From NCBI GenBank assembly GCA_016788705.1, contig JAEUSQ010000050.1, positions 1-64,000 on the forward strand: a DNA stretch of 64,000 bases. The letters are read 5' to 3'. The number at the start of each line of letters is the position of its first letter. Position 1 is the first letter of the stretch. A program made the translations under genes and the position numbers. This document shows, piece after piece, positions 1 to 64,000 of the stretch. The notes under the pieces were generated by a model that searched no databases, was not told the origin of the DNA, and saw only the letters and a list, made by a program, of their open reading frames with translations. This DNA comes from Bacteroidetes Order II. bacterium. GTDB taxonomy: Bacteria > Bacteroidota > Rhodothermia > Rhodothermales > UBA2364.

Positions 1-1
1 A

Positions 2-139
2 GATATGCTTCCAGCAAGCCTGAACTTTGTCAGTGCGACCACTGCCACTGGTTCTTACGACAATGCCTCTGGCCTCTGGTCGCTCGGCAATATCGCCCCG
101 GGAACCTATACCCTGACCATTAATGTGATGGTGAACTAA
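2..139 (+). CDS. C-terminal end of a DUF11-type repeat surface protein (partial)
   Basis: Only the last 45 codons are present and the gene runs off the left edge. The visible end contains the pattern LPASLNFVSATTATGSYD, then GLWSLGNIAPGTYTLTI. This is the classic shape of the C-terminal half of a DUF11/conserved-repeat β-sandwich domain, found in long secreted or cell-surface proteins. The protein stops immediately after the last β-strand (NVMVN), so no C-terminal sorting domain follows this repeat. A terminator hairpin lies about 45 bases downstream. The family call is good for so short a fragment, but the function of the whole protein cannot be judged. Confidence 0.6.
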   Translation, partial: DMLPASLNFVSATTATGSYDNASGLWSLGNIAPGTYTLTINVMVN

Positions 140-185
140 AAGTGCTCCGGTATTTTTTGTTTAGTTTATAAGACAAGACAAAGAG

Positions 186-215
186 AGGCTGCTTCGTTCA
201 ACAAAGCAGCCTTTT
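186..215 (+). terminator. Rho-independent terminator of the DUF11 protein gene
   Basis: A perfect 9-bp stem (AGGCTGCTT with AAGCAGCCT), a nine-base loop and a short T run. It sits between two convergent genes and may serve both. Confidence 0.75.
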
Positions 216-242
216 GAGGTATAAAGAGACCGTACGCTTTCT

Positions 243-806
243 TTACAGCGTCAAATAGGGCTTCATTTCGGCAAACTTCTTTTCGCCAATGCCTTTCACA
301 TCCATGATCTGCGAGATTTCCGTAAACTTCTTGATACTGGCGCGATAACTCACAATTTTCTGCGCCGTCGCTGGCCCAACGCCGGGCAAGGTCTCCAATT
401 CTGCCAGACTTGCTGTATTTAGGCTGATCGGACGACGAGGTGGCATCTTTTTCTCTGATTTTTTCTTGGGGGCTTTAAGAACTTCCTCCATTGGAAGAAG
501 CGGTACATCTTGCACCACGGGCACAGGGGTCTCCAAAGAATCTTTTGGTGCTGGTATGATGGGCGAGGCCAATACGGACGCGCTACTATCCGAAGGACTG
601 ACTGTCTTTGGAGCAACAACCTGCGGCACCATTGACAAACGGGCAGAGGTAGTCATTACTTTTTTTTCCGAGGGTGCATCGGTTGACCAAGACTTGAAAA
701 GGTCAATTCCGTATCCTAGGGTAAATAATCCAACCAAAGTGGCCAATGCCAGTGCTTCGTATTGGGTTATACCCATTTTTGACTGAAGTTTGTAAATCCA
801 TCGCAT
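243..806 (-). CDS. ComEA-like helix-hairpin-helix membrane protein
   Basis: A 187-residue protein with one N-terminal membrane segment (about residues 16–36), a Pro/Ser/Lys-rich linker (about 45–125), and a C-terminal tandem helix-hairpin-helix domain. The domain starts at SLNTASLAELETLPGVGPA and repeats as a second HhH around MDVKGIGEKKF. ComEA-family proteins bind double-stranded DNA at the cell surface during transformation, and in Bacteroidota many HhH exported proteins of this type have no tested role. The architecture (anchor, long flexible linker, DNA-binding tail) fits an inner-membrane-tethered periplasmic DNA binder. No competence genes are adjacent, so a role in DNA uptake is inference. 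The ATG at 806 gives the full membrane segment. Confidence 0.8.
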   Translation of the reverse strand: MRWIYKLQSKMGITQYEALALATLVGLFTLGYGIDLFKSWSTDAPSEKKVMTTSARLSMVPQVVAPKTVSPSDSSASVLASPIIPAPKDSLETPVPVVQDVPLLPMEEVLKAPKKKSEKKMPPRRPISLNTASLAELETLPGVGPATAQKIVSYRASIKKFTEISQIMDVKGIGEKKFAEMKPYLTL

Positions 807-1161
807 GACGTTAAAGGGTTAAGTTCTCTGATGCCACATAGACAATCCAACTCATTAAAACATAACCTATTAAGATATATTTTTTACCATGAAAAAAGTC
901 AGCCTTCTGTGCCAAAGACTGACTTTCCCACCTTTAAGTTAACAAGCAGTATTCAATAGGAGTTGTTGGTATGAGACATGATGCACTCGATAGACACCAA
1001 CAACTTGACAGATATAACCTCTTACCTTTAAAAAAGGGGCCTTGCATTTTTTGGAATTGAGGAGAATCGGCAACCAGGTTTTAGGGCAATACCATCGGAA
1101 TACACTTTCTAAGTCATAAGCCCCATTCATAGAAAAAGTGTCTTGCCTATTTTATCAGACA
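807..1161. other. Intergenic region holding repeat copy A
   Basis: No convincing gene. A 63-codon minus-strand reading frame (939–1130) crosses it but resembles nothing and is not conserved in the second repeat copy. The recognisable content is the ~150-nt element at 893–1045, annotated separately. Confidence 0.6.
893..1045 (-). repeat. ~150-nt duplicated element, copy A (minus-strand terminator end)
   Basis: This segment aligns over its whole length with 2379–2525 in the same orientation. The best conserved part is the 3' end on the minus strand: a hairpin with stem AAGTCAG/CTGACTT (two further pairs in each copy), loop TTTGGCACAGAA, followed by six T. A second potential stem exists only in this copy: AGTTGTTGG pairing with CCAACAACT near 967–1006. 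On the minus strand it lies directly downstream of the HxlR gene, so it could act as that gene's 3' UTR and terminator, as a small RNA, or as the relic of a small mobile element. Confidence 0.6.
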
Positions 1162-1521
1162 TTAAGTTGCTTCTCCATAAGGAGCCACAACAGGAACGTT
1201 TTGGTAATTTTCTTGCCCCCAGCGATGTAGCTCAATAATAATGGGCAATAGACTTAAGCCTTTAGACGTAAGGGAATACTCCACTATTGGGGGTATTGTT
1301 GTAAATGCTTTTCTTGTAATAATCCCATAATGTTCCAGTTTCTTAAGCTCTTTTGATAGCATACGAGTATTGATGCCTTCTATAGAACGCTCTATCTGAG
1401 AAAACCGTTTCTTGTCTTCAAATAGAGAGTGTATAATTCGCAAAGATCATTTGCCTCCTATAATGTCCAATACTGTTTTGAGGATACTACATTCTTTTTC
1501 AGTTTGTTTTTTATTTTCCAT
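1162..1521 (-). pseudogene. HxlR-family transcriptional regulator interrupted by an in-frame TGA
   Basis: Read from the ATG at 1521, the frame encodes MENKKQTEKECSILKTVLDI and then IGGK, hits TGA at 1449–1447, and continues without a shift as SLRIIHSLFEDKKRF down to the stop at 1162. HxlR proteins have a near-invariant GGKW(S/T) motif at this point, so the TGA sits exactly where Trp (TGG) belongs: a single G-to-A change. The total length (119 codons) and the later winged-helix residues (INTRMLSKELKKLEHYGI, PPIVEYSLTSKG) are otherwise intact. A TTG at 1443 could restart translation after the stop, but the product would lack the first helix and the usual redox-sensing N-terminal Cys. It is divergent from a DoxX gene, a common HxlR arrangement. 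TGA is a normal stop elsewhere in the window. Confidence 0.85.
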
Positions 1522-1560
1522 AACCTATTGTTTTTTAATTACAATTAACATCATGTATTA

Positions 1561-1593
1561 TACAAATTTGTAACTACTTGTAAATGTAAAGTA
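1561..1593. promoter_or_regulatory. Candidate operators between hxlR and doxX
   Basis: A perfect 12-bp palindrome TACAAATTTGTA (1561–1572) is followed by the inverted arms TACTT (1575–1579) and AAGTA (1589–1593). HxlR/DUF24 regulators are known to bind short inverted repeats with TACT/AGTA arms, so these are plausible sites for the divergent regulator. The arm spacing is not the textbook one and no promoter was identified with certainty. Confidence 0.35.
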
Positions 1594-1777
1594 ATTACAC
1601 TACCTTTTCAACCGCGTTTAATGAATGAATAGCAAGACGTTTATCAGAAAATCCGAAAAAACGACCTGCACATGACCTTCTAACGCCTATCAAGGAAGAA
1701 AGGCTACATCCCTAACAGATGATCCCGAGAAGAAAAAGGCTATACAAACGATAACCCATAACCCATTCAACAACAAA

Positions 1778-2182
1778 ATGACCGAACAAAAAAACTCAAA
1801 AGCACTCCACACCACCCTATGGGTTGTCCAAGGGCTATTGGCCGCCGCATTTGGTATGGCAGGTTTTATGAAAATGACCGCCCCCATTGCGCAATTGGCA
1901 GCGAACGGTATGACATTCGTCAATCAATTTAGTATTGAAATGGTGCGCTTTATTGGCGTAGCAGAAGTACTTGGGGCCATTGGTCTAATACTTCCTGCTG
2001 CGCTACGTATCAAACCAGTCTTAACGCCGCTTGCGGCAGTTGGAGTTGCCATCATTATGGTATTGGCAGCTATCCAGCACATCACAAGTAACGAACCAAT
2101 ATTCGCCAATATCGTATTGTTCGCATTGGCAGTATTTGTGGCTTGGGGCAGGTTTGTAAAAGTGCCCATTCAAGCAAAATAA
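1778..2182 (+). CDS. DoxX-like four-helix membrane protein
   Basis: A 134-residue protein with four predicted membrane helices: about residues 13–32, 53–74, 80–100 and 106–124. The pattern fits the DoxX/DoxX-like superfamily: a first helix ending in AAAFGMAGFMKM, and a second opening with VRFIGVAEVLGAIGLILP. These proteins are linked to quinone or thiol redox chemistry in a few organisms, but most are uncharacterised. The gene is divergent from the HxlR regulator, which would be expected to repress it under redox or electrophile control. If the regulator is really broken, this gene may be constitutively expressed (inference). Confidence 0.8.
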   Translation: MTEQKNSKALHTTLWVVQGLLAAAFGMAGFMKMTAPIAQLAANGMTFVNQFSIEMVRFIGVAEVLGAIGLILPAALRIKPVLTPLAAVGVAIIMVLAAIQHITSNEPIFANIVLFALAVFVAWGRFVKVPIQAK

Positions 2183-2586
2183 TTCAGGCTTATTCCCATA
2201 AATATGACCCGTTGGTGCGACACCAAAATCACGGCAACGGGTTTTGGGTATATTATTTATAAAGCAATGCCCAATGGGTAATTCAAGACCACTAAAGGTG
2301 GATACCCAAGCGCAGTTGAAAGCAATCTCTCAGCAGGCATCCCACACGGGTGAGGCAAAACCCCACTTTTAGGCAACAAAAAAGTCAGCCTTCTGTGCCA
2401 AAGGCTGACTTACCCACCATTATGTTGACAAGCAGTATTGAGAGAGGTGTATGAATGGAGAAATGATACAGCCTTAAGACACCAGCATAACCACAAGCAT
2501 AACCTCACTTTTGAAAAAAAACAGGGATCAGGTGATTTTTTCTTTGGACTTGCTAAATTGAGCGCAAAACACAACCCTATTGCACC
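2183..2586. other. Intergenic region holding repeat copy B
   Basis: No gene seen. It contains repeat copy B (2379–2525). The stretch 2183–2378 shows nothing recognisable. Confidence 0.6.
2379..2525 (-). repeat. ~150-nt duplicated element, copy B (minus-strand terminator end)
   Basis: Second copy of the element at 893–1045, as a direct repeat. Read on the minus strand it ends in a perfect 9-bp hairpin (AAGTCAGCC with GGCTGACTT) followed by six T. Just upstream of the hairpin both copies share the block AATACTGCTTGT, then GGTGGG. No minus-strand gene lies upstream of this copy: its neighbour, the CPBP gene, points the other way. The terminator therefore has no obvious mRNA to end, which makes an independent small transcript more plausible than a plain 3' UTR. 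Confidence 0.6.
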
Positions 2587-3366
2587 ATGATATCAGAAAT
2601 TAAAACAGAGTTGGGCCGCGCATGGCGGGTCTATAAAACCTTAGACACCCAAACCGTGGTCGTGCTCACCGTGAGCGTTGCACTTATCATGATTCAAATC
2701 AATTTTGGCGGGCGTTTATTTTTTCTCCGCACCTTCGGCCCTTGGGTCCCATCTGAATGGCAAGGCATCGCAGAGTGGGCATGGTGGTTTGGTACACAAG
2801 GCTTTACGGGCTTTGTGATTCCAGTGTTGATCCTAAAATTAGGCTTTCGGCAATCTTGGGCAGCGATGGGACTTGGCTTGGGCGATTGGAAGTTGGCCTC
2901 AACGTTGGCCTTGGCCTACATCCCCTTGGTGGTTATTGGCACATGGATCCTCTCCAATGGTGCCGATTTTCAATCCAATTATCCACATTACCCCGAAGCC
3001 GCACGAAATTGGGGCATATTTTTTTTATACGAGGCACTTTTTTTGTTTTACTGGATGGGATGGGAGTATTTGTGGCGCGGCTTCGTACAGTTTGGAACGG
3101 CACGCACATTGGGTTACTGGGCCATTTTTGTGCAAATGATTCCGTTTGCGATCTTACATGCCGACAAACCGCTTGCCGAAGCGTTCCTTTCTATTCTCGG
3201 TGGTGTAGCACTTGGGGCATTATGCTGGCGCACCCGGTCTTTCTGGATTGCCGTACCCATTCATGCCGCACAAATGTTCATCTTAGACTTGTGGTGTACC
3301 CTACGCATCAGGACAGGCGCAGCGGGTATCGGCTGGCAAGCCTTAGAAACCGCTTTGGGATTTTAG
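2587..3366 (+). CDS. CPBP-family intramembrane glutamic-type protease
   Basis: A 259-residue polytopic membrane protein. The CPBP/Abi signature is recognisable: motif 1 as WEYLWRGF (about residues 160–167), motif 2 as FAILHAD (about 194–200) and motif 3 as AVPIHAAQM (about 223–231). Known family members are Rce1-like proteases; bacterial ones have roles in bacteriocin immunity or protein processing. Motif 1 usually reads EExxxR. Here the second Glu and the Arg are kept but the first Glu is Trp, a variant I believe occurs in a Bacteroidota subgroup. It overlaps the convergent recN gene end by four bases. Substrate unknown. Confidence 0.8.
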   Translation: MISEIKTELGRAWRVYKTLDTQTVVVLTVSVALIMIQINFGGRLFFLRTFGPWVPSEWQGIAEWAWWFGTQGFTGFVIPVLILKLGFRQSWAAMGLGLGDWKLASTLALAYIPLVVIGTWILSNGADFQSNYPHYPEAARNWGIFFLYEALFLFYWMGWEYLWRGFVQFGTARTLGYWAIFVQMIPFAILHADKPLAEAFLSILGGVALGALCWRTRSFWIAVPIHAAQMFILDLWCTLRIRTGAAGIGWQALETALGF

Positions 3367-5063
3367 ACCTGTTTTAGCAAGGCACGCGCACTCTCCAGTG
3401 CAGCTTCCGTAATTTCATCGCCCGAAAACATTGCAGCAATCGTTCGGATCCGGTCTTCCACCGAAAGCAATCGAATCTGGGAGCGGGTGCGTTCTCCCGC
3501 CACTAATTTCTCGACCACATAATGGCTATGCCCTTGCGCTGCAATCTGGGGCAAGTGGGTAATAGCGATAATTTGGTGATATTCTCCCAGACTTCTCATG
3601 GCTTCACCCACTTTTCCGGCAATCCGCCCCGAAATCCCAGTGTCAATTTCGTCGAAAACCAGAATTGGCAAACGTTCATTTTTTGCCAGAATGGTTTTAA
3701 GGGCCAGCATAATCCGACTAATCTCCCCGCCAGAGGCCGTCTTGGCAAGTGGTCGCGGGGTTTCTCCAAGGTTTGTCGAGATATAAAACGCTACTTCGTC
3801 CACCCCATTGGGTAAAGCGGCAAATCGCTTGCCTGTTGTCTGGTCGCGAATCCACCCTTTCGCATCGGCTTGTACTCCAAATTGAACCTGAAAGGCCGCA
3901 TGGACAATGCCCAATTCACGGAGTTCACGTACAATCGCTTCTTCGATGTGTAAGGCTGCTTCTTTGCGTTTGGCCGAAAGCCTAAGGGCTGTTTGGGCCA
4001 ATCTTTGCGCCAATTCGATCACTTGTTTGTCTGCACGGGCAATGGCCCCTTCAAAATCTGCCGCCAACTCAAATTGTGCCCCTATTTTTTCGCGAAAGGC
4101 GATGACTTCTTCGATTGTTTCGCCATATTTACGCTTCAAGTTCAGAAATTCACCCAGACGATTCCGGATTTCCAAGAGCCGCTCCGGATCGAAAGCCACC
4201 CGTGCATGATAGTCTTGCAAAAATTTCGTTAACTCGGCAATTAATACTTCGGCAGATCGGAGGTCTGCCAACGGCTCTTGGAGTCGTTGATCAATTGTGG
4301 CCAGTTCGGCAAATACGCTTCGGGCACGAACCAAACGGTCATAAACAGCTTCTTCGGACTCATAGAGCATTTGAACCAGGTCACCTGATCCAGCGAAGCG
4401 TTTTTCGGCATTTTCCAACAGTTTCGCCTCCGCCTCCAATGTGGCTTCTTCACCGGGTTTAGGCGAGACTTCGTCTATTTCTTTTATTTGATACGCATAT
4501 AGTTCTTGCTTTTGCTTCAGGTCTTTCTCCCGTGCAATGAGTTGACGGCGTGCTTTTACGGCCCCCTCCATCTCTCGATAAATCATTTGATATTCCGCAC
4601 GCAGTTCACCAAGACCCGCATAGTTGTCTAAGACCTCGATGTGTGTTTCGGTACGTAAAAGAGATTGATGTTCATGTTGGCCGTGCAGGTCTATCACACT
4701 TTCTGCCACTTGCCGCATCAGTTGCATGGTAGCGGGGCTATCATTGATAAACCCCCGACTGCTGGAGGAGCCTATTTCCCGACGTAGGATTAGGGTATCG
4801 TCGTATTCATACCCATGATCAAACAAAACCTCACGAATTTTGGGGGCATGTGGCGCATCAAATACACCTTCCAAAACAGCTTTATGTGCACCACTCCGGA
4901 TGACATCGGTTGAGGCACGTTCGCCCAAAATTAGTTTGAGCGCACCCACTAGGATAGATTTACCGGCACCCGTCTCACCTGTAATGATGTTAAGGCCATT
5001 TTCGAACGTTATTTCGAGCCGATCTATGAGCGTATAATCGCGAATGCTTAACGAACGGAGCAT
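3363..5063 (-). CDS. recN: DNA repair protein RecN
   Basis: An SMC-like ATPase of double-strand-break repair. Read from the ATG at 5063 it is 566 residues, the usual RecN length; the upstream extension to 5120 lacks family similarity. The N-terminal ATP-binding domain has Walker A GETGAGKS at residues 29–36. A long coiled-coil middle (about 150–380) follows, and the C-terminal lobe carries the ABC signature TASGGEISRIML and Walker B ILVFDEIDTGISG. RecN loads on broken ends with RecA and bridges DNA. The gene is divergent from pbpC with a ~180-base gap. No LexA-type box was identified. Confidence 0.95.
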   Translation of the reverse strand: MLRSLSIRDYTLIDRLEITFENGLNIITGETGAGKSILVGALKLILGERASTDVIRSGAHKAVLEGVFDAPHAPKIREVLFDHGYEYDDTLILRREIGSSSSRGFINDSPATMQLMRQVAESVIDLHGQHEHQSLLRTETHIEVLDNYAGLGELRAEYQMIYREMEGAVKARRQLIAREKDLKQKQELYAYQIKEIDEVSPKPGEEATLEAEAKLLENAEKRFAGSGDLVQMLYESEEAVYDRLVRARSVFAELATIDQRLQEPLADLRSAEVLIAELTKFLQDYHARVAFDPERLLEIRNRLGEFLNLKRKYGETIEEVIAFREKIGAQFELAADFEGAIARADKQVIELAQRLAQTALRLSAKRKEAALHIEEAIVRELRELGIVHAAFQVQFGVQADAKGWIRDQTTGKRFAALPNGVDEVAFYISTNLGETPRPLAKTASGGEISRIMLALKTILAKNERLPILVFDEIDTGISGRIAGKVGEAMRSLGEYHQIIAITHLPQIAAQGHSHYVVEKLVAGERTRSQIRLLSVEDRIRTIAAMFSGDEITEAALESARALLKQV

Positions 5064-5242
5064 GGAAGCGGGAATCGTATGTGTGTAAAATATGTTGGAA
5101 GCTACAAAACGACCATTCAAAAATCAAAATAGCATACAAATTTTTATCGTACTTGCCTCGTTTAGCAGGAGTAAGGCTAATTTGCAACCTGCATCCTGCT
5201 TGGGGTATATTCTATGGCCTCTATTTTATTTCGCCCTTCGAC

Positions 5243-7756
5243 ATGTGGAACAATACCCAACCGCAACTATGGATCTCCAACATCAAAGCCTTATTATTGC
5301 TTTGGTGGAAGCCTATGCAGCAATTTTGGCGCAAATACCTGCCGCCCATCTTCCTACACCCCATCGTCCCTCACGTGGCCAAAAGGCTCCCCTTTCTCAT
5401 GTTTGGAGGGATGTGGCTCTATATCCTCTGGCCGTTGCCTTCAGACTTTGCCCCACAAGCACAAAGCCGGAGTGTACGCATTACCGACCGGAATGAACAG
5501 CTTTTGTATGAATATCGCCCTGAAGGAAGCAGCCTATCCGTAGAACTGCACGAAGTTCCACCTAAAGTGATCCGTGCATTATTGGCCACTGAAGACCGAC
5601 GCTTTTTTCAGCATTCCGGGGTGGACATGACCGCCATGGCACAAGCCCTCTGGCAGAACATTAAAAAAAGAGGCATCAGCCGGGGCGGGTCCACCATCAC
5701 CATGCAAGTAAGTCGGATGCTCCGAGATGCACCCCGTCGTGGTTTTGCCCGCTGGTGGGCAAAGGGAATGGAAGTATTGTTGGCTTGGCGCTTGGAACTT
5801 CATTTGTCCAAACCAGAAATTCTGACCATGTGGCTCAATAAAGCCCCCTTCGGAAATCGGGTTTTCGGGATAGAATCTGCCGCCAAATTTTATTTCGGAA
5901 AACGAGCACGGGACTTAAACCTGGCAGAAGGTGCATTTTTGGTTGGCCTACCACAAAGCCCTTCTGCATATAACCCATTTAGTCAGCCGGAACGGGCAAA
6001 ACGGCGACAAGAACAAGTTTTGTCTGCGCTCGTAGCCGTTGGTGGGATTGCTCCCGACCAAAAGTATTCCCTAATCATTCGCCCGCTCGCTCTTGCAAAA
6101 CCAGAACAGGTTTTTAGGGCTCCTCATCTTGTAAACCGTTTAATACAAGAACTGCCCTTAGGCACTGGGAAATGGAAAACCCTAAAAACAACCCTCGACC
6201 TTCGCCTACAACATAGCCTCGAACGCATTATTCAGGGCCACATGCGAAGGATCGGACAATCGAATGTGAGCAATGCTGCTGCAGTGGTGTTGGATAACCG
6301 GACGGGGGAGGTATTGGCCTATGTAGGCAGCGTGGATTTTTGGGAAGAACGCCTTGGTGGACAAAATGACGGTGTACAGGCCCTCAGACAACCAGGTAGC
6401 GCCCTTAAACCTTTTACCTATGCCCGTGCCTTGGCTTCACGTAAATATACCCCTTCTACCATCTTGCCTGATTTACCCACCCAGATTTTGGAAGTAGGCG
6501 GTGCATTCTCCCCAGAAAACTATGATAAACAATTCCATGGCCCCGTTCCACTTCGTCAGGCATTGGCCAGCAGCTACAACATTCCTGCAGTCCGAATGGC
6601 ACGGGAAATTGAGCCTACGGTTTTGCTGAACAGTTTTCGGAAAGCAGGTCTTTTTTCCCTTCGCAAACCTGCGGAATTCTATGGCGTTGGACTGACCTTG
6701 GGCAATGGCGAAGTCACCTTGCTTGAACTCGCGCGGGCATATGCAGGCATCGCGCGTGGTGGCTTACTGCCCGGTATTTCATTTGTCCGCGATGAACAAG
6801 CACAATTAAAATATGCAAACCAACCTTACGCTCATACAGCACCCAATGGTATCTCGCCACAAGTAGCCTCTCTGATTACCCATATCCTTGCCGATCCGGA
6901 GGCACGCGCACCAGCGTTCGGACGCGGCAATGTCCTTGAACTGCCTTTTCCTATGGCTGCCAAAACCGGAACCTCCAAAGACTACCGCGATAACTGGGTC
7001 GTGGGTTATACCCCCATTCATACCGTCGCCGTTTGGGTAGGCAACTTTGATGGAAGCCCCATGCAATACGTTTCCGGCATATCGGGCGCAGGGCCCATTT
7101 TGCATGATATGATGATGGTATTAGGGCCAGGAGGAGACTTCTCGGTTCCCCACGCCATCGAGGAGGCCGTCGTTTGTCCAGCCAGCGGAAAACGACCCGG
7201 CGCCTTTTGCCCAACCATTAAAAAGGAAGTCTTCTTTCTCGGAACCATCCCTAAAGATACCTGTACCGTTCACCAGTCTATCAAAATCAATATAGAAACA
7301 GGAGAACTGGCAGACCACCAAACCCACTCGGCCCTCGTCCGCGAAGAACTGTTTACGGTATATCCACCCGAATACCAAGCTTGGATGCTTGAGAACGGGC
7401 TGCGACTGCCACCGCGAAATACCGAAATAAACCTTCCAACAACTTCACAAAATTGGTCTTATACCAATTTATTGCAAGTGCAGTATCCTGCATCTGGAAC
7501 GGTTTTCCTGTTAGACCCCGTCCTCCGGCGTGAATACCAACGCATACGGCTACGAAGTGTGGTGAGCGATGCTTTCTACAACCTCCGCTGGGTCATAAAC
7601 AATGTAGTACTGCACAGTGATTATCGCTATACCGACTGGCCGCTTGCTCCAGGTGTTCACCACATTGCCCTACAAGGACAAACCAAAGAAGGCCGGTTTA
7701 TGCGTAGTGCGCCCGCACGAATTGTTGTACATCCACCAGGAAAAGAGGCCAATTAA
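5243..7756 (+). CDS. pbpC: Penicillin-binding protein 1C (bifunctional class A PBP)
   Basis: A peptidoglycan synthase anchored by one N-terminal membrane helix (the LPFLMFGGMWLYILWP segment). The glycosyltransferase domain shows EDRRFFQHSGVD (about residue 115) and GGSTITMQ (about 150). The transpeptidase domain shows SALK (SxxK, about 385), SYN (about 442) and KTGTS (about 573). A C-terminal β-sandwich (BiPBP_C type), beginning near YPASGTVFLL, completes the PBP1C architecture. PBP1C often neighbours an α2-macroglobulin gene (yfhM); none is seen here. The reading frame is open back to 5081, and I chose the ATG at 5243. The ATG at 5315, preceded by a purine-rich GGTGGA, is an equally possible start and keeps the membrane anchor. 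Confidence 0.92.
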   Translation: MWNNTQPQLWISNIKALLLLWWKPMQQFWRKYLPPIFLHPIVPHVAKRLPFLMFGGMWLYILWPLPSDFAPQAQSRSVRITDRNEQLLYEYRPEGSSLSVELHEVPPKVIRALLATEDRRFFQHSGVDMTAMAQALWQNIKKRGISRGGSTITMQVSRMLRDAPRRGFARWWAKGMEVLLAWRLELHLSKPEILTMWLNKAPFGNRVFGIESAAKFYFGKRARDLNLAEGAFLVGLPQSPSAYNPFSQPERAKRRQEQVLSALVAVGGIAPDQKYSLIIRPLALAKPEQVFRAPHLVNRLIQELPLGTGKWKTLKTTLDLRLQHSLERIIQGHMRRIGQSNVSNAAAVVLDNRTGEVLAYVGSVDFWEERLGGQNDGVQALRQPGSALKPFTYARALASRKYTPSTILPDLPTQILEVGGAFSPENYDKQFHGPVPLRQALASSYNIPAVRMAREIEPTVLLNSFRKAGLFSLRKPAEFYGVGLTLGNGEVTLLELARAYAGIARGGLLPGISFVRDEQAQLKYANQPYAHTAPNGISPQVASLITHILADPEARAPAFGRGNVLELPFPMAAKTGTSKDYRDNWVVGYTPIHTVAVWVGNFDGSPMQYVSGISGAGPILHDMMMVLGPGGDFSVPHAIEEAVVCPASGKRPGAFCPTIKKEVFFLGTIPKDTCTVHQSIKINIETGELADHQTHSALVREELFTVYPPEYQAWMLENGLRLPPRNTEINLPTTSQNWSYTNLLQVQYPASGTVFLLDPVLRREYQRIRLRSVVSDAFYNLRWVINNVVLHSDYRYTDWPLAPGVHHIALQGQTKEGRFMRSAPARIVVHPPGKEAN

Positions 7757-7760
7757 TACA

Positions 7761-10082
7761 CTAAAATACATGCCCCACACTTAGCACTGGGCGTATAGAC
7801 CTAAAGTCCGTCAAAAGTCCCACACGCACAGGGCCAATCCGGTCTAAAGTATAGCCGGAGACAATACCGGATCCTAACCTGATAGGCGCTTCCGCGTCAA
7901 AAAAAGAACCCGAAGAAAGGTGACCCACGCTAAATAATACACCAACACTTGCTTGACGATAGAGGCGATAGTTTAAGCCAATCGTTCCACTTTTCAAAAA
8001 ATCACCCCAATAAGCCTGATCAGAATGGCCGACTAAGGGGGCATGATGGTTCCGGAATAAATAATTTCGGGTAAAACCACCCATATAAAATCGCTGATAC
8101 AAAGGCGCTGCGGCGCCCCATGTTACCCCAACCTGAAAATCGCTTGTGACATGAACACGCGGGACAGGTAAATACAAGCCCGATTGGTTGTACCACCCTT
8201 GAAAAAAAGACTTCTCGCCGTTCTGATCTGGGGAAAGTCCCCACAAAACGCCCCACTCTATGTTATGAAACCCCCGTTCCCGCTCCTCTTCTGGCCGAAG
8301 GGCGGATTTAAACACGGTGCCGATGCTTAGACCGCCCCAGTGTTGCTCTTGCCCAAATCGTCCGCCGATTACCCGACTGCGCTCAAAATAGGTGGCCCAA
8401 TGTGCTTTCATGTTCAATTGAATCCGGCTCCCCAAAGACACCTTTATACCACCTTCTTGTAGGACCTCGATGACTTCCTGCGCTTCTGTGGGCTTGCCAA
8501 TTTCGGAAGGAAACATTAAAAGATTGTCCGAAAATTGCGACATATAAGACCATTCGGTAACTGGATTACCCGCTACCATCACAGATGGAACGAATTGTAG
8601 ATACCAGTTTTTGCTTAGTACCCCCCGTAATTCCAATCTTGCTGGTACGCTTTGCAACATACCATCCAAGCGCAATCCCGCCATCAAAACAGGACCACTG
8701 GGTTGGTCAAACCGCGCACCAAGGCCCAATAAACTATTATTCCGGCGTATCGCCTCCAACGTTAAGGTGGGGAGGCTGTCTTGTTTCACAAAGCGATAGC
8801 CAACCTGTTGAAATTGGCCCGAAGACATCACACGATCTATCCCATCAGATAGGGCCTGCATGGTAAACCCCTCCTGATCTTGGATACGAAAATGAAACCG
8901 CACCAAGTCTTCTAAAATGCGGGTACTGGGAACTTGCGGCAAGCGCTGCAAGATTTTTTCCCGAATAAAGGTAGGTTCCCGCGATTCATTCAACACCGAA
9001 ACCACAATCTTTTGCACCTGAAGATGGTCATCGTAGATGGGGAGAGCATAGGCGCGGGGTTGTGGAGATAAACCAAGTGAATCCCGCAAGGCCATTAATT
9101 CATTGCGCAGATTCTCTGTGGCTGCCCGACCGCGCGCAATAAATACAGATGGATCGCTAAAAGAGAAGGCACCAAATCCTGTTACATCTGGGCGAATCAA
9201 GACGGTCGCCAACCTACGGTCTTCCTCAATGGACTTTTCCATCCAAAACCCAATGGATTGGTTGATGAGATCCGAAAAGTTACGCACATAAGACATGGGT
9301 TGCGGCTGCCACCCCACATCCACCGCAATCACGACATCGGCACCCATATCAAATGCCTCTTTTACAGGCAGATTCCGGGCTACCCCTCCGTCAAAATAAT
9401 AACGTCCCTCCATTTCTACAGGGGAAAAAACCCCCGGAATGGCCATACTCGCACGAATACTTTGATGCAAATTGCCGCGTGTAAAGAGCTTGGCCGCCCC
9501 ATTCTCGACATCTGTCCCTGTACAGACAAACGGTGTCGGGAGCTTCATAAAGTCTTGTAAAGAATCCGCTCGGACCAGCAAGCGGCTAAGCAACATGTCT
9601 AATCGCTGGCTGGAAAGCAACCCATTTGGGGTCGTGCTCCGTTTACCCAAAGGAAACGTAAGTGCAAAAGCATCATGTTCCGAAACAGCCGCCTCAGCCA
9701 CATCCCGCGCCGAAAAACCTGTCAACCCTGTTAACAATTCCCCCCATTTTTGGGTCACCGCAATATGGGCGAGGCTATCGGGTGCATAACCCAACGCATA
9801 CAAGCCCCCCACAACAGCCCCCATACTGGTACCGACCACTAAGTCCACCGGAATCCGCAGTTTTTCCAGAACTTGCAACACCCCAACATGGGCAATCCCT
9901 TTTGCACCCCCCCCGCTAAGTACCAATGCAACCATCGGACGCTGCAAACGAAGTGTATCCCCTCGGCTAATAGAGGCTTGGATAAGGGAAGGGACCTCTT
10001 GAACAGGGTCTTGTGCCCAACTGCCCGCTATCGGAAACAAAAAAACAAAGAACCATAAAAAAGTACGCACGCCTGTACCCAT
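7761..10082 (-). CDS. Patatin-like phospholipase with C-terminal outer-membrane β-barrel (type Vd/PlpD-like)
   Basis: A 773-residue protein with a signal peptide (residues 1–23, cleaved near SWAQ). The patatin domain (about 48–330) has the oxyanion loop SGGGAKG (56–62), nucleophile elbow GTSMG with Ser86, and the catalytic Asp in FDGGVARNLP (about 231). A POTRA-like region follows (about 370–460) and then a BamA-type β-barrel of aromatic-rich strands, ending in a terminal Phe. This matches type Vd autotransporters such as PlpD, where the lipase is tethered to or released through the barrel. In Bacteroidota the patatin end may stay in the periplasm. The gene ends four bases from the convergent pbpC end. 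Confidence 0.88.
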   Translation of the reverse strand: MGTGVRTFLWFFVFLFPIAGSWAQDPVQEVPSLIQASISRGDTLRLQRPMVALVLSGGGAKGIAHVGVLQVLEKLRIPVDLVVGTSMGAVVGGLYALGYAPDSLAHIAVTQKWGELLTGLTGFSARDVAEAAVSEHDAFALTFPLGKRSTTPNGLLSSQRLDMLLSRLLVRADSLQDFMKLPTPFVCTGTDVENGAAKLFTRGNLHQSIRASMAIPGVFSPVEMEGRYYFDGGVARNLPVKEAFDMGADVVIAVDVGWQPQPMSYVRNFSDLINQSIGFWMEKSIEEDRRLATVLIRPDVTGFGAFSFSDPSVFIARGRAATENLRNELMALRDSLGLSPQPRAYALPIYDDHLQVQKIVVSVLNESREPTFIREKILQRLPQVPSTRILEDLVRFHFRIQDQEGFTMQALSDGIDRVMSSGQFQQVGYRFVKQDSLPTLTLEAIRRNNSLLGLGARFDQPSGPVLMAGLRLDGMLQSVPARLELRGVLSKNWYLQFVPSVMVAGNPVTEWSYMSQFSDNLLMFPSEIGKPTEAQEVIEVLQEGGIKVSLGSRIQLNMKAHWATYFERSRVIGGRFGQEQHWGGLSIGTVFKSALRPEEERERGFHNIEWGVLWGLSPDQNGEKSFFQGWYNQSGLYLPVPRVHVTSDFQVGVTWGAAAPLYQRFYMGGFTRNYLFRNHHAPLVGHSDQAYWGDFLKSGTIGLNYRLYRQASVGVLFSVGHLSSGSFFDAEAPIRLGSGIVSGYTLDRIGPVRVGLLTDFRSIRPVLSVGHVF

Positions 10083-10216
10083 TGCATTATCCCATTTGTA
10101 TTTTGTATTTTAAGTCTTTATGGAAATGTTTCCGTTTTCCTAAACAACCTGTTAATCTCTTCCGCAGCTCTGTCGGCACATTGGAAATAGGTTTGTCACA
10201 ATATAAATACAACTCC

Positions 10217-11134
10217 GTGACTGCTTTTGCCCAACGACCACATTACTTTTTATGGTGTACGATTGGTATGTTCCTCTTAAACGGCTGTACGGCACCACAA
10301 CAGAACCGAATACAGAAGATCGAAACCTTGAAGGCCGATCTTTTACAACTCATTGCTGAATACCCCAATGCAACCGTCGGGGTTTCTGTCGTGGACTGGG
10401 CAAACAAACAATCCATGAACATAAACGGCGATGTGCGGATGCACGCCGCCAGCACCATGAAAATCCCAGTAATGATTGAGGTTTTTCGTCAAACAGCAAC
10501 CAAAAAACTACGGCTCAAGGACTCCTTGATGGTCAAAAATGAGTTCCGGTCTATTGTAGATGATACACACTTTTCCATCAGTGATGACTCCGATGATCAG
10601 ACTTATAGAGAATTAGGCAAAAAAAAGAGTTATTATGATCTTGTTTTTCAAATGATTACAGTTTCATCCAATATAGCCACCAACATTCTCATAGATGCCT
10701 TAGGAGCGCAAAACGTTCAACAAACCATTGAACGGCTCGGTACCACACAAATGCAGGTACGACGTGGGGTAGAAGACACGAAGGCATATGAACGCGGTCT
10801 GAACAACGAAGCCACCGCCAACGACCTTGCGCTTCTTCTCGCCCGAATTGCACAAGGCAAAGCCGTTGGACAAGATGAAGATCGTGCAATGATTGACATT
10901 ATGATGGCGCAACGATTCAACGAAATGATTCCGAAAGGCGTCCCTGATGGGGTAAAAGTAGCCCACAAAACAGGAGAAATCACGGCCCATCGGCATGATG
11001 CAGCCATTGTCTATCCCGAAAAAGGGCCACCTTATACCTTGGTAATCCTGATAAAAGGAATTGAAGATTCTGAAAAAGCGTATCAGTTAGGGATCAAGAT
11101 CAGCCAAAAGGTGTATCTTATCCTTAGGGCCTAA
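10217..11134 (+). CDS. Class A β-lactamase-like serine hydrolase (lipoprotein)
   Basis: The frame is open from 10013, but the GTG at 10217 gives a compact signal with lipobox LLNGC (Cys about residue 24), pointing to a lipid-anchored envelope enzyme of about 305 residues. Active-site motifs: SxxK as STMK (about 79–82), an SxN-like SSN in VSSNIATN, a Glu in RGVED at the omega-loop position, and KTG in AHKTGE (about 251). Known members hydrolyse β-lactams through an acyl-serine. The SDN motif reads SSN and the omega loop (GLNNEATAND) is of the divergent 'β-lactamase2' type. True antibiotic hydrolysis is uncertain and a peptidoglycan-related role is equally possible. Confidence 0.8.
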   Translation: MTAFAQRPHYFLWCTIGMFLLNGCTAPQQNRIQKIETLKADLLQLIAEYPNATVGVSVVDWANKQSMNINGDVRMHAASTMKIPVMIEVFRQTATKKLRLKDSLMVKNEFRSIVDDTHFSISDDSDDQTYRELGKKKSYYDLVFQMITVSSNIATNILIDALGAQNVQQTIERLGTTQMQVRRGVEDTKAYERGLNNEATANDLALLLARIAQGKAVGQDEDRAMIDIMMAQRFNEMIPKGVPDGVKVAHKTGEITAHRHDAAIVYPEKGPPYTLVILIKGIEDSEKAYQLGIKISQKVYLILRA

Positions 11135-11177
11135 AAGTCTATATAATTGGAACCAGTTCCCAGTATGACAATGCTTA

Positions 11178-11405
11178 TCATGATCCATCCAATATGATCT
11201 CAAGTGTTCCGGCTCTCTTTTGAAGGGCTTGGACTTCCAACAAGGAATCTTCGGATGATCTTTTTAAATTCTCTGCCTCTTTTGCTATAACTCCTGTATC
11301 AGCAAACCGAGTATGTGCCTGAGCCTTCGCCCCCCGGCTAAGGCCAATACCTGCACCGACCGTGACGATCAACAGACCGCTCAAAAAAATAGAAAACGTA
11401 ACCAT
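11178..11405 (-). CDS. Possible small membrane protein
   Basis: A 75-residue frame with an N-terminal hydrophobic helix (about residues 4–23) and a charged, probably coiled-coil tail (about 40–70). It fills an otherwise empty gap and starts divergently from the next small gene. A short purine-rich stretch (ATAGG) lies just before the ATG. I recognise no family. Its reality rests only on the sensible architecture and its position. Confidence 0.4.
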   Translation of the reverse strand: MVTFSIFLSGLLIVTVGAGIGLSRGAKAQAHTRFADTGVIAKEAENLKRSSEDSLLEVQALQKRAGTLEIILDGS

Positions 11406-11449
11406 ATCCTATATTTTTCGGGTTCGCCCCTTTAATGTGAAAAAACATC

Positions 11450-11644
11450 ATGAAAACCTCTTCTCTTTCTCCAACTCGCTCTCGCCGTAGGCAACGCAGC
11501 CGCAACCGATTCAAAGAAAAACCTTTAGAAATCCGTCCGACGACTATCCCGATTAATCACCGACGGGCTAAATGGGGTATCGGTATAGGAATGGCATTAT
11601 TAGCGCTCGTAGCTCTTATGGCCCTAATTCAAGCCATCGGCTAA
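11450..11644 (+). CDS. Small basic single-pass membrane protein, unknown
   Basis: A 64-residue protein. The first 40 residues are strongly basic (SRRRQRSRNRFKEK) and are followed by a single hydrophobic helix (about 43–62) ending at the C-terminus, a tail-anchor-like topology. A good terminator follows at once, supporting a real transcript. I do not recognise the family. The arginine-rich cytoplasmic part could contact nucleic acid or phospholipid, which is inference. Confidence 0.5.
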   Translation: MKTSSLSPTRSRRRQRSRNRFKEKPLEIRPTTIPINHRRAKWGIGIGMALLALVALMALIQAIG

Positions 11645-11669
11645 GCGGTTGCCCACAAACCCCACTCAC

Positions 11670-11703
11670 AAGCACCTGCACCATTATGTGTAGGTGCTTT
11701 TTG
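11670..11703 (+). terminator. Terminator between the small membrane gene and dnaB
   Basis: Stem AAGCACCT/AGGTGCTT with an extra inner CAC/GTG, then five T. It lies between convergent genes. Confidence 0.8.
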
Positions 11704-11734
11704 CCTTATAAGACTCTTGGTCGCTCCTTTGTAT

Positions 11735-13288
11735 TTAGAAAGGGGCATCAAATTGCGAGGGGGGTAAATACGCATCAAAGCCATCTCCTCCCGGCGCTGG
11801 CGGCACATACTCATCCGGATTGTAATAGTGGGCTAAGTTTTCGAAACGGGCAAATCGGTCCACAAAGGCTAATTTCGCGGTCCCAATGGGGCCATTCCGT
11901 TGTTTACTAACCAAAATTTCGGCCAAGCCTTCCGTAGATTGCCCACTCTCGTCCACCGCAATCCCATACTTTTCCGGACGATAAATAAAGAGCACCATAT
12001 CAGCATCTTGTTCAATAGATCCAGATTCCCGCAAGTCCGATAATTGTGGTTTTTTATCCCCCCCACGTGTTTCTACAGCACGAGAAAGCTGAGACAACGC
12101 AATGACTGGTATATTCAATTCCTTTGCCAAAATTTTCATAGACCGGGAAATCTGAGCAATTTCTTGTTCCCGACTATTAGCGCCTTTCCCACCATGCATC
12201 AATTGAAGATAATCCACCACTACCAGACCGATATTATGCTCTGCTTTTAACCGACGGCATTTGGCACGCAACTCCAAAACCCCCAATCCGGGCGTATCAT
12301 CAATAAATATTGGGGCCTCCGAAAGACGTCCCGCCGCACGGGGCAATTCCATCCAAGCTTCTTCCGAAAGTTTACCCATACGTGCAGATTGGGCGTCTAT
12401 GCGTGCTTCGGCAGTAAGTAAACGTGTTGCCAACTGCGCAGCACTCATTTCCAAAGAAAAAATGGCTACAGGAATTGGATTTCGGGGATTCAGTGCGGCA
12501 TTACGAATTAAACTCAGGGCAAAAGCAGTTTTCCCCATCGAAGGACGCGCCGCCACAATGATCAGGTCGGAGTTTTGCCAACCACTGGTCATCGCATCTA
12601 AGGCACTAAAGCCAGAGGGGACTCCCGTAATACCACCTTCTTGCCCATGAATAGCCTCTAAATGCTCCATCACTTTTCTAACCACAACATTCATGGGCTG
12701 TGCAGCATTCCGAAGTTGATTTTGAGAAATCTGGAAAATGGATTGTTCGGCGCTGTCCATCAACTCGAAGGCATCCGTGGATGGATCGTATGCTTTTTGA
12801 ATAACCCCTGTCATGGTTTCAATCATCTGCCGCAACAACGACTTTTCCGCCACAATACGGGCATGATACCCCACATTCGCAGCCGAAGCCACTCGCGTAG
12901 AAAGTTCGGAAATATAATACGCCCCCCCTACCACTTCGAGGTGTCCAAGCCTTCTCAATTCTTCTGTGAGGGTAATCAAATCTACTGGAACATTACGCTC
13001 AAAAAGTCCAGCAATTGCCTTAAAAATAAAGCGATGACGCGGATCATAAAAACTCTTTTCCTCTAAGAGTTCGATGGCTTCTGGAATCGCTTCCGATTCT
13101 ATCAGCATGGCCCCCAGAACAGACTGTTCTACTTCCGGTGCCTGAGGTGGAACACGTCCATCCTGCAATGCAGGTTCTTTGGGAAAAGACTTGGCTTCAC
13201 GCACGGGCTCTTTGTTAGATGCACCCAAGTCTTGCTGCAAGTGCGGCAAACTCACCCAAGATTGTTCCGGTATATAAGATGGCTCCAT
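11735..13288 (-). CDS. dnaB: Replicative DNA helicase DnaB
   Basis: 517 residues, no intein. After a ~45-residue unconserved N-terminus comes the DnaB N-terminal domain (PPQAPEVEQSVLGAMLIESE), then the RecA-like motor with Walker A RPSMGKTAF (about 245–253) and Walker B VVVDYLQLMHG. The arginine-finger/H4 region follows (SDLRESGSIEQDADMV). It unwinds DNA ahead of the replisome as a hexameric ring. It starts five bases after the stop of the uracil-glycosylase-like gene, so the two are probably co-transcribed. The C-terminal ~25 residues are acidic/Pro-rich. Confidence 0.97.
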   Translation of the reverse strand: MEPSYIPEQSWVSLPHLQQDLGASNKEPVREAKSFPKEPALQDGRVPPQAPEVEQSVLGAMLIESEAIPEAIELLEEKSFYDPRHRFIFKAIAGLFERNVPVDLITLTEELRRLGHLEVVGGAYYISELSTRVASAANVGYHARIVAEKSLLRQMIETMTGVIQKAYDPSTDAFELMDSAEQSIFQISQNQLRNAAQPMNVVVRKVMEHLEAIHGQEGGITGVPSGFSALDAMTSGWQNSDLIIVAARPSMGKTAFALSLIRNAALNPRNPIPVAIFSLEMSAAQLATRLLTAEARIDAQSARMGKLSEEAWMELPRAAGRLSEAPIFIDDTPGLGVLELRAKCRRLKAEHNIGLVVVDYLQLMHGGKGANSREQEIAQISRSMKILAKELNIPVIALSQLSRAVETRGGDKKPQLSDLRESGSIEQDADMVLFIYRPEKYGIAVDESGQSTEGLAEILVSKQRNGPIGTAKLAFVDRFARFENLAHYYNPDEYVPPAPGGDGFDAYLPPSQFDAPF

Positions 13289-13293
13289 GATGG

Positions 13294-14016
13294 TTACTTG
13301 GTGTTTTGTACGTCCAGAAATTGACGAATGGTTTTAAGGTCCTCCCAAGCTGCACGCTTGAGTGCTGGGTCGGTCATCAACTGAGCGGTAGAATGAATGA
13401 CCCGCACCCGAATGCCCATAAAGTCAAACCACTTGCCATACAGGGCTGTAACAGAGGCTTGTTTTTGCCCACTCATCATCCGTCCTGTAAGGCTTCCCAT
13501 ACACACCAATACGTGTGGTTGGAACAACCCGATTTCTTTACAGAGCATGAGTTTATCCGTTGTTTGGTCTAACCCACTTTTTCGGAGTGCCGTCCGATAC
13601 ACCTCCTTCGGGCTTAATTGGATGGCTGCCATCATCTTCCACAGCAAGGCATCCGCTGCCGCATGGTGCAACATTGTTTCATCTTCTATTACCATGACCG
13701 ATACTGGATGTACGACCTGCGAAGCAACACCTAGCATCTCATGATCTGCCATATAGCGATACCAACTTGGAATGTCTTTGACACGGCTTAAAGCATGTGC
13801 GGCAGGTATCAGGTCTTCAATTTTTCTCCAAGGCGTTTCGCGCGGTGTTGATGGCAAATGATTACGGGTCTCTTGTACAGGCGAAGATACCGCTACATCC
13901 AGTTGGGCGTCTTCTGGCAAATTTGTTATTGGAGCACGAAGTATCCAAGCGCCATATACCGCTTCTTGGTATGCTAAAACCTGTTTGATCTGGGATAGAA
14001 GTTCTGTTGCAGACAT
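13294..14016 (-). CDS. Uracil-DNA glycosylase-fold protein with degenerate active site
   Basis: A 240-residue protein whose C-terminal ~150 residues follow the family 4/5 uracil-DNA glycosylase fold: LLWKMMAAIQLSPKEVY, then FQPHVLVCMGSLTGRMM, then IHSTAQLMTDPALKRAAWED. The last blocks correspond to the 'ALG…' strand, the HP(S/A) loop and the KR-x-x-WED helix of family 4. The first catalytic loop (normally GEAPG) is replaced by VIEDE, and HPS/HPA reads HST. The four [4Fe-4S] cysteines are not present (only two Cys in this region). Uracil excision is therefore doubtful. It lies directly upstream of dnaB in the same operon, suggesting a replication-linked structural or DNA-binding role (inference). 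Confidence 0.65.
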   Translation of the reverse strand: MSATELLSQIKQVLAYQEAVYGAWILRAPITNLPEDAQLDVAVSSPVQETRNHLPSTPRETPWRKIEDLIPAAHALSRVKDIPSWYRYMADHEMLGVASQVVHPVSVMVIEDETMLHHAAADALLWKMMAAIQLSPKEVYRTALRKSGLDQTTDKLMLCKEIGLFQPHVLVCMGSLTGRMMSGQKQASVTALYGKWFDFMGIRVRVIHSTAQLMTDPALKRAAWEDLKTIRQFLDVQNTK

Positions 14017-14130
14017 AAAGGTGGTGGCTTAATGAGTCTCAAGCTACAACATCTTGTATAAAACCCCAATGTTTCTTTATACACAAGTTTTCTACAAGGG
14101 TAAGTGGAAAACCAAACCTCGAAAGAACCT

Positions 14131-15336
14131 TTAGCGCCGACCCAAAAAAGGCACTAAAAACCGAAGAATTCCTGTGGCAATTGATTGTTTATCTGCCAAG
14201 GGCAACTCATGACGCTGCCCATCTCTTCCAAGAATCACAACCTGATTGGTCTCCGTTCCAAACCCGGCTCCCGGAACCGAAAGGTCATTAACGACAATAA
14301 AGTCTAAGTTCTTACGCAAAAGTTTACTTTCCGCATGGGTTTCGGCATCGTTGGTTTCCAAAGCAAACCCCACCAATACCTGTTCTGGTCGTTTTTTTAG
14401 CCCCGCGTTGTACAGTACATCAGGCGTTTTCCGAAGGGTAATATTGAGGTCTTCGTCCTTTTTTTTGATTTTTTGTACGGCAACGGCGGCAGGTGCATAA
14501 TCTGCAACGGCGGCGGCGGCCACCATAAAGGTTGCTACCGGTAGATGTGCTTGAACGGCCTGATTCATTTGCTCTGCCGAGGTAACTTCCACAACCTTCA
14601 TGCCTGTGGGTCTTGGTAACGAGACTGGACCTGTTACCAACGTAACTTCCGCGCCCCAATCCCGCGCTGTTCGCGCCAAAGCATAACCCATGGTTCCCGT
14701 AGAATGATTGGAGATATAGCGCACCGGATCTATCGGTTCGCGGGTTGGGCCAGCAGTTAGAAGCAAATGCTCTCCCGCAAGTGGTTTGTCGGGGTGAAGA
14801 AAGGTCTGGATCGCTTCCAGGATATGCCTCGGTTCAGGCAAACGTCCTTTTCCGACCAACCCACTCGCCAATGCCCCATGTTCTGGCTCTATAACGGTAT
14901 AACCATATCCCCGTAGAATTTCCAAATTTCTACGGGTAGCCGGATGTTCATACATGTCGTGATCCATCGCCGGACATACCATAACGGGGCATCTTGCCGC
15001 CAACGCCGTGGCCGTTAGCATTGAATCACAAAATCCATGCGCTAATTTTGCAATGGTTTGTGCAGTTGCAGGCGCAATCACCAAAAGGTCTGCCGAAAGG
15101 CCCAACGTAATGTGCTTTGTCCAAGAACCCGCTTCGTTTTCTGGAAATACCGTTGTTAAAACTTCCGACTCTGCAAGGGTTCCTAAGGTAAGTGGAGAAA
15201 CAAAACGGGTGGCATCGGAGGTCATCAACACCTGAACGCGGGCGCCAACTTTCCGAAGCAGACGCACCAATTCCGCAGATTTATAGGCAGCAATACTGCC
15301 TGTTACGCCCAATAAAATAAACGACTCTTGAAGCAT
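14131..15336 (-). CDS. coaBC: Bifunctional phosphopantothenoylcysteine decarboxylase/phosphopantothenate–cysteine ligase
   Basis: A coenzyme A biosynthesis enzyme. The N-terminal flavin-dependent decarboxylase domain (about residues 1–185) shows LLGVTGSIAAYKSAELVR and the PAMDHDMYEHPA motif. The C-terminal ligase domain (about 190–400) shows LLTAGPTREPIDPVRYISN and the nucleotide-binding KxKK (KIKKKD). I start at the ATG at 15336, giving 401 residues and placing the first β-strand at the N-terminus. ATGs at 15345 and 15375 only add hydrophobic filler. It lies downstream of the omega-subunit gene, a gene pair conserved in Bacteroidota. Confidence 0.95.
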   Translation of the reverse strand: MLQESFILLGVTGSIAAYKSAELVRLLRKVGARVQVLMTSDATRFVSPLTLGTLAESEVLTTVFPENEAGSWTKHITLGLSADLLVIAPATAQTIAKLAHGFCDSMLTATALAARCPVMVCPAMDHDMYEHPATRRNLEILRGYGYTVIEPEHGALASGLVGKGRLPEPRHILEAIQTFLHPDKPLAGEHLLLTAGPTREPIDPVRYISNHSTGTMGYALARTARDWGAEVTLVTGPVSLPRPTGMKVVEVTSAEQMNQAVQAHLPVATFMVAAAAVADYAPAAVAVQKIKKKDEDLNITLRKTPDVLYNAGLKKRPEQVLVGFALETNDAETHAESKLLRKNLDFIVVNDLSVPGAGFGTETNQVVILGRDGQRHELPLADKQSIATGILRFLVPFLGRR

Positions 15337-15435
15337 AGCGAACATGATGAACAAAAAAACCTCCCTTATAGGCAAGCCGAGGTTAAGTTGGACGGCTTAC
15401 ACAAAAAGGAAGGTGCCACATTCCAAAAAGAACGA

Positions 15436-15741
15436 TCAAAGGTCAGCGGGATCTGGTTCCGCATATCGGTACGCCAGTTTTCTCGCAACCAATTCGTCTA
15501 AAGCCAATTCCGTAGGCTTCGGCGCACGCTCATATTCTAACGAGATACCCACCTGCTGATCGTTCATTCGGCGGTCTTCCGGATCACGATCGAAACCATC
15601 GAAGTACGAAAGCCGATCAGTCATTTCTGAACGAACCTCTGCCGAAATTTGGCGGGCACGCTTTGCGGTTACACAAACCGCTTCGTAAATATTATCGTAT
15701 TGGGAACCCAAAAGATCCACATCCAAAGTCTTGATAGCCAT
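15436..15741 (-). CDS. rpoZ: RNA polymerase omega subunit, Bacteroidota type
   Basis: About 101 residues from the ATG at 15741 (MAIKTLDVDLLGSQYDNIYE); the in-frame extension to 15798 is not typical. The conserved core VTAKRARQISAEVRSEM contains the AKRARQI motif of omega, which cradles the β' C-terminus. It promotes assembly of RNA polymerase. The distal part (YERAPKPTELALDEL) contains the KPT…A pattern of the family. It precedes coaBC, the usual arrangement in this phylum. Confidence 0.88.
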   Translation of the reverse strand: MAIKTLDVDLLGSQYDNIYEAVCVTAKRARQISAEVRSEMTDRLSYFDGFDRDPEDRRMNDQQVGISLEYERAPKPTELALDELVARKLAYRYAEPDPADL

Positions 15742-15870
15742 ATGAGTTGGGTTAAATCTACCGTTGATTAAATCTGGCCGTAGCTTGATTATTATCATGA
15801 CCAGCGAACTGAACAGATTTTATACCCACTTTTTACTTACCTGTTCCACGAAAAAAGAAACATTTTTTAA

Positions 15871-17685
15871 TTATTCCTGAACTTCGACAATCCGAATACC
15901 CCAGCCTGCAGGAGAATCCGGTGAGCCAAATGAGAAGTCTCCAAAAGCATGTGACCCATTGCTTTGATAGTGTACCCGATAAGTGCCTGCTTTAAGGATC
16001 ACTTTTCCATCAAAAAGGCGATTGCGGTTATCCCCACCAGCAGGGACGGTTTCGTTCATCCGCATTTCCCATACTTTTCGCCCGTCTGCATCCTCAATCC
16101 AGCCATAGTCTCGCCAGCGTCCGGCTTCGTTTTCTCCAAGTGCGATAATCCGGAGTACATTACGGCTCTCCATCAATTCAAGAGATTCGCTCACCGCCTC
16201 TTGATTTCCGATTCGAATCAGGTTTACCAAAACCCGTTCATTTTCACCAAGAGCACCATTTTTAGGGCGTAAACTGCCACGCACATCTTCAATGGCATCC
16301 CTTGCGCCATCCAGAACATCCTTAATCACCTCGTCCAACCCACCACGACCTACGGGTTCTTCTGCACTAAAGACGGCATCCGAAGCGAGCGCATATATGG
16401 AAACACCCCATCGTTCTTTGTTTTCCGGAGGATCCACATTCCACTTATTGTAGGAGTGTGAGCCATCACTTTTAAATCGAAGTTGGTAAACCCCTGCATC
16501 CAAGGTAATAAAAGCATCCTCTTGTCGGTTTTTTGGATTCCCTCCGGCATCTCTGGCCTTGCTAATATCGGGTTCCCAAACAATAACACCCGCTTCGTTT
16601 TCCAACCAGCCTTTATCAAAAATCTCACCATCGGTGTATTCACCCATTGTGTGTATATAAACACCGGTTTTTTGTTGAAGCGAGAATCGCTGCACCAGAT
16701 CGGCATCATCACCAGGACGCAAAATACCCGCAATCAGAGGACGATCAAAGGGGCGCAATTCGCCAATATTGGCCTCATAACCAGATACAGCCCGCATACG
16801 CACTCCCCAAGCGGTTGGGTTTAGTGGCGGATTATCTTCCCATCCAGTATAATGATGCGTCATGTCGGACTCAAACAGCACCTGATAGATACCAGGTTGT
16901 AGCCAGATTTCACCCTCAAATAACCGGTTACGTAAACTCCCTCCTGCGTGCTTGGTATTTTCATAGCTCATTTTCCAAACCAACTCCCCATTATCCAACT
17001 TAGCAATTTTCGCAAAATCCGTAAACCGACCTACATAGTCGCCCATCGCCAAAACGTGGATACGACTTGGGGCTTTCACCTCGAAGTTAAATCGCTCATT
17101 TTTAAAACCCGTTTGACGCTGGAGATTCACAATATCCGAACGATGGGATGTTTCCTCGCGGTACTCCATCAACCGCACATCTACGGCCTGCTCTTTACGA
17201 ATGGTCTTAATGGCCATGTACCAACGCTCTGCCTCCGAAAACCAAGCGCGATCGTCATCACCCGTAAGTTTGGCCCACAAAGTACGTTCACCAGCAGGAA
17301 CTTGACTGTCGCCATAAGACGAATAATAGACCGAATAAACCCCTTTTGGAAGGGTAAAGGTAGATACGGTTCTGCCCAATTGCCCTTGTTCCAGTTTGGT
17401 ATTTTGCGGCGTCATCTGCCAAACCACCGAATGATCGAGTTGGTTAACAATCCAACCATACGTTGCCAATACGCCGGGTTTTTCAAACGAACCCCTCGCA
17501 TCAACCTGTACTTCAACGGGGCGTGCAACTTCGACGGTTTGGTGGTACAATTGACCTTTAGGGATGTTGGTCCAGACCAGAAATCCTTCTTTGTCTGTCG
17601 TTCCAACCAGACTCCGAATAACAACTCCAACACCCAAAAGGGCTAAAACAACCAATAAAATCCGGTTTATACGGTTCCTGTTCAT
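15871..17685 (-). CDS. Exported protein with four ~110-residue repeats, unknown family
   Basis: 604 residues with an N-terminal membrane anchor or signal (about 8–26). The rest is four related β-rich units, at roughly residues 45–150, 185–300, 315–430 and 485–602. The common core is G-x-V-V-W-x-M, then AGG-x-x-x-NR-x-x-x-G-x-I-x-L-x-x-G-x-Y-x-V, then SDGSHSY-x-x-W-N, and finally WG-(V/I). The GxYxV segment followed by xSDxSH resembles a jelly-roll or carbohydrate-binding-type sandwich, but I recognise no named family. Unit 1 is the most divergent. It lies downstream of, and co-oriented with, the multi-repeat secreted proteins, separated from them by a terminator. Confidence 0.65.
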   Translation of the reverse strand: MNRNRINRILLVVLALLGVGVVIRSLVGTTDKEGFLVWTNIPKGQLYHQTVEVARPVEVQVDARGSFEKPGVLATYGWIVNQLDHSVVWQMTPQNTKLEQGQLGRTVSTFTLPKGVYSVYYSSYGDSQVPAGERTLWAKLTGDDDRAWFSEAERWYMAIKTIRKEQAVDVRLMEYREETSHRSDIVNLQRQTGFKNERFNFEVKAPSRIHVLAMGDYVGRFTDFAKIAKLDNGELVWKMSYENTKHAGGSLRNRLFEGEIWLQPGIYQVLFESDMTHHYTGWEDNPPLNPTAWGVRMRAVSGYEANIGELRPFDRPLIAGILRPGDDADLVQRFSLQQKTGVYIHTMGEYTDGEIFDKGWLENEAGVIVWEPDISKARDAGGNPKNRQEDAFITLDAGVYQLRFKSDGSHSYNKWNVDPPENKERWGVSIYALASDAVFSAEEPVGRGGLDEVIKDVLDGARDAIEDVRGSLRPKNGALGENERVLVNLIRIGNQEAVSESLELMESRNVLRIIALGENEAGRWRDYGWIEDADGRKVWEMRMNETVPAGGDNRNRLFDGKVILKAGTYRVHYQSNGSHAFGDFSFGSPDSPAGWGIRIVEVQE

Positions 17686-17764
17686 AATCTTATCGGAAAA
17701 GAAAAAAGTTTGATGTCTCCCCCTACGTTGTATGCAGCAAGAAAGTTTTATCTATATCTTTTTT

Positions 17765-17805
17765 TTTCAAAAAACAAAGCCCCAATGGAATCCAAAGGGG
17801 CTTTG
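17765..17805 (-). terminator. Terminator of the seven-repeat secreted protein
   Basis: A 9-bp perfect stem CAAAGCCCC/GGGGCTTTG followed on the minus strand by a T-rich tract (complement of 17765–17774). Confidence 0.85.
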
Positions 17806-17821
17806 CACCAAAATAGAGGAC

Positions 17822-20176
17822 TTATTTTTTATCGCTAGTCGTAACCCGTATTTTCTTGGACCGACAAATATCCACGCCCATTTTCTCATAGGTTGCCTCA
17901 AGTCCAACGGCGCGAATATCAAAAACACATTCTCCGTTAAACTTAGACAGGTTTACCTGTCCATTGGCGCCCATTGCAGCATCGGCATCTTTGGCATTAT
18001 AGACTTCAGTAAATTTTGCCGTTCCCTTAGGCCGTACCCGAACCGTCATGAGGGCATCTCCATTGGTTGCATTCTCGAACGTCACTCGGCCATAATCGAA
18101 TGCCCCACTGGGAACAGGCGGCGGCGGAACAGGGTTACTATTGTTGTTTTCCACGGTTGGACGACTTTCGGTGAGCGTAAAACGAACATTCGCATTCCGA
18201 CATAAGTCCACATTATTCATGCGGGTAATTTCAGACCGAGTATCATCCAAACGGGTTCCACGTAGATCGAACTCACAATTCCCTCGTTTTAGGCCAGGAA
18301 TCCTCAACGAACCGGATTCGCCATCCTGAAAAGTATAAAGGTCGCTGCCTGCATTTTCCAGAAGGTCTTCGCTCCACTCCTGAGTTCCGGCAGGACGAAC
18401 TTGAAGGTAGAAAATAGTTTCGCCCGTAGCGTTGCTTACGTTTATAGGGTCGCCATCCACCTGAATAGGTTCTTCTTCTGGCTCAGGCGCAGGATCTCCG
18501 CCATCGTCCTCTGGTGCAGGCGTGACGCCCGGATCCAACGTGAGGGTAATATTCGTATTTAGACATAAATCTACGTTGTTTTTTGTGCTCAAAACTTGAC
18601 TTTCATCCAAACGAGTGGCCTTCAGGTCAAAACGGCAATTTCCGGCACGCAGCCCCGGAATCTTCAATGATCCCGTTTCTTGATCCTGAAACGTGTAGAG
18701 ATCGTCGCCAGCATTGGCCAGTAAATCACCACTCCACGTACCAGACCCGGCAGGCCGTACATACAAATAAAAGATGGTTTCTCCCACCTGATTGGTCAAG
18801 GTTATCGGATCCCCCTCTTCGTCTAGTTCCGACGGCTCATCTGGCGCAGAAGGCGTCACCCCATCTGCAAGCGTAAACGTGATGGCATTGTTCCGGCACA
18901 AGTCCACTTTGTTTTTTACGGTTAAGACTTCCGACTCATTCAACCGCGTTCCCTTAAAGTCAAACTTGCAATTCCCCTGGCCCAGCCCTGGAATCATCAG
19001 TGCGCCGGATTCTTCATGCTGGAACGTATAAAGCGTCTCTCCAGCATTTTCTAAAAGGTCTTGCCCCCAGTCTTCGCTTCCGGATGGCCGGGCAAACAAG
19101 TAAAAGATGGTTTCTCCCACCTGATTGGTCACCGTGATTTCTTGGCCGGTGGTTGCTGCCGGTGTTTCCCGGACCACTTCCTCAACCAGAGGGGTTTTGC
19201 GGGTAGTGAGTTTGGGTGTTTTACCAGTTTTATTAAACGTGACGGTTTCGTTTGCGCACAAGTCCACATTTGAGTACGTTTTAATTTCGCCACGGTCGCT
19301 GAGTCCTTTTACCTTAAGATCAAAAACACAGTTGGTTGTGGATAGAAGTGGCAAGCGTAACACATGACTCGATCCATCCGAGATCGTATTTGTCACCCCA
19401 TCAAGGTCTAAAAGATCAGCACCCCAGTCAGGGTCTCCTTTTGCGCGGGCATACACATAAAAGATGGTCTCACCCAATTTGTTTTCCAGGGTGAACGTGG
19501 GTCCGTTTTGCATGGTTCCGTCATCCTGATTCAGATCAGAATCACTGATTACAAACGTGTCGTCTTCGCAAAGATCCCTCTTTTCCCATACAAACAACGT
19601 TTTCTCTTCCAGATCAGTCCCTTTTATATCAAAATAGCAACCGCCTTTCAAAGAGAGGAAAACTTTTTCGGTTTCATTACCTGAAATAACCTGACCAGCC
19701 CCCATCGAATCCTGCCCCCACTCACTCTCCCCTTTGGGGCGCAGGTATAAGTAGAAAATAGACTTATCCGTTTCGTTTTGAAACGTAATGGCCTTCTTAT
19801 CTCCTCCAGCCTCGTCTCCTTCGTCGGATTCTATACGCGTTTCAGGGGTAAATGTCACTGTTTTGTTTCGGCAAATATTTTGGTTTTCCACTTGCCATAT
19901 AGTGGACCCTGCCAAATCGGTTGCACGAAAGGTGAATACACATTTGGCATTAGTTGCCTCGGAAATATTGACGGTAAGCGAGGCCTCGTTTTCCAGCACT
20001 TGGTCCGAGGCCATTAGGTCTTCACTCCATTCATTGGCGCCTTGTGCCTGATAACGCAGGTAGAAAATGGTTTCACTGGTTTTGTTTACCAAAACGGCTG
20101 GTTTGGCTGCCCAAAGTGGGGCAGCCAAACAGGCCAGCAGCAGAAACCCAATGGTGTGGGTCTTAAGAAATTTCAT
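17822..20176 (-). CDS. Secreted protein with seven two-cysteine repeats
   Basis: 784 residues from the ATG at 20176, which opens a clean signal peptide (MKFLKTHTIGFLLLACLAAP, cleaved after LWA). Seven ~100-residue repeats follow, separated by acidic or Pro-rich linkers. Repeat consensus: N-x-(T/V)-GETIFYL(Y/F)-x-RP-x-G-x-x-x-W-x-x-DLL, then GNC-x-FD-(L/F)-x-G/A-T-x-L, then V-DLC-x-N-x-x-x-(T/F). Each unit holds two cysteines (G-x-C-x-FD and DLC), very likely a disulfide. Repeats 4–6 are nearly identical and repeat 7 is the most divergent. Single-copy secreted proteins with a similar N-T-G-x-(T/S)-I-x-x-L-Y-(V/I) and V-(N/D)-LC pattern exist in other bacteria. The role here is unknown. It is the last and longest of three tandem paralogues. 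Confidence 0.8.
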   Translation of the reverse strand: MKFLKTHTIGFLLLACLAAPLWAAKPAVLVNKTSETIFYLRYQAQGANEWSEDLMASDQVLENEASLTVNISEATNAKCVFTFRATDLAGSTIWQVENQNICRNKTVTFTPETRIESDEGDEAGGDKKAITFQNETDKSIFYLYLRPKGESEWGQDSMGAGQVISGNETEKVFLSLKGGCYFDIKGTDLEEKTLFVWEKRDLCEDDTFVISDSDLNQDDGTMQNGPTFTLENKLGETIFYVYARAKGDPDWGADLLDLDGVTNTISDGSSHVLRLPLLSTTNCVFDLKVKGLSDRGEIKTYSNVDLCANETVTFNKTGKTPKLTTRKTPLVEEVVRETPAATTGQEITVTNQVGETIFYLFARPSGSEDWGQDLLENAGETLYTFQHEESGALMIPGLGQGNCKFDFKGTRLNESEVLTVKNKVDLCRNNAITFTLADGVTPSAPDEPSELDEEGDPITLTNQVGETIFYLYVRPAGSGTWSGDLLANAGDDLYTFQDQETGSLKIPGLRAGNCRFDLKATRLDESQVLSTKNNVDLCLNTNITLTLDPGVTPAPEDDGGDPAPEPEEEPIQVDGDPINVSNATGETIFYLQVRPAGTQEWSEDLLENAGSDLYTFQDGESGSLRIPGLKRGNCEFDLRGTRLDDTRSEITRMNNVDLCRNANVRFTLTESRPTVENNNSNPVPPPPVPSGAFDYGRVTFENATNGDALMTVRVRPKGTAKFTEVYNAKDADAAMGANGQVNLSKFNGECVFDIRAVGLEATYEKMGVDICRSKKIRVTTSDKK

Positions 20177-20237
20177 AGGGTTATGATAGCTAACAAGAAA
20201 ATATTTGAAGAAGTATAGATCAAGCAAGCGTCTTGTC

Positions 20238-21542
20238 TTAGCGGAAGGTAACATTGGGATTTCGGCACAAGTCCACATTGTTCAATGTTTTTAGCACCTT
20301 GCTTTTATCCAATGCAGTGGCCTTAAAGTCAAATTTACACGCGCTACGACTAAAGCCCGGAATAGACAAAGAACCTGTTTCTTTATCTTGGAAGGTATAG
20401 AGCACTTCCCCGGCAGTTGCCAACAAGTCCTCTCCCCAATCACTGGTACCGGATTTACGGGCGTAAAGATAAAAAATGGTCTCGCCTATATTATTGGTCA
20501 CCTTTACCTCTTGACCACCATTATTGGCATTGTTTTTGGGGACCAATTCTATATCGTTCATGGTACAGAGGTCAACATTTCGGGCATCTACCAAAATTTT
20601 GTTTTCATCAAGTGCCGTGGCTTTAATATCAAATTTACAATTATTGCGGCTTAAGTTTGGAATGCGGAGTTGTCCACGCTCTCCATCCTGAAACGTATAA
20701 AGTTCTTGTCCAGCAGTCTTTAACAAGTCGCTCCCCCAATCACTCGTTCCACTTTTGCGAAAATACAGGTAAAAAACCGTTTCACCCAATTTATTGGCAA
20801 TGTTAATAGTACCTGTAACCGCAGAACCAGTATTGCCCTGATTGGTATTGCCCCCTTGCCCTGTATTACTTGTTTTTCTGAATGTAACGGATGGATTGTT
20901 GCAGAGGTCCACATTATTAACAAGGGAAAGGATTTTCGATTCGTCTAAAGCTGTTGCCTTAAAGTCGAACCGACAAGTACCATTCCCCAAACCAGGGATC
21001 ACAAGGTTACCAGTTTCATCATCTTGAAAGGTGTAAAGATCCGAACCAGCACCGGCCAAAAGATCACCACTCCAAGAAGACGTACCCGCCGGGCGAACAA
21101 AAAGGTAAAAAATGGTCTCTCCGACGGTGTTAGTAACCTGAATACTGCTCCCACTGTTTTCTGATACCACATCTTGTTCTGGTGCGCTGTCGTATTCAAC
21201 AAAATTATCCTCATCGAAGGTAAAAACCCGGGTTTTACACACATCTGCATTTTCGATAACCCACTCCAATCCAATTTCTTCATACGATGCCGACCCAATA
21301 TCGAACAGACAATTATCAGGTCCTGCGTCTGGAATGGTAATCTTGATTTGTTCACCGTCTTCAAGTGCATCTGATTTCAAAAGCGTTTCGCTCCAGTCTC
21401 CCACCCCAGCTTTACGGAAAACCACCTCATTCAAGGTGTATCCCGTATTATTTTTGATGGTTACGGTACGGGCGGGGAAAGGATTTGCTGCCGTCAGGTT
21501 AAAACCCATAAGCAACAAGAGAAGGGTCATCATGTTTTTCAT
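20238..21542 (-). CDS. Secreted protein with four two-cysteine repeats
   Basis: 434 residues from the ATG at 21542, with signal peptide MKNMMTLLLLLMGFNLTAAN. It holds four copies of the same repeat as its downstream neighbour (cores GETIFYLF, GETVFYLY, GETIFYLY, and a divergent first copy NNTGYTLNEVVFRK). Copies 2–4 also share the extra block YTFQD-x-E-x-G between the two halves. The protein ends exactly at the last strand of repeat 4. The linker between repeats 2 and 3 is Gly/Asn/Thr-rich. It lies 61 bases upstream of the seven-repeat gene and is probably in the same transcript. The high identity among the later repeats indicates recent unit duplication. Confidence 0.8.
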   Translation of the reverse strand: MKNMMTLLLLLMGFNLTAANPFPARTVTIKNNTGYTLNEVVFRKAGVGDWSETLLKSDALEDGEQIKITIPDAGPDNCLFDIGSASYEEIGLEWVIENADVCKTRVFTFDEDNFVEYDSAPEQDVVSENSGSSIQVTNTVGETIFYLFVRPAGTSSWSGDLLAGAGSDLYTFQDDETGNLVIPGLGNGTCRFDFKATALDESKILSLVNNVDLCNNPSVTFRKTSNTGQGGNTNQGNTGSAVTGTINIANKLGETVFYLYFRKSGTSDWGSDLLKTAGQELYTFQDGERGQLRIPNLSRNNCKFDIKATALDENKILVDARNVDLCTMNDIELVPKNNANNGGQEVKVTNNIGETIFYLYARKSGTSDWGEDLLATAGEVLYTFQDKETGSLSIPGFSRSACKFDFKATALDKSKVLKTLNNVDLCRNPNVTFR

Positions 21543-21655
21543 TTCATTATTGTGGGTTGAAGTTGTAGAATAGCGGGTGAGGTGCAATACATGAAGTCTG
21601 ATATAAAATACTTTGCCATAACGACTTTTGGTGCAGAGATGTTGTACGGATTTCT

Positions 21656-21682
21656 AAACCTGTACAGCATTCAGGTTTTTTT
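21656..21682. terminator. Stem-loop after the first paralogue
   Basis: AAACCTG pairs with CAGGTTT, directly below the stop codon of the 21681–22997 gene. The T run is on the plus-strand side, so as a minus-strand terminator it is weak. It may only reduce read-through into the next paralogue. Confidence 0.35.
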
Positions 21683-22997
21683 ATTTTAATAAAAGGGTTT
21701 TGTTTGCACATAAGTCCACACGCTGTATCCGGAGTATTTCCCGGTCTTCGAGGTCTAAGCCGCGGACATCATACAAACAGACCCGGTGATAAAGTTCCGG
21801 CACCAAAATCTCCACTTTTTCCCGTGGAGACAAGGCATTGTCTTCTTGCAAACGGTCGCCCCCCCAATCCCCATCTTCGTTATCATGTTGCCGAATATGG
21901 AGATAAAATATGGTCTGGCGTAAACGATTCTCCATTTCCACTTTGTGCATAACTTGGTCATCAGCAGCATCGACGCCCTCGACCTCCTCCACCTCCGAAT
22001 CATCTTGCATCTCGTCGGTAAACTCAATTTCTTTCTGGGTACAAAGATCAATATCGCGCATAACCCACGCCCTATTTCCTTCCAAATTTGTGGCCTTCAG
22101 ATCAAATCGGCAGGCTGTAGGAGCCAATTCGGGAACCCTCACCGTTGTGGACACTCCGGAGGCAATCGTGCCTCCTTCCCCCAAAAGATCATTTCCCCAA
22201 AAACCCTCTTTCCCGGAAACACGCGCAAAAAGATAAAACACCGTTTCGGAAAGTCCATTTTTCACCCCAACCGAGCGACCCTCCATTTCCATTTCTATCA
22301 TGGGCAACGGATCCAAAAAATCTTTCCCCATCTCATCCAGTGTAATTACAATTTCATTTTTTTCGCATAAATTTTGGTTCCCCACGCGATAAACATCGCC
22401 CTCTTCATCTAATGCACGGATAGAAAATACACATCCCTGTTCCCCAGACAAGTCTATGATTCGGTCACGGTCTGTATTCATCGTCTCGTCTCCCAATCGG
22501 TCGAGGCCCCATGCCTCCACATCATCCGAGATATACACTTCTTCTAACGTAAAACCTGTCCGATTTAGCAGCGTCACTTTTCCAGGATTTTCTTTTATTT
22601 CATCAATCGGTGTTGGTGTGATCATTACTTCGACCATAGGCTGACTCCCCAGACCTTTTTCATGCTGCTGGTTGATCTCCAACTCCGGCTCCACGCATAC
22701 GTCTATTTCCCAAAGTTGAAAGATTTTGCCTTGCCCACTTTCTGCCAAAACATCAACCAAGCAGGCTGTATTGGGCAGTTTTAACACGAGCGTAACAGAT
22801 TTTCCTTTCAGGAGTCGCCCACTACGGAGTTGATTCTCGCCCCATGCAGCATCTGGTACAGATACATAAACGGCAGTCAAATCGTTACCAGTGGCATTAA
22901 GAAGGGTTAAAGACTTGTCTGATACAGTCCCTTGGCCTTTAACAGCAACGGCAGTTGAGGCCCATAACAATATTTGGAACAAAAATCGTGCTTTCAT
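21681..22997 (-). CDS. Secreted protein with four divergent two-cysteine repeats
   Basis: 438 residues with signal peptide (cleaved near AVAVKGQ). Four repeats of the same family as the two downstream genes, but more diverged: N-terminal copies read NATGNDLTAVYVS and NRTGFTLEEVYIS, and C-terminal copies SETVFYLFAR and RQTIFYLHIR. The cysteine pair is kept in each (for example TACRFDL with DIDLC). Linkers are acidic (Asp/Glu-rich). It is the first gene of the three-paralogue run and its divergence suggests it is the oldest. The upstream region is shared with a divergent cell-wall amidase gene. Confidence 0.78.
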   Translation of the reverse strand: MKARFLFQILLWASTAVAVKGQGTVSDKSLTLLNATGNDLTAVYVSVPDAAWGENQLRSGRLLKGKSVTLVLKLPNTACLVDVLAESGQGKIFQLWEIDVCVEPELEINQQHEKGLGSQPMVEVMITPTPIDEIKENPGKVTLLNRTGFTLEEVYISDDVEAWGLDRLGDETMNTDRDRIIDLSGEQGCVFSIRALDEEGDVYRVGNQNLCEKNEIVITLDEMGKDFLDPLPMIEMEMEGRSVGVKNGLSETVFYLFARVSGKEGFWGNDLLGEGGTIASGVSTTVRVPELAPTACRFDLKATNLEGNRAWVMRDIDLCTQKEIEFTDEMQDDSEVEEVEGVDAADDQVMHKVEMENRLRQTIFYLHIRQHDNEDGDWGGDRLQEDNALSPREKVEILVPELYHRVCLYDVRGLDLEDREILRIQRVDLCANKTLLLK

Positions 22998-23461
22998 TGG
23001 AAGTTTTTTTTGCCACTCTGTGGTTTCCGGGCAGGAACATAGGCAGAGTCAAACACGGGATCCTTAAGAGGTGGCGTCTTAGCGGCTCATTATGGTCTAA
23101 TTTGTGAATAATAAGGATAACCATTTCACAAGTAAAGCCTTCTTTCAAGGATTCTTCAAGCGACAGGGAACAAGTTTTCGGTCATAGGTTGGATTTATTG
23201 TTGTTTTGGAGCGATTTGTGTACGATATTAAGGCCCAAATTGGGCAAAGGTTTTGTTTACTCGCGAGGGACACCCCCTACTGGCAAGGTGCGTTTAAACG
23301 GAAACCCATCCCACGGCGTCATGGGCAAAACCGTCCATGACGCTTTTTTTATGGCTTCAATCAGAATTGACACAGGTTCTGTTTGGGATGCCACAACTGT
23401 ATGTAGTATAATACACTTTCGTTTTGGGCCTTTTAGCTTCATTATTCTTATTCCGCACGTT
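22998..23461. other. Divergent intergenic region between the repeat-protein run and the amidase
   Basis: 464 bases that must hold both promoters. The amidase frame is open back to 23189, but that extension has no signal peptide and no family similarity, so I treat it as non-coding. I see no clear promoter, operator or RNA. Confidence 0.5.
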
Positions 23462-24676
23462 ATGAGTCGCCTTATCTGGGTCGTTCTTGTTTTGAAGGCT
23501 TGCCTAATTTCCGCAAACGCCCAAAACCATGTCACCGCTTTACCACACGAAAGTGAAGGCATTATGGGGATGCTCCGCCGTTTTGAGCTTCCTGTTACCC
23601 CGCAAATGGTGGCACAATTCCGTAGGCTCAATAACCTTAAACCCAACGAAGGGGTAAAAATAGATCAAACCTACCGAATGCCCATACGGCGCTACCGCTA
23701 TAACCAGAAAAGCATTCGGACAACCCTCGGAATCTCGGACTACAACCGTGCACAACGCATTGCAGACTACAACAACCGAATGACCGCAAAAGGCGTTCGG
23801 GAAGACGACTTCCTCACCTCGCTGGCCCTTTGGGTACCAGACCACGAGGCCAAGAACATCCACCCTGCCACCATAGAACCCGAAGTTCGGCTTCCGCAAA
23901 CACCTTCACACCTTCAGGGAAAAACAGCCACTTGGCCCATTTTTGGCAGTAAATATGCCACCATTACCCGCCAAGATACCAAACTTGCCGGACGTGTTTA
24001 TTACATAGACGCAGGCCATGGTGGTCCAGACCCAGGCGCTGTTTATAAGGTAGAAGGCTTCTCCATGCAGGAAGACGAGTACGCCTACGATATAGCCCTT
24101 CGACTATCCCGCAACTTATTACGACATGGTGCAAAAGTATATCTGATTGTCCAAGATCCTAATGATGGGATTCGTGAAGGTACTCGCCTACTGCCAGATA
24201 AACACGAGGTCTTTTGGGGGAATGTAGAAATGGTCACCAACTTTGTAGATCGGCTTCGGCAACGATCTGGCATTGTAAACGCCCTCTTCGACCAAAACCC
24301 GCAAGCAACGGCGCATCGTCTCTTGTCTATTCATGTAGATTCGCGTTCGCTGAAAGACGTACCCAACCCAATGGATCCACACTTCTCCTATTATTCAGGA
24401 AGCGACGATGGTGCCCGCTTGTCTCGGATTCTTTTTGACACCATGAAACCTTTCTATACGACAGAAGGACGCTCCTACTCCGGATCTATACAAACACGGG
24501 ATCAACTGCACATGCTTTTATACCCCAAACCCGTAGCCATTCTGGTCGAAACCGCAAACATTCAGCACCCCGCAGACCAAGCAAGACTCATGAAGGCATC
24601 TTACCGCCAAGCCCTTGCGGACCGCCTTACCGCCGGACTTCTACTTGAGGCCAAAGCCAGCACTACCGGAAAGTAA
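23462..24676 (+). CDS. N-acetylmuramoyl-L-alanine amidase (Amidase_3), secreted
   Basis: 404 residues from the ATG at 23462, which opens a signal peptide (MSRLIWVVLVLKACLISANA). An N-terminal ~160-residue region has a LysM-like look (LNNLKPNEGVKIDQTYRMP). The zinc amidase domain then follows: DAGHGGPDPGA (first His ligand), a Glu in QEDEYAYDIALRL, SIHVDS (second His), and the catalytic Glu in ILVETANIQHP. Such enzymes cleave the stem peptide from glycan strands during cell separation. The amidase domain is longer than usual because of an insert (about residues 225–290, around DPNDGIREGTRLLP). It is divergent from the secreted repeat proteins. Confidence 0.88.
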   Translation: MSRLIWVVLVLKACLISANAQNHVTALPHESEGIMGMLRRFELPVTPQMVAQFRRLNNLKPNEGVKIDQTYRMPIRRYRYNQKSIRTTLGISDYNRAQRIADYNNRMTAKGVREDDFLTSLALWVPDHEAKNIHPATIEPEVRLPQTPSHLQGKTATWPIFGSKYATITRQDTKLAGRVYYIDAGHGGPDPGAVYKVEGFSMQEDEYAYDIALRLSRNLLRHGAKVYLIVQDPNDGIREGTRLLPDKHEVFWGNVEMVTNFVDRLRQRSGIVNALFDQNPQATAHRLLSIHVDSRSLKDVPNPMDPHFSYYSGSDDGARLSRILFDTMKPFYTTEGRSYSGSIQTRDQLHMLLYPKPVAILVETANIQHPADQARLMKASYRQALADRLTAGLLLEAKASTTGK

Positions 24677-24732
24677 AAGAACAGGCTTTTGTATTAATTT
24701 TGTTTACTTGGAAGACCTGTTTTTAGAACGAT

Positions 24733-25482
24733 TTAAGCCGCATGTGCCCTTGGAACAACAGCCCGGTTCACTTCCAGCGGTGATAAGTCAGAAAGGTTGT
24801 ACCGCTGCTGAGGTACCTGTTCGATAGCCGCTCCAAAGGCTTTACCGCTTTGGTTTAAACCAAACAACTTCAGTACCTCTACCGCCGAATTCACGCCCCG
24901 AATCCACGCTTGCTGCAAGATCAGGGGGGTTTGTGTTTCCGCAACTGCTTGTGCAAAACCCGCCAACATTTCTACTGGAATATCCATTTCGTGCAAACCA
25001 ACCTGCCCTACCAGATGCAACGGCTCTGCCACCACTACATTGGGATACGTCCACATTGCACCAATCATCGCCCGAAAAAGGTGTCTAAACACCATATGCG
25101 GTGTCGTAAGTTCATCCATCCACAACAAACGAATTTGGCGCGGTGTATAGACCGCATTGCCGTAGGGCACCAATGTGGGCCGAACGATCAGAATATCTGG
25201 CTTTAGGTCTAACTTAGGCAAATCCAATCGTCCAGAAGCATCCCAAAAACCCACCTCAAAAGCACTTTCGATAGCAATTTGGTGACCGTATTTTTTCTTT
25301 AACGAGTTAACAACGTCCACAAAGTCTGATGCCCAAGTGGTCGTTTTGGTCACCTGTACCGAACAACACATCTTAGTATCGCCTCGTTGAATGGCACGAC
25401 GGATGTCTTGTTCCAAAATAAACGTGGAAGCCGTTGGGATGTAATCGTGGTGTACAAAAGCCGAGGTAGCAGATTTAATCAT
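24733..25482 (-). CDS. PHP-domain-like protein with incomplete metal site
   Basis: About 249 residues from the ATG at 25482 (an ATG at 25539 is also possible). The overall order resembles PHP-domain phosphatases: an opening FVHHDYIPTAS in place of HxHTxxS, the helix-strand FVDVVNSLKKKYGHQIAIES, the 'DGRLDLP'-like DASGRLDLPKLDL, and a TYPNVVVAEPLHL strand where a GHP motif would sit. Several metal-binding His/Asp of the family (TDH, GHP, EIN) are replaced, so hydrolase activity is doubtful. Histidinol phosphatase is the nearest named relative I can suggest. The family assignment is tentative. Confidence 0.42.
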   Translation of the reverse strand: MIKSATSAFVHHDYIPTASTFILEQDIRRAIQRGDTKMCCSVQVTKTTTWASDFVDVVNSLKKKYGHQIAIESAFEVGFWDASGRLDLPKLDLKPDILIVRPTLVPYGNAVYTPRQIRLLWMDELTTPHMVFRHLFRAMIGAMWTYPNVVVAEPLHLVGQVGLHEMDIPVEMLAGFAQAVAETQTPLILQQAWIRGVNSAVEVLKLFGLNQSGKAFGAAIEQVPQQRYNLSDLSPLEVNRAVVPRAHAA

Positions 25483-25616
25483 GGTTGTCTCCGAACAATT
25501 GAGGACATGGAGGAATTTGGTTCGGCTGGAAACAACCATTTTTTTTTCTGTTATTCGGGCGGCATTAGATAAAGCCCCCCTATTCTTCGATGAATCCTAT
25601 ACTGAATCAGACAAAA

Positions 25617-25640
25617 CACGCTTACGAATACTTAAGCGTG
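25617..25640 (-). terminator. Second stem-loop downstream of the tRNA cluster
   Basis: An 8-bp perfect stem CACGCTTA/TAAGCGTG with an 8-base loop, followed on the minus strand by TTTTG. It could back up the stronger terminator nearer tRNA-Cys, or serve the opposite strand. Confidence 0.5.
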
Positions 25641-25701
25641 AGGACATGGAGGAGACGTAGGAAAAAGGAGAGATCATGCCCAAAACCGGAAGGGCGAAAA
25701 T

Positions 25702-25733
25702 AAAAAAACCGATCCTTCAGAATGAAGTTCGGT
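25702..25733 (-). terminator. Terminator of the rpmB–tRNA transcript
   Basis: On the minus strand, ACCGA…CTTC pairs with GAAG…TCGGT and is followed by seven T. It lies 12 bases beyond tRNA-Cys and fits the end of the tRNA operon. Confidence 0.8.
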
Positions 25734-25744
25734 AAAACATTGAG

Positions 25745-25815
25745 AGGCGACGAGCGGATTCGAACCGCTGTAGAGGGTTTTGCAGACCCGTGCCTAGCCA
25801 CTCGGCCACGTCGCC
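25745..25815 (-). tRNA. tRNA-Cys (anticodon GCA)
   Basis: On the minus strand, acceptor GGCGACG pairs with CGTCGCC, discriminator U as expected for Cys, anticodon loop CTGCAAA with GCA, and T loop GGTTCGAATCC. No CCA is encoded. It is the last of three tRNAs in the cluster. Confidence 0.96.
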
Positions 25816-25842
25816 GCATTGTACGAATCTATGCAATTTGAG

Positions 25843-25916
<74 letters not shown>

Positions 25917-25930
25917 ATTACGTACTGTTG

Positions 25931-26005
25931 TCGGGGCGGCAGGATTCGAACCTGCGGCCTTCTGCTCCCAAAGCAGACGCGCTAACCGGGCTGCGCTACG
26001 CCCCG
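25931..26005 (-). tRNA. tRNA-Pro (anticodon TGG)
   Basis: Acceptor CGGGGCG pairs with CGCCCCG, the typical bacterial C1-G72 pair of tRNA-Pro. Anticodon loop TTTGGGA with TGG, T arm GCAGGTTCGAATCCTGC, discriminator A. It starts eight bases beyond the DUF4295 stop and is probably co-transcribed with the ribosomal genes. Confidence 0.96.
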
Positions 26006-26013
26006 AAACTTAT

Positions 26014-26187
26014 TTAACTTTGAACGGCTTTCAATTCTTCCTGCACATTGTCTAAATGTACCATTTTCACCTTATAGGCAAATTGGCCGTTAGGCTTTCT
26101 TTCTGCGACAAGGATTTTAGCCATTTTTTTATTATTGGCATTCTTACCCCGGTCGGTACGTTGGTTCTTAGAAACTTTCTTTGCCAT
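26014..26187 (-). CDS. DUF4295 small basic protein
   Basis: 57 residues from the ATG at 26187 (MAKKVSKNQRTDRGKNANNK); the upstream extension to 26223 is not family-like. Bacteroidota carry a small lysine-rich DUF4295 protein next to rpmB and rpmG, and length, composition and position here match. It probably associates with the ribosome, but its function is not established. Confidence 0.8.
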   Translation of the reverse strand: MAKKVSKNQRTDRGKNANNKKMAKILVAERKPNGQFAYKVKMVHLDNVQEELKAVQS

Positions 26188-26264
26188 GATGATGTCGTTT
26201 AGGCGTCTATTAGATTGAGGCAATATAAGGCTTTTTTTTAGCGCCCGCTATCCCCTCTACAATC

Positions 26265-26438
26265 CTACTTTATTTCTTTATGAACAGTGTGCTTCTTCAA
26301 GACTGAATTATATTTTTTCAGTTCCAGACGCGCGGTAGTATTCCGGCGGTTTTTGGTCGTAGCATACCGAGAAGTGCCGGGGGCTTCCGTACACTCTAAA
26401 ATAATGTTGATTCGGGCTTCTTTAGATTTTTTTGCCAT
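26265..26438 (-). CDS. rpmG: Large ribosomal subunit protein bL33
   Basis: 57 residues starting [18 protein letters not shown] at the ATG at 26438 and ending HKEIK before TAG. The core [20 protein letters not shown] is the bL33 signature (Y-x-T-x-KN-x-x-NT-x-R-L-x-x-KKY), and KKYNS follows. Only one Cys remains (LECTE), so this is the zinc-free form. It lies between rpmB and DUF4295, the standard order of this phylum. Confidence 0.95.
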
Positions 26439-26505
26439 GATGGTGGCCTCCTCACAATGGATTTATGCTGCACAACGGATGGATAGATCAGACACAATGC
26501 CTTTT

Positions 26506-26742
26506 TCAGACCGTAATGCCCTGACGACGGGCTTCGGCTACAACCGCCGCAATCCCATTTTTATTGATGGTCTTCATGGTTTGTGTGGAAACCCGAAGCG
26601 TAACCCAACGGTTTTCATCCGGAATAAAAAAACGCTTACGCTGCAAATTTACCCCGAAGCGGCGCTTAACTTTGTTGTTCGCGTGCGAAACGTGGTTGCC
26701 CGTCAACGATTTCCGGCCCGTCAGTTGGTCTTTGCGTGCCAT
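26506..26742 (-). CDS. rpmB: Large ribosomal subunit protein bL28
   Basis: 78 residues with the bL28 pattern: [20 protein letters not shown] near the N-terminus, then [18 protein letters not shown]. First gene of the rpmB–rpmG–DUF4295–tRNA run, divergent from a NUDIX gene. Confidence 0.96.
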
Positions 26743-26849
26743 GGTCTTTTTTTGTTTTAGATTGCTTTGTTTTTATTATAGCCCACGAATATAACTTTTT
26801 TATAAAAACAGAGCAACACCCCTCGCATTTCATCACCTAAAATTTAAAT

Positions 26850-27326
26850 ATGTACCACTTCTGCATCGGGGTTATCCGGCTTTTGCTGCACCTACGGAAT
26901 ATTTTGACCCGTCTTATTAAACCACGCTCGGTGCGTGTACGGGGTATTGTTACCAATACCAAAGGAGAAGTACTGCTGATAAAACATCCCTATGACGACC
27001 GATATTGGTATCTCCCCGGTGGCGGCATCAAGCGACAAGAACGTTTGGCAGATGCCCTGCACCGCGAACTTCAGGAAGAACTTGGTTTTCAGCACCTGGT
27101 TATAATCCAAACATTGGGGGTTTATACGGACCTCAACCCCTACCGATCGGATGTGGTGGTGGTGATAGTTGCTGCTACCGATGAAAATCCTCAACCCAAT
27201 AAATGGGAAATCAAAGAGGCCTGTTTTTTTTCACTAAAGGCATTGCCCGATAATATGGCACGTTCCACGAGAGAGCGGTTGACCGAATGGCAGAACGTAT
27301 CCAATGTATATAACGAAAGGTGGTAA
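26850..27326 (+). CDS. NUDIX hydrolase
   Basis: 158 residues with a full Nudix box GGGIKRQERLADALHRELQE-ELGF (about residues 58–81), matching GX5EX7REUXEEXGU with the catalytic RE-x-x-EE. Nudix enzymes cleave nucleoside diphosphates linked to another moiety. The N-terminal ~25 residues (LLLHLRNILTRLIKPRSV) are amphipathic and may be dispensable. The substrate cannot be predicted from the sequence. Confidence 0.9.
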   Translation: MYHFCIGVIRLLLHLRNILTRLIKPRSVRVRGIVTNTKGEVLLIKHPYDDRYWYLPGGGIKRQERLADALHRELQEELGFQHLVIIQTLGVYTDLNPYRSDVVVVIVAATDENPQPNKWEIKEACFFSLKALPDNMARSTRERLTEWQNVSNVYNERW

Positions 27327-27352
27327 CGAACAATTACCTTAAAAAAAACGGA

Positions 27353-27394
27353 AAAGGATTGCTTCGGCTTACGAAACAACCCTTTGTTTTTTTT
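27353..27394. terminator. Bidirectional terminator between NUDIX and the coiled-coil exported gene
   Basis: AAAGGATTG pairs with CAACCCTTT (one mismatch), with T-rich flank to the right and A-rich flank to the left, between convergent genes. Confidence 0.7.
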
Positions 27395-27407
27395 ACTTCT
27401 TTCCTAA

Positions 27408-28640
27408 TTAAAAGTCCCAAAGTGACTTTCCGGTGGAGGCATTCGGGGTTTCTATGGACTTAGTGGCCAGCGAAATCAGGTTTTGTTTGCGTTCTGCGAT
27501 GATAGATTTGCGCGCACGCAGGCGTTGTTGTAATTCTTTTTCTTCGGCAGTAGCTGTTAATCGCAGGGTTGCTACCCGATTACGTAGCAACGTCTGCTCG
27601 GCGTCAAAGATTTGACCCAATTTAGCATCTAAAGTCGTTTCAATTTGCCGTCTTTGGTTCTGGCTATTTGCGACGGCTAATTGACGGGCCAACGCATCGG
27701 CTTCACTTTCCAACAAAAGCACCTCGGCGGATCGGATCGGATTGTCGGTATTCAGGATATCCGCTACGGTCTTGGTGCTCCCTCCCGTACTTACTGGCCC
27801 CGCACCACCTCCCCCAATGGGTGTTGGGTTATTATTTGCTGGGATTGGATTTGAGACTGCGCCATTGCCCGTTGTGGTCTTGGGCGCGGTTGTATTAAAA
27901 TAGTCTTTCGGATTTCCCGTTGCGGCATTGGTTCGGGCAGGTGCTTGAAGGGGGGAATCCAAAGACACATTGGGATTATCATAATCTGGCATTAATGCAC
28001 CACCAGCATGAGCGGGTGCCTCGATTGGACGAAGAGACGCCTGGGTATCTGTTTTACTGGAACCATTGCCCCCACTCGTAGCCATTGCAGTCTTGGATGC
28101 CCCACGACGCAAAGAGGGGTCGGCAGAGACTGGTGCACTCGTTACGACACCACTTCGGTTACCAAACGTGCCTGAATTGGCCGGAGGCTCTGCCACAGCA
28201 AGTGAAGTTGGTGCATTTCCCGTGAATGCCAGCGAAATCAGCATCGCGCTCCCTTGTCTTTCGGGATACGCTGTTGCTTCCACCAATTGATTGGGGTCTA
28301 AATCAAATGTAATGACCACATCGTTTTGAAGCATACGTGCTGCGTGTCTCAAGACTGGCCCCGCCGTTTGTCCTTGATTAACATTGGATTGTAAGTCGGT
28401 ATCGAACAGGGTCAGTGTCAACTGTTCGCGTTGCCGTTTAAGATCGTATCGAAAAACACGTTCCGAAGTCGCAACCCAAACAACGTACCCCCGGCCATCA
28501 GCTCTGGGGTAATAGGATATTTTTGATACGAATGGTTTAGCTGTAGCGGTACTTGCCAATAGGGAAAGCAAGAACAGACCCATGCCCCAACTTTTAATGA
28601 AACGGGCATTTGTTTTGAAGATTGAAAAGTTTATCATCAT
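27408..28640 (-). CDS. Exported coiled-coil protein with AMIN-like N-terminal domain
   Basis: About 410 residues from the ATG at 28640 (28637 equally good), giving a signal peptide that ends STATAKP. A β-rich N-terminal domain (about 38–150: VSKISYYPRADGRGYVVWV, then DVVITFDLDPNQLVEA) resembles AMIN-type domains that localise envelope proteins to peptidoglycan. A long Pro/Ala/Gly/Asn-rich linker (about 155–295) follows. A C-terminal coiled coil (about 305–395, ADALARQLAVANSQNQRR, then TATAEEKELQQRLRARK) ends in GKSLWDF. The family was not recognised with certainty; a cell-envelope scaffold role is inferred from the architecture. Confidence 0.55.
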   Translation of the reverse strand: MMINFSIFKTNARFIKSWGMGLFLLSLLASTATAKPFVSKISYYPRADGRGYVVWVATSERVFRYDLKRQREQLTLTLFDTDLQSNVNQGQTAGPVLRHAARMLQNDVVITFDLDPNQLVEATAYPERQGSAMLISLAFTGNAPTSLAVAEPPANSGTFGNRSGVVTSAPVSADPSLRRGASKTAMATSGGNGSSKTDTQASLRPIEAPAHAGGALMPDYDNPNVSLDSPLQAPARTNAATGNPKDYFNTTAPKTTTGNGAVSNPIPANNNPTPIGGGGAGPVSTGGSTKTVADILNTDNPIRSAEVLLLESEADALARQLAVANSQNQRRQIETTLDAKLGQIFDAEQTLLRNRVATLRLTATAEEKELQQRLRARKSIIAERKQNLISLATKSIETPNASTGKSLWDF

Positions 28641-28897
28641 ATAAACACACCTGAGGTTTGTTTTGTGGAGGCACCACAATTCGAGGAACAAATGAAGGTA
28701 GCGGCTTCTTCTTGCCAAAGAAGGAAGCCAAAGATGTTGCTTTTTAGATTTTACGGGTATGGTAGCTATATTAAAGACCCCTCTAAAACCATACCGATCC
28801 ATTCAGCAATAAAAAGGTTTGTTCGTAAACCATAAATTTTTTATGTTGTTAGCAGATGCCCTTTTGCCTGTCGAGACAAACGTACATCCCTAAGTTT

Positions 28898-30826
28898 ATG
28901 TCCCCTCTCCAAAACAAGACAAAGAAAAAAGCCATGTTTACTTTATTTTTCCGCGTTTTCTGGGTGGTTATTCTGCTATTTTCACTTCAGGCAAATGCCC
29001 AACCCATTCAGGAATATTCCCCAAAAGACAATTATGAAAAATTAGAGTATAATATTTCTGTACGAGATGGGATCAAGTTATATGTTGCGGTTTATGTCCC
29101 AAAAAACAATACCCAACCGCTTCCATTTTTAATTAAACGCACCCCTTATGGTTGTGGCCCCTATGGACCCGATAAGTTCCCGGGCATTTTGGGCCCACAG
29201 GGAGACCATCGGTTTGCAAAGGAAGGGTACATTTTTGTCTGTCAGGATGTTCGGGGACGATGGATGAGCGAAGGCACCTTCACCAATATGACCCCAGCGA
29301 TACCCAACGTAACGGGTCATCGTACAGTAGATGAGAGTACCGACACCTATGACACGGTTGAATTCCTGCTTAGAAATATACCATATAACAATGGAAAAGT
29401 AGGCTTACACGGCATTTCCTACCCTGGATTTTATGTGGCCGCAAGCATTATTAACAGCCATCCGGCAATTGTAGCCGCTTCTCCCCAAGCCCCGATTGCC
29501 GACTGGTTTGTTGGAGATGATTTTCACGCAAATGGGGCTTTTTACCTTCAAGATGCGTTTAATTTTTTCTCTGGCTTTGAGCACCCAGAACCCACTCCCA
29601 CCCAAAAAAGAGGCCCATCTCTCCGTATTAATTCCGACGACGCCTATGCTTTTTTCCTGCGTTTAGGCGCCTTGCCCAATGCCAATGCACGATATTTCAA
29701 AGGCAGCGTGGATTTTTGGAACACTTTTATGAAGCACGGAACGTATGATCAGTTTTGGCAGGAGCGCAACATTGTTCCCCACCTTAAAGGGGTAAAAACC
29801 AATGTGATGACGGTTATCGGGGCATTCGATGCCGAAGACCCTTATGGCGGCTACGAGATTTATCGCTCCATCGGGAAGTTAAGTCCAGAAACAACCAGCA
29901 ACCGCCTCGTACTGGGCCCTTGGTTTCATGGAGGTTGGGAGCGTTCAGAAGGGGATTTTTTAGGGAATGTGCCCTTTGTACAAAAAACAGCGGTGCAGTA
30001 CCGTGCATCCATAGACCTCCCTTTCTTTAATTATTATTTGAAGGGCAAGGGGTCTTTTGATCAGGCAAATGTCCGAGCCTTTGCAACAGGCTCCAATGAC
30101 TGGCACAACTTTGACATTTGGCCACCGAAAGAAGCCCGCCCGACTACTTGGTTCTTAACCGAACAAGGCGGCCTTAGCACCCAAGCTCCATCCAAAAACA
30201 GTGGGAACGATCGCTACGTCTCGGACCCCGCCAAGCCAGTGCCATATTCCCAACGCATCACCTATGACCGTACCAGAGAATACATGACCGAAGATCAGCG
30301 GTTTGCGGCCTCTCGTCCGGATGTCTTGGTGTATGAAACAGAGGTCTTGTCAGAAGACTTCACCTTGGCTGGCCCGGTAGATATTCGATTATTCGTCTCC
30401 ACTACTGGATCCGATGCCGATTTTGTTGTGAAGGTGGTGGATGTTTTTCCGGACTCCACAAAAGAGGTGCAGTCCCGTGACAAAAAATATTTGCCCAATC
30501 CCCTCGCTGGCTACCAGATGTTGGTGCGATATGCTGTAATGCGAAGCAAGTTTCGCAACAACTTTTCCAAACCAGAGCCGCTCCAGCCTGGAAAAGTGAC
30601 CGAAGTACGCTGGAAAAGCCCACATATTTTCCATACGTTCAAAAAAGGGCACCGCCTGATGATTCAGGTACAAAGTTCTTTTTTTCCTTTAATAGACCGA
30701 AATCCACAGGTTTTTTTAGATATCTATAACGCCAAAGATTCCGACTTCAAGGCGCAGACTCATACCATCTATCGGTCAGCACAGTACCCATCGTCCATAA
30801 CTGTCGGAAGAATTTCACCCAAATAA
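28898..30826 (+). CDS. CocE/NonD-family hydrolase (X-Pro dipeptidyl-peptidase S15-like), exported
   Basis: About 642 residues with a signal peptide ending SLQANAQ. The ATG at 28934 is the alternative start and gives a shorter signal. The α/β-hydrolase domain contains the nucleophile motif GISYPG, the Asp in GAFDAEDPYGGY and the His in GPWFHGGW, in the CocE order. A C-terminal jelly-roll (X-Pro_C, about 470–635) contains DIRLFVSTTGSDADFVVKVVD. Relatives hydrolyse cocaine, glutaryl-7-ACA or X-Pro peptides; the substrate here is unknown. It stands alone between non-related genes. Confidence 0.9.
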   Translation: MSPLQNKTKKKAMFTLFFRVFWVVILLFSLQANAQPIQEYSPKDNYEKLEYNISVRDGIKLYVAVYVPKNNTQPLPFLIKRTPYGCGPYGPDKFPGILGPQGDHRFAKEGYIFVCQDVRGRWMSEGTFTNMTPAIPNVTGHRTVDESTDTYDTVEFLLRNIPYNNGKVGLHGISYPGFYVAASIINSHPAIVAASPQAPIADWFVGDDFHANGAFYLQDAFNFFSGFEHPEPTPTQKRGPSLRINSDDAYAFFLRLGALPNANARYFKGSVDFWNTFMKHGTYDQFWQERNIVPHLKGVKTNVMTVIGAFDAEDPYGGYEIYRSIGKLSPETTSNRLVLGPWFHGGWERSEGDFLGNVPFVQKTAVQYRASIDLPFFNYYLKGKGSFDQANVRAFATGSNDWHNFDIWPPKEARPTTWFLTEQGGLSTQAPSKNSGNDRYVSDPAKPVPYSQRITYDRTREYMTEDQRFAASRPDVLVYETEVLSEDFTLAGPVDIRLFVSTTGSDADFVVKVVDVFPDSTKEVQSRDKKYLPNPLAGYQMLVRYAVMRSKFRNNFSKPEPLQPGKVTEVRWKSPHIFHTFKKGHRLMIQVQSSFFPLIDRNPQVFLDIYNAKDSDFKAQTHTIYRSAQYPSSITVGRISPK

Positions 30827-30922
30827 AAATGTGAATTGAAAATGAATGCAATAGATTATTGCTTTTGAAAGAGCAACCAAAGGCCCCGATTTCGTACCGT
30901 TATCCGATAAACCATTTACACT

Positions 30923-31540
30923 ATGGACGTATTTTTTCAACCGGCACGATTGATTTTCACCATTCCATTAATGCTTGCATTTTCGTTGTGGGTCATTAGT
31001 GCAATGGGCATAGGCGGCGGCCACGACAGCGATGTGGATTCTACAACAGACTTCCACTTAGACGCCGATCATGGCTGGGTGGATACCGGGCTGCATTTGC
31101 TGGGGTTTGGTCTGGTTCCTTTATCGTTGGTAGTAACCTGGATTTTATTTGGGTTTGGCTTATCCGGATTGGTGTTACACGCTACATTAGGCGCTTACTT
31201 ACCATCTGATTGGCTGCCCAATATCGTTTTCATTCCACTCGCTTTGGTTATTGGCTTGATCATGTCTTCGGTATTATCCCGCTTGCTGAAGCCACTATTC
31301 AAAGATTATGGTGTCGCTGCCACCGAACGCGACCTGATTGGCAAGGTGGCAACCGTCAAAAGTAACCAAGCCTCCGCCACATTTGGCGCTGCCAGCCTCC
31401 GCTTGGAAAATGGAAACGAAATTGAGATCGCCATACGAACCGAAAATCCAAACATCGCTTTGTCTTACGGAACCCGCGTCCTCCTAACAGGCAAACTTCC
31501 GGGCAAAGAAGTTTTTGAAGTAACTCCTTTTGATGCTTAG
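30923..31540 (+). CDS. YqiJ-like membrane protein with C-terminal OB-fold domain
   Basis: 205 residues: membrane helices near 8–28, 52–78 and 95–118, then a soluble domain (about 130–205, DLIGKVATVKSNQASATFG) with the NfeD/YqiJ OB-fold pattern. YqiJ-type proteins pair with flotillin-like YqiK, and here a flotillin gene follows 59 bases later in the same direction. The pair is thought to organise membrane microdomains. A His/Asp-rich periplasmic loop (GGGHDSDVDSTTDFHLDADH) is unusual and could bind metal. Confidence 0.8.
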   Translation: MDVFFQPARLIFTIPLMLAFSLWVISAMGIGGGHDSDVDSTTDFHLDADHGWVDTGLHLLGFGLVPLSLVVTWILFGFGLSGLVLHATLGAYLPSDWLPNIVFIPLALVIGLIMSSVLSRLLKPLFKDYGVAATERDLIGKVATVKSNQASATFGAASLRLENGNEIEIAIRTENPNIALSYGTRVLLTGKLPGKEVFEVTPFDA

Positions 31541-31599
31541 TGCGTCTATTGGCACAGCAAACCTAATCTTTTATATGTTAAACCCTAATCACATCTACC

Positions 31600-33336
31600 A
31601 TGAGTGAATCTTTAATTTTGAGTATTGCCGCTGTAGTTGGTGTAATATTATTCATTCTCGTTTTCCTTAGCATGCTTAACCGCTTTTTAGTGAAAGCCGA
31701 AGCCGGACAAGCTTTGGTAAAAACAGGGTTTGGCCTGAGTAAACCGGGGGTATATCTGAGTTCGGTCATTTCTATTCCTTTATTGCACCGAACCGAACGC
31801 ATAGACTTGACTGTAAAGACCGTAAGGACCGTAAGGAGGGCACATGAAAGCCTCTCGTGTGCCGATGGGATCCGCGCAGAGGTAGAAGTGGATTTTTACA
31901 TCAAAATCAATCCTGTTGAAGAAGATATTCGTCACGTTGCTTCGACAATAGGTTGTGGTCGAGCCTCGGATATTGGCATTCTTCGCGAGTTGTTTGAGGC
32001 CAAGTTTGCAGATGCCCTCAAAACCGCTGGCGCGGCCCTCTCATTCGATCAACTCTACCAGAATCGCCGTGAATTTCGGGACGAGATTATGAAGGCATTA
32101 GGACAAGATGCCGAAAATGGGGTTATTCTAAATGGTTATCGCTTAGATGATGTGGCCATCCAGTATCTGGAGCAATTACCGCTCGAAATGCACAACGAAA
32201 ACAATGTTTTGGATGCCCGTGGCCGCAAAGAAATTGCCCAACGGACCTCTGCCGAGGTGGAAGCGGCCAATAAACGGCTTCGCGAAAAAGAAGTAACCAT
32301 CGCCACTCAAAACCGGGAAGCAAAACTAAAACAATTACAAATAGAGCAAGATATTGCAGCAAAACAAGCACTTCAAACCCGCGAAATAGCGGAAGCCCAA
32401 GCACGAGAACAAGCAACGATGCAACAAACCGTTGCCGAACAAGAGAAACTCTCTGAACAAGCCAGAATTATTAAAGACCGTGAAATCAAGGCGACCGAGA
32501 TTGAGCGACAAAAAGCCATTGAGGTGGCCGATGAAGAACGGAAGCGGAATGTAGAAAGTGCACGAATCGTTCGGGAGAAAGCCATTCAGATTGCCGAGCA
32601 GGAAAAACTTCAGCAAATCGAAATAGCACGAATTGAACGCGAGAAGGCAGAATCTGAGGCACTAAAAGCCAAATTGTCTGTTCTTGAAGAGGTGGCCAAA
32701 CAAGAAGCCCTAAAGCTAAAAGCCGAAGAACAAGCCCAAACGGTTAAATCCCTCGAAATAGCCAACCGCCAAAAAGCGATTGAAATCATCGAGGCCGAAA
32801 AAGCGGCTGCTGTAGAAAAAGAAAAGCAAAAAGTAGAATCGGATGTACGGGCCTATGAAATTACGACGGTTGCGAAAGCCAAATTAGACGCTGCTGAGAT
32901 GGAGTCGCAGGCCGCCGAAAAACAAGCCAAAGCCATCGAGACCGTTGGTCTTGCGCAAGCGGCAACCACTCGTGCCAACCTTGATGCCCAAAACGTGATC
33001 AATTCACAGGCCATTCTGGCACAAGCATTAAAAGAATTGATGCCACAACTTCCTATTTTAGTGGAGAAACTAATGATTCCCGCCGAGAAAATAGAAAGTA
33101 TTCGTGTCTTGAACGTACACGGCCTACAAGGTCAACAAGACAGTGGCGATGGAGCCTCTTCCTCCGTTGCAGGCTCCATCATTGGCACGGTATTACAGGC
33201 AGGTATGGTGCTTCCCGTTATCAAAGAACTGATGGGGGCTATCCGATCCGACGGCGGACAAAACGCATTAAGCCAACTTATAGAACAAGTTCCGGGATTG
33301 TCCTCCTTGATAGAAGACAAAAACGAGCCTGCTTAA
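31600..33336 (+). CDS. Flotillin-family (SPFH) membrane scaffold protein
   Basis: 578 residues: one N-terminal membrane helix (about 5–25), an SPFH domain (about 30–205, with DLTVKTVRTVRRAHESLSC and SFDQLYQNRREFRDEIM), and a long Glu/Ala/Lys/Gln-rich coiled coil (about 210–480). A C-terminal region rich in Gly/Ser and Leu follows. Flotillins oligomerise at the inner membrane and form functional microdomains. Partner gene yqiJ-like lies directly upstream and a terminator follows. The SPFH domain has a Cys-containing insert (STIGCGRASDIG). Confidence 0.9.
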   Translation: MSESLILSIAAVVGVILFILVFLSMLNRFLVKAEAGQALVKTGFGLSKPGVYLSSVISIPLLHRTERIDLTVKTVRTVRRAHESLSCADGIRAEVEVDFYIKINPVEEDIRHVASTIGCGRASDIGILRELFEAKFADALKTAGAALSFDQLYQNRREFRDEIMKALGQDAENGVILNGYRLDDVAIQYLEQLPLEMHNENNVLDARGRKEIAQRTSAEVEAANKRLREKEVTIATQNREAKLKQLQIEQDIAAKQALQTREIAEAQAREQATMQQTVAEQEKLSEQARIIKDREIKATEIERQKAIEVADEERKRNVESARIVREKAIQIAEQEKLQQIEIARIEREKAESEALKAKLSVLEEVAKQEALKLKAEEQAQTVKSLEIANRQKAIEIIEAEKAAAVEKEKQKVESDVRAYEITTVAKAKLDAAEMESQAAEKQAKAIETVGLAQAATTRANLDAQNVINSQAILAQALKELMPQLPILVEKLMIPAEKIESIRVLNVHGLQGQQDSGDGASSSVAGSIIGTVLQAGMVLPVIKELMGAIRSDGGQNALSQLIEQVPGLSSLIEDKNEPA

Positions 33337-33357
33337 TAACCTATAAGCTCTACTTCC

Positions 33358-33388
33358 AAGCCCTCGGTATTTATCGGGGGCTTTTTTT
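33358..33388 (+). terminator. Terminator of the yqiJ-like/flotillin operon
   Basis: AAGCCCTCG pairs with CGGGGGCTT (one T·G) and is followed by seven T. Confidence 0.88.
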
Positions 33389-33491
33389 GTGCCCTTTAGT
33401 ACGGCCCACGAGCATGGTATCAGCAATTAAAAGGCAGAAATAAAAATAAGATTGTCGGTTCTCATGTATTTCATTTGCATTTACTACATTA

Positions 33492-33908
33492 ATGGAATAT
33501 TATTTTTCCGTTTTACACTTTAATTATTCCACCTTGAAAATATCGGTCCAAATAGTATTGGTCCTCATGCTTGCCCTTCAACCGCTGAGTGGGCTGGTGA
33601 CGCAGATTGCATTCAAGGTCAACCAACAATACATCGCACGCACGATGTGTATCAATCGGTTCAAGCCTAAAATGAACTGCAAGGGGACTTGTGTTTTGAG
33701 CCGACAACTAAAAAAAGCAGCAGAACAACAAAGCAACCCAGTCAAACAAAACAAGGAGCAGTCTGAAGTATTGTATTTTATTGACTTGAGTATTGCACCT
33801 TCGTGGGCAAAAGGTATTTCGGAGATGACGACAAATCCTTTCCCGCAGTCTTCTGCCTATCATGAATCTCTTTTCTCGGCAGACATCTTCCATCCGCCCC
33901 GCATTTAA
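33492..33908 (+). CDS. Small membrane/exported protein with conserved Cys motif
   Basis: 138 residues: an N-terminal hydrophobic helix (about 15–35), then a cysteine block CINRFKPKMNCKGTCVLSRQ, i.e. C-x-N-x3-(K/P)-x3-C-x-G-x-C-x-L. I recognise this block from small Bacteroidota proteins encoded near metal-uptake or TonB genes; no function is established. A Lys/Gln-rich stretch (QLKKAAEQQSNPVKQNK) follows, and the tail lacks similarity. Three closely set Cys suggest metal or redox chemistry in the periplasm (inference). It opens a run of envelope genes leading to the oxidase-like protein. Confidence 0.6.
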   Translation: MEYYFSVLHFNYSTLKISVQIVLVLMLALQPLSGLVTQIAFKVNQQYIARTMCINRFKPKMNCKGTCVLSRQLKKAAEQQSNPVKQNKEQSEVLYFIDLSIAPSWAKGISEMTTNPFPQSSAYHESLFSADIFHPPRI

Positions 33909-34238
33909 TTCTCCTCTCAGGTACCCAATGTTTAACCCGGCAAACCTGACCGAGCGGCTCCTATTTTCAGTAGTTGGCATTGTGAAAGGAGCTTTTCTTA
34001 GCCTACGCCTTTCCTGTGTACGCACCATGATCGTTTGGTATTAACCACTACTCCCACATCATGTTGTTTAAGGGCCGCCAATGGTTATAGATTGGGTTCA
34101 TACGGATAGATCAAAATAATTACCTTTTTTCAATATTACCCTGTCTTTTATTTACATTAAAAGGCAAGAATACATATGTCTTTTTTTGCGTAGCTTGGCA
34201 AATATGGCCAGATGTATTACGGTATTAATCTTTAAATA
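33909..34238. other. Intergenic region before the short helical exported protein
   Basis: 330 bases without a convincing gene. A 60-codon frame (33862–34044) overlaps the previous gene and looks spurious. Near 34164–34200 there is an AT-rich stretch with TTTTTTTGCGTAGCTTGG, reminiscent of Bacteroidota promoters (TTTG plus TAnnTTTG), but the match is imperfect. Confidence 0.4.
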
Positions 34239-34655
34239 ATGCTCAACATGAACAACATTTTTAGGATCTTAACATTCCTTTTTTTAGGATTTTTTAATCT
34301 GGTAAATGCCCAATCTCTTTTCGGCAATTGGCCTGAATTGGGATTATACCACGATGTCCTATCTACTACCTTCCATCCTTCCGAGAATGGAGACACCGCA
34401 CCGATCAAGGCAAAGTCGGGTGAGCTTGCTTCTTGGGCACAAAAAGTAGCGGGCAAACCAATTCCTACGCCTTACGATACGCGGCCTATGCGCAAGACCA
34501 TTCAAAAACTAAAGAAAGAGAGTGTTAAAATGGATCGTATGGTTCGCAAGGGAAGGGCCAGCGAAGCCGCAATAATTGCACAGCTTTCCAAAACCCACGA
34601 TGTTTTTCACGAGGTGATCCGTTTGTCTAAGGAACCCCACGAAGACCATCATTGA
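34239..34655 (+). CDS. Exported short helical protein, unknown
   Basis: 138 residues with a signal peptide (cleaved near LVNAQ). The mature part begins WPELGLYHDVLSTTFHPSENGDTAPIKAKSGEL and continues in amphipathic helices to a His-rich C-terminus (HEVIRLSKEPHEDHH). I have seen similar secreted Bacteroidota proteins (W-P-E-L, F-H-P-x-E-x-G, K-x-x-S) predicted to be four-helix bundles. The conserved His/Glu near the start and the His-rich tail are compatible with metal binding (inference). It lies 137 bases upstream of the His-rich DUF2911 lipoprotein. Confidence 0.55.
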   Translation: MLNMNNIFRILTFLFLGFFNLVNAQSLFGNWPELGLYHDVLSTTFHPSENGDTAPIKAKSGELASWAQKVAGKPIPTPYDTRPMRKTIQKLKKESVKMDRMVRKGRASEAAIIAQLSKTHDVFHEVIRLSKEPHEDHH

Positions 34656-34792
34656 TGCTTCAGGCACTTTCTTTCATGATATACCCCCAATTTTAATCCG
34701 ACACTTTGGCCCGATAAACAATCAACCATTGGTCATGAAAGAAAAAAAGATGTCCTAAAACAATAACCAGCAACCCCATTAAGGACCTCATC

Positions 34793-35422
34793 ATGAAAAT
34801 ATATGTATTTACCGTTTTTACCGTTGTCTTTACCTTTTCTCTGACTGCGTGTCAAGATCACCAGCAAGATCATAAAGCCCACCAAACACCGGATCAAAAA
34901 GCAGCAACCACACCCAAGCATGACCATAGCACCCACCACCACAGCCAAGAAACGGTAACAGACACCACAAAAGGCAGCATTCCCCAAACGGCTATGACCA
35001 ATCTGGGCAGTAACCATGTCCATATTGCTTATACCGCGCCTGCTGTTCGCAATCGGATCATCTGGGGCGGCTTGGTGCCATACGACCAAGTTTGGGTGAC
35101 AGGCGCACACCAAGCCACCTCCATTTCACTCGGAAAAGACGTGCTAATCGGCGGGCAACGCCTACCGAAAGGGAAATATGCCCTATTTACCATTCCCGGA
35201 AAACAGGAATGGATCGTGGTCATCAATAAAAACTGGGATCAGCACCTTACCGATGAATACAGCGAAAAAGAAGATGTTTTACGGATTCGGGTAAAACCCC
35301 AAACCAACCAACCCCATACCGAGCGCCTCACGTATCGCATTAACAACAAAGATACCAACACCGCCGATTTGGAAATTGTCTGGGAAAAGCTTAAAATTGC
35401 TTTAGTGATAACCAATGCCTAA
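34793..35422 (+). CDS. DUF2911 lipoprotein with His-rich linker
   Basis: 209 residues. A lipobox-type signal ends SLTAC (Cys about residue 20), so the protein is lipid-anchored. A His/Gln/Asp-rich linker follows (QDHQQDHKAHQTPDQK, then HDHSTHHHSQ), which may chelate metal. The C-terminal domain is DUF2911: VHIAYTAPAVRNRIIWGGLVPYDQVWVTGAH, then LPKGKYALFTIPG, then WIVVINKNWDQH. DUF2911 is a Bacteroidota-centred domain of unknown function. The ATG at 34793 has AAGGA seven bases upstream. Next gene starts 34 bases later: probable operon with the oxidase-like gene. Confidence 0.85.
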   Translation: MKIYVFTVFTVVFTFSLTACQDHQQDHKAHQTPDQKAATTPKHDHSTHHHSQETVTDTTKGSIPQTAMTNLGSNHVHIAYTAPAVRNRIIWGGLVPYDQVWVTGAHQATSISLGKDVLIGGQRLPKGKYALFTIPGKQEWIVVINKNWDQHLTDEYSEKEDVLRIRVKPQTNQPHTERLTYRINNKDTNTADLEIVWEKLKIALVITNA

Positions 35423-35455
35423 GGGCTAGCTGAAGAAAAAATCAACCTATTTCAA

Positions 35456-36973
35456 ATGATCATGGAAAACGTTATGCCCTCGCCGCTACAAAATCCGGCG
35501 ACAACCACCCCCCAAACGACGGTACCCCGCACGGGAATCGGATCTTGGCTCTTAACTGAAGACCATAAACGTATCTCGTTGATGTTCTTAGGATCGGCCC
35601 TGTTCTTCTTCCTCTTGGGTGCTATCTTGGCCATTGTCGCAAGGCTGGGACTGCCTGATGCAGGATACCCGTTTCTTTCGCAGACCGCCTATACCCGGCT
35701 GATGGAGGCCCACGGAACCATCATGGTTTTGCTGTTTGTCATTCCCGCCATACCCGCCACACTGGGCGCTTATTTTTTGCCAAATTTATTGCATAGCCGC
35801 AACCTGCCCTTCCCAAGGCTCCACCTCATGAGCTTATACCTTTATTGGATGGGCGGTATTTTTGCGCTTATCGGCTCTTTAGCCAGTGCCACCCCAATAG
35901 GATGGACGATGATTGAGACTTTTTTTACCGATGACCCAACTCTATTTGCTGTCGTATGGCTCGGATCGGGTATTCTCACACTTGGTGCATCGGCAGTGTT
36001 ACGGAGTATCAACTTTGTGGTGGCCATACATAAAATGCGGCCTATTGGGATGTCGTGGCAAGACCTTCCTTTATTTGTATGGGGACTCTATATTTCGGCA
36101 GCCATTCAAATTGTCGTAATGCTGTTGATGGGCCTAAGCAGCCAGTTGTTGATCCTTGAAAAAACCTTACAATTGGGTTTATTTGATCCCAAGTTGGGTG
36201 GCGACATCTTGTTGTACCGCCACTTTTTCTGGTTTGCTGCTTATCCGGCTGTATATAGTGCTCTCTTGCCTGCAATAGGACTCATGGCCGATGTTTTAGC
36301 AGGATCTACCGGAAGACACGCATTTGGAAGGCCATTTCTGGTTTGGATGATGGGCACTTACGGAATATTGAGTTTTATGGTATGGGGACAACAATTTGTA
36401 AATGCCGGACAATCTGAGTTTGCTTCTATTTTGTTTGCTGCTTTTGCCAATCTGGCGCTTGTCCCTTTAGCAGTTGTGGTTGCAAATATGTTAACCTCTC
36501 TTTATCAAAGTAATCTTGAATTGCGCACACCGATACTATATGTATTTACATTCTTATTTATGCTTACGGTATCGCTGATTAGTTCTTTGGTACTGGGTGC
36601 CCTAAATGTCTCCTCGTATCTGGGTACCACCACGTATGCCACAGCACAATTCCATTACATGATGTTAGGTGGCTTGACAATTGCCTTTCTGGGTGGACTT
36701 CACTACTACTGGAAGCATATTACAGGGACCAATTACCACGAAAGTGTGGCCCAATGGGCTATCGGTCTGATGTTTTTAGGCATTAACGGAACGTTTTTTA
36801 CCCTCATGGTGATGGGTAGCAATGGCTTGGAACAACGGACATACGCCTATCCCGAGATGTTTGGAACCTTTCAGGTCTTGACCACCTTATCCGCTGTCTT
36901 ACTTGGCCTAGGGATTATCATAACCTTTGCGAACCTGATTTGGAGTTTAGCCTCTAAAAAGCAGAAAAATTGA
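35456..36973 (+). CDS. Heme-copper oxidase subunit I homologue lacking the binuclear centre
   Basis: 505 residues with about 12 membrane helices, aligning along the whole length with aa3-type cytochrome oxidase subunit I. Both low-spin heme ligands are kept: His86 in EAHGTIM and His400 in AQFHYMM. Every binuclear-centre residue is gone. FGHPEVY reads AAYPAVY (261–267), so CuB His becomes Tyr263 and the proton-pump Glu becomes Ala265. HH in the next helix reads Gln312-Gln313 (VWGQQF). The high-spin heme His reads Gln398. Oxygen reduction by the known mechanism is therefore impossible; a single b-type (or a-type) heme is plausible. No subunit II or III is adjacent. Function unknown: electron shuttle, heme sensor or gas binder are possibilities. 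Confidence 0.85.
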   Translation: MIMENVMPSPLQNPATTTPQTTVPRTGIGSWLLTEDHKRISLMFLGSALFFFLLGAILAIVARLGLPDAGYPFLSQTAYTRLMEAHGTIMVLLFVIPAIPATLGAYFLPNLLHSRNLPFPRLHLMSLYLYWMGGIFALIGSLASATPIGWTMIETFFTDDPTLFAVVWLGSGILTLGASAVLRSINFVVAIHKMRPIGMSWQDLPLFVWGLYISAAIQIVVMLLMGLSSQLLILEKTLQLGLFDPKLGGDILLYRHFFWFAAYPAVYSALLPAIGLMADVLAGSTGRHAFGRPFLVWMMGTYGILSFMVWGQQFVNAGQSEFASILFAAFANLALVPLAVVVANMLTSLYQSNLELRTPILYVFTFLFMLTVSLISSLVLGALNVSSYLGTTTYATAQFHYMMLGGLTIAFLGGLHYYWKHITGTNYHESVAQWAIGLMFLGINGTFFTLMVMGSNGLEQRTYAYPEMFGTFQVLTTLSAVLLGLGIIITFANLIWSLASKKQKN

Positions 36974-36998
36974 TCTTTAAGGATATGGTGAAACAGGG

Positions 36999-37033
36999 AA
37001 TGGCCGCGAGTCCTCCATGATCGGGGCCATTTT
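36999..37033 (+). terminator. Terminator of the oxidase-like operon
   Basis: AATGGCC pairs with GGCCATT, followed by TTTT; the loop is 19 bases. Confidence 0.65.
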
Positions 37034-37243
37034 CTCTATACGCTTGCAACATCCTGAAGGGTTCCATCCTATAACGGTATGGCAACTGGTTTTGTGACTG
37101 TTTGTTAAGAGCGTCTAAACATCTTAATAAAATCGCATTGTGAAAGCCGCAAAGTTGTAACAATTCCCAAAATGCGGCGGTGTAGTTTACATCCAACCAA
37201 ACACCGGATCATATTCTACACAACAATTATAAGGAGTAACACA

Positions 37244-38200
37244 ATGCGTACCATCATCCAAAAACCTCTACTTGCACTTCTGGCATTATGGTTTGTAGTC
37301 AGCGGTTGCGATGCTGTTCATCCGCCAGAGGCCACCGACACTACGACCGAAACCCTTACCAGCGTACAAGTGGCCCAAATGGCGGTTCAGGTTTCGAGTG
37401 AATTGCAATTGAGCGGCACCACAGCCCGAAATGTAAGTAGTTCGTTTAATAAACACGCCGATAAACAACCCGGCTTTTTGTGGGGTGTAGCGAAAGACCT
37501 CCAAGCTACCTTAACGGCCGAGGAAAAAGAAAAACTACTCAATCCAGACCTCGACGCAGCGGGGAATCGAGAAGGAGGACTACGTCCGTTTTTCTCGCCT
37601 CACGGCATGAAAGGGGATGGTATCAAGGGAACAGGACGCCCCGGATTTATTCCTTTCGACCTGCTGACCGAAGACCAAAAGGCACAAGTAAAAACCGTTA
37701 TGGAGAAATATGGTACAGAAATCAAAGCCTTGATGGATAAAAAATCCACCCTCACTACCGAGGAATTCAAATCGCAGATGGAGGCCCTCCATACGGCACG
37801 TCAAGCAGAATTGACGACACTCCTGACCGAAGAGCAAAAAGCAACCATTGCCACACGCCTCGAAGAAGCCAAAGCCCGCCTCGAAGCGGCCCGTGCTGCC
37901 GAAAAGGAATCGAGAAACACGGTACTTGCCATTGATGCCGCCACATCAGACAAATTAGATGCCGCTTATGCTGCTCAACTGACCGCGCTGGAAGCATTGG
38001 CGACCAAAGTAAAAAACAAAGAAATTGCTATCGAAGATGTTCCAGCCCAGCTACAAGCCATTCGAGAAGCCTTCAAAACCACCATCTCTGGTTTCCTTTC
38101 GGCCACTCAGGTGGAAATTGTGCTGATCCATGATGCGCTCACCCATCGTAAACCGAAGGGTCACGGCGGTAAAGGGAAAGGTGGTCCGAATGCGGGCTAA
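37244..38200 (+). CDS. Lipoprotein with Spy/CpxP-like LTxxQ helices
   Basis: 318 residues from the ATG at 37244, which has AAGGAG eight bases upstream; the longer frame from 37172 is not needed. The lipobox is VVSGC (Cys about 20). The mature part is helical, Ala/Glu/Lys-rich, with repeated LTAEEK, LTEDQKAQVK, LTTEEF and LTEEQKATI motifs, the hallmark of the Spy/CpxP/LTXXQ family of periplasmic chaperones and stress sensors. A Lys/Gly/His-rich tail (KGHGGKGKGG) ends it. It is longer than Spy (~160) and seems to carry two LTxxQ units. It fits an envelope or metal-stress role beside the upstream cluster. Confidence 0.7.
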   Translation: MRTIIQKPLLALLALWFVVSGCDAVHPPEATDTTTETLTSVQVAQMAVQVSSELQLSGTTARNVSSSFNKHADKQPGFLWGVAKDLQATLTAEEKEKLLNPDLDAAGNREGGLRPFFSPHGMKGDGIKGTGRPGFIPFDLLTEDQKAQVKTVMEKYGTEIKALMDKKSTLTTEEFKSQMEALHTARQAELTTLLTEEQKATIATRLEEAKARLEAARAAEKESRNTVLAIDAATSDKLDAAYAAQLTALEALATKVKNKEIAIEDVPAQLQAIREAFKTTISGFLSATQVEIVLIHDALTHRKPKGHGGKGKGGPNAG

Positions 38201-38222
38201 TACTTCCTTCCGACCGTTTTTT

Positions 38223-38247
38223 AAAGGCTCCGAATAGGGGCCTTTTT
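38223..38247 (+). terminator. Terminator of the LTxxQ lipoprotein gene
   Basis: AAAGGCTCC pairs with GGGGCCTTT (one T·G) with a five-base loop and a T run. Confidence 0.85.
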
Positions 38248-38357
38248 ATTTTTTGGTTGTTGTAACTTGCTTGGAATAGGGGCGTAATCGGCGTAGTTTC
38301 AGGAATCTACAATAGGTAAATTCAACGCCAAAACAACTTCTTTTGTAATTATACCTT

Positions 38358-39131
38358 ATGCGCCTTCTTAGCACGCTACTTTGCAGCATGACCGTTTTAT
38401 GGTTTGCGGCCTGCGGACCCAGCAACGAGTCCAGCCCCACCAAGCCCCTTACATTCCAACAACATGTCTTCACCGATCAGGGGGGAACTTGCGTCAAGGA
38501 AGACGACCCATGCGCGAAAATATCGGTACAATACGTATCTGCCGAAGGCACAAATGCCAAAAAGATCAATACGGTTCTGGATACCATCTATGTCCGTATG
38601 GCAGATGTGGACTGGGAAGGAGCCCAGCCCAGCAAAACCCTTCAGGAAGTTGCGGCGTTTTTTAAAAAGTCTTTCGAAGAACAACGCAAGGAATTTCCTG
38701 ATGCTCCCTACGGATGGGAAGTGGACGTAAAAACGGAGGTACTACAAACCCAACCTGTGGCAAGTATTTCCATCACAAGCTATACATTTACAGGAGGCGC
38801 ACACCCCAATACAGTAACCCGCCTACTCAACTTCAACCCGCAAGGGCAATACATTGACCCTCAGAGCCACATTACGAATACAAAAAAATTCCAATCCGTA
38901 TTGGAGTCTGCATTCCGCAAAGCGCGTGAAATTCCAGAGGGGCAACCATGGAAGGAAGCCGGACTTTTCGATGACCAATTGACCTTGCCCAACGAAATGG
39001 CGTTTACCAAAGAAGGGCTTAAAATCTTTTATAATCCTTATGAGATCATGCCTTATGCTGCTGGGCCAACGGAATTCACCATTCCTTATGCACAGCTTGA
39101 AGGTATAATGCAGTTAACGGATGCAAAATAA
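38358..39131 (+). CDS. DUF3298/RsiV-like lipoprotein
   Basis: 257 residues with lipobox FAAC (Cys about 19). The domain order is a DUF4163 (PdaC/RsiV N-terminal) part and a DUF3298 part. Visible signatures are SITSYTFTGGAHPNTVTRLLN (the GGAH motif of the family), and LPNEMAFTKEGLKIFYNPYE followed by IPYAQLEGIM at the end. The family includes the Bacillus anti-sigma factor RsiV, which binds lysozyme, and many envelope lipoproteins of unknown role. There is no sigma factor next to it here, so lysozyme sensing is only a possibility. Confidence 0.8.
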   Translation: MRLLSTLLCSMTVLWFAACGPSNESSPTKPLTFQQHVFTDQGGTCVKEDDPCAKISVQYVSAEGTNAKKINTVLDTIYVRMADVDWEGAQPSKTLQEVAAFFKKSFEEQRKEFPDAPYGWEVDVKTEVLQTQPVASISITSYTFTGGAHPNTVTRLLNFNPQGQYIDPQSHITNTKKFQSVLESAFRKAREIPEGQPWKEAGLFDDQLTLPNEMAFTKEGLKIFYNPYEIMPYAAGPTEFTIPYAQLEGIMQLTDAK

Positions 39132-39154
39132 GCCAGCCCATTCCCCATTGTACC

Positions 39155-39184
39155 AAAGCCGTTCCGGAACCTCGGAGCGGCTTT
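39155..39184. terminator. Bidirectional terminator between convergent lipoprotein genes
   Basis: AAAGCCG pairs with CGGCTTT around a 16-base loop, sited between two stop codons 60 bases apart. Confidence 0.7.
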
Positions 39185-39190
39185 CCTTAT

Positions 39191-40153
39191 TCATCGTCGA
39201 ACAAAAACGGGTGAAAGCTGTGTTTTATACTCCGCATGTGTCAATTGGCGGGTTTCCTTGGTCTTCCAATTCATAAGTACAATGTCGTATTGTGTTTCAT
39301 CGGCATTACTGGTATCAAATACCAACCACCTACCGTCTGCGGACCAATCGTGCCAGCCTTCACTTCCTGTGTAATTGGTAAGTTTCCAATGTTTCTTTCC
39401 ATTCGGCGTTACGGCGAACAAGGTGTTTTTTCCGTTTTGCTTGGAGTGGTACGATATAAAACCTTCTGTAGGATGCCAACGAGGCGGCCCGGCCTTGTAA
39501 CCATAAGATTTCGCACTAAGATCATTGGCGGGAAAAGTCGTCAGTTGGCGCATATCACTACCGTCTTCGTTCATGATAAACAATTCTTCATGTGTATTTC
39601 GGTCTCTCCTGTTTTTCTTATAGGCAAACACCAATTGTTTTCCATCCGGAGAGAATAAAGGATCTCGGTACATGGCCGTGGTATCGGTCGTTATTTGGCG
39701 ATAGGCACCTGTTTCTGTATTGATAATAAAGAGTTGCATCCGGATATCCCGCTCAATTCTACCAGAGACCACCAGTTCTTGTCCGCTTTTTCGGCTACTC
39801 ATCCAACTGTCTTCCAATCGAAGATCACTGATCTTCTTCACATTTTGTCCATCCGAAGACATTTCGTACAAGAAATAACAACGACGGCAAGTTCCTCTGT
39901 CACTTATAAAAAACAACCGTTTACCATAGGCGAGATACGTCCACGCAACATCTGGATGGCGGGTTAGATTTTCTTTTTTACTCCCGTCTATTTCCATAGC
40001 AAAAACCTCGTAGTTGTCTTTTGTGCTATCAGGTACAAAGACATTGTATGCCAGACGGTAGGGCGGAATGCTACCCCATTTGACTACACTACATCCGGCC
40101 AAAGCGGTTACAAACAAACATGGAATCCAAAGATACTTCATAAGGCTTTTCAA
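39191..40153 (-). CDS. Lipoprotein with TolB-like (PD40) β-propeller
   Basis: 320 residues; lipobox LAGC (Cys about 21), start at 40153 or at the internal Met at 40141. The body consists of PD40/WD40-like blades: TKDNYEVFAMEIDGSKKENLT, DPLFSPDGKQLVFAYKK, ELFIMNEDGSDMRQLT, and W-x-DWSADGRWLVFDTS. These blades are typical of TolB-like propellers. A CRRC pair (about residue 90, TCRRCYF) is unusual inside a blade. Function unknown; such propellers act as binding platforms or in peptidase complexes. Confidence 0.78.
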   Translation of the reverse strand: MKSLMKYLWIPCLFVTALAGCSVVKWGSIPPYRLAYNVFVPDSTKDNYEVFAMEIDGSKKENLTRHPDVAWTYLAYGKRLFFISDRGTCRRCYFLYEMSSDGQNVKKISDLRLEDSWMSSRKSGQELVVSGRIERDIRMQLFIINTETGAYRQITTDTTAMYRDPLFSPDGKQLVFAYKKNRRDRNTHEELFIMNEDGSDMRQLTTFPANDLSAKSYGYKAGPPRWHPTEGFISYHSKQNGKNTLFAVTPNGKKHWKLTNYTGSEGWHDWSADGRWLVFDTSNADETQYDIVLMNWKTKETRQLTHAEYKTQLSPVFVRR

Positions 40154-40166
40154 AAAATTAGATTAT

Positions 40167-40573
40167 TCAACGCCATCCCCCGATAATAAAACCAATCAGG
40201 GTGAACCAAACCGCAAGGTAGCCACCATTGATCAAAATATACCGCCAAGACCGCTGTTCAAAAAGTCCTATAACCACAAAGCCAAGAGCCGCAAACCCGA
40301 ATCCGGCCAAAAAACCTGCTGTTGCACCCCAAGCCGCATTGGTATGGGCATCTCCTAAAAAAATGTAAGGTTATAGCTCATCATCCATGCAACCAAGAAC
40401 ACCAATCCATAGATTTTTAGAAAATTCGTGCGATTTATCTGCTCTTCACTTAGCTCGCTCTCCGTTCTCCATGCCTCATAAAACATGGCCTTAGAGTACC
40501 AAATGGCACCAAAAACAAGATTAGAAATCGCACTGACCAATATGGCCAAATGGCTTAAGTAAACTTCTCCCAT
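40167..40573 (-). pseudogene. DUF1761 membrane protein, frameshifted at a T7 run
   Basis: The frame from 40573 encodes the first half of a DUF1761 protein (HLAILVSAISNLVFGAIWYS, then FLKIYGLVFLVAWMMSYNLT) and stops just after a run of seven T on the coding strand (complement of 40357–40363). Adding one base there opens a frame that carries the rest: LGDAHTNAAWGATAGFLAGF, then WRYILINGGYLAVWFTLIGF, ending WR* at 40167. Both halves fit DUF1761, about 134 residues with four helices. It is a homopolymer frameshift, either a real mutation, a sequencing artefact or a slippery site. Confidence 0.85.
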
Positions 40574-40651
40574 TGTATTGTGGTTTTAGGTAAGGAATAC
40601 AGGGATCAGTTTACGGCATACCCTTGCAAGCAATATTGTAAAAAATTTACC

Positions 40652-41470
40652 TCAGCCCACCGGAACGTAATTAAGCATATCGCGCTTCAGGGCCAGATAT
40701 TGCGCTGGCGTAAAACCGGAAAAATGCCGGAAGTCGTGGATAAAATGCGCCTGATCATAGTACCCAGTATCTAATGCCAACTCGGCCCAATGGATGGTAC
40801 TGCTTTGTTCTATCTGATGAATGATTTGCTGGAAGCGCGATACCTTCATGAAAGCCTTAGGCGTAAGCCCTACATGGTCTTTAAACAGCTTAATCAGGTG
40901 CTTTTGCGAATACCCTACTTTTTGCGAAAGCCGCTCCAAAGTAAGGGGTTCAGGCAGAGAAAGAACCGACCTAACCGCAAAATGAATGCATTCATTTGGC
41001 ACAAAGCGGCGCCGGAAGCGGTACTTTAAAAAATCTTCTACGGCTTTAAGCTTTTTCAACGGGTCAGGAACCTCGAGAAGTGCTTCTCGAAGAGACAAGA
41101 TATGGTTGCCCAACACCAAATCTGCCTCCACCACCTTATCTGTCAGCTCGTGGAGTGGCATGTCCGTAAACGGGTAAGCCCGCCCCTTCCGGAAAGTGAC
41201 CACCACCATTTCGATATCAAAACCCGATGGAATGGAGATGGGCTGTGTACGAATACCTGAAAACCATGTTTTTGTACACGTCTGAAGGATTTTCAACGAC
41301 TGGTTATCGTAAATTGGTTGGGGCTTGCCCGTCAATTCGATTAGAAGGTTTACATTCCCATCTGGTAAAAAACGGTCTATTTGATGGGTGGGGTGGAAGT
41401 CTTTGTAATATAAGATAGATTCCACAAAGTCACCTAATGGCTCCTTCGGAACAATCATTTGGAAAATCAT
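40652..41470 (-). CDS. AraC-family transcriptional regulator
   Basis: 272 residues. The C-terminal ~100 residues contain both helix-turn-helix units of AraC/XylS: LTLERLSQKVGYSQKHLIKLF and ALDTGYYDQAHFIHDFRHFSG-FTPAQY. The N-terminal part (LGDFVESILYYKDFHP, LPDGNVNLLIELTG) is the DUF6597-like sensor domain common in Bacteroidota AraC regulators. The likely target is unknown; the co-oriented neighbour downstream is the broken DUF1761 gene, about 80 bases away. Confidence 0.9.
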   Translation of the reverse strand: MIFQMIVPKEPLGDFVESILYYKDFHPTHQIDRFLPDGNVNLLIELTGKPQPIYDNQSLKILQTCTKTWFSGIRTQPISIPSGFDIEMVVVTFRKGRAYPFTDMPLHELTDKVVEADLVLGNHILSLREALLEVPDPLKKLKAVEDFLKYRFRRRFVPNECIHFAVRSVLSLPEPLTLERLSQKVGYSQKHLIKLFKDHVGLTPKAFMKVSRFQQIIHQIEQSSTIHWAELALDTGYYDQAHFIHDFRHFSGFTPAQYLALKRDMLNYVPVG

Positions 41471-41963
41471 ACAGCTTGTGCGAAGTATTTAGTGGAAGCA
41501 GATGGGATTAATTTAAACAAATACAAACACTTGGCAGGGGTAATAAAAATAAACCCATTTCTTGTCCTATTACAAGGGGTGTATCCAAATCTCTTCCCAT
41601 AAAAATTTTCGAACGGATTGATTGTTTCCATCTTTTGGATTGTACTGCCATTGGAATACGTACAAACAGCTTGCGGCGGGTGGAGACCAATGGGTTTGGA
41701 ATATCTCGGTTTAACATTGTTCTCTTCCCGCATCAAGTTATTGGAAACCTTTGTTTGCCATTCAGACGAATGGGCCTAAAGGAGGTTGTTTTTTATCCTA
41801 TCATTTTGTAGCTTGTATTGAGCGTCCTATCAAACCAAGCTTTTTTATTAGCGTCGTGTTTTGAAGGGTTTCTTTTCAGATCAGTACCGCATTTGTTGCA
41901 ATCCATCTGCTGTTAATAAAAGGGGGACACCCCACCATTACTTTTCGAAAATTCCATTCTGCT
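41471..41963. other. Intergenic region upstream of the β-barrel gene
   Basis: 493 bases. An 89-codon minus-strand frame (41467–41736) overlaps the AraC start codon as ATGA, which would suit translational coupling. Its composition and lack of any recognisable pattern make it most likely accidental. Nothing else seen. Confidence 0.45.
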
Positions 41964-43646
41964 ATGCAAACACATCGGCGTATGGGCATTTGGTTTCTAT
42001 TGGTGATGCTTTTGTGTTCATCAGAGACCATGCGGGCACAAGGCATTCAGGTATTTAAAGGCCTTAAAATAGGGGGTACATTAGGAGTATCCGGAGAAGC
42101 GTATGCTGCTTCCGGCATTGAGAACCGACGTGCTCCATTACTAGGCCGGGCCAATGCGAATCTGACTGCCGATCTTTTCGGGTTAAAAACGGGAATTAAC
42201 CTGCTTTATTCCACCGACGAATCCAAAATTCGGCAGAGTATTAATCGTTTAGCCTTCAATACCCAGTACAAATCGTTGACTGTTGGCGTAGGCGGCGTCA
42301 CACCAACTCTTTCTAAATATAGCCTGAATGGCGTAGTGGTGCGGGGTGGTCTGATTGGATTTGCTCCGGGGAAATTCGACTTGATGGTCACGGGCGGACA
42401 ATCTAAACGTGCTACCACCGCCACCACAGAAGATGCCTTCCGAGGCGAGGCGATCGGACAAAACGTTGGAGGGGCGAGGCTGGGATATGGCCGAAAAGGG
42501 CAATCTTTTTTTAGCGTTTCCGGGCTTTATGGCCGCGACAAGGGAATTGTGTTTCAGGGTATTGAACAAGCCCCCATCCCGGCGGAAAACTACGTTTTGG
42601 CTCCTCAGGCCGGTCTTGCTCTCTTCAAGGGCAAGCTAAAGTTGGATGGCAGCCTAACGGCATCTGTTTTTAACCGTAACCGTAATGCGGCCAATGCTCC
42701 GACCCGCGATGCCGCTTTTTTTGGTTTGCTCCCCTTGCCCGCCACTACACAACTGGCATATGCTGGGGAAGGTGCTCTTCAACTCAGTTTAAAAGCTTTT
42801 CGGCTACAAGGCGGTTATGAGCGCGTAGAACAAGGCTTCGAGACAATGGGGCTTTCTCAGATGCGCGACGATCAGGCATCGTTCAGGATTGCTCCACAAA
42901 TACGGCTTTGGGGACAGAAAATACAAGCCCGGTTTAACTATCAAAGCCGCCGAAACAACCTGAACAATACACGAAACCTCACCACCAACCGTTCTCAGTG
43001 GGGTGGTAATTTGGTGGCACAAGTCTCGGAGTGGCTTTCGCTTTCTGGTGCATATGACCAAAGCAACAATATCGGAACCGATGCCGATAACCTTCAAAGT
43101 GCACGTCAGGAAGTGCGTACCTTCATGTTTTCGCCTACCATTACGCTCCAAAAGGGTGAAATAGGCCATAATCTGATGCTTAACGCATCGCTTCAATCTA
43201 TGCGAGACCTAAGGACAGCCCTCCAAACAGATACTAAAAACCTAAATGGTACCCTGACCTATAGCTTAAGCCTACCCCAAAAACGCACATTGGGGCTTAC
43301 GGGCAATTATCTGCGAAGTGATGTACCACAAGTGGCAACCACCGCCTCCGGCATTCAGGCGAATTATGGTTTTTCGGCCTTGAGAGAGAAAGTTACCGTT
43401 AATTTGGGCGCATCGTGGTCTGGAAATCGAAGCGAAATAACGGCCTTAGAGGCAACAACGGGCAACCAAAACATCACTGGACAACAACGAGGGATTACCC
43501 TAAACACAGCTTGGCTCTTGCCTTGGAAAGACCGGATCCAGTTGATGGTACGAGGACTCAGTAGCGCACAAAACAGCGGAAACGGTACATCCGCCCAATC
43601 GTTCCGAGAAATTCAGGCCACGCTTCAACTCAGTCACTCTTTTTAA
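41964..43646 (+). CDS. Outer-membrane β-barrel protein candidate, unknown
   Basis: 560 residues with a signal peptide (cleaved near TMRAQG). The whole mature chain alternates amphipathic β-strands and short Asn/Gly/Thr turns (KLDGSLTASVF, FRLQGGYERVEQGF, LSLSGAYDQSN). It ends LSHSF, with a C-terminal aromatic as in outer-membrane barrels. No plug, POTRA or TonB box is visible. The strand content suggests a large barrel of perhaps 22 or more strands. I recognise no family. Confidence 0.65.
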   Translation: MQTHRRMGIWFLLVMLLCSSETMRAQGIQVFKGLKIGGTLGVSGEAYAASGIENRRAPLLGRANANLTADLFGLKTGINLLYSTDESKIRQSINRLAFNTQYKSLTVGVGGVTPTLSKYSLNGVVVRGGLIGFAPGKFDLMVTGGQSKRATTATTEDAFRGEAIGQNVGGARLGYGRKGQSFFSVSGLYGRDKGIVFQGIEQAPIPAENYVLAPQAGLALFKGKLKLDGSLTASVFNRNRNAANAPTRDAAFFGLLPLPATTQLAYAGEGALQLSLKAFRLQGGYERVEQGFETMGLSQMRDDQASFRIAPQIRLWGQKIQARFNYQSRRNNLNNTRNLTTNRSQWGGNLVAQVSEWLSLSGAYDQSNNIGTDADNLQSARQEVRTFMFSPTITLQKGEIGHNLMLNASLQSMRDLRTALQTDTKNLNGTLTYSLSLPQKRTLGLTGNYLRSDVPQVATTASGIQANYGFSALREKVTVNLGASWSGNRSEITALEATTGNQNITGQQRGITLNTAWLLPWKDRIQLMVRGLSSAQNSGNGTSAQSFREIQATLQLSHSF

Positions 43647-43663
43647 AAACGTTCCAACTATCA

Positions 43664-43703
43664 AAACGCCCGACTTCTAAAGCCAGAAGACCGGGCGTTT
43701 CTA
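43664..43703. terminator. Terminator between the β-barrel gene and the DUF2892 gene
   Basis: AAACGCCCG pairs with CGGGCGTTT (9 bp) between convergent genes. Confidence 0.8.
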
Positions 43704-43722
43704 AATTAAGCAAGCAGTATCG

Positions 43723-43926
43723 TCAACCTGTTTTATTGGTCTTGATACCAAGGGGTAGGTATAACGGACAGAAGCGGACAACGCTGGTCAGCACAAATAC
43801 CACTGCCAGAACCAGTAGAATAATGCCTACGGTGCCCGTAATGGTTCCTGTCAGATAAAGTGCAGCAAAAATAACCGCAACCACAATTCGGATAATCCGA
43901 TCGGTGGATCCCATGTTTGGATTCAT
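43723..43926 (-). CDS. DUF2892 (YgaP-like) membrane protein
   Basis: 67 residues. MGSTDRIIRIVVAVIFAALY opens the typical DUF2892 pattern (N-x-G-x-x-DR-x-x-R), with two membrane helices. It ends in the conserved FCPLYLPLGI, matching the FC-P-x-Y-x-x-x-G(I/L) end of the family, which in YgaP follows a rhodanese domain. Here it stands alone. Function unknown. Confidence 0.88.
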   Translation of the reverse strand: MNPNMGSTDRIIRIVVAVIFAALYLTGTITGTVGIILLVLAVVFVLTSVVRFCPLYLPLGIKTNKTG

Positions 43927-44031
43927 ATGGTTATGGATTTGGGTGAAAAAAAGATATTATCTCCACAGCATAATGTTTTTTTTGAATATACGAATGAACA
44001 GCATCAATACCTAAACCACTATGCAATGGGT

Positions 44032-44811
44032 TTATACATCGCCCAAGCCTTTTCGGGACACCCACCCCACATCTCCATTTGGAAGACGTACCTCACGCCA
44101 TCCCCGACTTTCCGAAATGACTTCGAGCGTAATGCCCTCGGTTATGGTCCGGATTTTACGTGCTTGCTCCGAAGGTTCCTGCCGCAACTCCACCTGCTTT
44201 TCCAACACAACCGCTTTATGATCCGACAAAGTTTGGACAGACGCAATATATGCCATCACCAAAAAAATCAGAGCCAAAGGCGCAGACAGCAATAGGGCAC
44301 GTCGCCGCCAAGCCATTTGTCCTTTAAACCAAATCCAATGTGCCACAAGTCCAATAACCACAACATACAGACATAGTGCAATACCAAAAAGCCCCCAACT
44401 ACCCAATTGAAAACAGATATATTGCCATAAGCTTTGTAGGGGGGACAAAGGTAATTGTGGAATGGCGGTTTGCATTTTCTTCTGTGCAATCGCCAAACTA
44501 TGTCGCGTTCGGGCATCAAACGGGGACAGTGCTAAGGCCTTTTCATAATACAATATAGATTTCCCGATATGGCCTCTGCGATAATGGGCACTGGCCAGAT
44601 TGTAATACAACGCGTGACTGATCCCACCTTGGGCAACGGCTTTTTCGTATTCTTGTATGGCTGTATCATAATTTGTCGCCCCATAAGCACGATTTCCGGC
44701 CTCAAAAAGTACGGAAGGCGTTTGTTGGGCATATCCTGTTTGCCAGCTTATGGTCTCAAGACACCCCACAGCTACCAATAGACGCAAGACTAATTTTACG
44801 TTAGGGCACAT
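44032..44811 (-). CDS. batE: BatE: TPR and SH3-like aerotolerance protein
   Basis: About 259 residues from the ATG at 44811, one base past the batD stop. Signal peptide (cleaved near GYAQQ), TPR units (about 25–110: LFEAGNRAYGATNYDTAIQEYEKA, then ALYYNLASAHYRRGHIGKSI), two membrane helices (about 125–190), and a C-terminal bacterial SH3 domain (VELRQEPSEQARKIRTITEG, GWREVRLPNGDVGWV). This is the BatE order. Bat proteins protect against oxidative stress and are needed for aerotolerance in some Bacteroides, with an unclear mechanism. Confidence 0.85.
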   Translation of the reverse strand: MCPNVKLVLRLLVAVGCLETISWQTGYAQQTPSVLFEAGNRAYGATNYDTAIQEYEKAVAQGGISHALYYNLASAHYRRGHIGKSILYYEKALALSPFDARTRHSLAIAQKKMQTAIPQLPLSPLQSLWQYICFQLGSWGLFGIALCLYVVVIGLVAHWIWFKGQMAWRRRALLLSAPLALIFLVMAYIASVQTLSDHKAVVLEKQVELRQEPSEQARKIRTITEGITLEVISESRGWREVRLPNGDVGWVSRKGLGDV

Positions 44812-44812
44812 G

Positions 44813-46687
44813 TTATTTTTTCTTGCGCTCCAATTTATAAAACGCTTCAATGCGTTCAATAAGCGAAACCGCCTCTTCAAGAGAAGAGCGCATCATTTCC
44901 GGCGTAGGTAATACAGGCGAAAAACGGACTGCATCGGAAGTGTCCAATAAGCGATCTATATCCGCGCACAACCCCGATTCCATACCTGCTTCTGTCATTT
45001 TTTCCAATAATGCCATGCGCAACATTCCTTTTTCCGGAATATTCAGCCGATCTCCCAAAAATCCAGTTACCGCACGTGCAACTTCGTCGTAGAACGCCTT
45101 TGGCTGGCCTTGTTCCATCAAATTTTGGGCAACGTGCAAATGTTTTCGGGCTTCGGACTGTGCGGTCCGGGTGCGGGCAAAAGCCACATCGGTTTGCATC
45201 CGATCGGAAAGACGACGATAATACACTAAGGCCAAGAGTCCTGCAATGGGCAATAAAAAGACCCCTAAGGGCCACCACTGACGATGCAATGGCGTGGAAG
45301 TACGGGTAATCCATGTGCCCGATTGAGGCAGAATGGCTGCAATATCGTTTACAGGAAAGACCTTTTTGCCCGATGTAAGGGCTTGTGCCGTTCCAGTAGC
45401 AGTAAATTTAAATGGCCCTGCGGTGATGGTTTTATAGCTATTGGAAAGCAGATCAAAATACGAAAAGGTGAAGGCTGGTATGGTATGTTGCCCATTTTCT
45501 CGTGGGATCAAAGTAAATCGAAAAGTCTTATTTCCATAAACTTGCACGGAACGGTCTATCTCGCTACTCACTTCAGGATCGTACTTTTCCACTACTTCAG
45601 GTACATTGATCTGCGGTGTGGCCAGCGTCGCAATATTTCCGCTTCCGCCAATCATAACCGTGAGTATTACGGGAGAACCTACCTCCACTCGTTCTTTGTC
45701 TAATTTTGCCGTCATGTTTAGCCGCCCGACCGCCCCAGCAAAGCCCTGTGGCGCATTGGAGGGCAAAACTCGCACCGTTATGATGAGTGGCTCGGAAGCA
45801 ATGGTGATATTCTGCGAAGGCCCTACACTACCACCCAAAAACGCATCAAAAGGGTCGTCCATCCGAATCATGGAAACATCGGCCTGCACTTTTAAGGGGT
45901 CCACCGTTAGCTTGCCAGTACGCGTCGGAAACACAGCAACCCGTTTGATCAGGATTTTCCGAAACGCCTCGCCCCCAATAGTCTCCAACTCGGTATTTGC
46001 CTCCGCATTCAGTTCTTCGCGCCAAAACCCCTCGGCATCCCACGAATCCGAAAGACGGCTGTTCCGAATTTCGACCCCTCTCCGCGCAAAGAGGTAATAG
46101 GCAATGAACATTTGTTCGCCTTGCAAAATATTTGTGGAACTGGGGATGGCGCGAATAAAGACATCTTGTTTTGAAACTTCCGGTGCCGTAGGAGCCTGCA
46201 CACTATTCTGCGGATCTTTGGCAAAAGGGTCATCAAATAAACTCTTCGAACGGAAACTAGGGGCATTAGGCTTTTTCCCCGTACCCACAATCCGTACATA
46301 AATGGGAGAGGTGGTCAGGGTTTCTTTACCAATAACCACTGTCGTGCGACCAATAGAAACCTCCCCTTCTCTGAGTGGCCGATAAAACCACGTGTAGGTA
46401 TAGGTTTGGGTCATCTGACCATTTGCAAAAATACTCTTTCTGCCCGTCGAAGCATTGTCGTGGAGAAGTTCTAACCCCTGTGCATCAGGCGCTTGTGGAT
46501 TGTAAATATTGGGCAAAGGTCCAGAGGTGGAACGAATTTCTACGGTGTACACCACTGATTCATTCATGGCAACCGTATTATCGCTTACACTAGCCGTCAC
46601 GCTAATCCGCTGTGCAACCACCCGAAAACCAAACAGCATCGGTAACAACAGAAAGACGCCAATCAAGGTGATTTTGGGTCGCATCAT
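44813..46687 (-). CDS. batD: BatD: aerotolerance protein
   Basis: About 624 residues from 46687 (ATG at 46684 equally possible). Signal peptide ends VVAQR. A chain of Ig-like β-sandwiches follows (VTASVSDNTVAMNESVVYTVEI, DVFIRAIPSSTNILQGEQMF, LNMTAKLDKERVEVGSPVILTVMIGG). Next comes one membrane helix (about 495–515, WWPLGVFLLPIAGLLALVYY) and a cytoplasmic helical tail. This matches BatD, which forms a periplasmic complex with BatA/B and BatC. batC lies seven bases upstream and batE one base downstream. Confidence 0.9.
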   Translation of the reverse strand: MMRPKITLIGVFLLLPMLFGFRVVAQRISVTASVSDNTVAMNESVVYTVEIRSTSGPLPNIYNPQAPDAQGLELLHDNASTGRKSIFANGQMTQTYTYTWFYRPLREGEVSIGRTTVVIGKETLTTSPIYVRIVGTGKKPNAPSFRSKSLFDDPFAKDPQNSVQAPTAPEVSKQDVFIRAIPSSTNILQGEQMFIAYYLFARRGVEIRNSRLSDSWDAEGFWREELNAEANTELETIGGEAFRKILIKRVAVFPTRTGKLTVDPLKVQADVSMIRMDDPFDAFLGGSVGPSQNITIASEPLIITVRVLPSNAPQGFAGAVGRLNMTAKLDKERVEVGSPVILTVMIGGSGNIATLATPQINVPEVVEKYDPEVSSEIDRSVQVYGNKTFRFTLIPRENGQHTIPAFTFSYFDLLSNSYKTITAGPFKFTATGTAQALTSGKKVFPVNDIAAILPQSGTWITRTSTPLHRQWWPLGVFLLPIAGLLALVYYRRLSDRMQTDVAFARTRTAQSEARKHLHVAQNLMEQGQPKAFYDEVARAVTGFLGDRLNIPEKGMLRMALLEKMTEAGMESGLCADIDRLLDTSDAVRFSPVLPTPEMMRSSLEEAVSLIERIEAFYKLERKKK

Positions 46688-46694
46688 GTGATGA

Positions 46695-47489
46695 TTACCA
46701 ATCCTTTTCGATGGTCGAAGGTTGTGCGGGACGTCTGCGTAATTGTTGCAGCAGCCGCTGCTCATCGTTTTTCATCGCCTCCAAGATCTGTCGGGCTTGT
46801 TCCGGATTTACTTTTTTATCCGGCTTGGCCGGCTGAGGCTGTTCAGGCTTTTGCTGATCGCTATTTTGTTGCTGCTGATCCTTGTTTTGTTGATTTTGAT
46901 CTTGCTGCTGCTTTTGCGGATCCTTGTTTTGCGGATTCTGATTTCGCTGTTGTTCTTTATTTTGCTGGTTTTGGTCTTGGTTCTGTTGTTCTTTATTTTG
47001 CGGATTCTGATCTTGTTGTTGCTTTTGCGGATCCTTGTTTTGCTTGCTCCCCCCTTTTTTTTGAAGTTGCCGACGGGCTATTTCATAATTGTACCGCGCA
47101 TCGGCATTGTTTGGATCTGCCAACATGGCCTGTCGGTAAGCCTCAAGTGCTTCCTCGGTCTTTTGTGCCCCCATAGCAGCATTGCCTCGGTTATATGCTG
47201 CACGGCTAAAGTCCCCTTTCTCCGTGGAAGCCAGCATAGCACGACCAAACGCTTCGTCGGCTTGCGCAAACTGCTTTTGACGATAAAGGCTACTACCAAG
47301 ATTGTTGTACAAAGCAGAAAGGTCTCTAGATGGGGTGGGCTTCATCACCGAAATACCTTGCCGATAATACTGTGTTGCTTCGGTATATTTTTTCTCGGTA
47401 TAGCGCGTATTTCCTTTCCGGCCTGCACCAACGCCATCTTGTGCATATACAACAGAGGCAAAAAGCATTAATAACAAAACGAAACGCAT
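46695..47489 (-). CDS. batC: BatC: TPR protein with Gln/Asn/Lys-rich tail
   Basis: 264 residues: signal peptide (to VVYAQ), three to four TPR motifs (about 25–140: GNTRYTEKKYTEATQYYRQG, ALYNNLGSSLYRQKQF), then a low-complexity tract (about 145–220). A conserved tail ends it (NPEQARQILEAMKNDEQRLL), the usual BatC ending before the batD gene. In characterised operons the order is moxR, DUF58, batA, batB, batC, batD, batE. Here the operon begins at batC. Confidence 0.88.
   Translation of the reverse strand: MRFVLLLMLFASVVYAQDGVGAGRKGNTRYTEKKYTEATQYYRQGISVMKPTPSRDLSALYNNLGSSLYRQKQFAQADEAFGRAMLASTEKGDFSRAAYNRGNAAMGAQKTEEALEAYRQAMLADPNNADARYNYEIARRQLQKKGGSKQNKDPQKQQQDQNPQNKEQQNQDQNQQNKEQQRNQNPQNKDPQKQQQDQNQQNKDQQQQNSDQQKPEQPQPAKPDKKVNPEQARQILEAMKNDEQRLLQQLRRRPAQPSTIEKDW
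46862..47043 (-). repeat. Low-complexity Q/N/K/D repeat tract inside batC
   Basis: The coding strand repeats variants of 'QNKDPQKQQQDQN' about five times, a Gln/Asn-rich stretch prone to length variation by slippage. Confidence 0.8.
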
Positions 47490-47584
47490 ATAATATCACA
47501 TTTCAGATAGATAAGCTGTACTGCTACAAACTTCAAACGAGTCACTTCCAAAGACGTTTTGTCTCCGAAATGGTTCCTTCAAGT

Positions 47585-48280
47585 TCAAAAATGCAGCACC
47601 TCGTTGGCCTTCCACCAATTTAACGCTGCATTTTGTAGGGCAACTGGTGCTTTTTTAAGCAAAGGATCTATTTGCATAACGGGCTTCTCGGCCAATTTGC
47701 CCTGAATATTCAGCCCCTGTGTTCCGCGTATCCCATACTTTGTTTGGCCCTTATGCAACAATAGTTTCAGATCATTAGGGCTCACATCCCCTTTGCAAGC
47801 TTGGCTGTAGAGCAACATGGTTTCGGCAGTGCCGTCACCATCTAAGTCCTCCACTTTGGGAGAATCCGAAGCGAACTCCAATGTTATATCCACAGGACAA
47901 TCTCGGACAAAATCTTGGATTTTCCACTGTTGCGTATATGATGCCCCCGATTTGAGAAAATGATTACCGTATAAATAAGCAGAACGATAGTCATCTTTAC
48001 CATTTTCCTTGCGGGTACTTTGTACCAGTACATGTTCGCCAGCATCATCTCTCCAAGTTGCTACGGAAACAGGTTTGCCCGACACCTGCACCCCTGTGGG
48101 TAAAACAGGATTCTGTCGCTCGATAACCAAGTTACGGACGCCTTTTTCGTTTGTCATTTGGGTTACAGGCACTGTTGTTGTCTCTTGTGTGGTAGCACTA
48201 CGGCCAGATTCGGCTTGTGTACCTTTCGGACGCTCGCATCCGACTCCTGCTAACAGCAATAAAATCAGAATGGCTCTCAT
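47585..48280 (-). CDS. Lipoprotein of the M949_RS01915-like family
   Basis: 231 residues with lipobox LAGVGC (Cys 15). A Thr/Gln-rich linker leads to a domain with W-x-D-x-x-G-E-x-x-x-V-x-S, then DYRSAYLYG, WKIQDFVRDCPVDITLEF and LDGDGTAETMLLY, ending QACKGDVSPNDLKLLLH with KYGIRG. I recognise this as the Bacteroidota family labelled 'M949_RS01915 family surface polysaccharide biosynthesis protein'; its true function is unclear. The C-terminal part contains a Cys pair (DCPVD and QACKGD). Confidence 0.7.
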   Translation of the reverse strand: MRAILILLLLAGVGCERPKGTQAESGRSATTQETTTVPVTQMTNEKGVRNLVIERQNPVLPTGVQVSGKPVSVATWRDDAGEHVLVQSTRKENGKDDYRSAYLYGNHFLKSGASYTQQWKIQDFVRDCPVDITLEFASDSPKVEDLDGDGTAETMLLYSQACKGDVSPNDLKLLLHKGQTKYGIRGTQGLNIQGKLAEKPVMQIDPLLKKAPVALQNAALNWWKANEVLHF

Positions 48281-48327
48281 GGTATTTTACCTCTATTTGG
48301 GATGAATATAACACAGTAACTGCTGTC

Positions 48328-48927
48328 TTAACGGTTCGTCGTGACCCCAGCCAACACATAGGCGGAGTAATAATACACTTCCCGGAGTAGGAAATCAAAT
48401 TTAGTATCCCATGTTTTGTATCGGGAAGAGGGCGTAGGCGCAGGATACACATCCATACCAGCATCTCGCCCCATACGCATGGCTCTTTTCATGTGAAAAG
48501 GATCGCTGACCAATAAAAGCCGCTTCAGGCCAAGTTCCCTTGTGAGCCGTGTGGCTTCTCGCACATTCTCCCAAGTGGTCTGAGAAACCGTTTCTATGTG
48601 GATTTGTGACGCGGGAACCCCTTGCTGAATAGCATATCGGCGTGCGACTTCCGACTCGGCCATTGGTGCTCCTTTTCCTTTTCCACCTGTAAAAACCAGT
48701 ACCGAAACCTGACCACTCTGAAAAAGACGGATCGCATGATTGATCCGCTCACGAAGTACCGGCGACGGGCGGTTGTACCAGGCAGCAGCACCCAAAACCA
48801 CTGCTGCATCCGCCACTTTTTCGTCGTGCTCGGAAGCATATGTATAAATCATGACCGCAACCCCCAATAACCAGACCACCATTGCAAGGGGCAAAAGGGA
48901 TATGTAACGGAGTCTGTTCCTTTTCAT
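48328..48927 (-). CDS. YdcF/SanA-like DUF218 membrane protein
   Basis: 199 residues from the ATG at 48927. One N-terminal membrane helix, then the DUF218 domain: DAAVVLGAAAWYNRPSPVL, FTGGKGKGAPMAESEVARRY, QTTWENVREATRLTRELG, LLVSDPFHMKRAMRM. DUF218 proteins such as SanA and YdcF act in envelope integrity and vancomycin resistance, and some bind S-adenosylmethionine. The topology (N-in, domain outside) fits SanA. Confidence 0.88.
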   Translation of the reverse strand: MKRNRLRYISLLPLAMVVWLLGVAVMIYTYASEHDEKVADAAVVLGAAAWYNRPSPVLRERINHAIRLFQSGQVSVLVFTGGKGKGAPMAESEVARRYAIQQGVPASQIHIETVSQTTWENVREATRLTRELGLKRLLLVSDPFHMKRAMRMGRDAGMDVYPAPTPSSRYKTWDTKFDFLLREVYYYSAYVLAGVTTNR

Positions 48928-49324
48928 GTGCAATACCAGCATGTAGTTTTGTATGCACAAAATACGCCATACAGACGGTACGGTTTCATCTCAACTATGT
49001 GAACCAATTCGTAAATCTTTCAAATCCAAATGCATACACAAGAATTTCTTCTCTAAAATTTAAATCTGAGATATTAATTTTACGTTACAAAAACAACTTA
49101 ATATATATTTTTTCTATTTAAAAATTAGTCTGCCCCTAAAAAAGAATTTAGGTATTGCCCCGGCGATGGTGTATATTAAGGCATTAATGAGTTTGCATCG
49201 TCGAATACTGCTTCATGTCTTGTCTCTAAAAGTCCACGCTCGCTTTTGTGACAAGACCTCCAATCCAGTGGTCGCCCGTGCAGTTTAAAATCTCTATACT
49301 CCATATTTATTTACGTATTGTTTT
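48928..49324. other. Long intergenic region upstream of the RRM gene
   Basis: 397 bases. The AT-rich part 49050–49190 probably holds the promoters. Near 49217–49255, CTTGTC pairs with GACAAG around a GC-rich loop, suggesting a structured leader for the RNA-binding protein mRNA. Nothing else identified. Confidence 0.4.
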
Positions 49325-49774
49325 ATGAACATTTTTGTTGGTAACCTGTCTGGCGAAACATCTGCAGAAGATCTGCGAGCCACGTTTTCGGAATATGGTT
49401 ACGTGAAGCACACCGCTGTCATTAAAGACCGCGAGACGGGACAATCCCGTGGATTTGGGTTTGTAGAAATGCCCGATGACGACGAAGCAAAGGCCGCAAT
49501 GGAGGCCCTCAACGGAGCAGACCTAGGAGGCCGCGACCTCCGCGTAAACGAAGCACGTCCACGCGAAGAGCGTCCGGGTGGATTTCAGCGCCGCGAAGGC
49601 GGTGGTGGCCCTCGCCGTGATTTTGGTGACCGTCCGCCGCGCCGCGATTTTGGTGATCGCCCACGCCGTGATTTTGGTGACCGCCCGCCACGTCGCGATT
49701 TTGGCAGTGACCGTCCGCCACGCCGTGATGCATCGGCTCGTCCACCCCGTCGTTGGGACAATGACGAAGAATAA
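49325..49774 (+). CDS. Cold-shock-type RNA-binding protein (RRM plus Arg-rich tail)
   Basis: 149 residues. An RNA recognition motif (2–77) has RNP2 IFVGNL and RNP1 RGFGFVEM. The tail is built from imperfect RRDFGDRPP repeats (about 85–140), an RG/RGG-like disordered region that can aid RNA annealing or phase separation, ending in an acidic NDEE. Bacterial proteins of this kind (Rbp family) are cold-inducible. It has a ~400-base upstream region and its own terminator. Confidence 0.92.
   Translation: MNIFVGNLSGETSAEDLRATFSEYGYVKHTAVIKDRETGQSRGFGFVEMPDDDEAKAAMEALNGADLGGRDLRVNEARPREERPGGFQRREGGGGPRRDFGDRPPRRDFGDRPRRDFGDRPPRRDFGSDRPPRRDASARPPRRWDNDEE
49611..49735 (+). repeat. Imperfect ~24-bp tandem repeats in the RRM gene
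   Basis: Units of the type CGCCGTGATTTTGGTGACCG recur four to five times, encoding RRDFGDRPP-like units. Confidence 0.75.
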
Positions 49775-49797
49775 GCCGCATCTATAAGCGTTTGATA

Positions 49798-49829
49798 AAC
49801 CGCCTTACGTCCTGTGAGGCGGTTTTTTT
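49798..49829 (+). terminator. Terminator of the RRM gene
   Basis: AACCGCCT pairs with AGGCGGTT, followed by a run of T. It overlaps the stop of the convergent peptidase E gene. Confidence 0.9.
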
Positions 49830-50544
49830 ATTCCGGTTCAAGCAAAAAGGCGAAATCCGCGTTGGCGTTTAAGTCTCTGATTTCGGCTCCATATTGAAAA
49901 ATCCGCACATCGTATTCGCCTTGCATATGGATTTCGTCGCCCTCAATTCGGAAAAGACATCCTTCCGGCAATCCTACCACCTTTACAGCGCGGTTCACCT
50001 CAATAAATTCCTTGATTCGGTCGTCTCGGGTTTCCCCCATATACCCTGACGGATGTAATGCCGTATAATGGGGGTTGATCTGAAATGGGATCAAGTTGAG
50101 GGCATCAAAACGGGGCGGCATTATGATGGGCATATCGTTCGTGGTTTGGAGTGTTGGGCACGTCACATTGCCTCCTGCACTCCAACCCATATAGGGTACT
50201 CCACCCAATACACGTTCACGGATGGTGTTGATCAAGTTGTTTTGATAAAGATGGTAAAGCAGATGAAAGGTATTTCCACCCCCAACGATCAATGCCGCTG
50301 CGTGTTGAATGGCCAAATGTGGGTCATCCTGCGTATGGAGTCCTGAAACCCGATAACCCAACGGAGCAAGTGCTTCTTTTACCCAATCGGTATAGTTATC
50401 CCAACTCAGCGTAACACCCGCATAGGGAATGAACAGCAGTTCATGAACAGTTGTCCCAAAAAAATCGCAGATTGTGTCTGCCGCCCACTGGAATGGTTTC
50501 TCGTTTAGACTGCGGGAGTTACTTAATAGCAAAAGCCGTTTCAT
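49828..50544 (-). CDS. pepE: Peptidase E (alpha-aspartyl dipeptidase, family S51)
   Basis: 238 residues, close to the usual ~230. The nucleophile is Ser122 in GWSAGGNV, preceded by LIVGGGNTFHLL; the conserved NPHYTALHPSGYMGETRDDRI and GLPEGCLFRIEGD segments are present. The family cleaves dipeptides with N-terminal Asp. Class-I glutamine-amidotransferase-like fold with a Ser-His-Glu triad. Confidence 0.93.
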   Translation of the reverse strand: MKRLLLLSNSRSLNEKPFQWAADTICDFFGTTVHELLFIPYAGVTLSWDNYTDWVKEALAPLGYRVSGLHTQDDPHLAIQHAAALIVGGGNTFHLLYHLYQNNLINTIRERVLGGVPYMGWSAGGNVTCPTLQTTNDMPIIMPPRFDALNLIPFQINPHYTALHPSGYMGETRDDRIKEFIEVNRAVKVVGLPEGCLFRIEGDEIHMQGEYDVRIFQYGAEIRDLNANADFAFLLEPE

Positions 50545-50738
50545 GATGAAATGTTTTGTGCGTGTAATGCTCCCAATTTAGACGCGCTTTTTATACTTTA
50601 CAAATATCTAATGCTTCCGTGCGGCTGGGTAGGGCTTTGTCATACTACGCAGCGATTAAATGCAGTAACCCGGCCGAGCTGTCATCACAAAATGTATTCA
50701 AGATTAACAGAAAGAAGCATTCGCATAGGAAAAAGCAG

Positions 50739-50766
50739 AAAGGCAGGGATCAAACCACTGCCTTTT
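50739..50766 (-). terminator. Stem-loop downstream of the FGE-domain protein
   Basis: AAAGGCAG pairs with CTGCCTTT; on the minus strand a T-rich stretch follows after a few bases. Confidence 0.6.
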
Positions 50767-50773
50767 TATCAAA

Positions 50774-52270
50774 TCAATTGATGACCTTCACCAGCCGGAA
50801 TCCTAAGTTACCAGACTTATACATGGGTGGTGCAGAACCTCGGACAAAAACCCGCAGTTCATCACCGGGTAAATCAAACGACCCGCCGCGAATTACCCGT
50901 GCCGTGCCCGATTGAGGCCCAATCGGGTCTCTGGAGGCTTCGGGAAGTTTGTAATACTCCTCGCTGTACCAATCCTGAACCCACTCAGAAACGTTGCCAT
51001 GAACATCATACAGACCAAAGGCATTGGGGAAGAAACTACCAACAGGTGCTGTTTCCTTCCCATCGAAACGGGAACCACAGTTTTTACAATTGGCCCGACC
51101 CTTTTCCACATCGTTGCCCCATGCAAAAGCCCGCGAAGACCCCGCTCGCGCCCCGTATTCCCACTCTGCTTCGGTTGGAAGACGGTATGTTGTCGTGCCT
51201 TCACGTTCATTCAGGCGTGCAATAAAAAGCTGAACCTCTTCATAAGAAACATTCTCAATTGGCTTTTTAGGATCTTTAAAGAAACTCGGATTACTTCCCA
51301 TCACCGCCTCCCATTCGGCTTGTGTCACTTCAAACTTGTTCATCCAGACTCCTCTTGCAAGATCAACTGGATGCACCGGACGTTGATCGAAAGAGGCATT
51401 CCCTCCCATTCGAAACACACCTGCAGGGACCCAAACCATTGGTGAGGCCAAGGAATTCTCCCATGTCTGCCCAGGAACAGGATTCACGGGCGGGTTCACC
51501 GTTACCCGCTCTACAGGCGGCAACAACCGTTGCGGGCTCGTTACAGAAGCCGTATTAGTAGGATTTACTTCGGGCTGCCGGGGTGGTTCCAAAACCGTGT
51601 TATTGGCAGAAGTTTGTGTATTGGACGGAGGTGGTACGGGTGTATTGGTAGCTGTTGGTTGGGCATTTCGTTGTACCTGTAAAAGGCTATCAGCTACCCG
51701 TTGCTGACGACGAAGGGTTTCTTCGGCGAGGATACGCTGTTCGTCTAAGCGACGAAGCCGTTCTGCATAAAGACGGGACATATCCAGTTCCCAATCCACA
51801 TTTTTCCCCGGATTTACCCGTGGTGCACGTTGTGTCCAAGAAAAGTTCATTCCGGGAACAATCACTTGTACATCATTATTCTGGCGTTGCAAGGTAACCA
51901 CCTGTGGTTTTCCAGCCTCAATCGCAATCGCAGGCCCACCATTGATTCGAATCTCACAGGATTCCACCGCATTAATGGTAAGTGTACGTTCATTTACCGT
52001 GCGATTGGCCGTAGGTGTCTCCGTTGTAGATGTAGCTGCTTCGGGACGAGAAGTCGCAGGGGCAGTTACTGGTCGCGCAGCGGGCGTGTTTCGGTTGGGT
52101 GCGGGCGTTGGGGTTGGCCGCGCTGGGGTCGTATTGGGTCTTGCCGGGGTGGTTGCTGGCTTACTGACGGGCTTAGAACCAGAAGGCTTTTTCTGCGCCC
52201 AAGAGGCAGGTACAAAAACCAAGATGCCAATCAGCAAGCAGGCAATGACCAACTTTTTAGTTTGCTTCAT
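50774..52270 (-). CDS. Exported FGE/SUMF1-domain protein with Pro/Thr-rich N-terminal region
   Basis: 498 residues: signal peptide (to SWAQ), a Pro/Thr/Ala/Arg-rich low-complexity region (about 30–95), a PEGA-like β-domain (about 98–170, NAVESCEIRINGGPAIAIEAG), a charged helix, another Pro/Asn-rich linker, and a C-terminal FGE-sulfatase domain (about 278–497). The FGE core shows MVWVPAGVFRMGG, YRLPTEAEWEYGARAG, GLYDVHGNVSEWVQDWY and RVIRGGSF. This is the non-catalytic 'formylglycine-generating enzyme family' type; the enzyme's Cys pair is not conserved. It probably binds ligand. It lies downstream of the kinase–FGE fusion gene, co-oriented. Confidence 0.85.
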   Translation of the reverse strand: MKQTKKLVIACLLIGILVFVPASWAQKKPSGSKPVSKPATTPARPNTTPARPTPTPAPNRNTPAARPVTAPATSRPEAATSTTETPTANRTVNERTLTINAVESCEIRINGGPAIAIEAGKPQVVTLQRQNNDVQVIVPGMNFSWTQRAPRVNPGKNVDWELDMSRLYAERLRRLDEQRILAEETLRRQQRVADSLLQVQRNAQPTATNTPVPPPSNTQTSANNTVLEPPRQPEVNPTNTASVTSPQRLLPPVERVTVNPPVNPVPGQTWENSLASPMVWVPAGVFRMGGNASFDQRPVHPVDLARGVWMNKFEVTQAEWEAVMGSNPSFFKDPKKPIENVSYEEVQLFIARLNEREGTTTYRLPTEAEWEYGARAGSSRAFAWGNDVEKGRANCKNCGSRFDGKETAPVGSFFPNAFGLYDVHGNVSEWVQDWYSEEYYKLPEASRDPIGPQSGTARVIRGGSFDLPGDELRVFVRGSAPPMYKSGNLGFRLVKVIN

Positions 52271-52385
52271 AGGGAGTCAATCAATTCGCTGGAAGAAGGT
52301 TTGGTGATGGATTTATTTCTTCCAAACAGTCGTGAAGGTATTTCGATTTATCCTGAAAGCCAGTGAAACACCAAAGGCTTCGTGG

Positions 52386-55300
52386 TTATTGTGTCTTTAC
52401 AATCCGGAAACCAATATTGGTGTTGCGTTTGGTGGGTACATCGCTGTTTCGGTAGCTAACAATCAATGCATCTGCGTCGTATGCCCAAGACCCTCCCCGC
52501 AAAACCCGATCGCTTCCCCCACTGGGTCCTTGAGGATCTTGTTTCGGGGAAGCTTGGTAATAGGTCTCATTATACCAGTCACTCACCCACTCATAAACAT
52601 TTCCATGCATATCATGCACATTCCAAGCATTAGCGCGTTTTTTACCAACTATTTGTGGCTGATTACCTGCATTTTCAGAATACCAGGCATAGTCTGCCAA
52701 TATCTCGGGCGAACTACCAAAGGCATAGCGGGTACTTGCGCCGGCCCGTGCAACATATTCCCACTCCGCTTCGGTTGGTAGGCGATAGGCAGTGGTTCCT
52801 TCTTTGGCATTCAGCCAGTTGACAAATGCTTGGGCATCATTCCAGCTGACGCATACCGCCGGACGATCATCGCCACTCATAAACCCTTTCCATGTGCCAG
52901 TATTATCTTCAACCCACTCTCCGTTCTGATACACCTGACAACTTTCGGCTTGTTCGGCCTCGGTACGATAGCCTGTATCAGCCTGAAATCGTTTAAAAAC
53001 TTTTGAAGTCACTTCGTATTTGCTAATCCAAAACGGCTGCGTAATGTTCACTTCGTGGTCAGGCCGAGCATCTTCATCACCATTCGGATCTCCCATCGTG
53101 AAAGCACCCGCAGGAATTTTTACCAATTCGATGCCTGCACTGTTCTTAAACTCGGTATCACTGATCACTTCCACCTGATTGGGGACGGGCTTATTCCCCA
53201 TCCATCCAAATGGATCCATAACGACAATATAGATCAGACCAATTAGCAAAATTCCTGCCGCCCCGATTAAAATCCAACGATTGGACCCACTCTCCTCTTG
53301 GTCTATGACATCAGGAACAATCGGTTTGGGCTCACTAAAGGCTTTTTTAGGCTTTTCGGAAGCAGCTTGCTGTTTGACTACTGGCTGGGGCTTGGTAGCT
53401 GCTTTCGGTGCAGCGCTTGGCTTGGCTGCTAGAGCGGGTTTTGAGGACGCCGAAAGCGGTTTGGCGGATGACTTAGACGGCGTCTCGATTGTCTTAGCAG
53501 AGGCCGGAAGTGGTGCTGAAGCGTCTTTGGAGGCAGTTGCTACCGATTCGGAGGCTGCCTTGTTGAGCGGGGCCGAGTTTGATTCCCGTTTCGGTATCAC
53601 AGGTTCTGGTGTCGGTATCACAGGTTCTGGTGTCGGTATCACAGGTTCTGGTGCCGAAACCACAGGTTCTGGCTTGGCAACCACGGGTTGCGGCTTCGAG
53701 GGTGGTACCGGGGTTGGTTTGGGCGCAACAACAGGCTTGGGCACAGGAGCGGGTTTGGGAGTGGACCGCATAAGTCCGCCAAAAAGGCTGCGGGATTGTC
53801 CCGAAGAAGGTTGCACCAATGGAGTGATGCTCTCTATCTTTGCACGTAACCCTTCGTGTTCTGGCTGAATGGCCAGTGCCTGATTATATTTATCCAAAGC
53901 AGCCTTATAGGAACTTACCGATGCCAGTTGGTCCCCTGTCTGAATAAGAAGGCTGACCTGTTGACTTTGGAGTTCACGCACTTGATTATTGATGCGAATA
54001 AAGTTTTCGCATTCTACAAGACGTTGTTTGGCCTCCGGGTCGTTTGGTTTGAGTTCAATCAATCCACGATAGAGCGTTGCAGCTTTTTCATAGTTTTCTT
54101 CGGCAAACAACAAACCTGCTTTTTCACGAAGGTCCCGGATTTCGCCATTCGTGCAATCCACAATTCGTTCCTGAAGCGATTTATCACCCGGCGATTGTGC
54201 GAGCAACTGCTGATAACGTTTTTTTGCCTCTATATACCGACCACCCGCAAACAAGCGGTCTGCCTCGGAACGGGTTTCCTGAATCATTCTCCGGAAATCC
54301 GTCAGGAGTTGATTGGCAGCCCCCACTTTTTCCTGCAGAGCATTGTTCCGTTTCCGATACACATTGGCGTCCCCTTCGTAGCCACGTTCTGCAAAGTGCT
54401 GTGCTTCTTTGTACAACTCGACGATGCGCTTATGGTAAGCTTCGTTGAACCCTTTTTGTTGGGCTTCTGCCACCAAATTATCGGCTTCCCGTTCTTTATC
54501 AAAGTGGGTTTTCCAATAACGACTCAGTTCATCTTGGATGGCTTGGGCTTTCTGATTTGCTTCCGAAGCAAATTCTGGTGCTACATTGGCCAATTCAAGC
54601 CAATATTGCCGTGCTTCACGCAGGCGTAATTCTTTTTGGGCCCCTTCTGCTTGTTTACGAAGTAGGTCTATTTTTGACTGACGAAGTGCTTCCTGTTCCC
54701 GGATTCCATCTTCGCACCGCTTAATTTGTTTGAGAGCGTCTAAGTCGTTCTCGTAGATGCCTAAAACTTCTTGGTAAAAGGGAATCGCCCCTTTATAATC
54801 TTGGATGCCCATCAATTGGGTACCACGTTCGCGCAAGCTACGTACTTTTTGTCCACGCTCCGACAAGAACTCTAACCGCTCATCGCACTGACGGATGAGG
54901 CTCCGGACGGTATCTCCCATACCGCTCACAGCCAGATAGGTGCTCAACTTCACATATAAACGCTTTGCATCTTGGAAAACTGGAACCGCTTCTTCGTAGC
55001 GATTTTCCTTGACCAACCGCTCGGCATCGGAAAGACGCATATCTGCGACCGACTTATCCGTCAGAATGCCCGTATCTATGGAATCCATTAATTCCTGTGC
55101 CGAACTAAAGCGATTGGTTGCTTTTTTCTCGAGGCAGCGCATCACAATGTCTGCAAACCAATCCGGCGCATCGGTATTAAAGTCGTGTACCTTAAGGGGT
55201 GCTTTTTCCAAGATTTGTTGTTGTAATCGCAATCGGGAGGCAAAATTGGTGCCTTCAGAACGAAACGGCGGCCTGCCAATCAGGCTTTCATAAAGGACAA

Positions 55301-55925
55301 CGCCCAGACTGTAAATATCGGTCTGCGGAAACAGTTGATCACCCTCTATCTGTTCGGGGCTCATGTATTCGGCAGTACCCGCAAAGTCGGTAGAACGGGT
55401 GGAAAGTTTGGATTCAAACGCGATCCCAAAATCCGTAAGTTTAAACACCTTATCGGTTCCGCGCCGCATGATATTTTGCGGTTTAATGTCGCGGTGGATC
55501 AAGTTTTGGGTATGAATATACCGAAGGGCATCGGCCATTTCCCGCGCCAGCCGAATCACTTCGCCTACAGGCATGGGCTTCTCGCCGGAGGCAACTTGTT
55601 CTTGAATCAATTCATGTACGCTTTCTCCCTCTATAAACTCCATGTCCAAAAAGGGGAAACCGTTTTCGATTCCAGCGTGATAGATTTTTACAATGTGTGG
55701 GTGGTCAAAAGCCCCCATTGCCTGTGCTTCGTCCTGAAACTGTTTAAGGGTAACCGCTTCGTTCTGAATACCTGGCGGAAGGATTTTAATTGCCCTAAGT
55801 TGTTTGGTGTAATTGTGTTGTGCCTTGTAAACAGTGCCGAAGCCTCCAAGTCCTAACCGTGCGATTACGGTATAATCACGGAATGAGGGGAGGCTAACGG
55901 TATCCGCCATAACATCCTGAGCCAT
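52386..55925 (-). CDS. Ser/Thr protein kinase fused to an FGE/SUMF1 domain
   Basis: 1179 residues in one chain. Kinase domain (about 15–280): Gly loop GLGGFGTV (25–32), Lys47, HRDIKPQN (His144), DFG at 165–167, activation-segment TAEYMSPEQ. Helical/TPR-like repeats (about 300–730) contain blocks such as RLFAGGRYIEAKKRYQQLLA and LFAEENYEKAATLYRGLIE. A Pro/Ala/Lys-rich linker (about 740–870) and a single membrane helix (about 882–903) follow. The C-terminal extracytoplasmic FGE domain (about 920–1178) has GAFTMGDPNGDEDARPDHEV, YRLPTEAEWEYVARAG and HDMHGNVYEWVSDWY. The layout, kinase inside and FGE outside, suggests a ligand-sensing receptor kinase (inference). Confidence 0.9.
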   Translation of the reverse strand: MAQDVMADTVSLPSFRDYTVIARLGLGGFGTVYKAQHNYTKQLRAIKILPPGIQNEAVTLKQFQDEAQAMGAFDHPHIVKIYHAGIENGFPFLDMEFIEGESVHELIQEQVASGEKPMPVGEVIRLAREMADALRYIHTQNLIHRDIKPQNIMRRGTDKVFKLTDFGIAFESKLSTRSTDFAGTAEYMSPEQIEGDQLFPQTDIYSLGVVLYESLIGRPPFRSEGTNFASRLRLQQQILEKAPLKVHDFNTDAPDWFADIVMRCLEKKATNRFSSAQELMDSIDTGILTDKSVADMRLSDAERLVKENRYEEAVPVFQDAKRLYVKLSTYLAVSGMGDTVRSLIRQCDERLEFLSERGQKVRSLRERGTQLMGIQDYKGAIPFYQEVLGIYENDLDALKQIKRCEDGIREQEALRQSKIDLLRKQAEGAQKELRLREARQYWLELANVAPEFASEANQKAQAIQDELSRYWKTHFDKEREADNLVAEAQQKGFNEAYHKRIVELYKEAQHFAERGYEGDANVYRKRNNALQEKVGAANQLLTDFRRMIQETRSEADRLFAGGRYIEAKKRYQQLLAQSPGDKSLQERIVDCTNGEIRDLREKAGLLFAEENYEKAATLYRGLIELKPNDPEAKQRLVECENFIRINNQVRELQSQQVSLLIQTGDQLASVSSYKAALDKYNQALAIQPEHEGLRAKIESITPLVQPSSGQSRSLFGGLMRSTPKPAPVPKPVVAPKPTPVPPSKPQPVVAKPEPVVSAPEPVIPTPEPVIPTPEPVIPKRESNSAPLNKAASESVATASKDASAPLPASAKTIETPSKSSAKPLSASSKPALAAKPSAAPKAATKPQPVVKQQAASEKPKKAFSEPKPIVPDVIDQEESGSNRWILIGAAGILLIGLIYIVVMDPFGWMGNKPVPNQVEVISDTEFKNSAGIELVKIPAGAFTMGDPNGDEDARPDHEVNITQPFWISKYEVTSKVFKRFQADTGYRTEAEQAESCQVYQNGEWVEDNTGTWKGFMSGDDRPAVCVSWNDAQAFVNWLNAKEGTTAYRLPTEAEWEYVARAGASTRYAFGSSPEILADYAWYSENAGNQPQIVGKKRANAWNVHDMHGNVYEWVSDWYNETYYQASPKQDPQGPSGGSDRVLRGGSWAYDADALIVSYRNSDVPTKRNTNIGFRIVKTQ
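53593..53655 (-). repeat. 21-bp tandem repeat in the kinase linker
   Basis: Three exact copies of GGTATCACAGGTTCTGGTGTC (the last with one change), followed by two diverged copies. On the coding strand they give repeated PEPVIPT units. Confidence 0.9.
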
Positions 55926-56032
55926 AATGTTTAGGGATATTTATCGTGAGGGTTTAATATTCGCAACCGATATACGGATGCCCAAGGCATCAATAACCTC
56001 TTCCTAAAAGAGTGAAACCGATGTTAGAACGT

Positions 56033-56566
56033 TTAATGTTTCAACCTTGTCCAGAGCTCGTCGAGGGTTTCCACTGCCTCAAATGCCACATCATGTTGGG
56101 GTTGAGAGAACCCTTCCCGTGAAAAATGGGCGAATAATTCAAACAATGGATTATAAAACTGGCGTGTGTTCAGGAAAAAAATGGGCTTATGGTGGAACCC
56201 TAAATAACGAGCTGTAATCGCCTCTGTCACTTCTTCGAGCGTCCCAAATCCACCTGGAAGCGCCACAAAAACATCCGCCAATTCATCCATTGCAGCTTTA
56301 CGTGCCCGCATATCTGGTGTCACCACCAAACGGTCGGCATGTGTATAGGCCCGCTCCTTTAGTTTTAGGGATTCCGGAATAACCCCTATGACATGGCCGT
56401 TTTCCTGATGTACGGCCCTTGCTAATTCTCCCATCAGCCCTACATTTCCGCCGCCATATACCAATGTATGGCCCCGCTGTGCAATGGCGTACCCAAATTG
56501 CCGTGCGATGGTTTTATACGCTTCGGCAATGGTCTCGCTAGACGCACAGAAAACACAAATATTCAT
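56033..56566 (-). CDS. LOG-family protein (TIGR00730, cytokinin-activating enzyme type)
   Basis: About 177 residues from the ATG at 56566 (MNICVFCASSE); the frame to 56632 adds nothing family-like. Conserved motifs: LVYGGGNVGLMGELARAV and PGGFGTLEEVTEAI, the catalytic PGGxGTxxE. LOG enzymes cleave nucleotide 5'-monophosphates to base and ribose-5-phosphate. The lysine-decarboxylase name sometimes given is a misannotation. Confidence 0.93.
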   Translation of the reverse strand: MNICVFCASSETIAEAYKTIARQFGYAIAQRGHTLVYGGGNVGLMGELARAVHQENGHVIGVIPESLKLKERAYTHADRLVVTPDMRARKAAMDELADVFVALPGGFGTLEEVTEAITARYLGFHHKPIFFLNTRQFYNPLFELFAHFSREGFSQPQHDVAFEAVETLDELWTRLKH

Positions 56567-56667
56567 CTTCGCACTAAAGGACTTGGGTGAAACGGGCATC
56601 CGAAAGATACAATGAAGTAGGGGTTTAACCAAACCTGATTTCTTAAATTCGGGTTATTAAACCTTTG

Positions 56668-59439
56668 TTAAGGAAGGTTTTTTTGCCCGTTCGAGACCTC
56701 TACCCGACGCAATGCTTCTTGTGTAGCAGGATTTGTGATCCCTCTTGTCTCAAGAAGCATCTCGTAACCACTCTTAAGAAGGGCTTGCCCAGTTTGATTC
56801 CTTTGCCAAGCCAGCCATCCTTCTACACTTCTGAGTTCGCCCCAGATACTTGGATGGAACGTAGTATTATTTGTTTCTTCGGATTTTCGGGCTAAGGAGA
56901 GTTCAGCATCGGCCGCACCGAAGTCGCGATTCAGTATATACAGGTCTGCCAACCGGATGCGGGCAAGAGAAGTCAGGTATTGGGAAGTTCGTTGGCGTTG
57001 CAATACCCGAGTACATTGTTTTAAGTTGGAAATGGCGTCTGGGTAGGCGCCATTCACCCGCAAAACATCCGATAGCGAGATACAGGCCTGTACACGCTGC
57101 ACATGGCCGGGCTCGAACAACTGGGTTGTATTGGTCACCAAGTCTCGGGCAAGGCGGGATGCAACCGAAAGAATGGCTCGGTATTCTTCCGTTTTTCCTG
57201 TTTGGGAATACAACCCTGCCAAGCGCTGTGCGACGGATAAATGAATTTGCAACTTTTGGAGGTGCGGATATTGTTTCCCAAGCGCATTTTCGGCAGCCAC
57301 CAAGTACGAAGTCGCTTCTTCGAGGCGGTTTTGGCCATACATACTGTTCGCCAGTTCAACATCAATCATGGCTTGTATCCATGGCAACTCAGACCGCGAA
57401 GCCCGCGCATTGATTCTCGCCTCTCGGAGCAAGTACTCGGCATCTTTCTCGCGCCGGTCCAAGTTCAACATCCGGCTCAGGTCTGTCATGGCTTGTAGTA
57501 CTTTAGGGTGTTGGCGGCCATAGGCCAGTTGGAAAGCCATCAAGGATTCTTTATAGTGGTTGGTTGAACCCCCAATTTTATCTTCCATGGCATCCCGACG
57601 GCCAAGTTGTCGGTAAATTTCACCTCGAATGATATAAGAATTATGGTCTTGAAAGGGTTTCACGATTTCTAAAGCAGTCTGTAACATTGTCTTGGCGGTC
57701 TCTGTCTCTCCTTCCAACAAATCGTTTCGGGCACGTGCCGTCATCACACGGGCCCGCATTTTATGGTCAACAGGACTTATCTGGTTTAATACATCTCCAG
57801 CAGTTTCAAGGTATTTATTTGATACTAGGGTTTTTGACAAATTTGTCGCGGCAAAAGCAGCCTGCAAATAGGTTCGGATAAACAGTTTTGGTGAATTTCT
57901 GGCAAATGCACTTTTCCTGACCGCATGTTGTGCCAGTGTATCCGCCGTAATCCAAAATTCGTTCGAGGAAGCCAATTCCGATAGGGCTGTTAGGATACGT
58001 ACCTGCATCTCGGGCTGCTGCCTCAATCGATCTTCCATTCTTTGCCACCCAAGCTGAATCAGTTGCCGTGCTCTTAGAGAGTCTAACTGCACCGTTTGTT
58101 GTCCTTCATAGCTCTGACCGAGCAGTATATTCTCTAAGAAAATGGCCAACTCTTCCGAACGTTGGGTTTGTCGCCAATTTTCCATTTGTTGAACGATAAT
58201 CGCAGTAATGCCAGATAATAAAACCAAAGCAGCCAGTACACCACTAACCACCAGTCGTTTATTGCGGTCATAGAATTTTAGCGCTTTATAGGAGAAAGTT
58301 GGTTTTCTCGCGCCAATGGGCTTATTCATCAGAAACAACCGAACGTCTTGCATCAAGGCTTCGGCTGAGGGATACCGTTCGTTTGGATCTGTTGCCAATG
58401 CCTTGCGGACAATCATATCCAAGTCCCCTTGCAGCCTTCGGATCAGAGATACCACGGTCGTCTGACGTGATTGAGCAACAGAAAGTCCAATGGCTTCCGA
58501 TGCCGCTTCTAAGTATACACTCGGCAATTTGAGTGGGCTATTTTGAATGACCTCCAAGATTTGTCCCAGATTTTTATGCTCAAAGTTATAGGGCCTCACT
58601 TGTACCAATAGCTCATAGAGCAAAACGCCCAAACTATACACATCAGACGACGTAGTAATGGCCTCGCCCAATAACTGTTCTGGGCTCGCATAATCGGGCG
58701 TAAGAAAGTGTAGCTGTGTTTTTACGCGGTTAGAGGTAGGTTGGAGCAATTTTGCAATCCCAAAATCTAATAGCTTTAGTCTTCCTTCTGGTGTTACCAA
58801 TATATTGGATGGTTTAAGATCTCGATGGACGACCAAATGCTTATGTGCATATTGTACAATCGCAGAAATTTCTGCAAAATAGGCCAATCGTGCATCAATC
58901 GTAAGTTGGAAACAATTACAATACTCGGTTATTGGAATTCCTTCCACATATTCCATAACCAAATAAGAAATCCCATCGTGTGTCGTTCCACTATCTAAAA
59001 AATAGGCAATTCCAGGGTGTCTTAGTCCCGCCAAGATATTTTGCTCTTGTTCGAACTGACGCCGGATCGCAGGGGCCCCTAATCGAAGCACCTTGACCGC
59101 AGCGATCAGTTCTTTTTTATCTATCCGTTCTGCCAGATAAACCTCACCCATTCCTCCTTCCCCAATCCAGACTTTGAGCATATAATGTCCAAAAATCCGG
59201 CCAGAAAGGTCGGCGTGGGGTTGTTCAAAAGCCCATTCATGGAGGAGGGGTGTATGCGCAATCAAGCGATCTAAGGGTAATTCTGGCTCACACATTTTTT
59301 GCCAGATCATGCGTAACTCTCCACCGATTTCGGGTTCTTCGCTTGATATTTTATCTAAAAATGCTTGTGCATCATCGCCCGAAAGGTCTTCGAGGATGGC
59401 AATCAATTCACGGAGACGATGAAAGGTAGAGGTTTCCAT
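56668..59439 (-). CDS. Ser/Thr protein kinase with TPR domain, partner of the ECF sigma factor
   Basis: 923 residues: an N-terminal ~80-residue helical part, kinase domain (about 84–345) with GEGGMGEV (93–100), Lys116, HRDLKPSN (His205), DFG 225–227 and DYASPEQLLG, and a membrane helix (about 393–415). A TPR-rich C-terminal region (about 430–915) follows, with recurrent MTARARNDLLEGETETAK-type units. Its start lies 13 bases downstream of the ECF sigma gene. This architecture and gene order match the known ECF43-type systems, in which the kinase phosphorylates its sigma factor to activate it. Confidence 0.92.
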   Translation of the reverse strand: METSTFHRLRELIAILEDLSGDDAQAFLDKISSEEPEIGGELRMIWQKMCEPELPLDRLIAHTPLLHEWAFEQPHADLSGRIFGHYMLKVWIGEGGMGEVYLAERIDKKELIAAVKVLRLGAPAIRRQFEQEQNILAGLRHPGIAYFLDSGTTHDGISYLVMEYVEGIPITEYCNCFQLTIDARLAYFAEISAIVQYAHKHLVVHRDLKPSNILVTPEGRLKLLDFGIAKLLQPTSNRVKTQLHFLTPDYASPEQLLGEAITTSSDVYSLGVLLYELLVQVRPYNFEHKNLGQILEVIQNSPLKLPSVYLEAASEAIGLSVAQSRQTTVVSLIRRLQGDLDMIVRKALATDPNERYPSAEALMQDVRLFLMNKPIGARKPTFSYKALKFYDRNKRLVVSGVLAALVLLSGITAIIVQQMENWRQTQRSEELAIFLENILLGQSYEGQQTVQLDSLRARQLIQLGWQRMEDRLRQQPEMQVRILTALSELASSNEFWITADTLAQHAVRKSAFARNSPKLFIRTYLQAAFAATNLSKTLVSNKYLETAGDVLNQISPVDHKMRARVMTARARNDLLEGETETAKTMLQTALEIVKPFQDHNSYIIRGEIYRQLGRRDAMEDKIGGSTNHYKESLMAFQLAYGRQHPKVLQAMTDLSRMLNLDRREKDAEYLLREARINARASRSELPWIQAMIDVELANSMYGQNRLEEATSYLVAAENALGKQYPHLQKLQIHLSVAQRLAGLYSQTGKTEEYRAILSVASRLARDLVTNTTQLFEPGHVQRVQACISLSDVLRVNGAYPDAISNLKQCTRVLQRQRTSQYLTSLARIRLADLYILNRDFGAADAELSLARKSEETNNTTFHPSIWGELRSVEGWLAWQRNQTGQALLKSGYEMLLETRGITNPATQEALRRVEVSNGQKNLP

Positions 59440-59452
59440 GCAGAAACGTGGA

Positions 59453-60040
59453 TCAGGACGTGGGTGATAAAATTTCTTCGATTCGTGCTTCGAGCCATGC
59501 CCGCGAAAAAGACCAGTCTCGGTTAACCGTTCGGGGGTTTATCCCCAACAATTCAGCCGTTTCCCCAATGTCTAACCCAAGGAAAAAACGATAATTCACA
59601 ACGTCGAAGCATCGTTTATCTGTTTTTTCGAGCAGTTTCAGCGCTTCATTCAGGGCTTCGATACGTTCCGGCGCATCAGCTACCATCAACTCCAGTTGTT
59701 CATCCAATTCCCAAACAGACTCGTTCACCCCATTGCGTTTGCCAGCTTGTTTGTCGCGGACATAATTGAGAATAATTTGACGCATGGCTTTTGCCACTGC
59801 ATTATAAAAATGTGCCCGCCCCTGCCAATCGGGGGATTTGCCAGAAGTGAGTTTTAAAAAGGTTTCGTGTACCAAGGCACGGGTATCAATCGTTGGATGA
59901 GCGGCACGCCAATTCCGAAGATTGGCGCGTGCAATATGGCCCAATTCCTGATAGACCAATTTAAACAAGGCATCTCTTGCTTTAAGGTCTCCCTCATTCA
60001 TGGCCTTAAGCAAGTTTTCGATTTGATCGGAACTATACAT
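59453..60040 (-). CDS. ECF-type RNA polymerase sigma factor
   Basis: 195 residues. Region 2: TIDTRALVHETFLKLTSG, then HFYNAVAKAMRQIILNYVRDK. Region 4: RCFDVVNYRFFLGLDIGETAELLGINPRTVNRDW. This is the long-helix ECF subfamily (TIGR02999-like) usually encoded before a Ser/Thr kinase, without a classical anti-sigma factor. The neighbouring kinase gene 13 bases downstream fits. It probably controls its own operon (inference). Confidence 0.93.
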   Translation of the reverse strand: MYSSDQIENLLKAMNEGDLKARDALFKLVYQELGHIARANLRNWRAAHPTIDTRALVHETFLKLTSGKSPDWQGRAHFYNAVAKAMRQIILNYVRDKQAGKRNGVNESVWELDEQLELMVADAPERIEALNEALKLLEKTDKRCFDVVNYRFFLGLDIGETAELLGINPRTVNRDWSFSRAWLEARIEEILSPTS

Positions 60041-60418
60041 GTGGCGAGGTATTTTTGGTGATGGATTGTTCGCCAGCGATGTCGCTATATTTAAGCTATT
60101 CGTGTATTAACATAAAAGGCCTGAGAAAGTGATACATGGTGCTCGCCCCTCATCCTACTCCTTCCGCTTTATTAGGGGTCACCCTTAGGTTCCTGTTGGA
60201 TCCGTATCATTAGCTGCCCACAAGCCCGCCCGAAAGGAAGGGCTTGTTCTCTTTTGAGCATTATGGTATTCGTACAGCATTGCAATCTTTAACTTACACC
60301 ATTCCCTTTTCATAATCAATTAATTTATTAAAAAAGAGCACTCCAAATTCCCTATTTTACATGATAGCTTTATGAGGATATACAACAGGAGCAAACCTTT
60401 CGCCAAATAGGTTTCAAA
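60041..60418. other. Divergent intergenic region with orphan terminator
   Basis: 378 bases between the sigma-factor gene and the NRDE gene. It holds a well-formed hairpin at 60220–60252 that no annotated gene requires. The segment 60110–60219 is possibly a short transcript. No further features recognised. Confidence 0.45.
60220..60252 (+). terminator. Orphan terminator-like hairpin
   Basis: ACAAGCCC pairs with GGGCTTGT around a 12-base loop, followed by TCTCTTTT. No gene ends nearby on the plus strand. Confidence 0.6.
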
Positions 60419-61234
60419 ATGTGTACTTTATTGCTCGCAATAGGACAACACCCCCAATTCCCCTTTGTTCTGGCAGGAAACCGAGATGAGTTTTATAAAC
60501 GCGCTACCCAACCTGCCGGATGGTGGCCCGAATTTCCGAATGTTTACGGCGGACGCGATTTGGCAGGTGGGGGGACGTGGCTGGGCATTACAAAATCTGG
60601 GCGTTTTGCCACCCTCACCAATTACCGAGACCTCAATAACCTGACCCCAAATGCTCCTACACGAGGGACAGTGGTATCGGATTTTCTGACAAGTGATAAA
60701 CATCCTTTAGCATATTTAGAGGAAGTGGTTCCTACGCTGAATCGGTATAATGGCTTCAATCTATTGGTGGGATTGCTCAAAAACGAAAGAGGTGTTCCCG
60801 AAATCTGGTACTTACATCATGGGCAAAAGACCTCTTTGTCTATACCCATCAAACTTCAATCCGGAATTTATGGTCTGTCAAATGCCGCACTAAATACGCC
60901 TTGGCCCAAAGTAGTCATAGGACGAAGTCGTTTTGCAGACATTTTGCACAAAGAAGCACCCAAACCAGCGCACTTTCTTGCGCTACTTGAAGATGAAACC
61001 ATCTACCCAGACGAAGATTTACCTCAAACAGGGGTTTCCCAAGAATGGGAACGGGTACTCTCGGCCATGTGCATCCGGTCTCCAGCCTATGGAACTCGGG
61101 TAAACTCAGTTTTACAAGCAGACCACCAAGGATTGTTACATTTTTGGGAACGTACCTACCTTCCAGACACCCAAACTTATGAGGTACAAGACATCTTGAT
61201 CCAGTCCCATCACCCCCTCCTTAATATGATGTAA
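60419..61234 (+). CDS. NRDE/TANGO2-family protein
   Basis: 271 residues with the family start MCTLLLAIGQ (Cys2 is conserved and may be the N-terminal nucleophile after Met removal) and the NRDEFYKRATQPAGWW motif (about 21–36), then YGGRDLAGGGTWLGITKSGRFA. TANGO2 proteins are linked to heme and lipid metabolism in animals; bacterial roles are not settled. The GmhB-like gene starts four bases downstream, so the two are probably co-transcribed. Confidence 0.9.
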   Translation: MCTLLLAIGQHPQFPFVLAGNRDEFYKRATQPAGWWPEFPNVYGGRDLAGGGTWLGITKSGRFATLTNYRDLNNLTPNAPTRGTVVSDFLTSDKHPLAYLEEVVPTLNRYNGFNLLVGLLKNERGVPEIWYLHHGQKTSLSIPIKLQSGIYGLSNAALNTPWPKVVIGRSRFADILHKEAPKPAHFLALLEDETIYPDEDLPQTGVSQEWERVLSAMCIRSPAYGTRVNSVLQADHQGLLHFWERTYLPDTQTYEVQDILIQSHHPLLNMM

Positions 61235-61237
61235 CCG

Positions 61238-61957
61238 ATGGAAAATTGGGAAAACGAAAAACTGGCACGGCTGTTCGAGGAATTTAGCGAGTCGTGGTCG
61301 GACGCCGAAGCAACATCAGACCTCCCCCCCCCCCACCAATATTCCCCTTTACGCACCGGAAAGCGCCCAGCCGTTTTTTTTGATCGTGACGGAACCCTGA
61401 ATGAAGAGGTGCAATATCTGCACCGGATCGAGGACTTCCGTTGGATTGAAGGTACGCCGGAAGCCATTCGCTGGCTTAATGAAAATGGCTATGCCGTTAT
61501 TGTGGTGACCAACCAAGCAGGCATTGCCCGTGGTTATTATGAGGAGAAAGAAGTCTTGCAATTACACGCTTTTATGCAAAGCCAACTAGAGGAAATAAAT
61601 GCCCATATTGATGCCTTCTATTACTCGCCGTATCATCCGGAGGGCAGCGTGGAAGCATATCGGAAAGACCACCCAGACCGTAAGCCAGGTACTGGCATGT
61701 TTGAGAGGGCAATCGAAGAATGGGGGTTAGATCCAAAGCATTCCTTTGTTATCGGAGACCGGAATACGGATATCGAAGCCGGGCGTGCCTTGGGTATGAT
61801 GTCTTTGCTGGTACTTACCGGATATGGGCGGTCTGAGCGTTACGAAACACTCGCCCATTTTATTGTCCATGATGTAGCAGACGCTATCGCACATATAGAA
61901 ATGCTCCATATTCGTAAACAAAAAGGGCTGACCTCTGACCTCTGGGACACCCCTTGA
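61238..61957 (+). CDS. HAD-IIIA phosphatase, GmhB-like
   Basis: 239 residues: a ~42-residue N-terminal extension, then the HAD core with DRDGTLNEE (about 47–55), VVTNQAGIARG, RKPGTGMFERA and FVIGDRNTDIEAG. This matches D-glycero-D-manno-heptose-1,7-bisphosphate 7-phosphatase, an enzyme of LPS inner-core heptose synthesis. The zinc loop of canonical GmhB (C-x-H … C-x-C) is lost: the site reads YYSPYHPEG and DHPDRKPG without Cys. A tract of eleven C lies in the N-terminal extension. The next gene, bshB1, is convergent and ends next to it. Confidence 0.85.
   Translation: MENWENEKLARLFEEFSESWSDAEATSDLPPPHQYSPLRTGKRPAVFFDRDGTLNEEVQYLHRIEDFRWIEGTPEAIRWLNENGYAVIVVTNQAGIARGYYEEKEVLQLHAFMQSQLEEINAHIDAFYYSPYHPEGSVEAYRKDHPDRKPGTGMFERAIEEWGLDPKHSFVIGDRNTDIEAGRALGMMSLLVLTGYGRSERYETLAHFIVHDVADAIAHIEMLHIRKQKGLTSDLWDTP
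61324..61334 (+). repeat. C11 homopolymer inside the GmhB-like coding region
   Basis: Eleven consecutive C encode part of LPPPH in the N-terminal extension. Such tracts are hypermutable. A one-base change would remove the whole HAD domain, since no later start codon precedes the DxDGT motif. Confidence 0.9.
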
Positions 61958-62716
61958 TCAATATGGCTTTTCGGCGGTCAGGGTCTCCATCAAGTCCTTC
62001 ACGCCAATAGGCCCATTGTGATATAAAAAAGGTTCTGCATATTTTGCCCCAATCCGATAACCAAAGGTGCGCGCGCGCGCCTCAAGCCACTCCATGAAAG
62101 CTGGCGAAGAAATGAATGTTTCCGGCTCATCGGCGCTTGGATTATACGCCTTCGACCAGAACTGCGACCGAAAAGCCTGCATGGCCGCCACACGTTGTTC
62201 CCACACCTCGGTCACATCCACCACCAAGGTTGGCTCCATCTCTTCCATAACCGATTGAAAATAGTGGAGGACATGGCTCGGTCGCCACGGTACTTGCTCG
62301 GTCCCGTCTTTTTCGTGCGTTATAATCTTACGAAGTCCGGCATAAAAAATAGCCTCCAAAGACAAAACGGCAGCATTAGGGTGATCGGGATGGCGGTCTT
62401 TAGGCGCATTCACCAAGACAAGATGGGGTCTATACCGACGCAGTACTTCAATAACTTTTAGACGATTTTCAGGAGTATTCTCGATATGGCCATCCGGAAT
62501 ACCTAGGTTCTCCCGCGCATGTATGCCCATCACCTCTGAGGCTTCTGCCGCTTCTAAAGCACGAAGTTCAGGGGTTCCACGAGAACCCAATTCGCCCCGC
62601 GTAAAGTCCACAACCCCCACACGGTACCCCTGTTTAACCAGCAGGCACACCGTACCGCCGCAGGAAAGTTCAATATCATCTGGATGAGCAGCAAGTGCCA
62701 GAACGTCTAATTTCAT
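61958..62716 (-). CDS. bshB1: Bacillithiol biosynthesis deacetylase BshB1
   Basis: 252 residues from the ATG at 62716 (MKLDVLALAAHPDD). PIG-L/LmbE fold: AHPDD (zinc site) at about 9–13, ELSCGGTVCLLVKQGYRVGV, then TRGELGSRGT, and the later HPDHPNA (zinc His). It removes acetyl from GlcNAc-malate in bacillithiol synthesis, typical of Firmicutes and many Bacteroidota. The C-terminal PSADEPETFISSP is family-typical. It is convergent with the GmhB-like gene and divergent from the ImuB-like gene. Confidence 0.92.
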   Translation of the reverse strand: MKLDVLALAAHPDDIELSCGGTVCLLVKQGYRVGVVDFTRGELGSRGTPELRALEAAEASEVMGIHARENLGIPDGHIENTPENRLKVIEVLRRYRPHLVLVNAPKDRHPDHPNAAVLSLEAIFYAGLRKIITHEKDGTEQVPWRPSHVLHYFQSVMEEMEPTLVVDVTEVWEQRVAAMQAFRSQFWSKAYNPSADEPETFISSPAFMEWLEARARTFGYRIGAKYAEPFLYHNGPIGVKDLMETLTAEKPY

Positions 62717-62785
62717 TTGTGTATCTTGTTTTAGACCAAAGTACAAATAAACACCTTTCAAATTTCAAAAGGGCAACATTTTTTT

Positions 62786-62801
62786 ATACATATGTGGATA
62801 A
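62786..62801. promoter_or_regulatory. DnaA box (TGTGGATAA) overlapping palindromic ATACATATGTG
   Basis: A perfect DnaA box in reverse orientation at 62793–62801, adjoining the 11-mer ATACATATGTG at 62786–62796, which recurs at 62909–62919. Confidence 0.5.
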
Positions 62802-62890
62802 CATGTTAGTCACTATATTAATTTCCTGTTCCCAAGTATAGTTTTTTCAACGACAAACGGGTGTTAATAAAAATTCCTTTAGACAATTTC

Positions 62891-62919
62891 TTATCCACAA
62901 AATACAAAATACATATGTG
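62891..62919. promoter_or_regulatory. DnaA box (TTATCCACA) and second ATACATATGTG
   Basis: A perfect DnaA box at 62891–62899, in opposite orientation to the one at 62793, and the second copy of ATACATATGTG at 62909–62919, about 70 bases before the ImuB-like start. Confidence 0.5.
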
Positions 62920-62987
62920 TAACTATTGTGTATAGATTTTTCTTGCCGTAAAATGGGGCCAGCAATCAACCACAAGCCCATACCAAA

Positions 62988-64000
62988 ATGATCGGTTACC
63001 TCTACATTCAAGATTTCCCGGCCTGGGTCACCGCCCGCCAACATAGCCGCACCCATGAAACTGCTGTTTTTCAGCGAAACCGAATTGTCTCACGAACGCC
63101 CGATCTGGCCGAGGCTGGGCTTATGGCCGGAACCCCTTTAGACGAAGCAATATCCCGTTTTCCCGACGCCCTCTTTACGGCTTTGGATCCAGTTGAATGC
63201 ACCCGTGTATGGCACGAAGCGATTCAGGAGGTTTATGCCCTAACCCCTTTTATGTATCCGATTGCACCTGGGCAATTAGTTTTCCGGTACTTAACTTCTC
63301 AAGAAGCGGTAGATTTGGCCGAACAACTCCATGCAAGGGTGGGATGCGGAGAAAATTTATCCACTGCAAAATTTGCGGCCATGTATAGCCTCCCCGGACA
63401 ACTAACCGATATTCCAGAAGGCATGGGACGTGACTTTTTGGCAACCTGTAGCATAGATGTATTACGTGCATGGCTATTTAATACCGAAATTTTAGACCGA
63501 TTAGAGGCCGACGGTAACCCGACCTTAGGTATGGTCATAGACTGGACTTTGGAATACTGGATCAGCCGATATGGCGAAGAAGGCAGAATTGTCTTTACAG
63601 CACTTCACCCACCCTCCTATGATCGGGAATTGCACAACTTTGTGCCGCCTGTTTCGATACGTCGCTCACTGGCACTTTCTACCAATACCAAAAAGAACGA
63701 TTTCTTTGCCGAATGCATCGCCTCGTTGGTACGAAATGTATTGGAAGACGTACAGGATATTGCCTCGCCACGCTTAGTGCTGGAAGTCACTCCCGAAATG
63801 AGCAATACCGTAATGCGGTATAGCCGCTCTTTGCAACACATTCCACAAACAGAAGGCGAATACAATCAACTGCTTAGTACATTACTTGGCGGTTCCAAAA
63901 CGAGAAAGGGAACAATCCAGAACCTTACCTATACCCTTCATGGTTTTGCTCCTACCCCCCTTTCCCTTCCGGTTCGTAATAAAGAAAACCACCCCCCATC
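62988..64000 (+). CDS. Y-family DNA polymerase / ImuB-like protein (3' end missing)
   Basis: 337 codons from the ATG at 62988 without a stop; the gene continues beyond the right edge. The N-terminal YLYIQDFPAWVTARQH, then RIVSRTPDLAEAGLMAGTPL and ALDPVECTRVWHEAIQEVYA, follow the palm/fingers order of ImuB-type Y-family polymerases. CGENLSTAKFAAMYS corresponds to the 'GIAxNKxLAKLAS' block. Catalytic carboxylates of active Y-family polymerases are only partly visible: one Asp in IQDFPA, but no clear SxDE pair. ImuB, an inactive scaffold of translesion synthesis, is thus the better guess. No imuA or dnaE2 is in the window. Confidence 0.7.
   Translation, partial: MIGYLYIQDFPAWVTARQHSRTHETAVFQRNRIVSRTPDLAEAGLMAGTPLDEAISRFPDALFTALDPVECTRVWHEAIQEVYALTPFMYPIAPGQLVFRYLTSQEAVDLAEQLHARVGCGENLSTAKFAAMYSLPGQLTDIPEGMGRDFLATCSIDVLRAWLFNTEILDRLEADGNPTLGMVIDWTLEYWISRYGEEGRIVFTALHPPSYDRELHNFVPPVSIRRSLALSTNTKKNDFFAECIASLVRNVLEDVQDIASPRLVLEVTPEMSNTVMRYSRSLQHIPQTEGEYNQLLSTLLGGSKTRKGTIQNLTYTLHGFAPTPLSLPVRNKENHPP

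Follow-up and report, generated by a model that had tools for sequence, protein, structure and literature searches.

A putative non-catalytic CtaD paralogue beside a metal-type periplasmic gene block in Bacteroidota

Work on the heme-copper fold has dealt almost exclusively with oxygen and NO reductases. A published classifier of heme-copper oxygen reductases discards sequences without six conserved histidines, NORs are identified by their H-X-Arom-X-E and H-H motifs and histidine metal ligands, and the A2-type oxidases have a Tyr in place of the helix-VI Glu (PMC3084760). A classifier of this kind drops sequences that lack the six histidines before anyone can see such proteins. We found no description of a ligand-free heme-copper oxidase paralogue under selection in the open-access literature, which is weak evidence. 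Herein, we compare such a candidate with the systems named above and with the genes that surround it.

The CtaD-like protein and its replaced residues

The window, that is, the whole stretch of 64,000 nucleotides analysed, contains an unbroken ORF at 35456-36973 (+), which encodes a CtaD-like protein of 505 aa. We describe it as non-catalytic on the basis of COX1/CtaD homology, residue alignment and dN/dS. The Pfam family COX1 (PF00115) matched the protein end to end (260 bits, E 5e-77, profile positions 1-435 of 436), and the protein was collinear with residues 24-497 of the caa3 subunit I of T. thermophilus (PDB 2yev). The top NCBIfam match was CtaD_CoxA, with 362.6 bits, under the equivalog cut-off of 670.75. 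These matches bear out the full-length similarity to subunit I that an earlier sequence-only reading of this DNA had proposed, and the motifs and residue numbers given there were as stated. Judged from sequence only, the protein has the COX1 fold with about 12 transmembrane helices. On these matches it is assigned as a CtaD_CoxA homologue, not an equivalog, and as an A-type heme-copper oxidase subunit I by fold and family. An AlphaFold2 model from the protein and its one orthologue (a two-sequence alignment) reached a pLDDT of 43, and no CtaD relatives that could deepen the alignment were found in a scan of viral contigs.

The residues were compared using 30 active CtaD sequences of the order as the reference. 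Both histidines of the low-spin heme, H86 and H400, were present. All three CuB histidines were replaced (Y263, Q312 and Q313), and the histidine of the high-spin heme had become Q398. The alignment thus verified the replacements first noticed by eye, and two of the six histidines of heme-copper oxygen reductases were found. Under the six-histidine definition, the CtaD-like protein is therefore not a heme-copper oxygen reductase, though it is of the COX1 family by fold. The earlier claim that a pump Glu had been lost as Ala265 proved mistaken, as Ala is ancestral: every readable aligned active CtaD of the order reads YSHPAVY (HPAV) at this site, as in A2-type enzymes. In the CtaD-like protein, the Tyr-Ser pair of this motif was lost and reads A261 and A262.

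The losses extended to the proton channels and to the Mg site. In the K channel, Lys was replaced by V341, Thr by L338 and Ser by A278; in the D channel, Asp was replaced by N116 and the two Asn by A105 and H123, and the D-channel Tyr of the A2 type was also gone. A functional set of D or K channel residues was therefore not found, while the cross-link tyrosine Y267 was retained. At the Mg/heme a3 propionate site, G390 and T391 stand in place of His and Asp. The Arg equivalent to bovine R438, which is salt-bridged to the heme a3 propionate, is Q460, and the equivalents of bovine R38, which is hydrogen-bonded to the heme a formyl, and of bovine R439 are retained as R63 and R461 (PMC12901375). 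Also retained were M90, Y79 and F399 around the low-spin heme, and W150; Y388 of the low-spin heme pocket was lost. In addition, H113, H123 and H421 are histidines gained relative to active CtaD and common to both orthologues; judged by homology, they probably lie on the cytoplasmic side.

Of a selection of residues made by us, the protein retained 6 of the 7 tied to the low-spin heme and 2 of the 18 tied to the binuclear centre, the channels and the Mg site (Fisher p=0.001). Relative to all near-invariant positions, the binuclear set was depleted (p=0.0004), whereas retention of the low-spin set was only marginally over the general level of about 50% of invariant positions (p=0.06). Overall, the protein retained 121 of 240 near-invariant CtaD positions. 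The notion of a well-kept 12-helix scaffold must thus be toned down. A retained low-spin heme site is plausible, and we infer one bis-His heme held by H86 and H400. As R63, the Arg in contact with the heme a formyl, is kept, this heme would probably be heme A; the genome encodes a heme A synthase.

Orthologue, selection and origin

A single orthologue, 90% identical, was found in one other member of the genus, the MAG Bacteroidetes bacterium UBA2364 (DDTM01000031; NCBI lineage Bacteroidota Order II). The orthologue had identical replacements and the same neighbours in the same order. Since the same replacements recur at 90% identity in an independent genome, they are due neither to chance nor to an assembly error. 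There was no orthologue in the third congener (G002), and no further one among 114 genomes of the order or 394 genomes of the phylum. In a scan of 84,980 species, in which an exact 7-residue match was required, the GQQF/AQFHYMM pattern occurred only in UBA2364. A match to the degenerate pattern in another genome (G209) was rejected because it sits in an unrelated HxlR-like protein.

The dS between the two orthologues was 0.52, compared with 0.55 for the real ctaD. The dN/dS of the CtaD-like gene was 0.108 and that of the real ctaD was 0.004; the neighbours in the block had higher values (0.13-0.19). At the 121 retained ancestral positions, a single change separated the orthologues (dN/dS 0.006), compared with 17 changes in the 106 positions that no longer have the ancestral residue and 34 in the other 276. 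With an unbiased definition, in which the ancestral residue is kept in either orthologue, the counts were 4 in 124 and 48 in 379 (p=0.002). Furthermore, the stretches around residues 263 and 312 were practically unchanged between the two species. The CtaD-like gene evolves faster than a working oxidase yet is clearly constrained, and there is no decay. The proposal of selection for another function, made before any orthologue was at hand, is strengthened by these values.

The nearest relative of the CtaD-like protein was the genus's own CtaD (42-44% identity, 437 bits), and proteins of other genera scored at most 388 bits; these scores suggest that ctaD may have been duplicated within this lineage. 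The tree joined the protein to the genus's CtaD with a support of only 93/80 and on an extremely long branch. Three ordinary heme-copper proteins are encoded elsewhere in the genome, namely a caa3 CtaD and, as identified from motifs, a CcoN-like (cbb3-type) and a NorB-like protein. The caa3 CtaD lies in a full operon, far from the CtaD-like gene, with alternative complex III-type, Sco-like and subunit II-, III- and IV-like genes (named by eye). Given this operon and the two other heme-copper proteins, respiration is independent of the CtaD-like gene.

The four-gene block and its copper-type relatives

The CtaD-like gene is the last of a block of four genes (33337-37102) that is present in this genome and in UBA2364 and absent from G002. 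The block starts with a small exported or membrane Cys protein (MCINRFKPKMNCKGTC; 33492-33908, +) with the pattern CINR...MNCKGTC. It is followed by a 138-aa periplasmic four-helix bundle (34239-34655, +), a neighbour that the sequence-only reading had missed, and by a His-rich, lipoprotein-like DUF2911 protein (PF11138; 34793-35422, +). The spacing between the DUF2911 gene and the CtaD-like gene is 33 bp here and 38 bp in UBA2364, where the order is the same. Neither a signalling domain nor a regulator was found within the block, and no other oxidase subunit gene adjoins the CtaD-like gene. A terminator-like hairpin, a consensus match only, lies between the flotillin gene and the block (33358-33383, +), and a promoter scan gave nothing better than shuffled sequences.

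In G002, the left flank (X-Pro peptidase, YqiJ-like and flotillin genes) and the right flank (Spy-like, DUF3298, 560-aa protein and BatD-like genes) are on different contigs (C32 and C3). DNA similarity to G002 runs as far as the 3' end of the flotillin gene, is lost there and is regained near 37103, shortly ahead of the Spy-like gene. The sister species differ by a rearrangement whose breakpoint falls at the block. The Spy-like gene was rejected as a block member because it occurs without the block in G002. Thus, of the neighbours to which the CtaD-like protein had been linked, DUF2911 and the Cys protein stand, being in the same block in both genomes and having relatives in copper loci, but the Spy-like lipoprotein does not. 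Elsewhere in the window, three adjacent genes at 17822-22997 (818, 449 and 438 aa) share the repeat GETIFYL-x-x-R-x-x-G...WG-x-DLL.

The relatives of the neighbours were examined in other loci. MbnP and MbnH are copper proteins. Paralogues of the Cys protein in the same genus adjoin MbnP (PF20243) and CCP_MauG genes. A DUF2911 relative in G002 (C24) is in an operon with a multicopper oxidase, an HMA-MauE protein, an AraC-type regulator and an HMA-DUF3347 protein. In the same genome, an ORF (L052, 2239-5127) joins a SAM methyltransferase domain and a multicopper oxidase in one frame of 962 aa.

The 138-aa protein has no Pfam family. Its homologues were found in 31 of 385 genomes of the phylum (E<=0.01; loci L079-L086 and L089-L100), and H38, H46, H120 and H124 were invariant in all 14 aligned sequences, in the pattern H-x7-H-P ... 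H-x3-H. The protein was modelled as a four-helix bundle with a pLDDT of 81. The bundle occurs alone or fused to a periplasmic Fe/Mn superoxide dismutase or a DJ-1/PfpI domain, and this Bacteroidota family is a probable metal-binding one. DUF3347 was rejected as a relative because it gave no match. Kinship with cytochrome c'/b562 was likewise rejected, the likeness being a fold resemblance only (Z of about 10.7), within the chance range for helical bundles.

In another Bacteroidota genome (G177), genes for a DUF2911 protein (41% identical), CCP_MauG, MbnP, a DJ-1/four-His fusion, a TonB receptor and a Cys protein are consecutive within 8.5 kb and have the same direction (G177:C1:289001-303000, locus L094, 3947-12420). 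This locus is a candidate copper-acquisition cluster that would give the DUF2911 and Cys families a context. Three of the four block genes therefore associate elsewhere, in a copper-type locus. Co-location with known copper genes was found for the relatives of the neighbours but not for the CtaD-like gene itself, which was in none of the copper-type loci examined. Since these loci have no oxidase-like gene, the case for a partnership comes from gene position in two genomes.

Proposed role and comparison with known systems

We propose that an A2-type CtaD paralogue has been turned into a non-catalytic membrane protein. It would still have the fold of subunit I and the low-spin heme site with its two histidines, and neither CuB nor a high-spin heme could bind. 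Having no D or K proton path of a known kind, the protein would presumably neither reduce O2 nor pump protons by known paths. It may act in a periplasmic metal module with the Cys protein, the four-His bundle and DUF2911, the metal being most likely copper. The single heme would then link the metal site of the partners to the membrane pool or a cytochrome and relay electrons between them, e.g., to set the Cu(I)/Cu(II) state. In subunit I, the low-spin heme is near one membrane face, and transfer across the membrane through one heme is therefore not expected. A different, undescribed job for the protein is probable. That this job is a single-heme redox role for periplasmic metal carried by the neighbours is the reading we prefer, tentatively and with appreciable doubt. 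We hold with still more reserve the fuller statement that a subunit I has become a non-oxidase, single-heme redox part of a periplasmic copper module and would be the first natural example of this fold that has no binuclear centre at all and is clearly selected.

Several other explanations were weighed against this redox role. The protein could be a regulatory or assembly pseudoenzyme that occupies the CtaD position of hetero-complexes or is a competitor for heme A, for CtaG/Sco-type factors or for subunits, and so tunes caa3 assembly to the copper supply. The shared fold, the genus's own CtaD as the closest relative (42% identity; 437 versus at most 388 bits) and the copper-type neighbourhood speak for it, but the caa3 operon is far off with no oxidase subunit adjacent to the gene, the Mg/propionate residues of the interface with subunit II have been lost, and evolution is far faster than that of CtaD (dN/dS 0.108 versus 0.004); we consider it unlikely. 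We are similarly doubtful of a heme-free membrane protein, a channel or sensor for metal or small molecules in which the two histidines are merely left over. Given that 121 of 240 near-invariant positions were retained, two given histidines would be kept in about one case in four, and the gained H113, H123 and H421, common to both orthologues, also fit such a protein. Against it, Arg63, Met90, Tyr79, Arg461 and Phe399 near the low-spin heme are retained as well, and the retained class is nearly unchanged between the species.

It seems rather improbable that the protein uses a heme to sense or bind gas (O2 or NO), or that it stores heme in the high-spin site left vacant, options that the sequence-only reading also offered. 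The binuclear cavity may persist, and its lining (Y263, Q312, Q313, Q398 and Y267) is the same in both orthologues, but a high-spin heme would find no ligand there, a bis-His low-spin heme normally binds no gas, and the block is without a signalling domain or regulator. Least credible, and very improbable, is that the gene is a decaying pseudogene, or a neutral remnant of a ctaD duplication. Such a relic would account for the loss of every catalytic residue, the rapid evolution and the occurrence in two genomes only. It is at odds with an ORF unbroken in both genomes, with a dN/dS that is not above that of the block neighbours and falls to 0.006 at the retained ancestral positions, and with the unchanged active-site stretches.

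If the redox reading is true, a selected version of the fold with one heme site would mean that the fold is useful without catalysis. The protein would also be a natural single-heme mutant, with which heme a spectroscopy and electron entry could be separated from the contributions of heme a3/CuB. That it lies next to three families of metal-binding proteins also hints at an undescribed part of how Bacteroidota handle copper.

Steap/FRE-type proteins are single-heme metal reductases in which electrons go from a heme in the membrane to a metal outside the cytoplasm. The analogy with the CtaD-like protein is one of the proposed principle only, as the fold is unrelated and the CtaD-like protein has no flavin domain. 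MbnP/MbnH-type copper loci of Bacteroidota contain relatives of the Cys protein, the four-His bundle and DUF2911; the block in the window has no MbnP, MauG-type or TonB gene but has the CtaD-like gene. NorB, qNOR and the NO dismutase Nod are of the same superfamily and likewise have an altered active site. In contrast to the NORs, the CtaD-like protein has YPAVY and GQQF, with both histidines of the HH pair replaced by Gln, and is not recognised as a NOR. Compared with the A2-type caa3 subunit I of T. thermophilus (PDB 2yev), it is without the CuB ligands, the high-spin heme His, the D and K residues, the Mg site and the C-terminal extension, and no subunit II, III or IV genes lie alongside. 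The two proteins are alike in their full-length homology, the HPAVY-type motif (Pro, Ala and Tyr267), the histidines of the low-spin heme and the formyl Arg.
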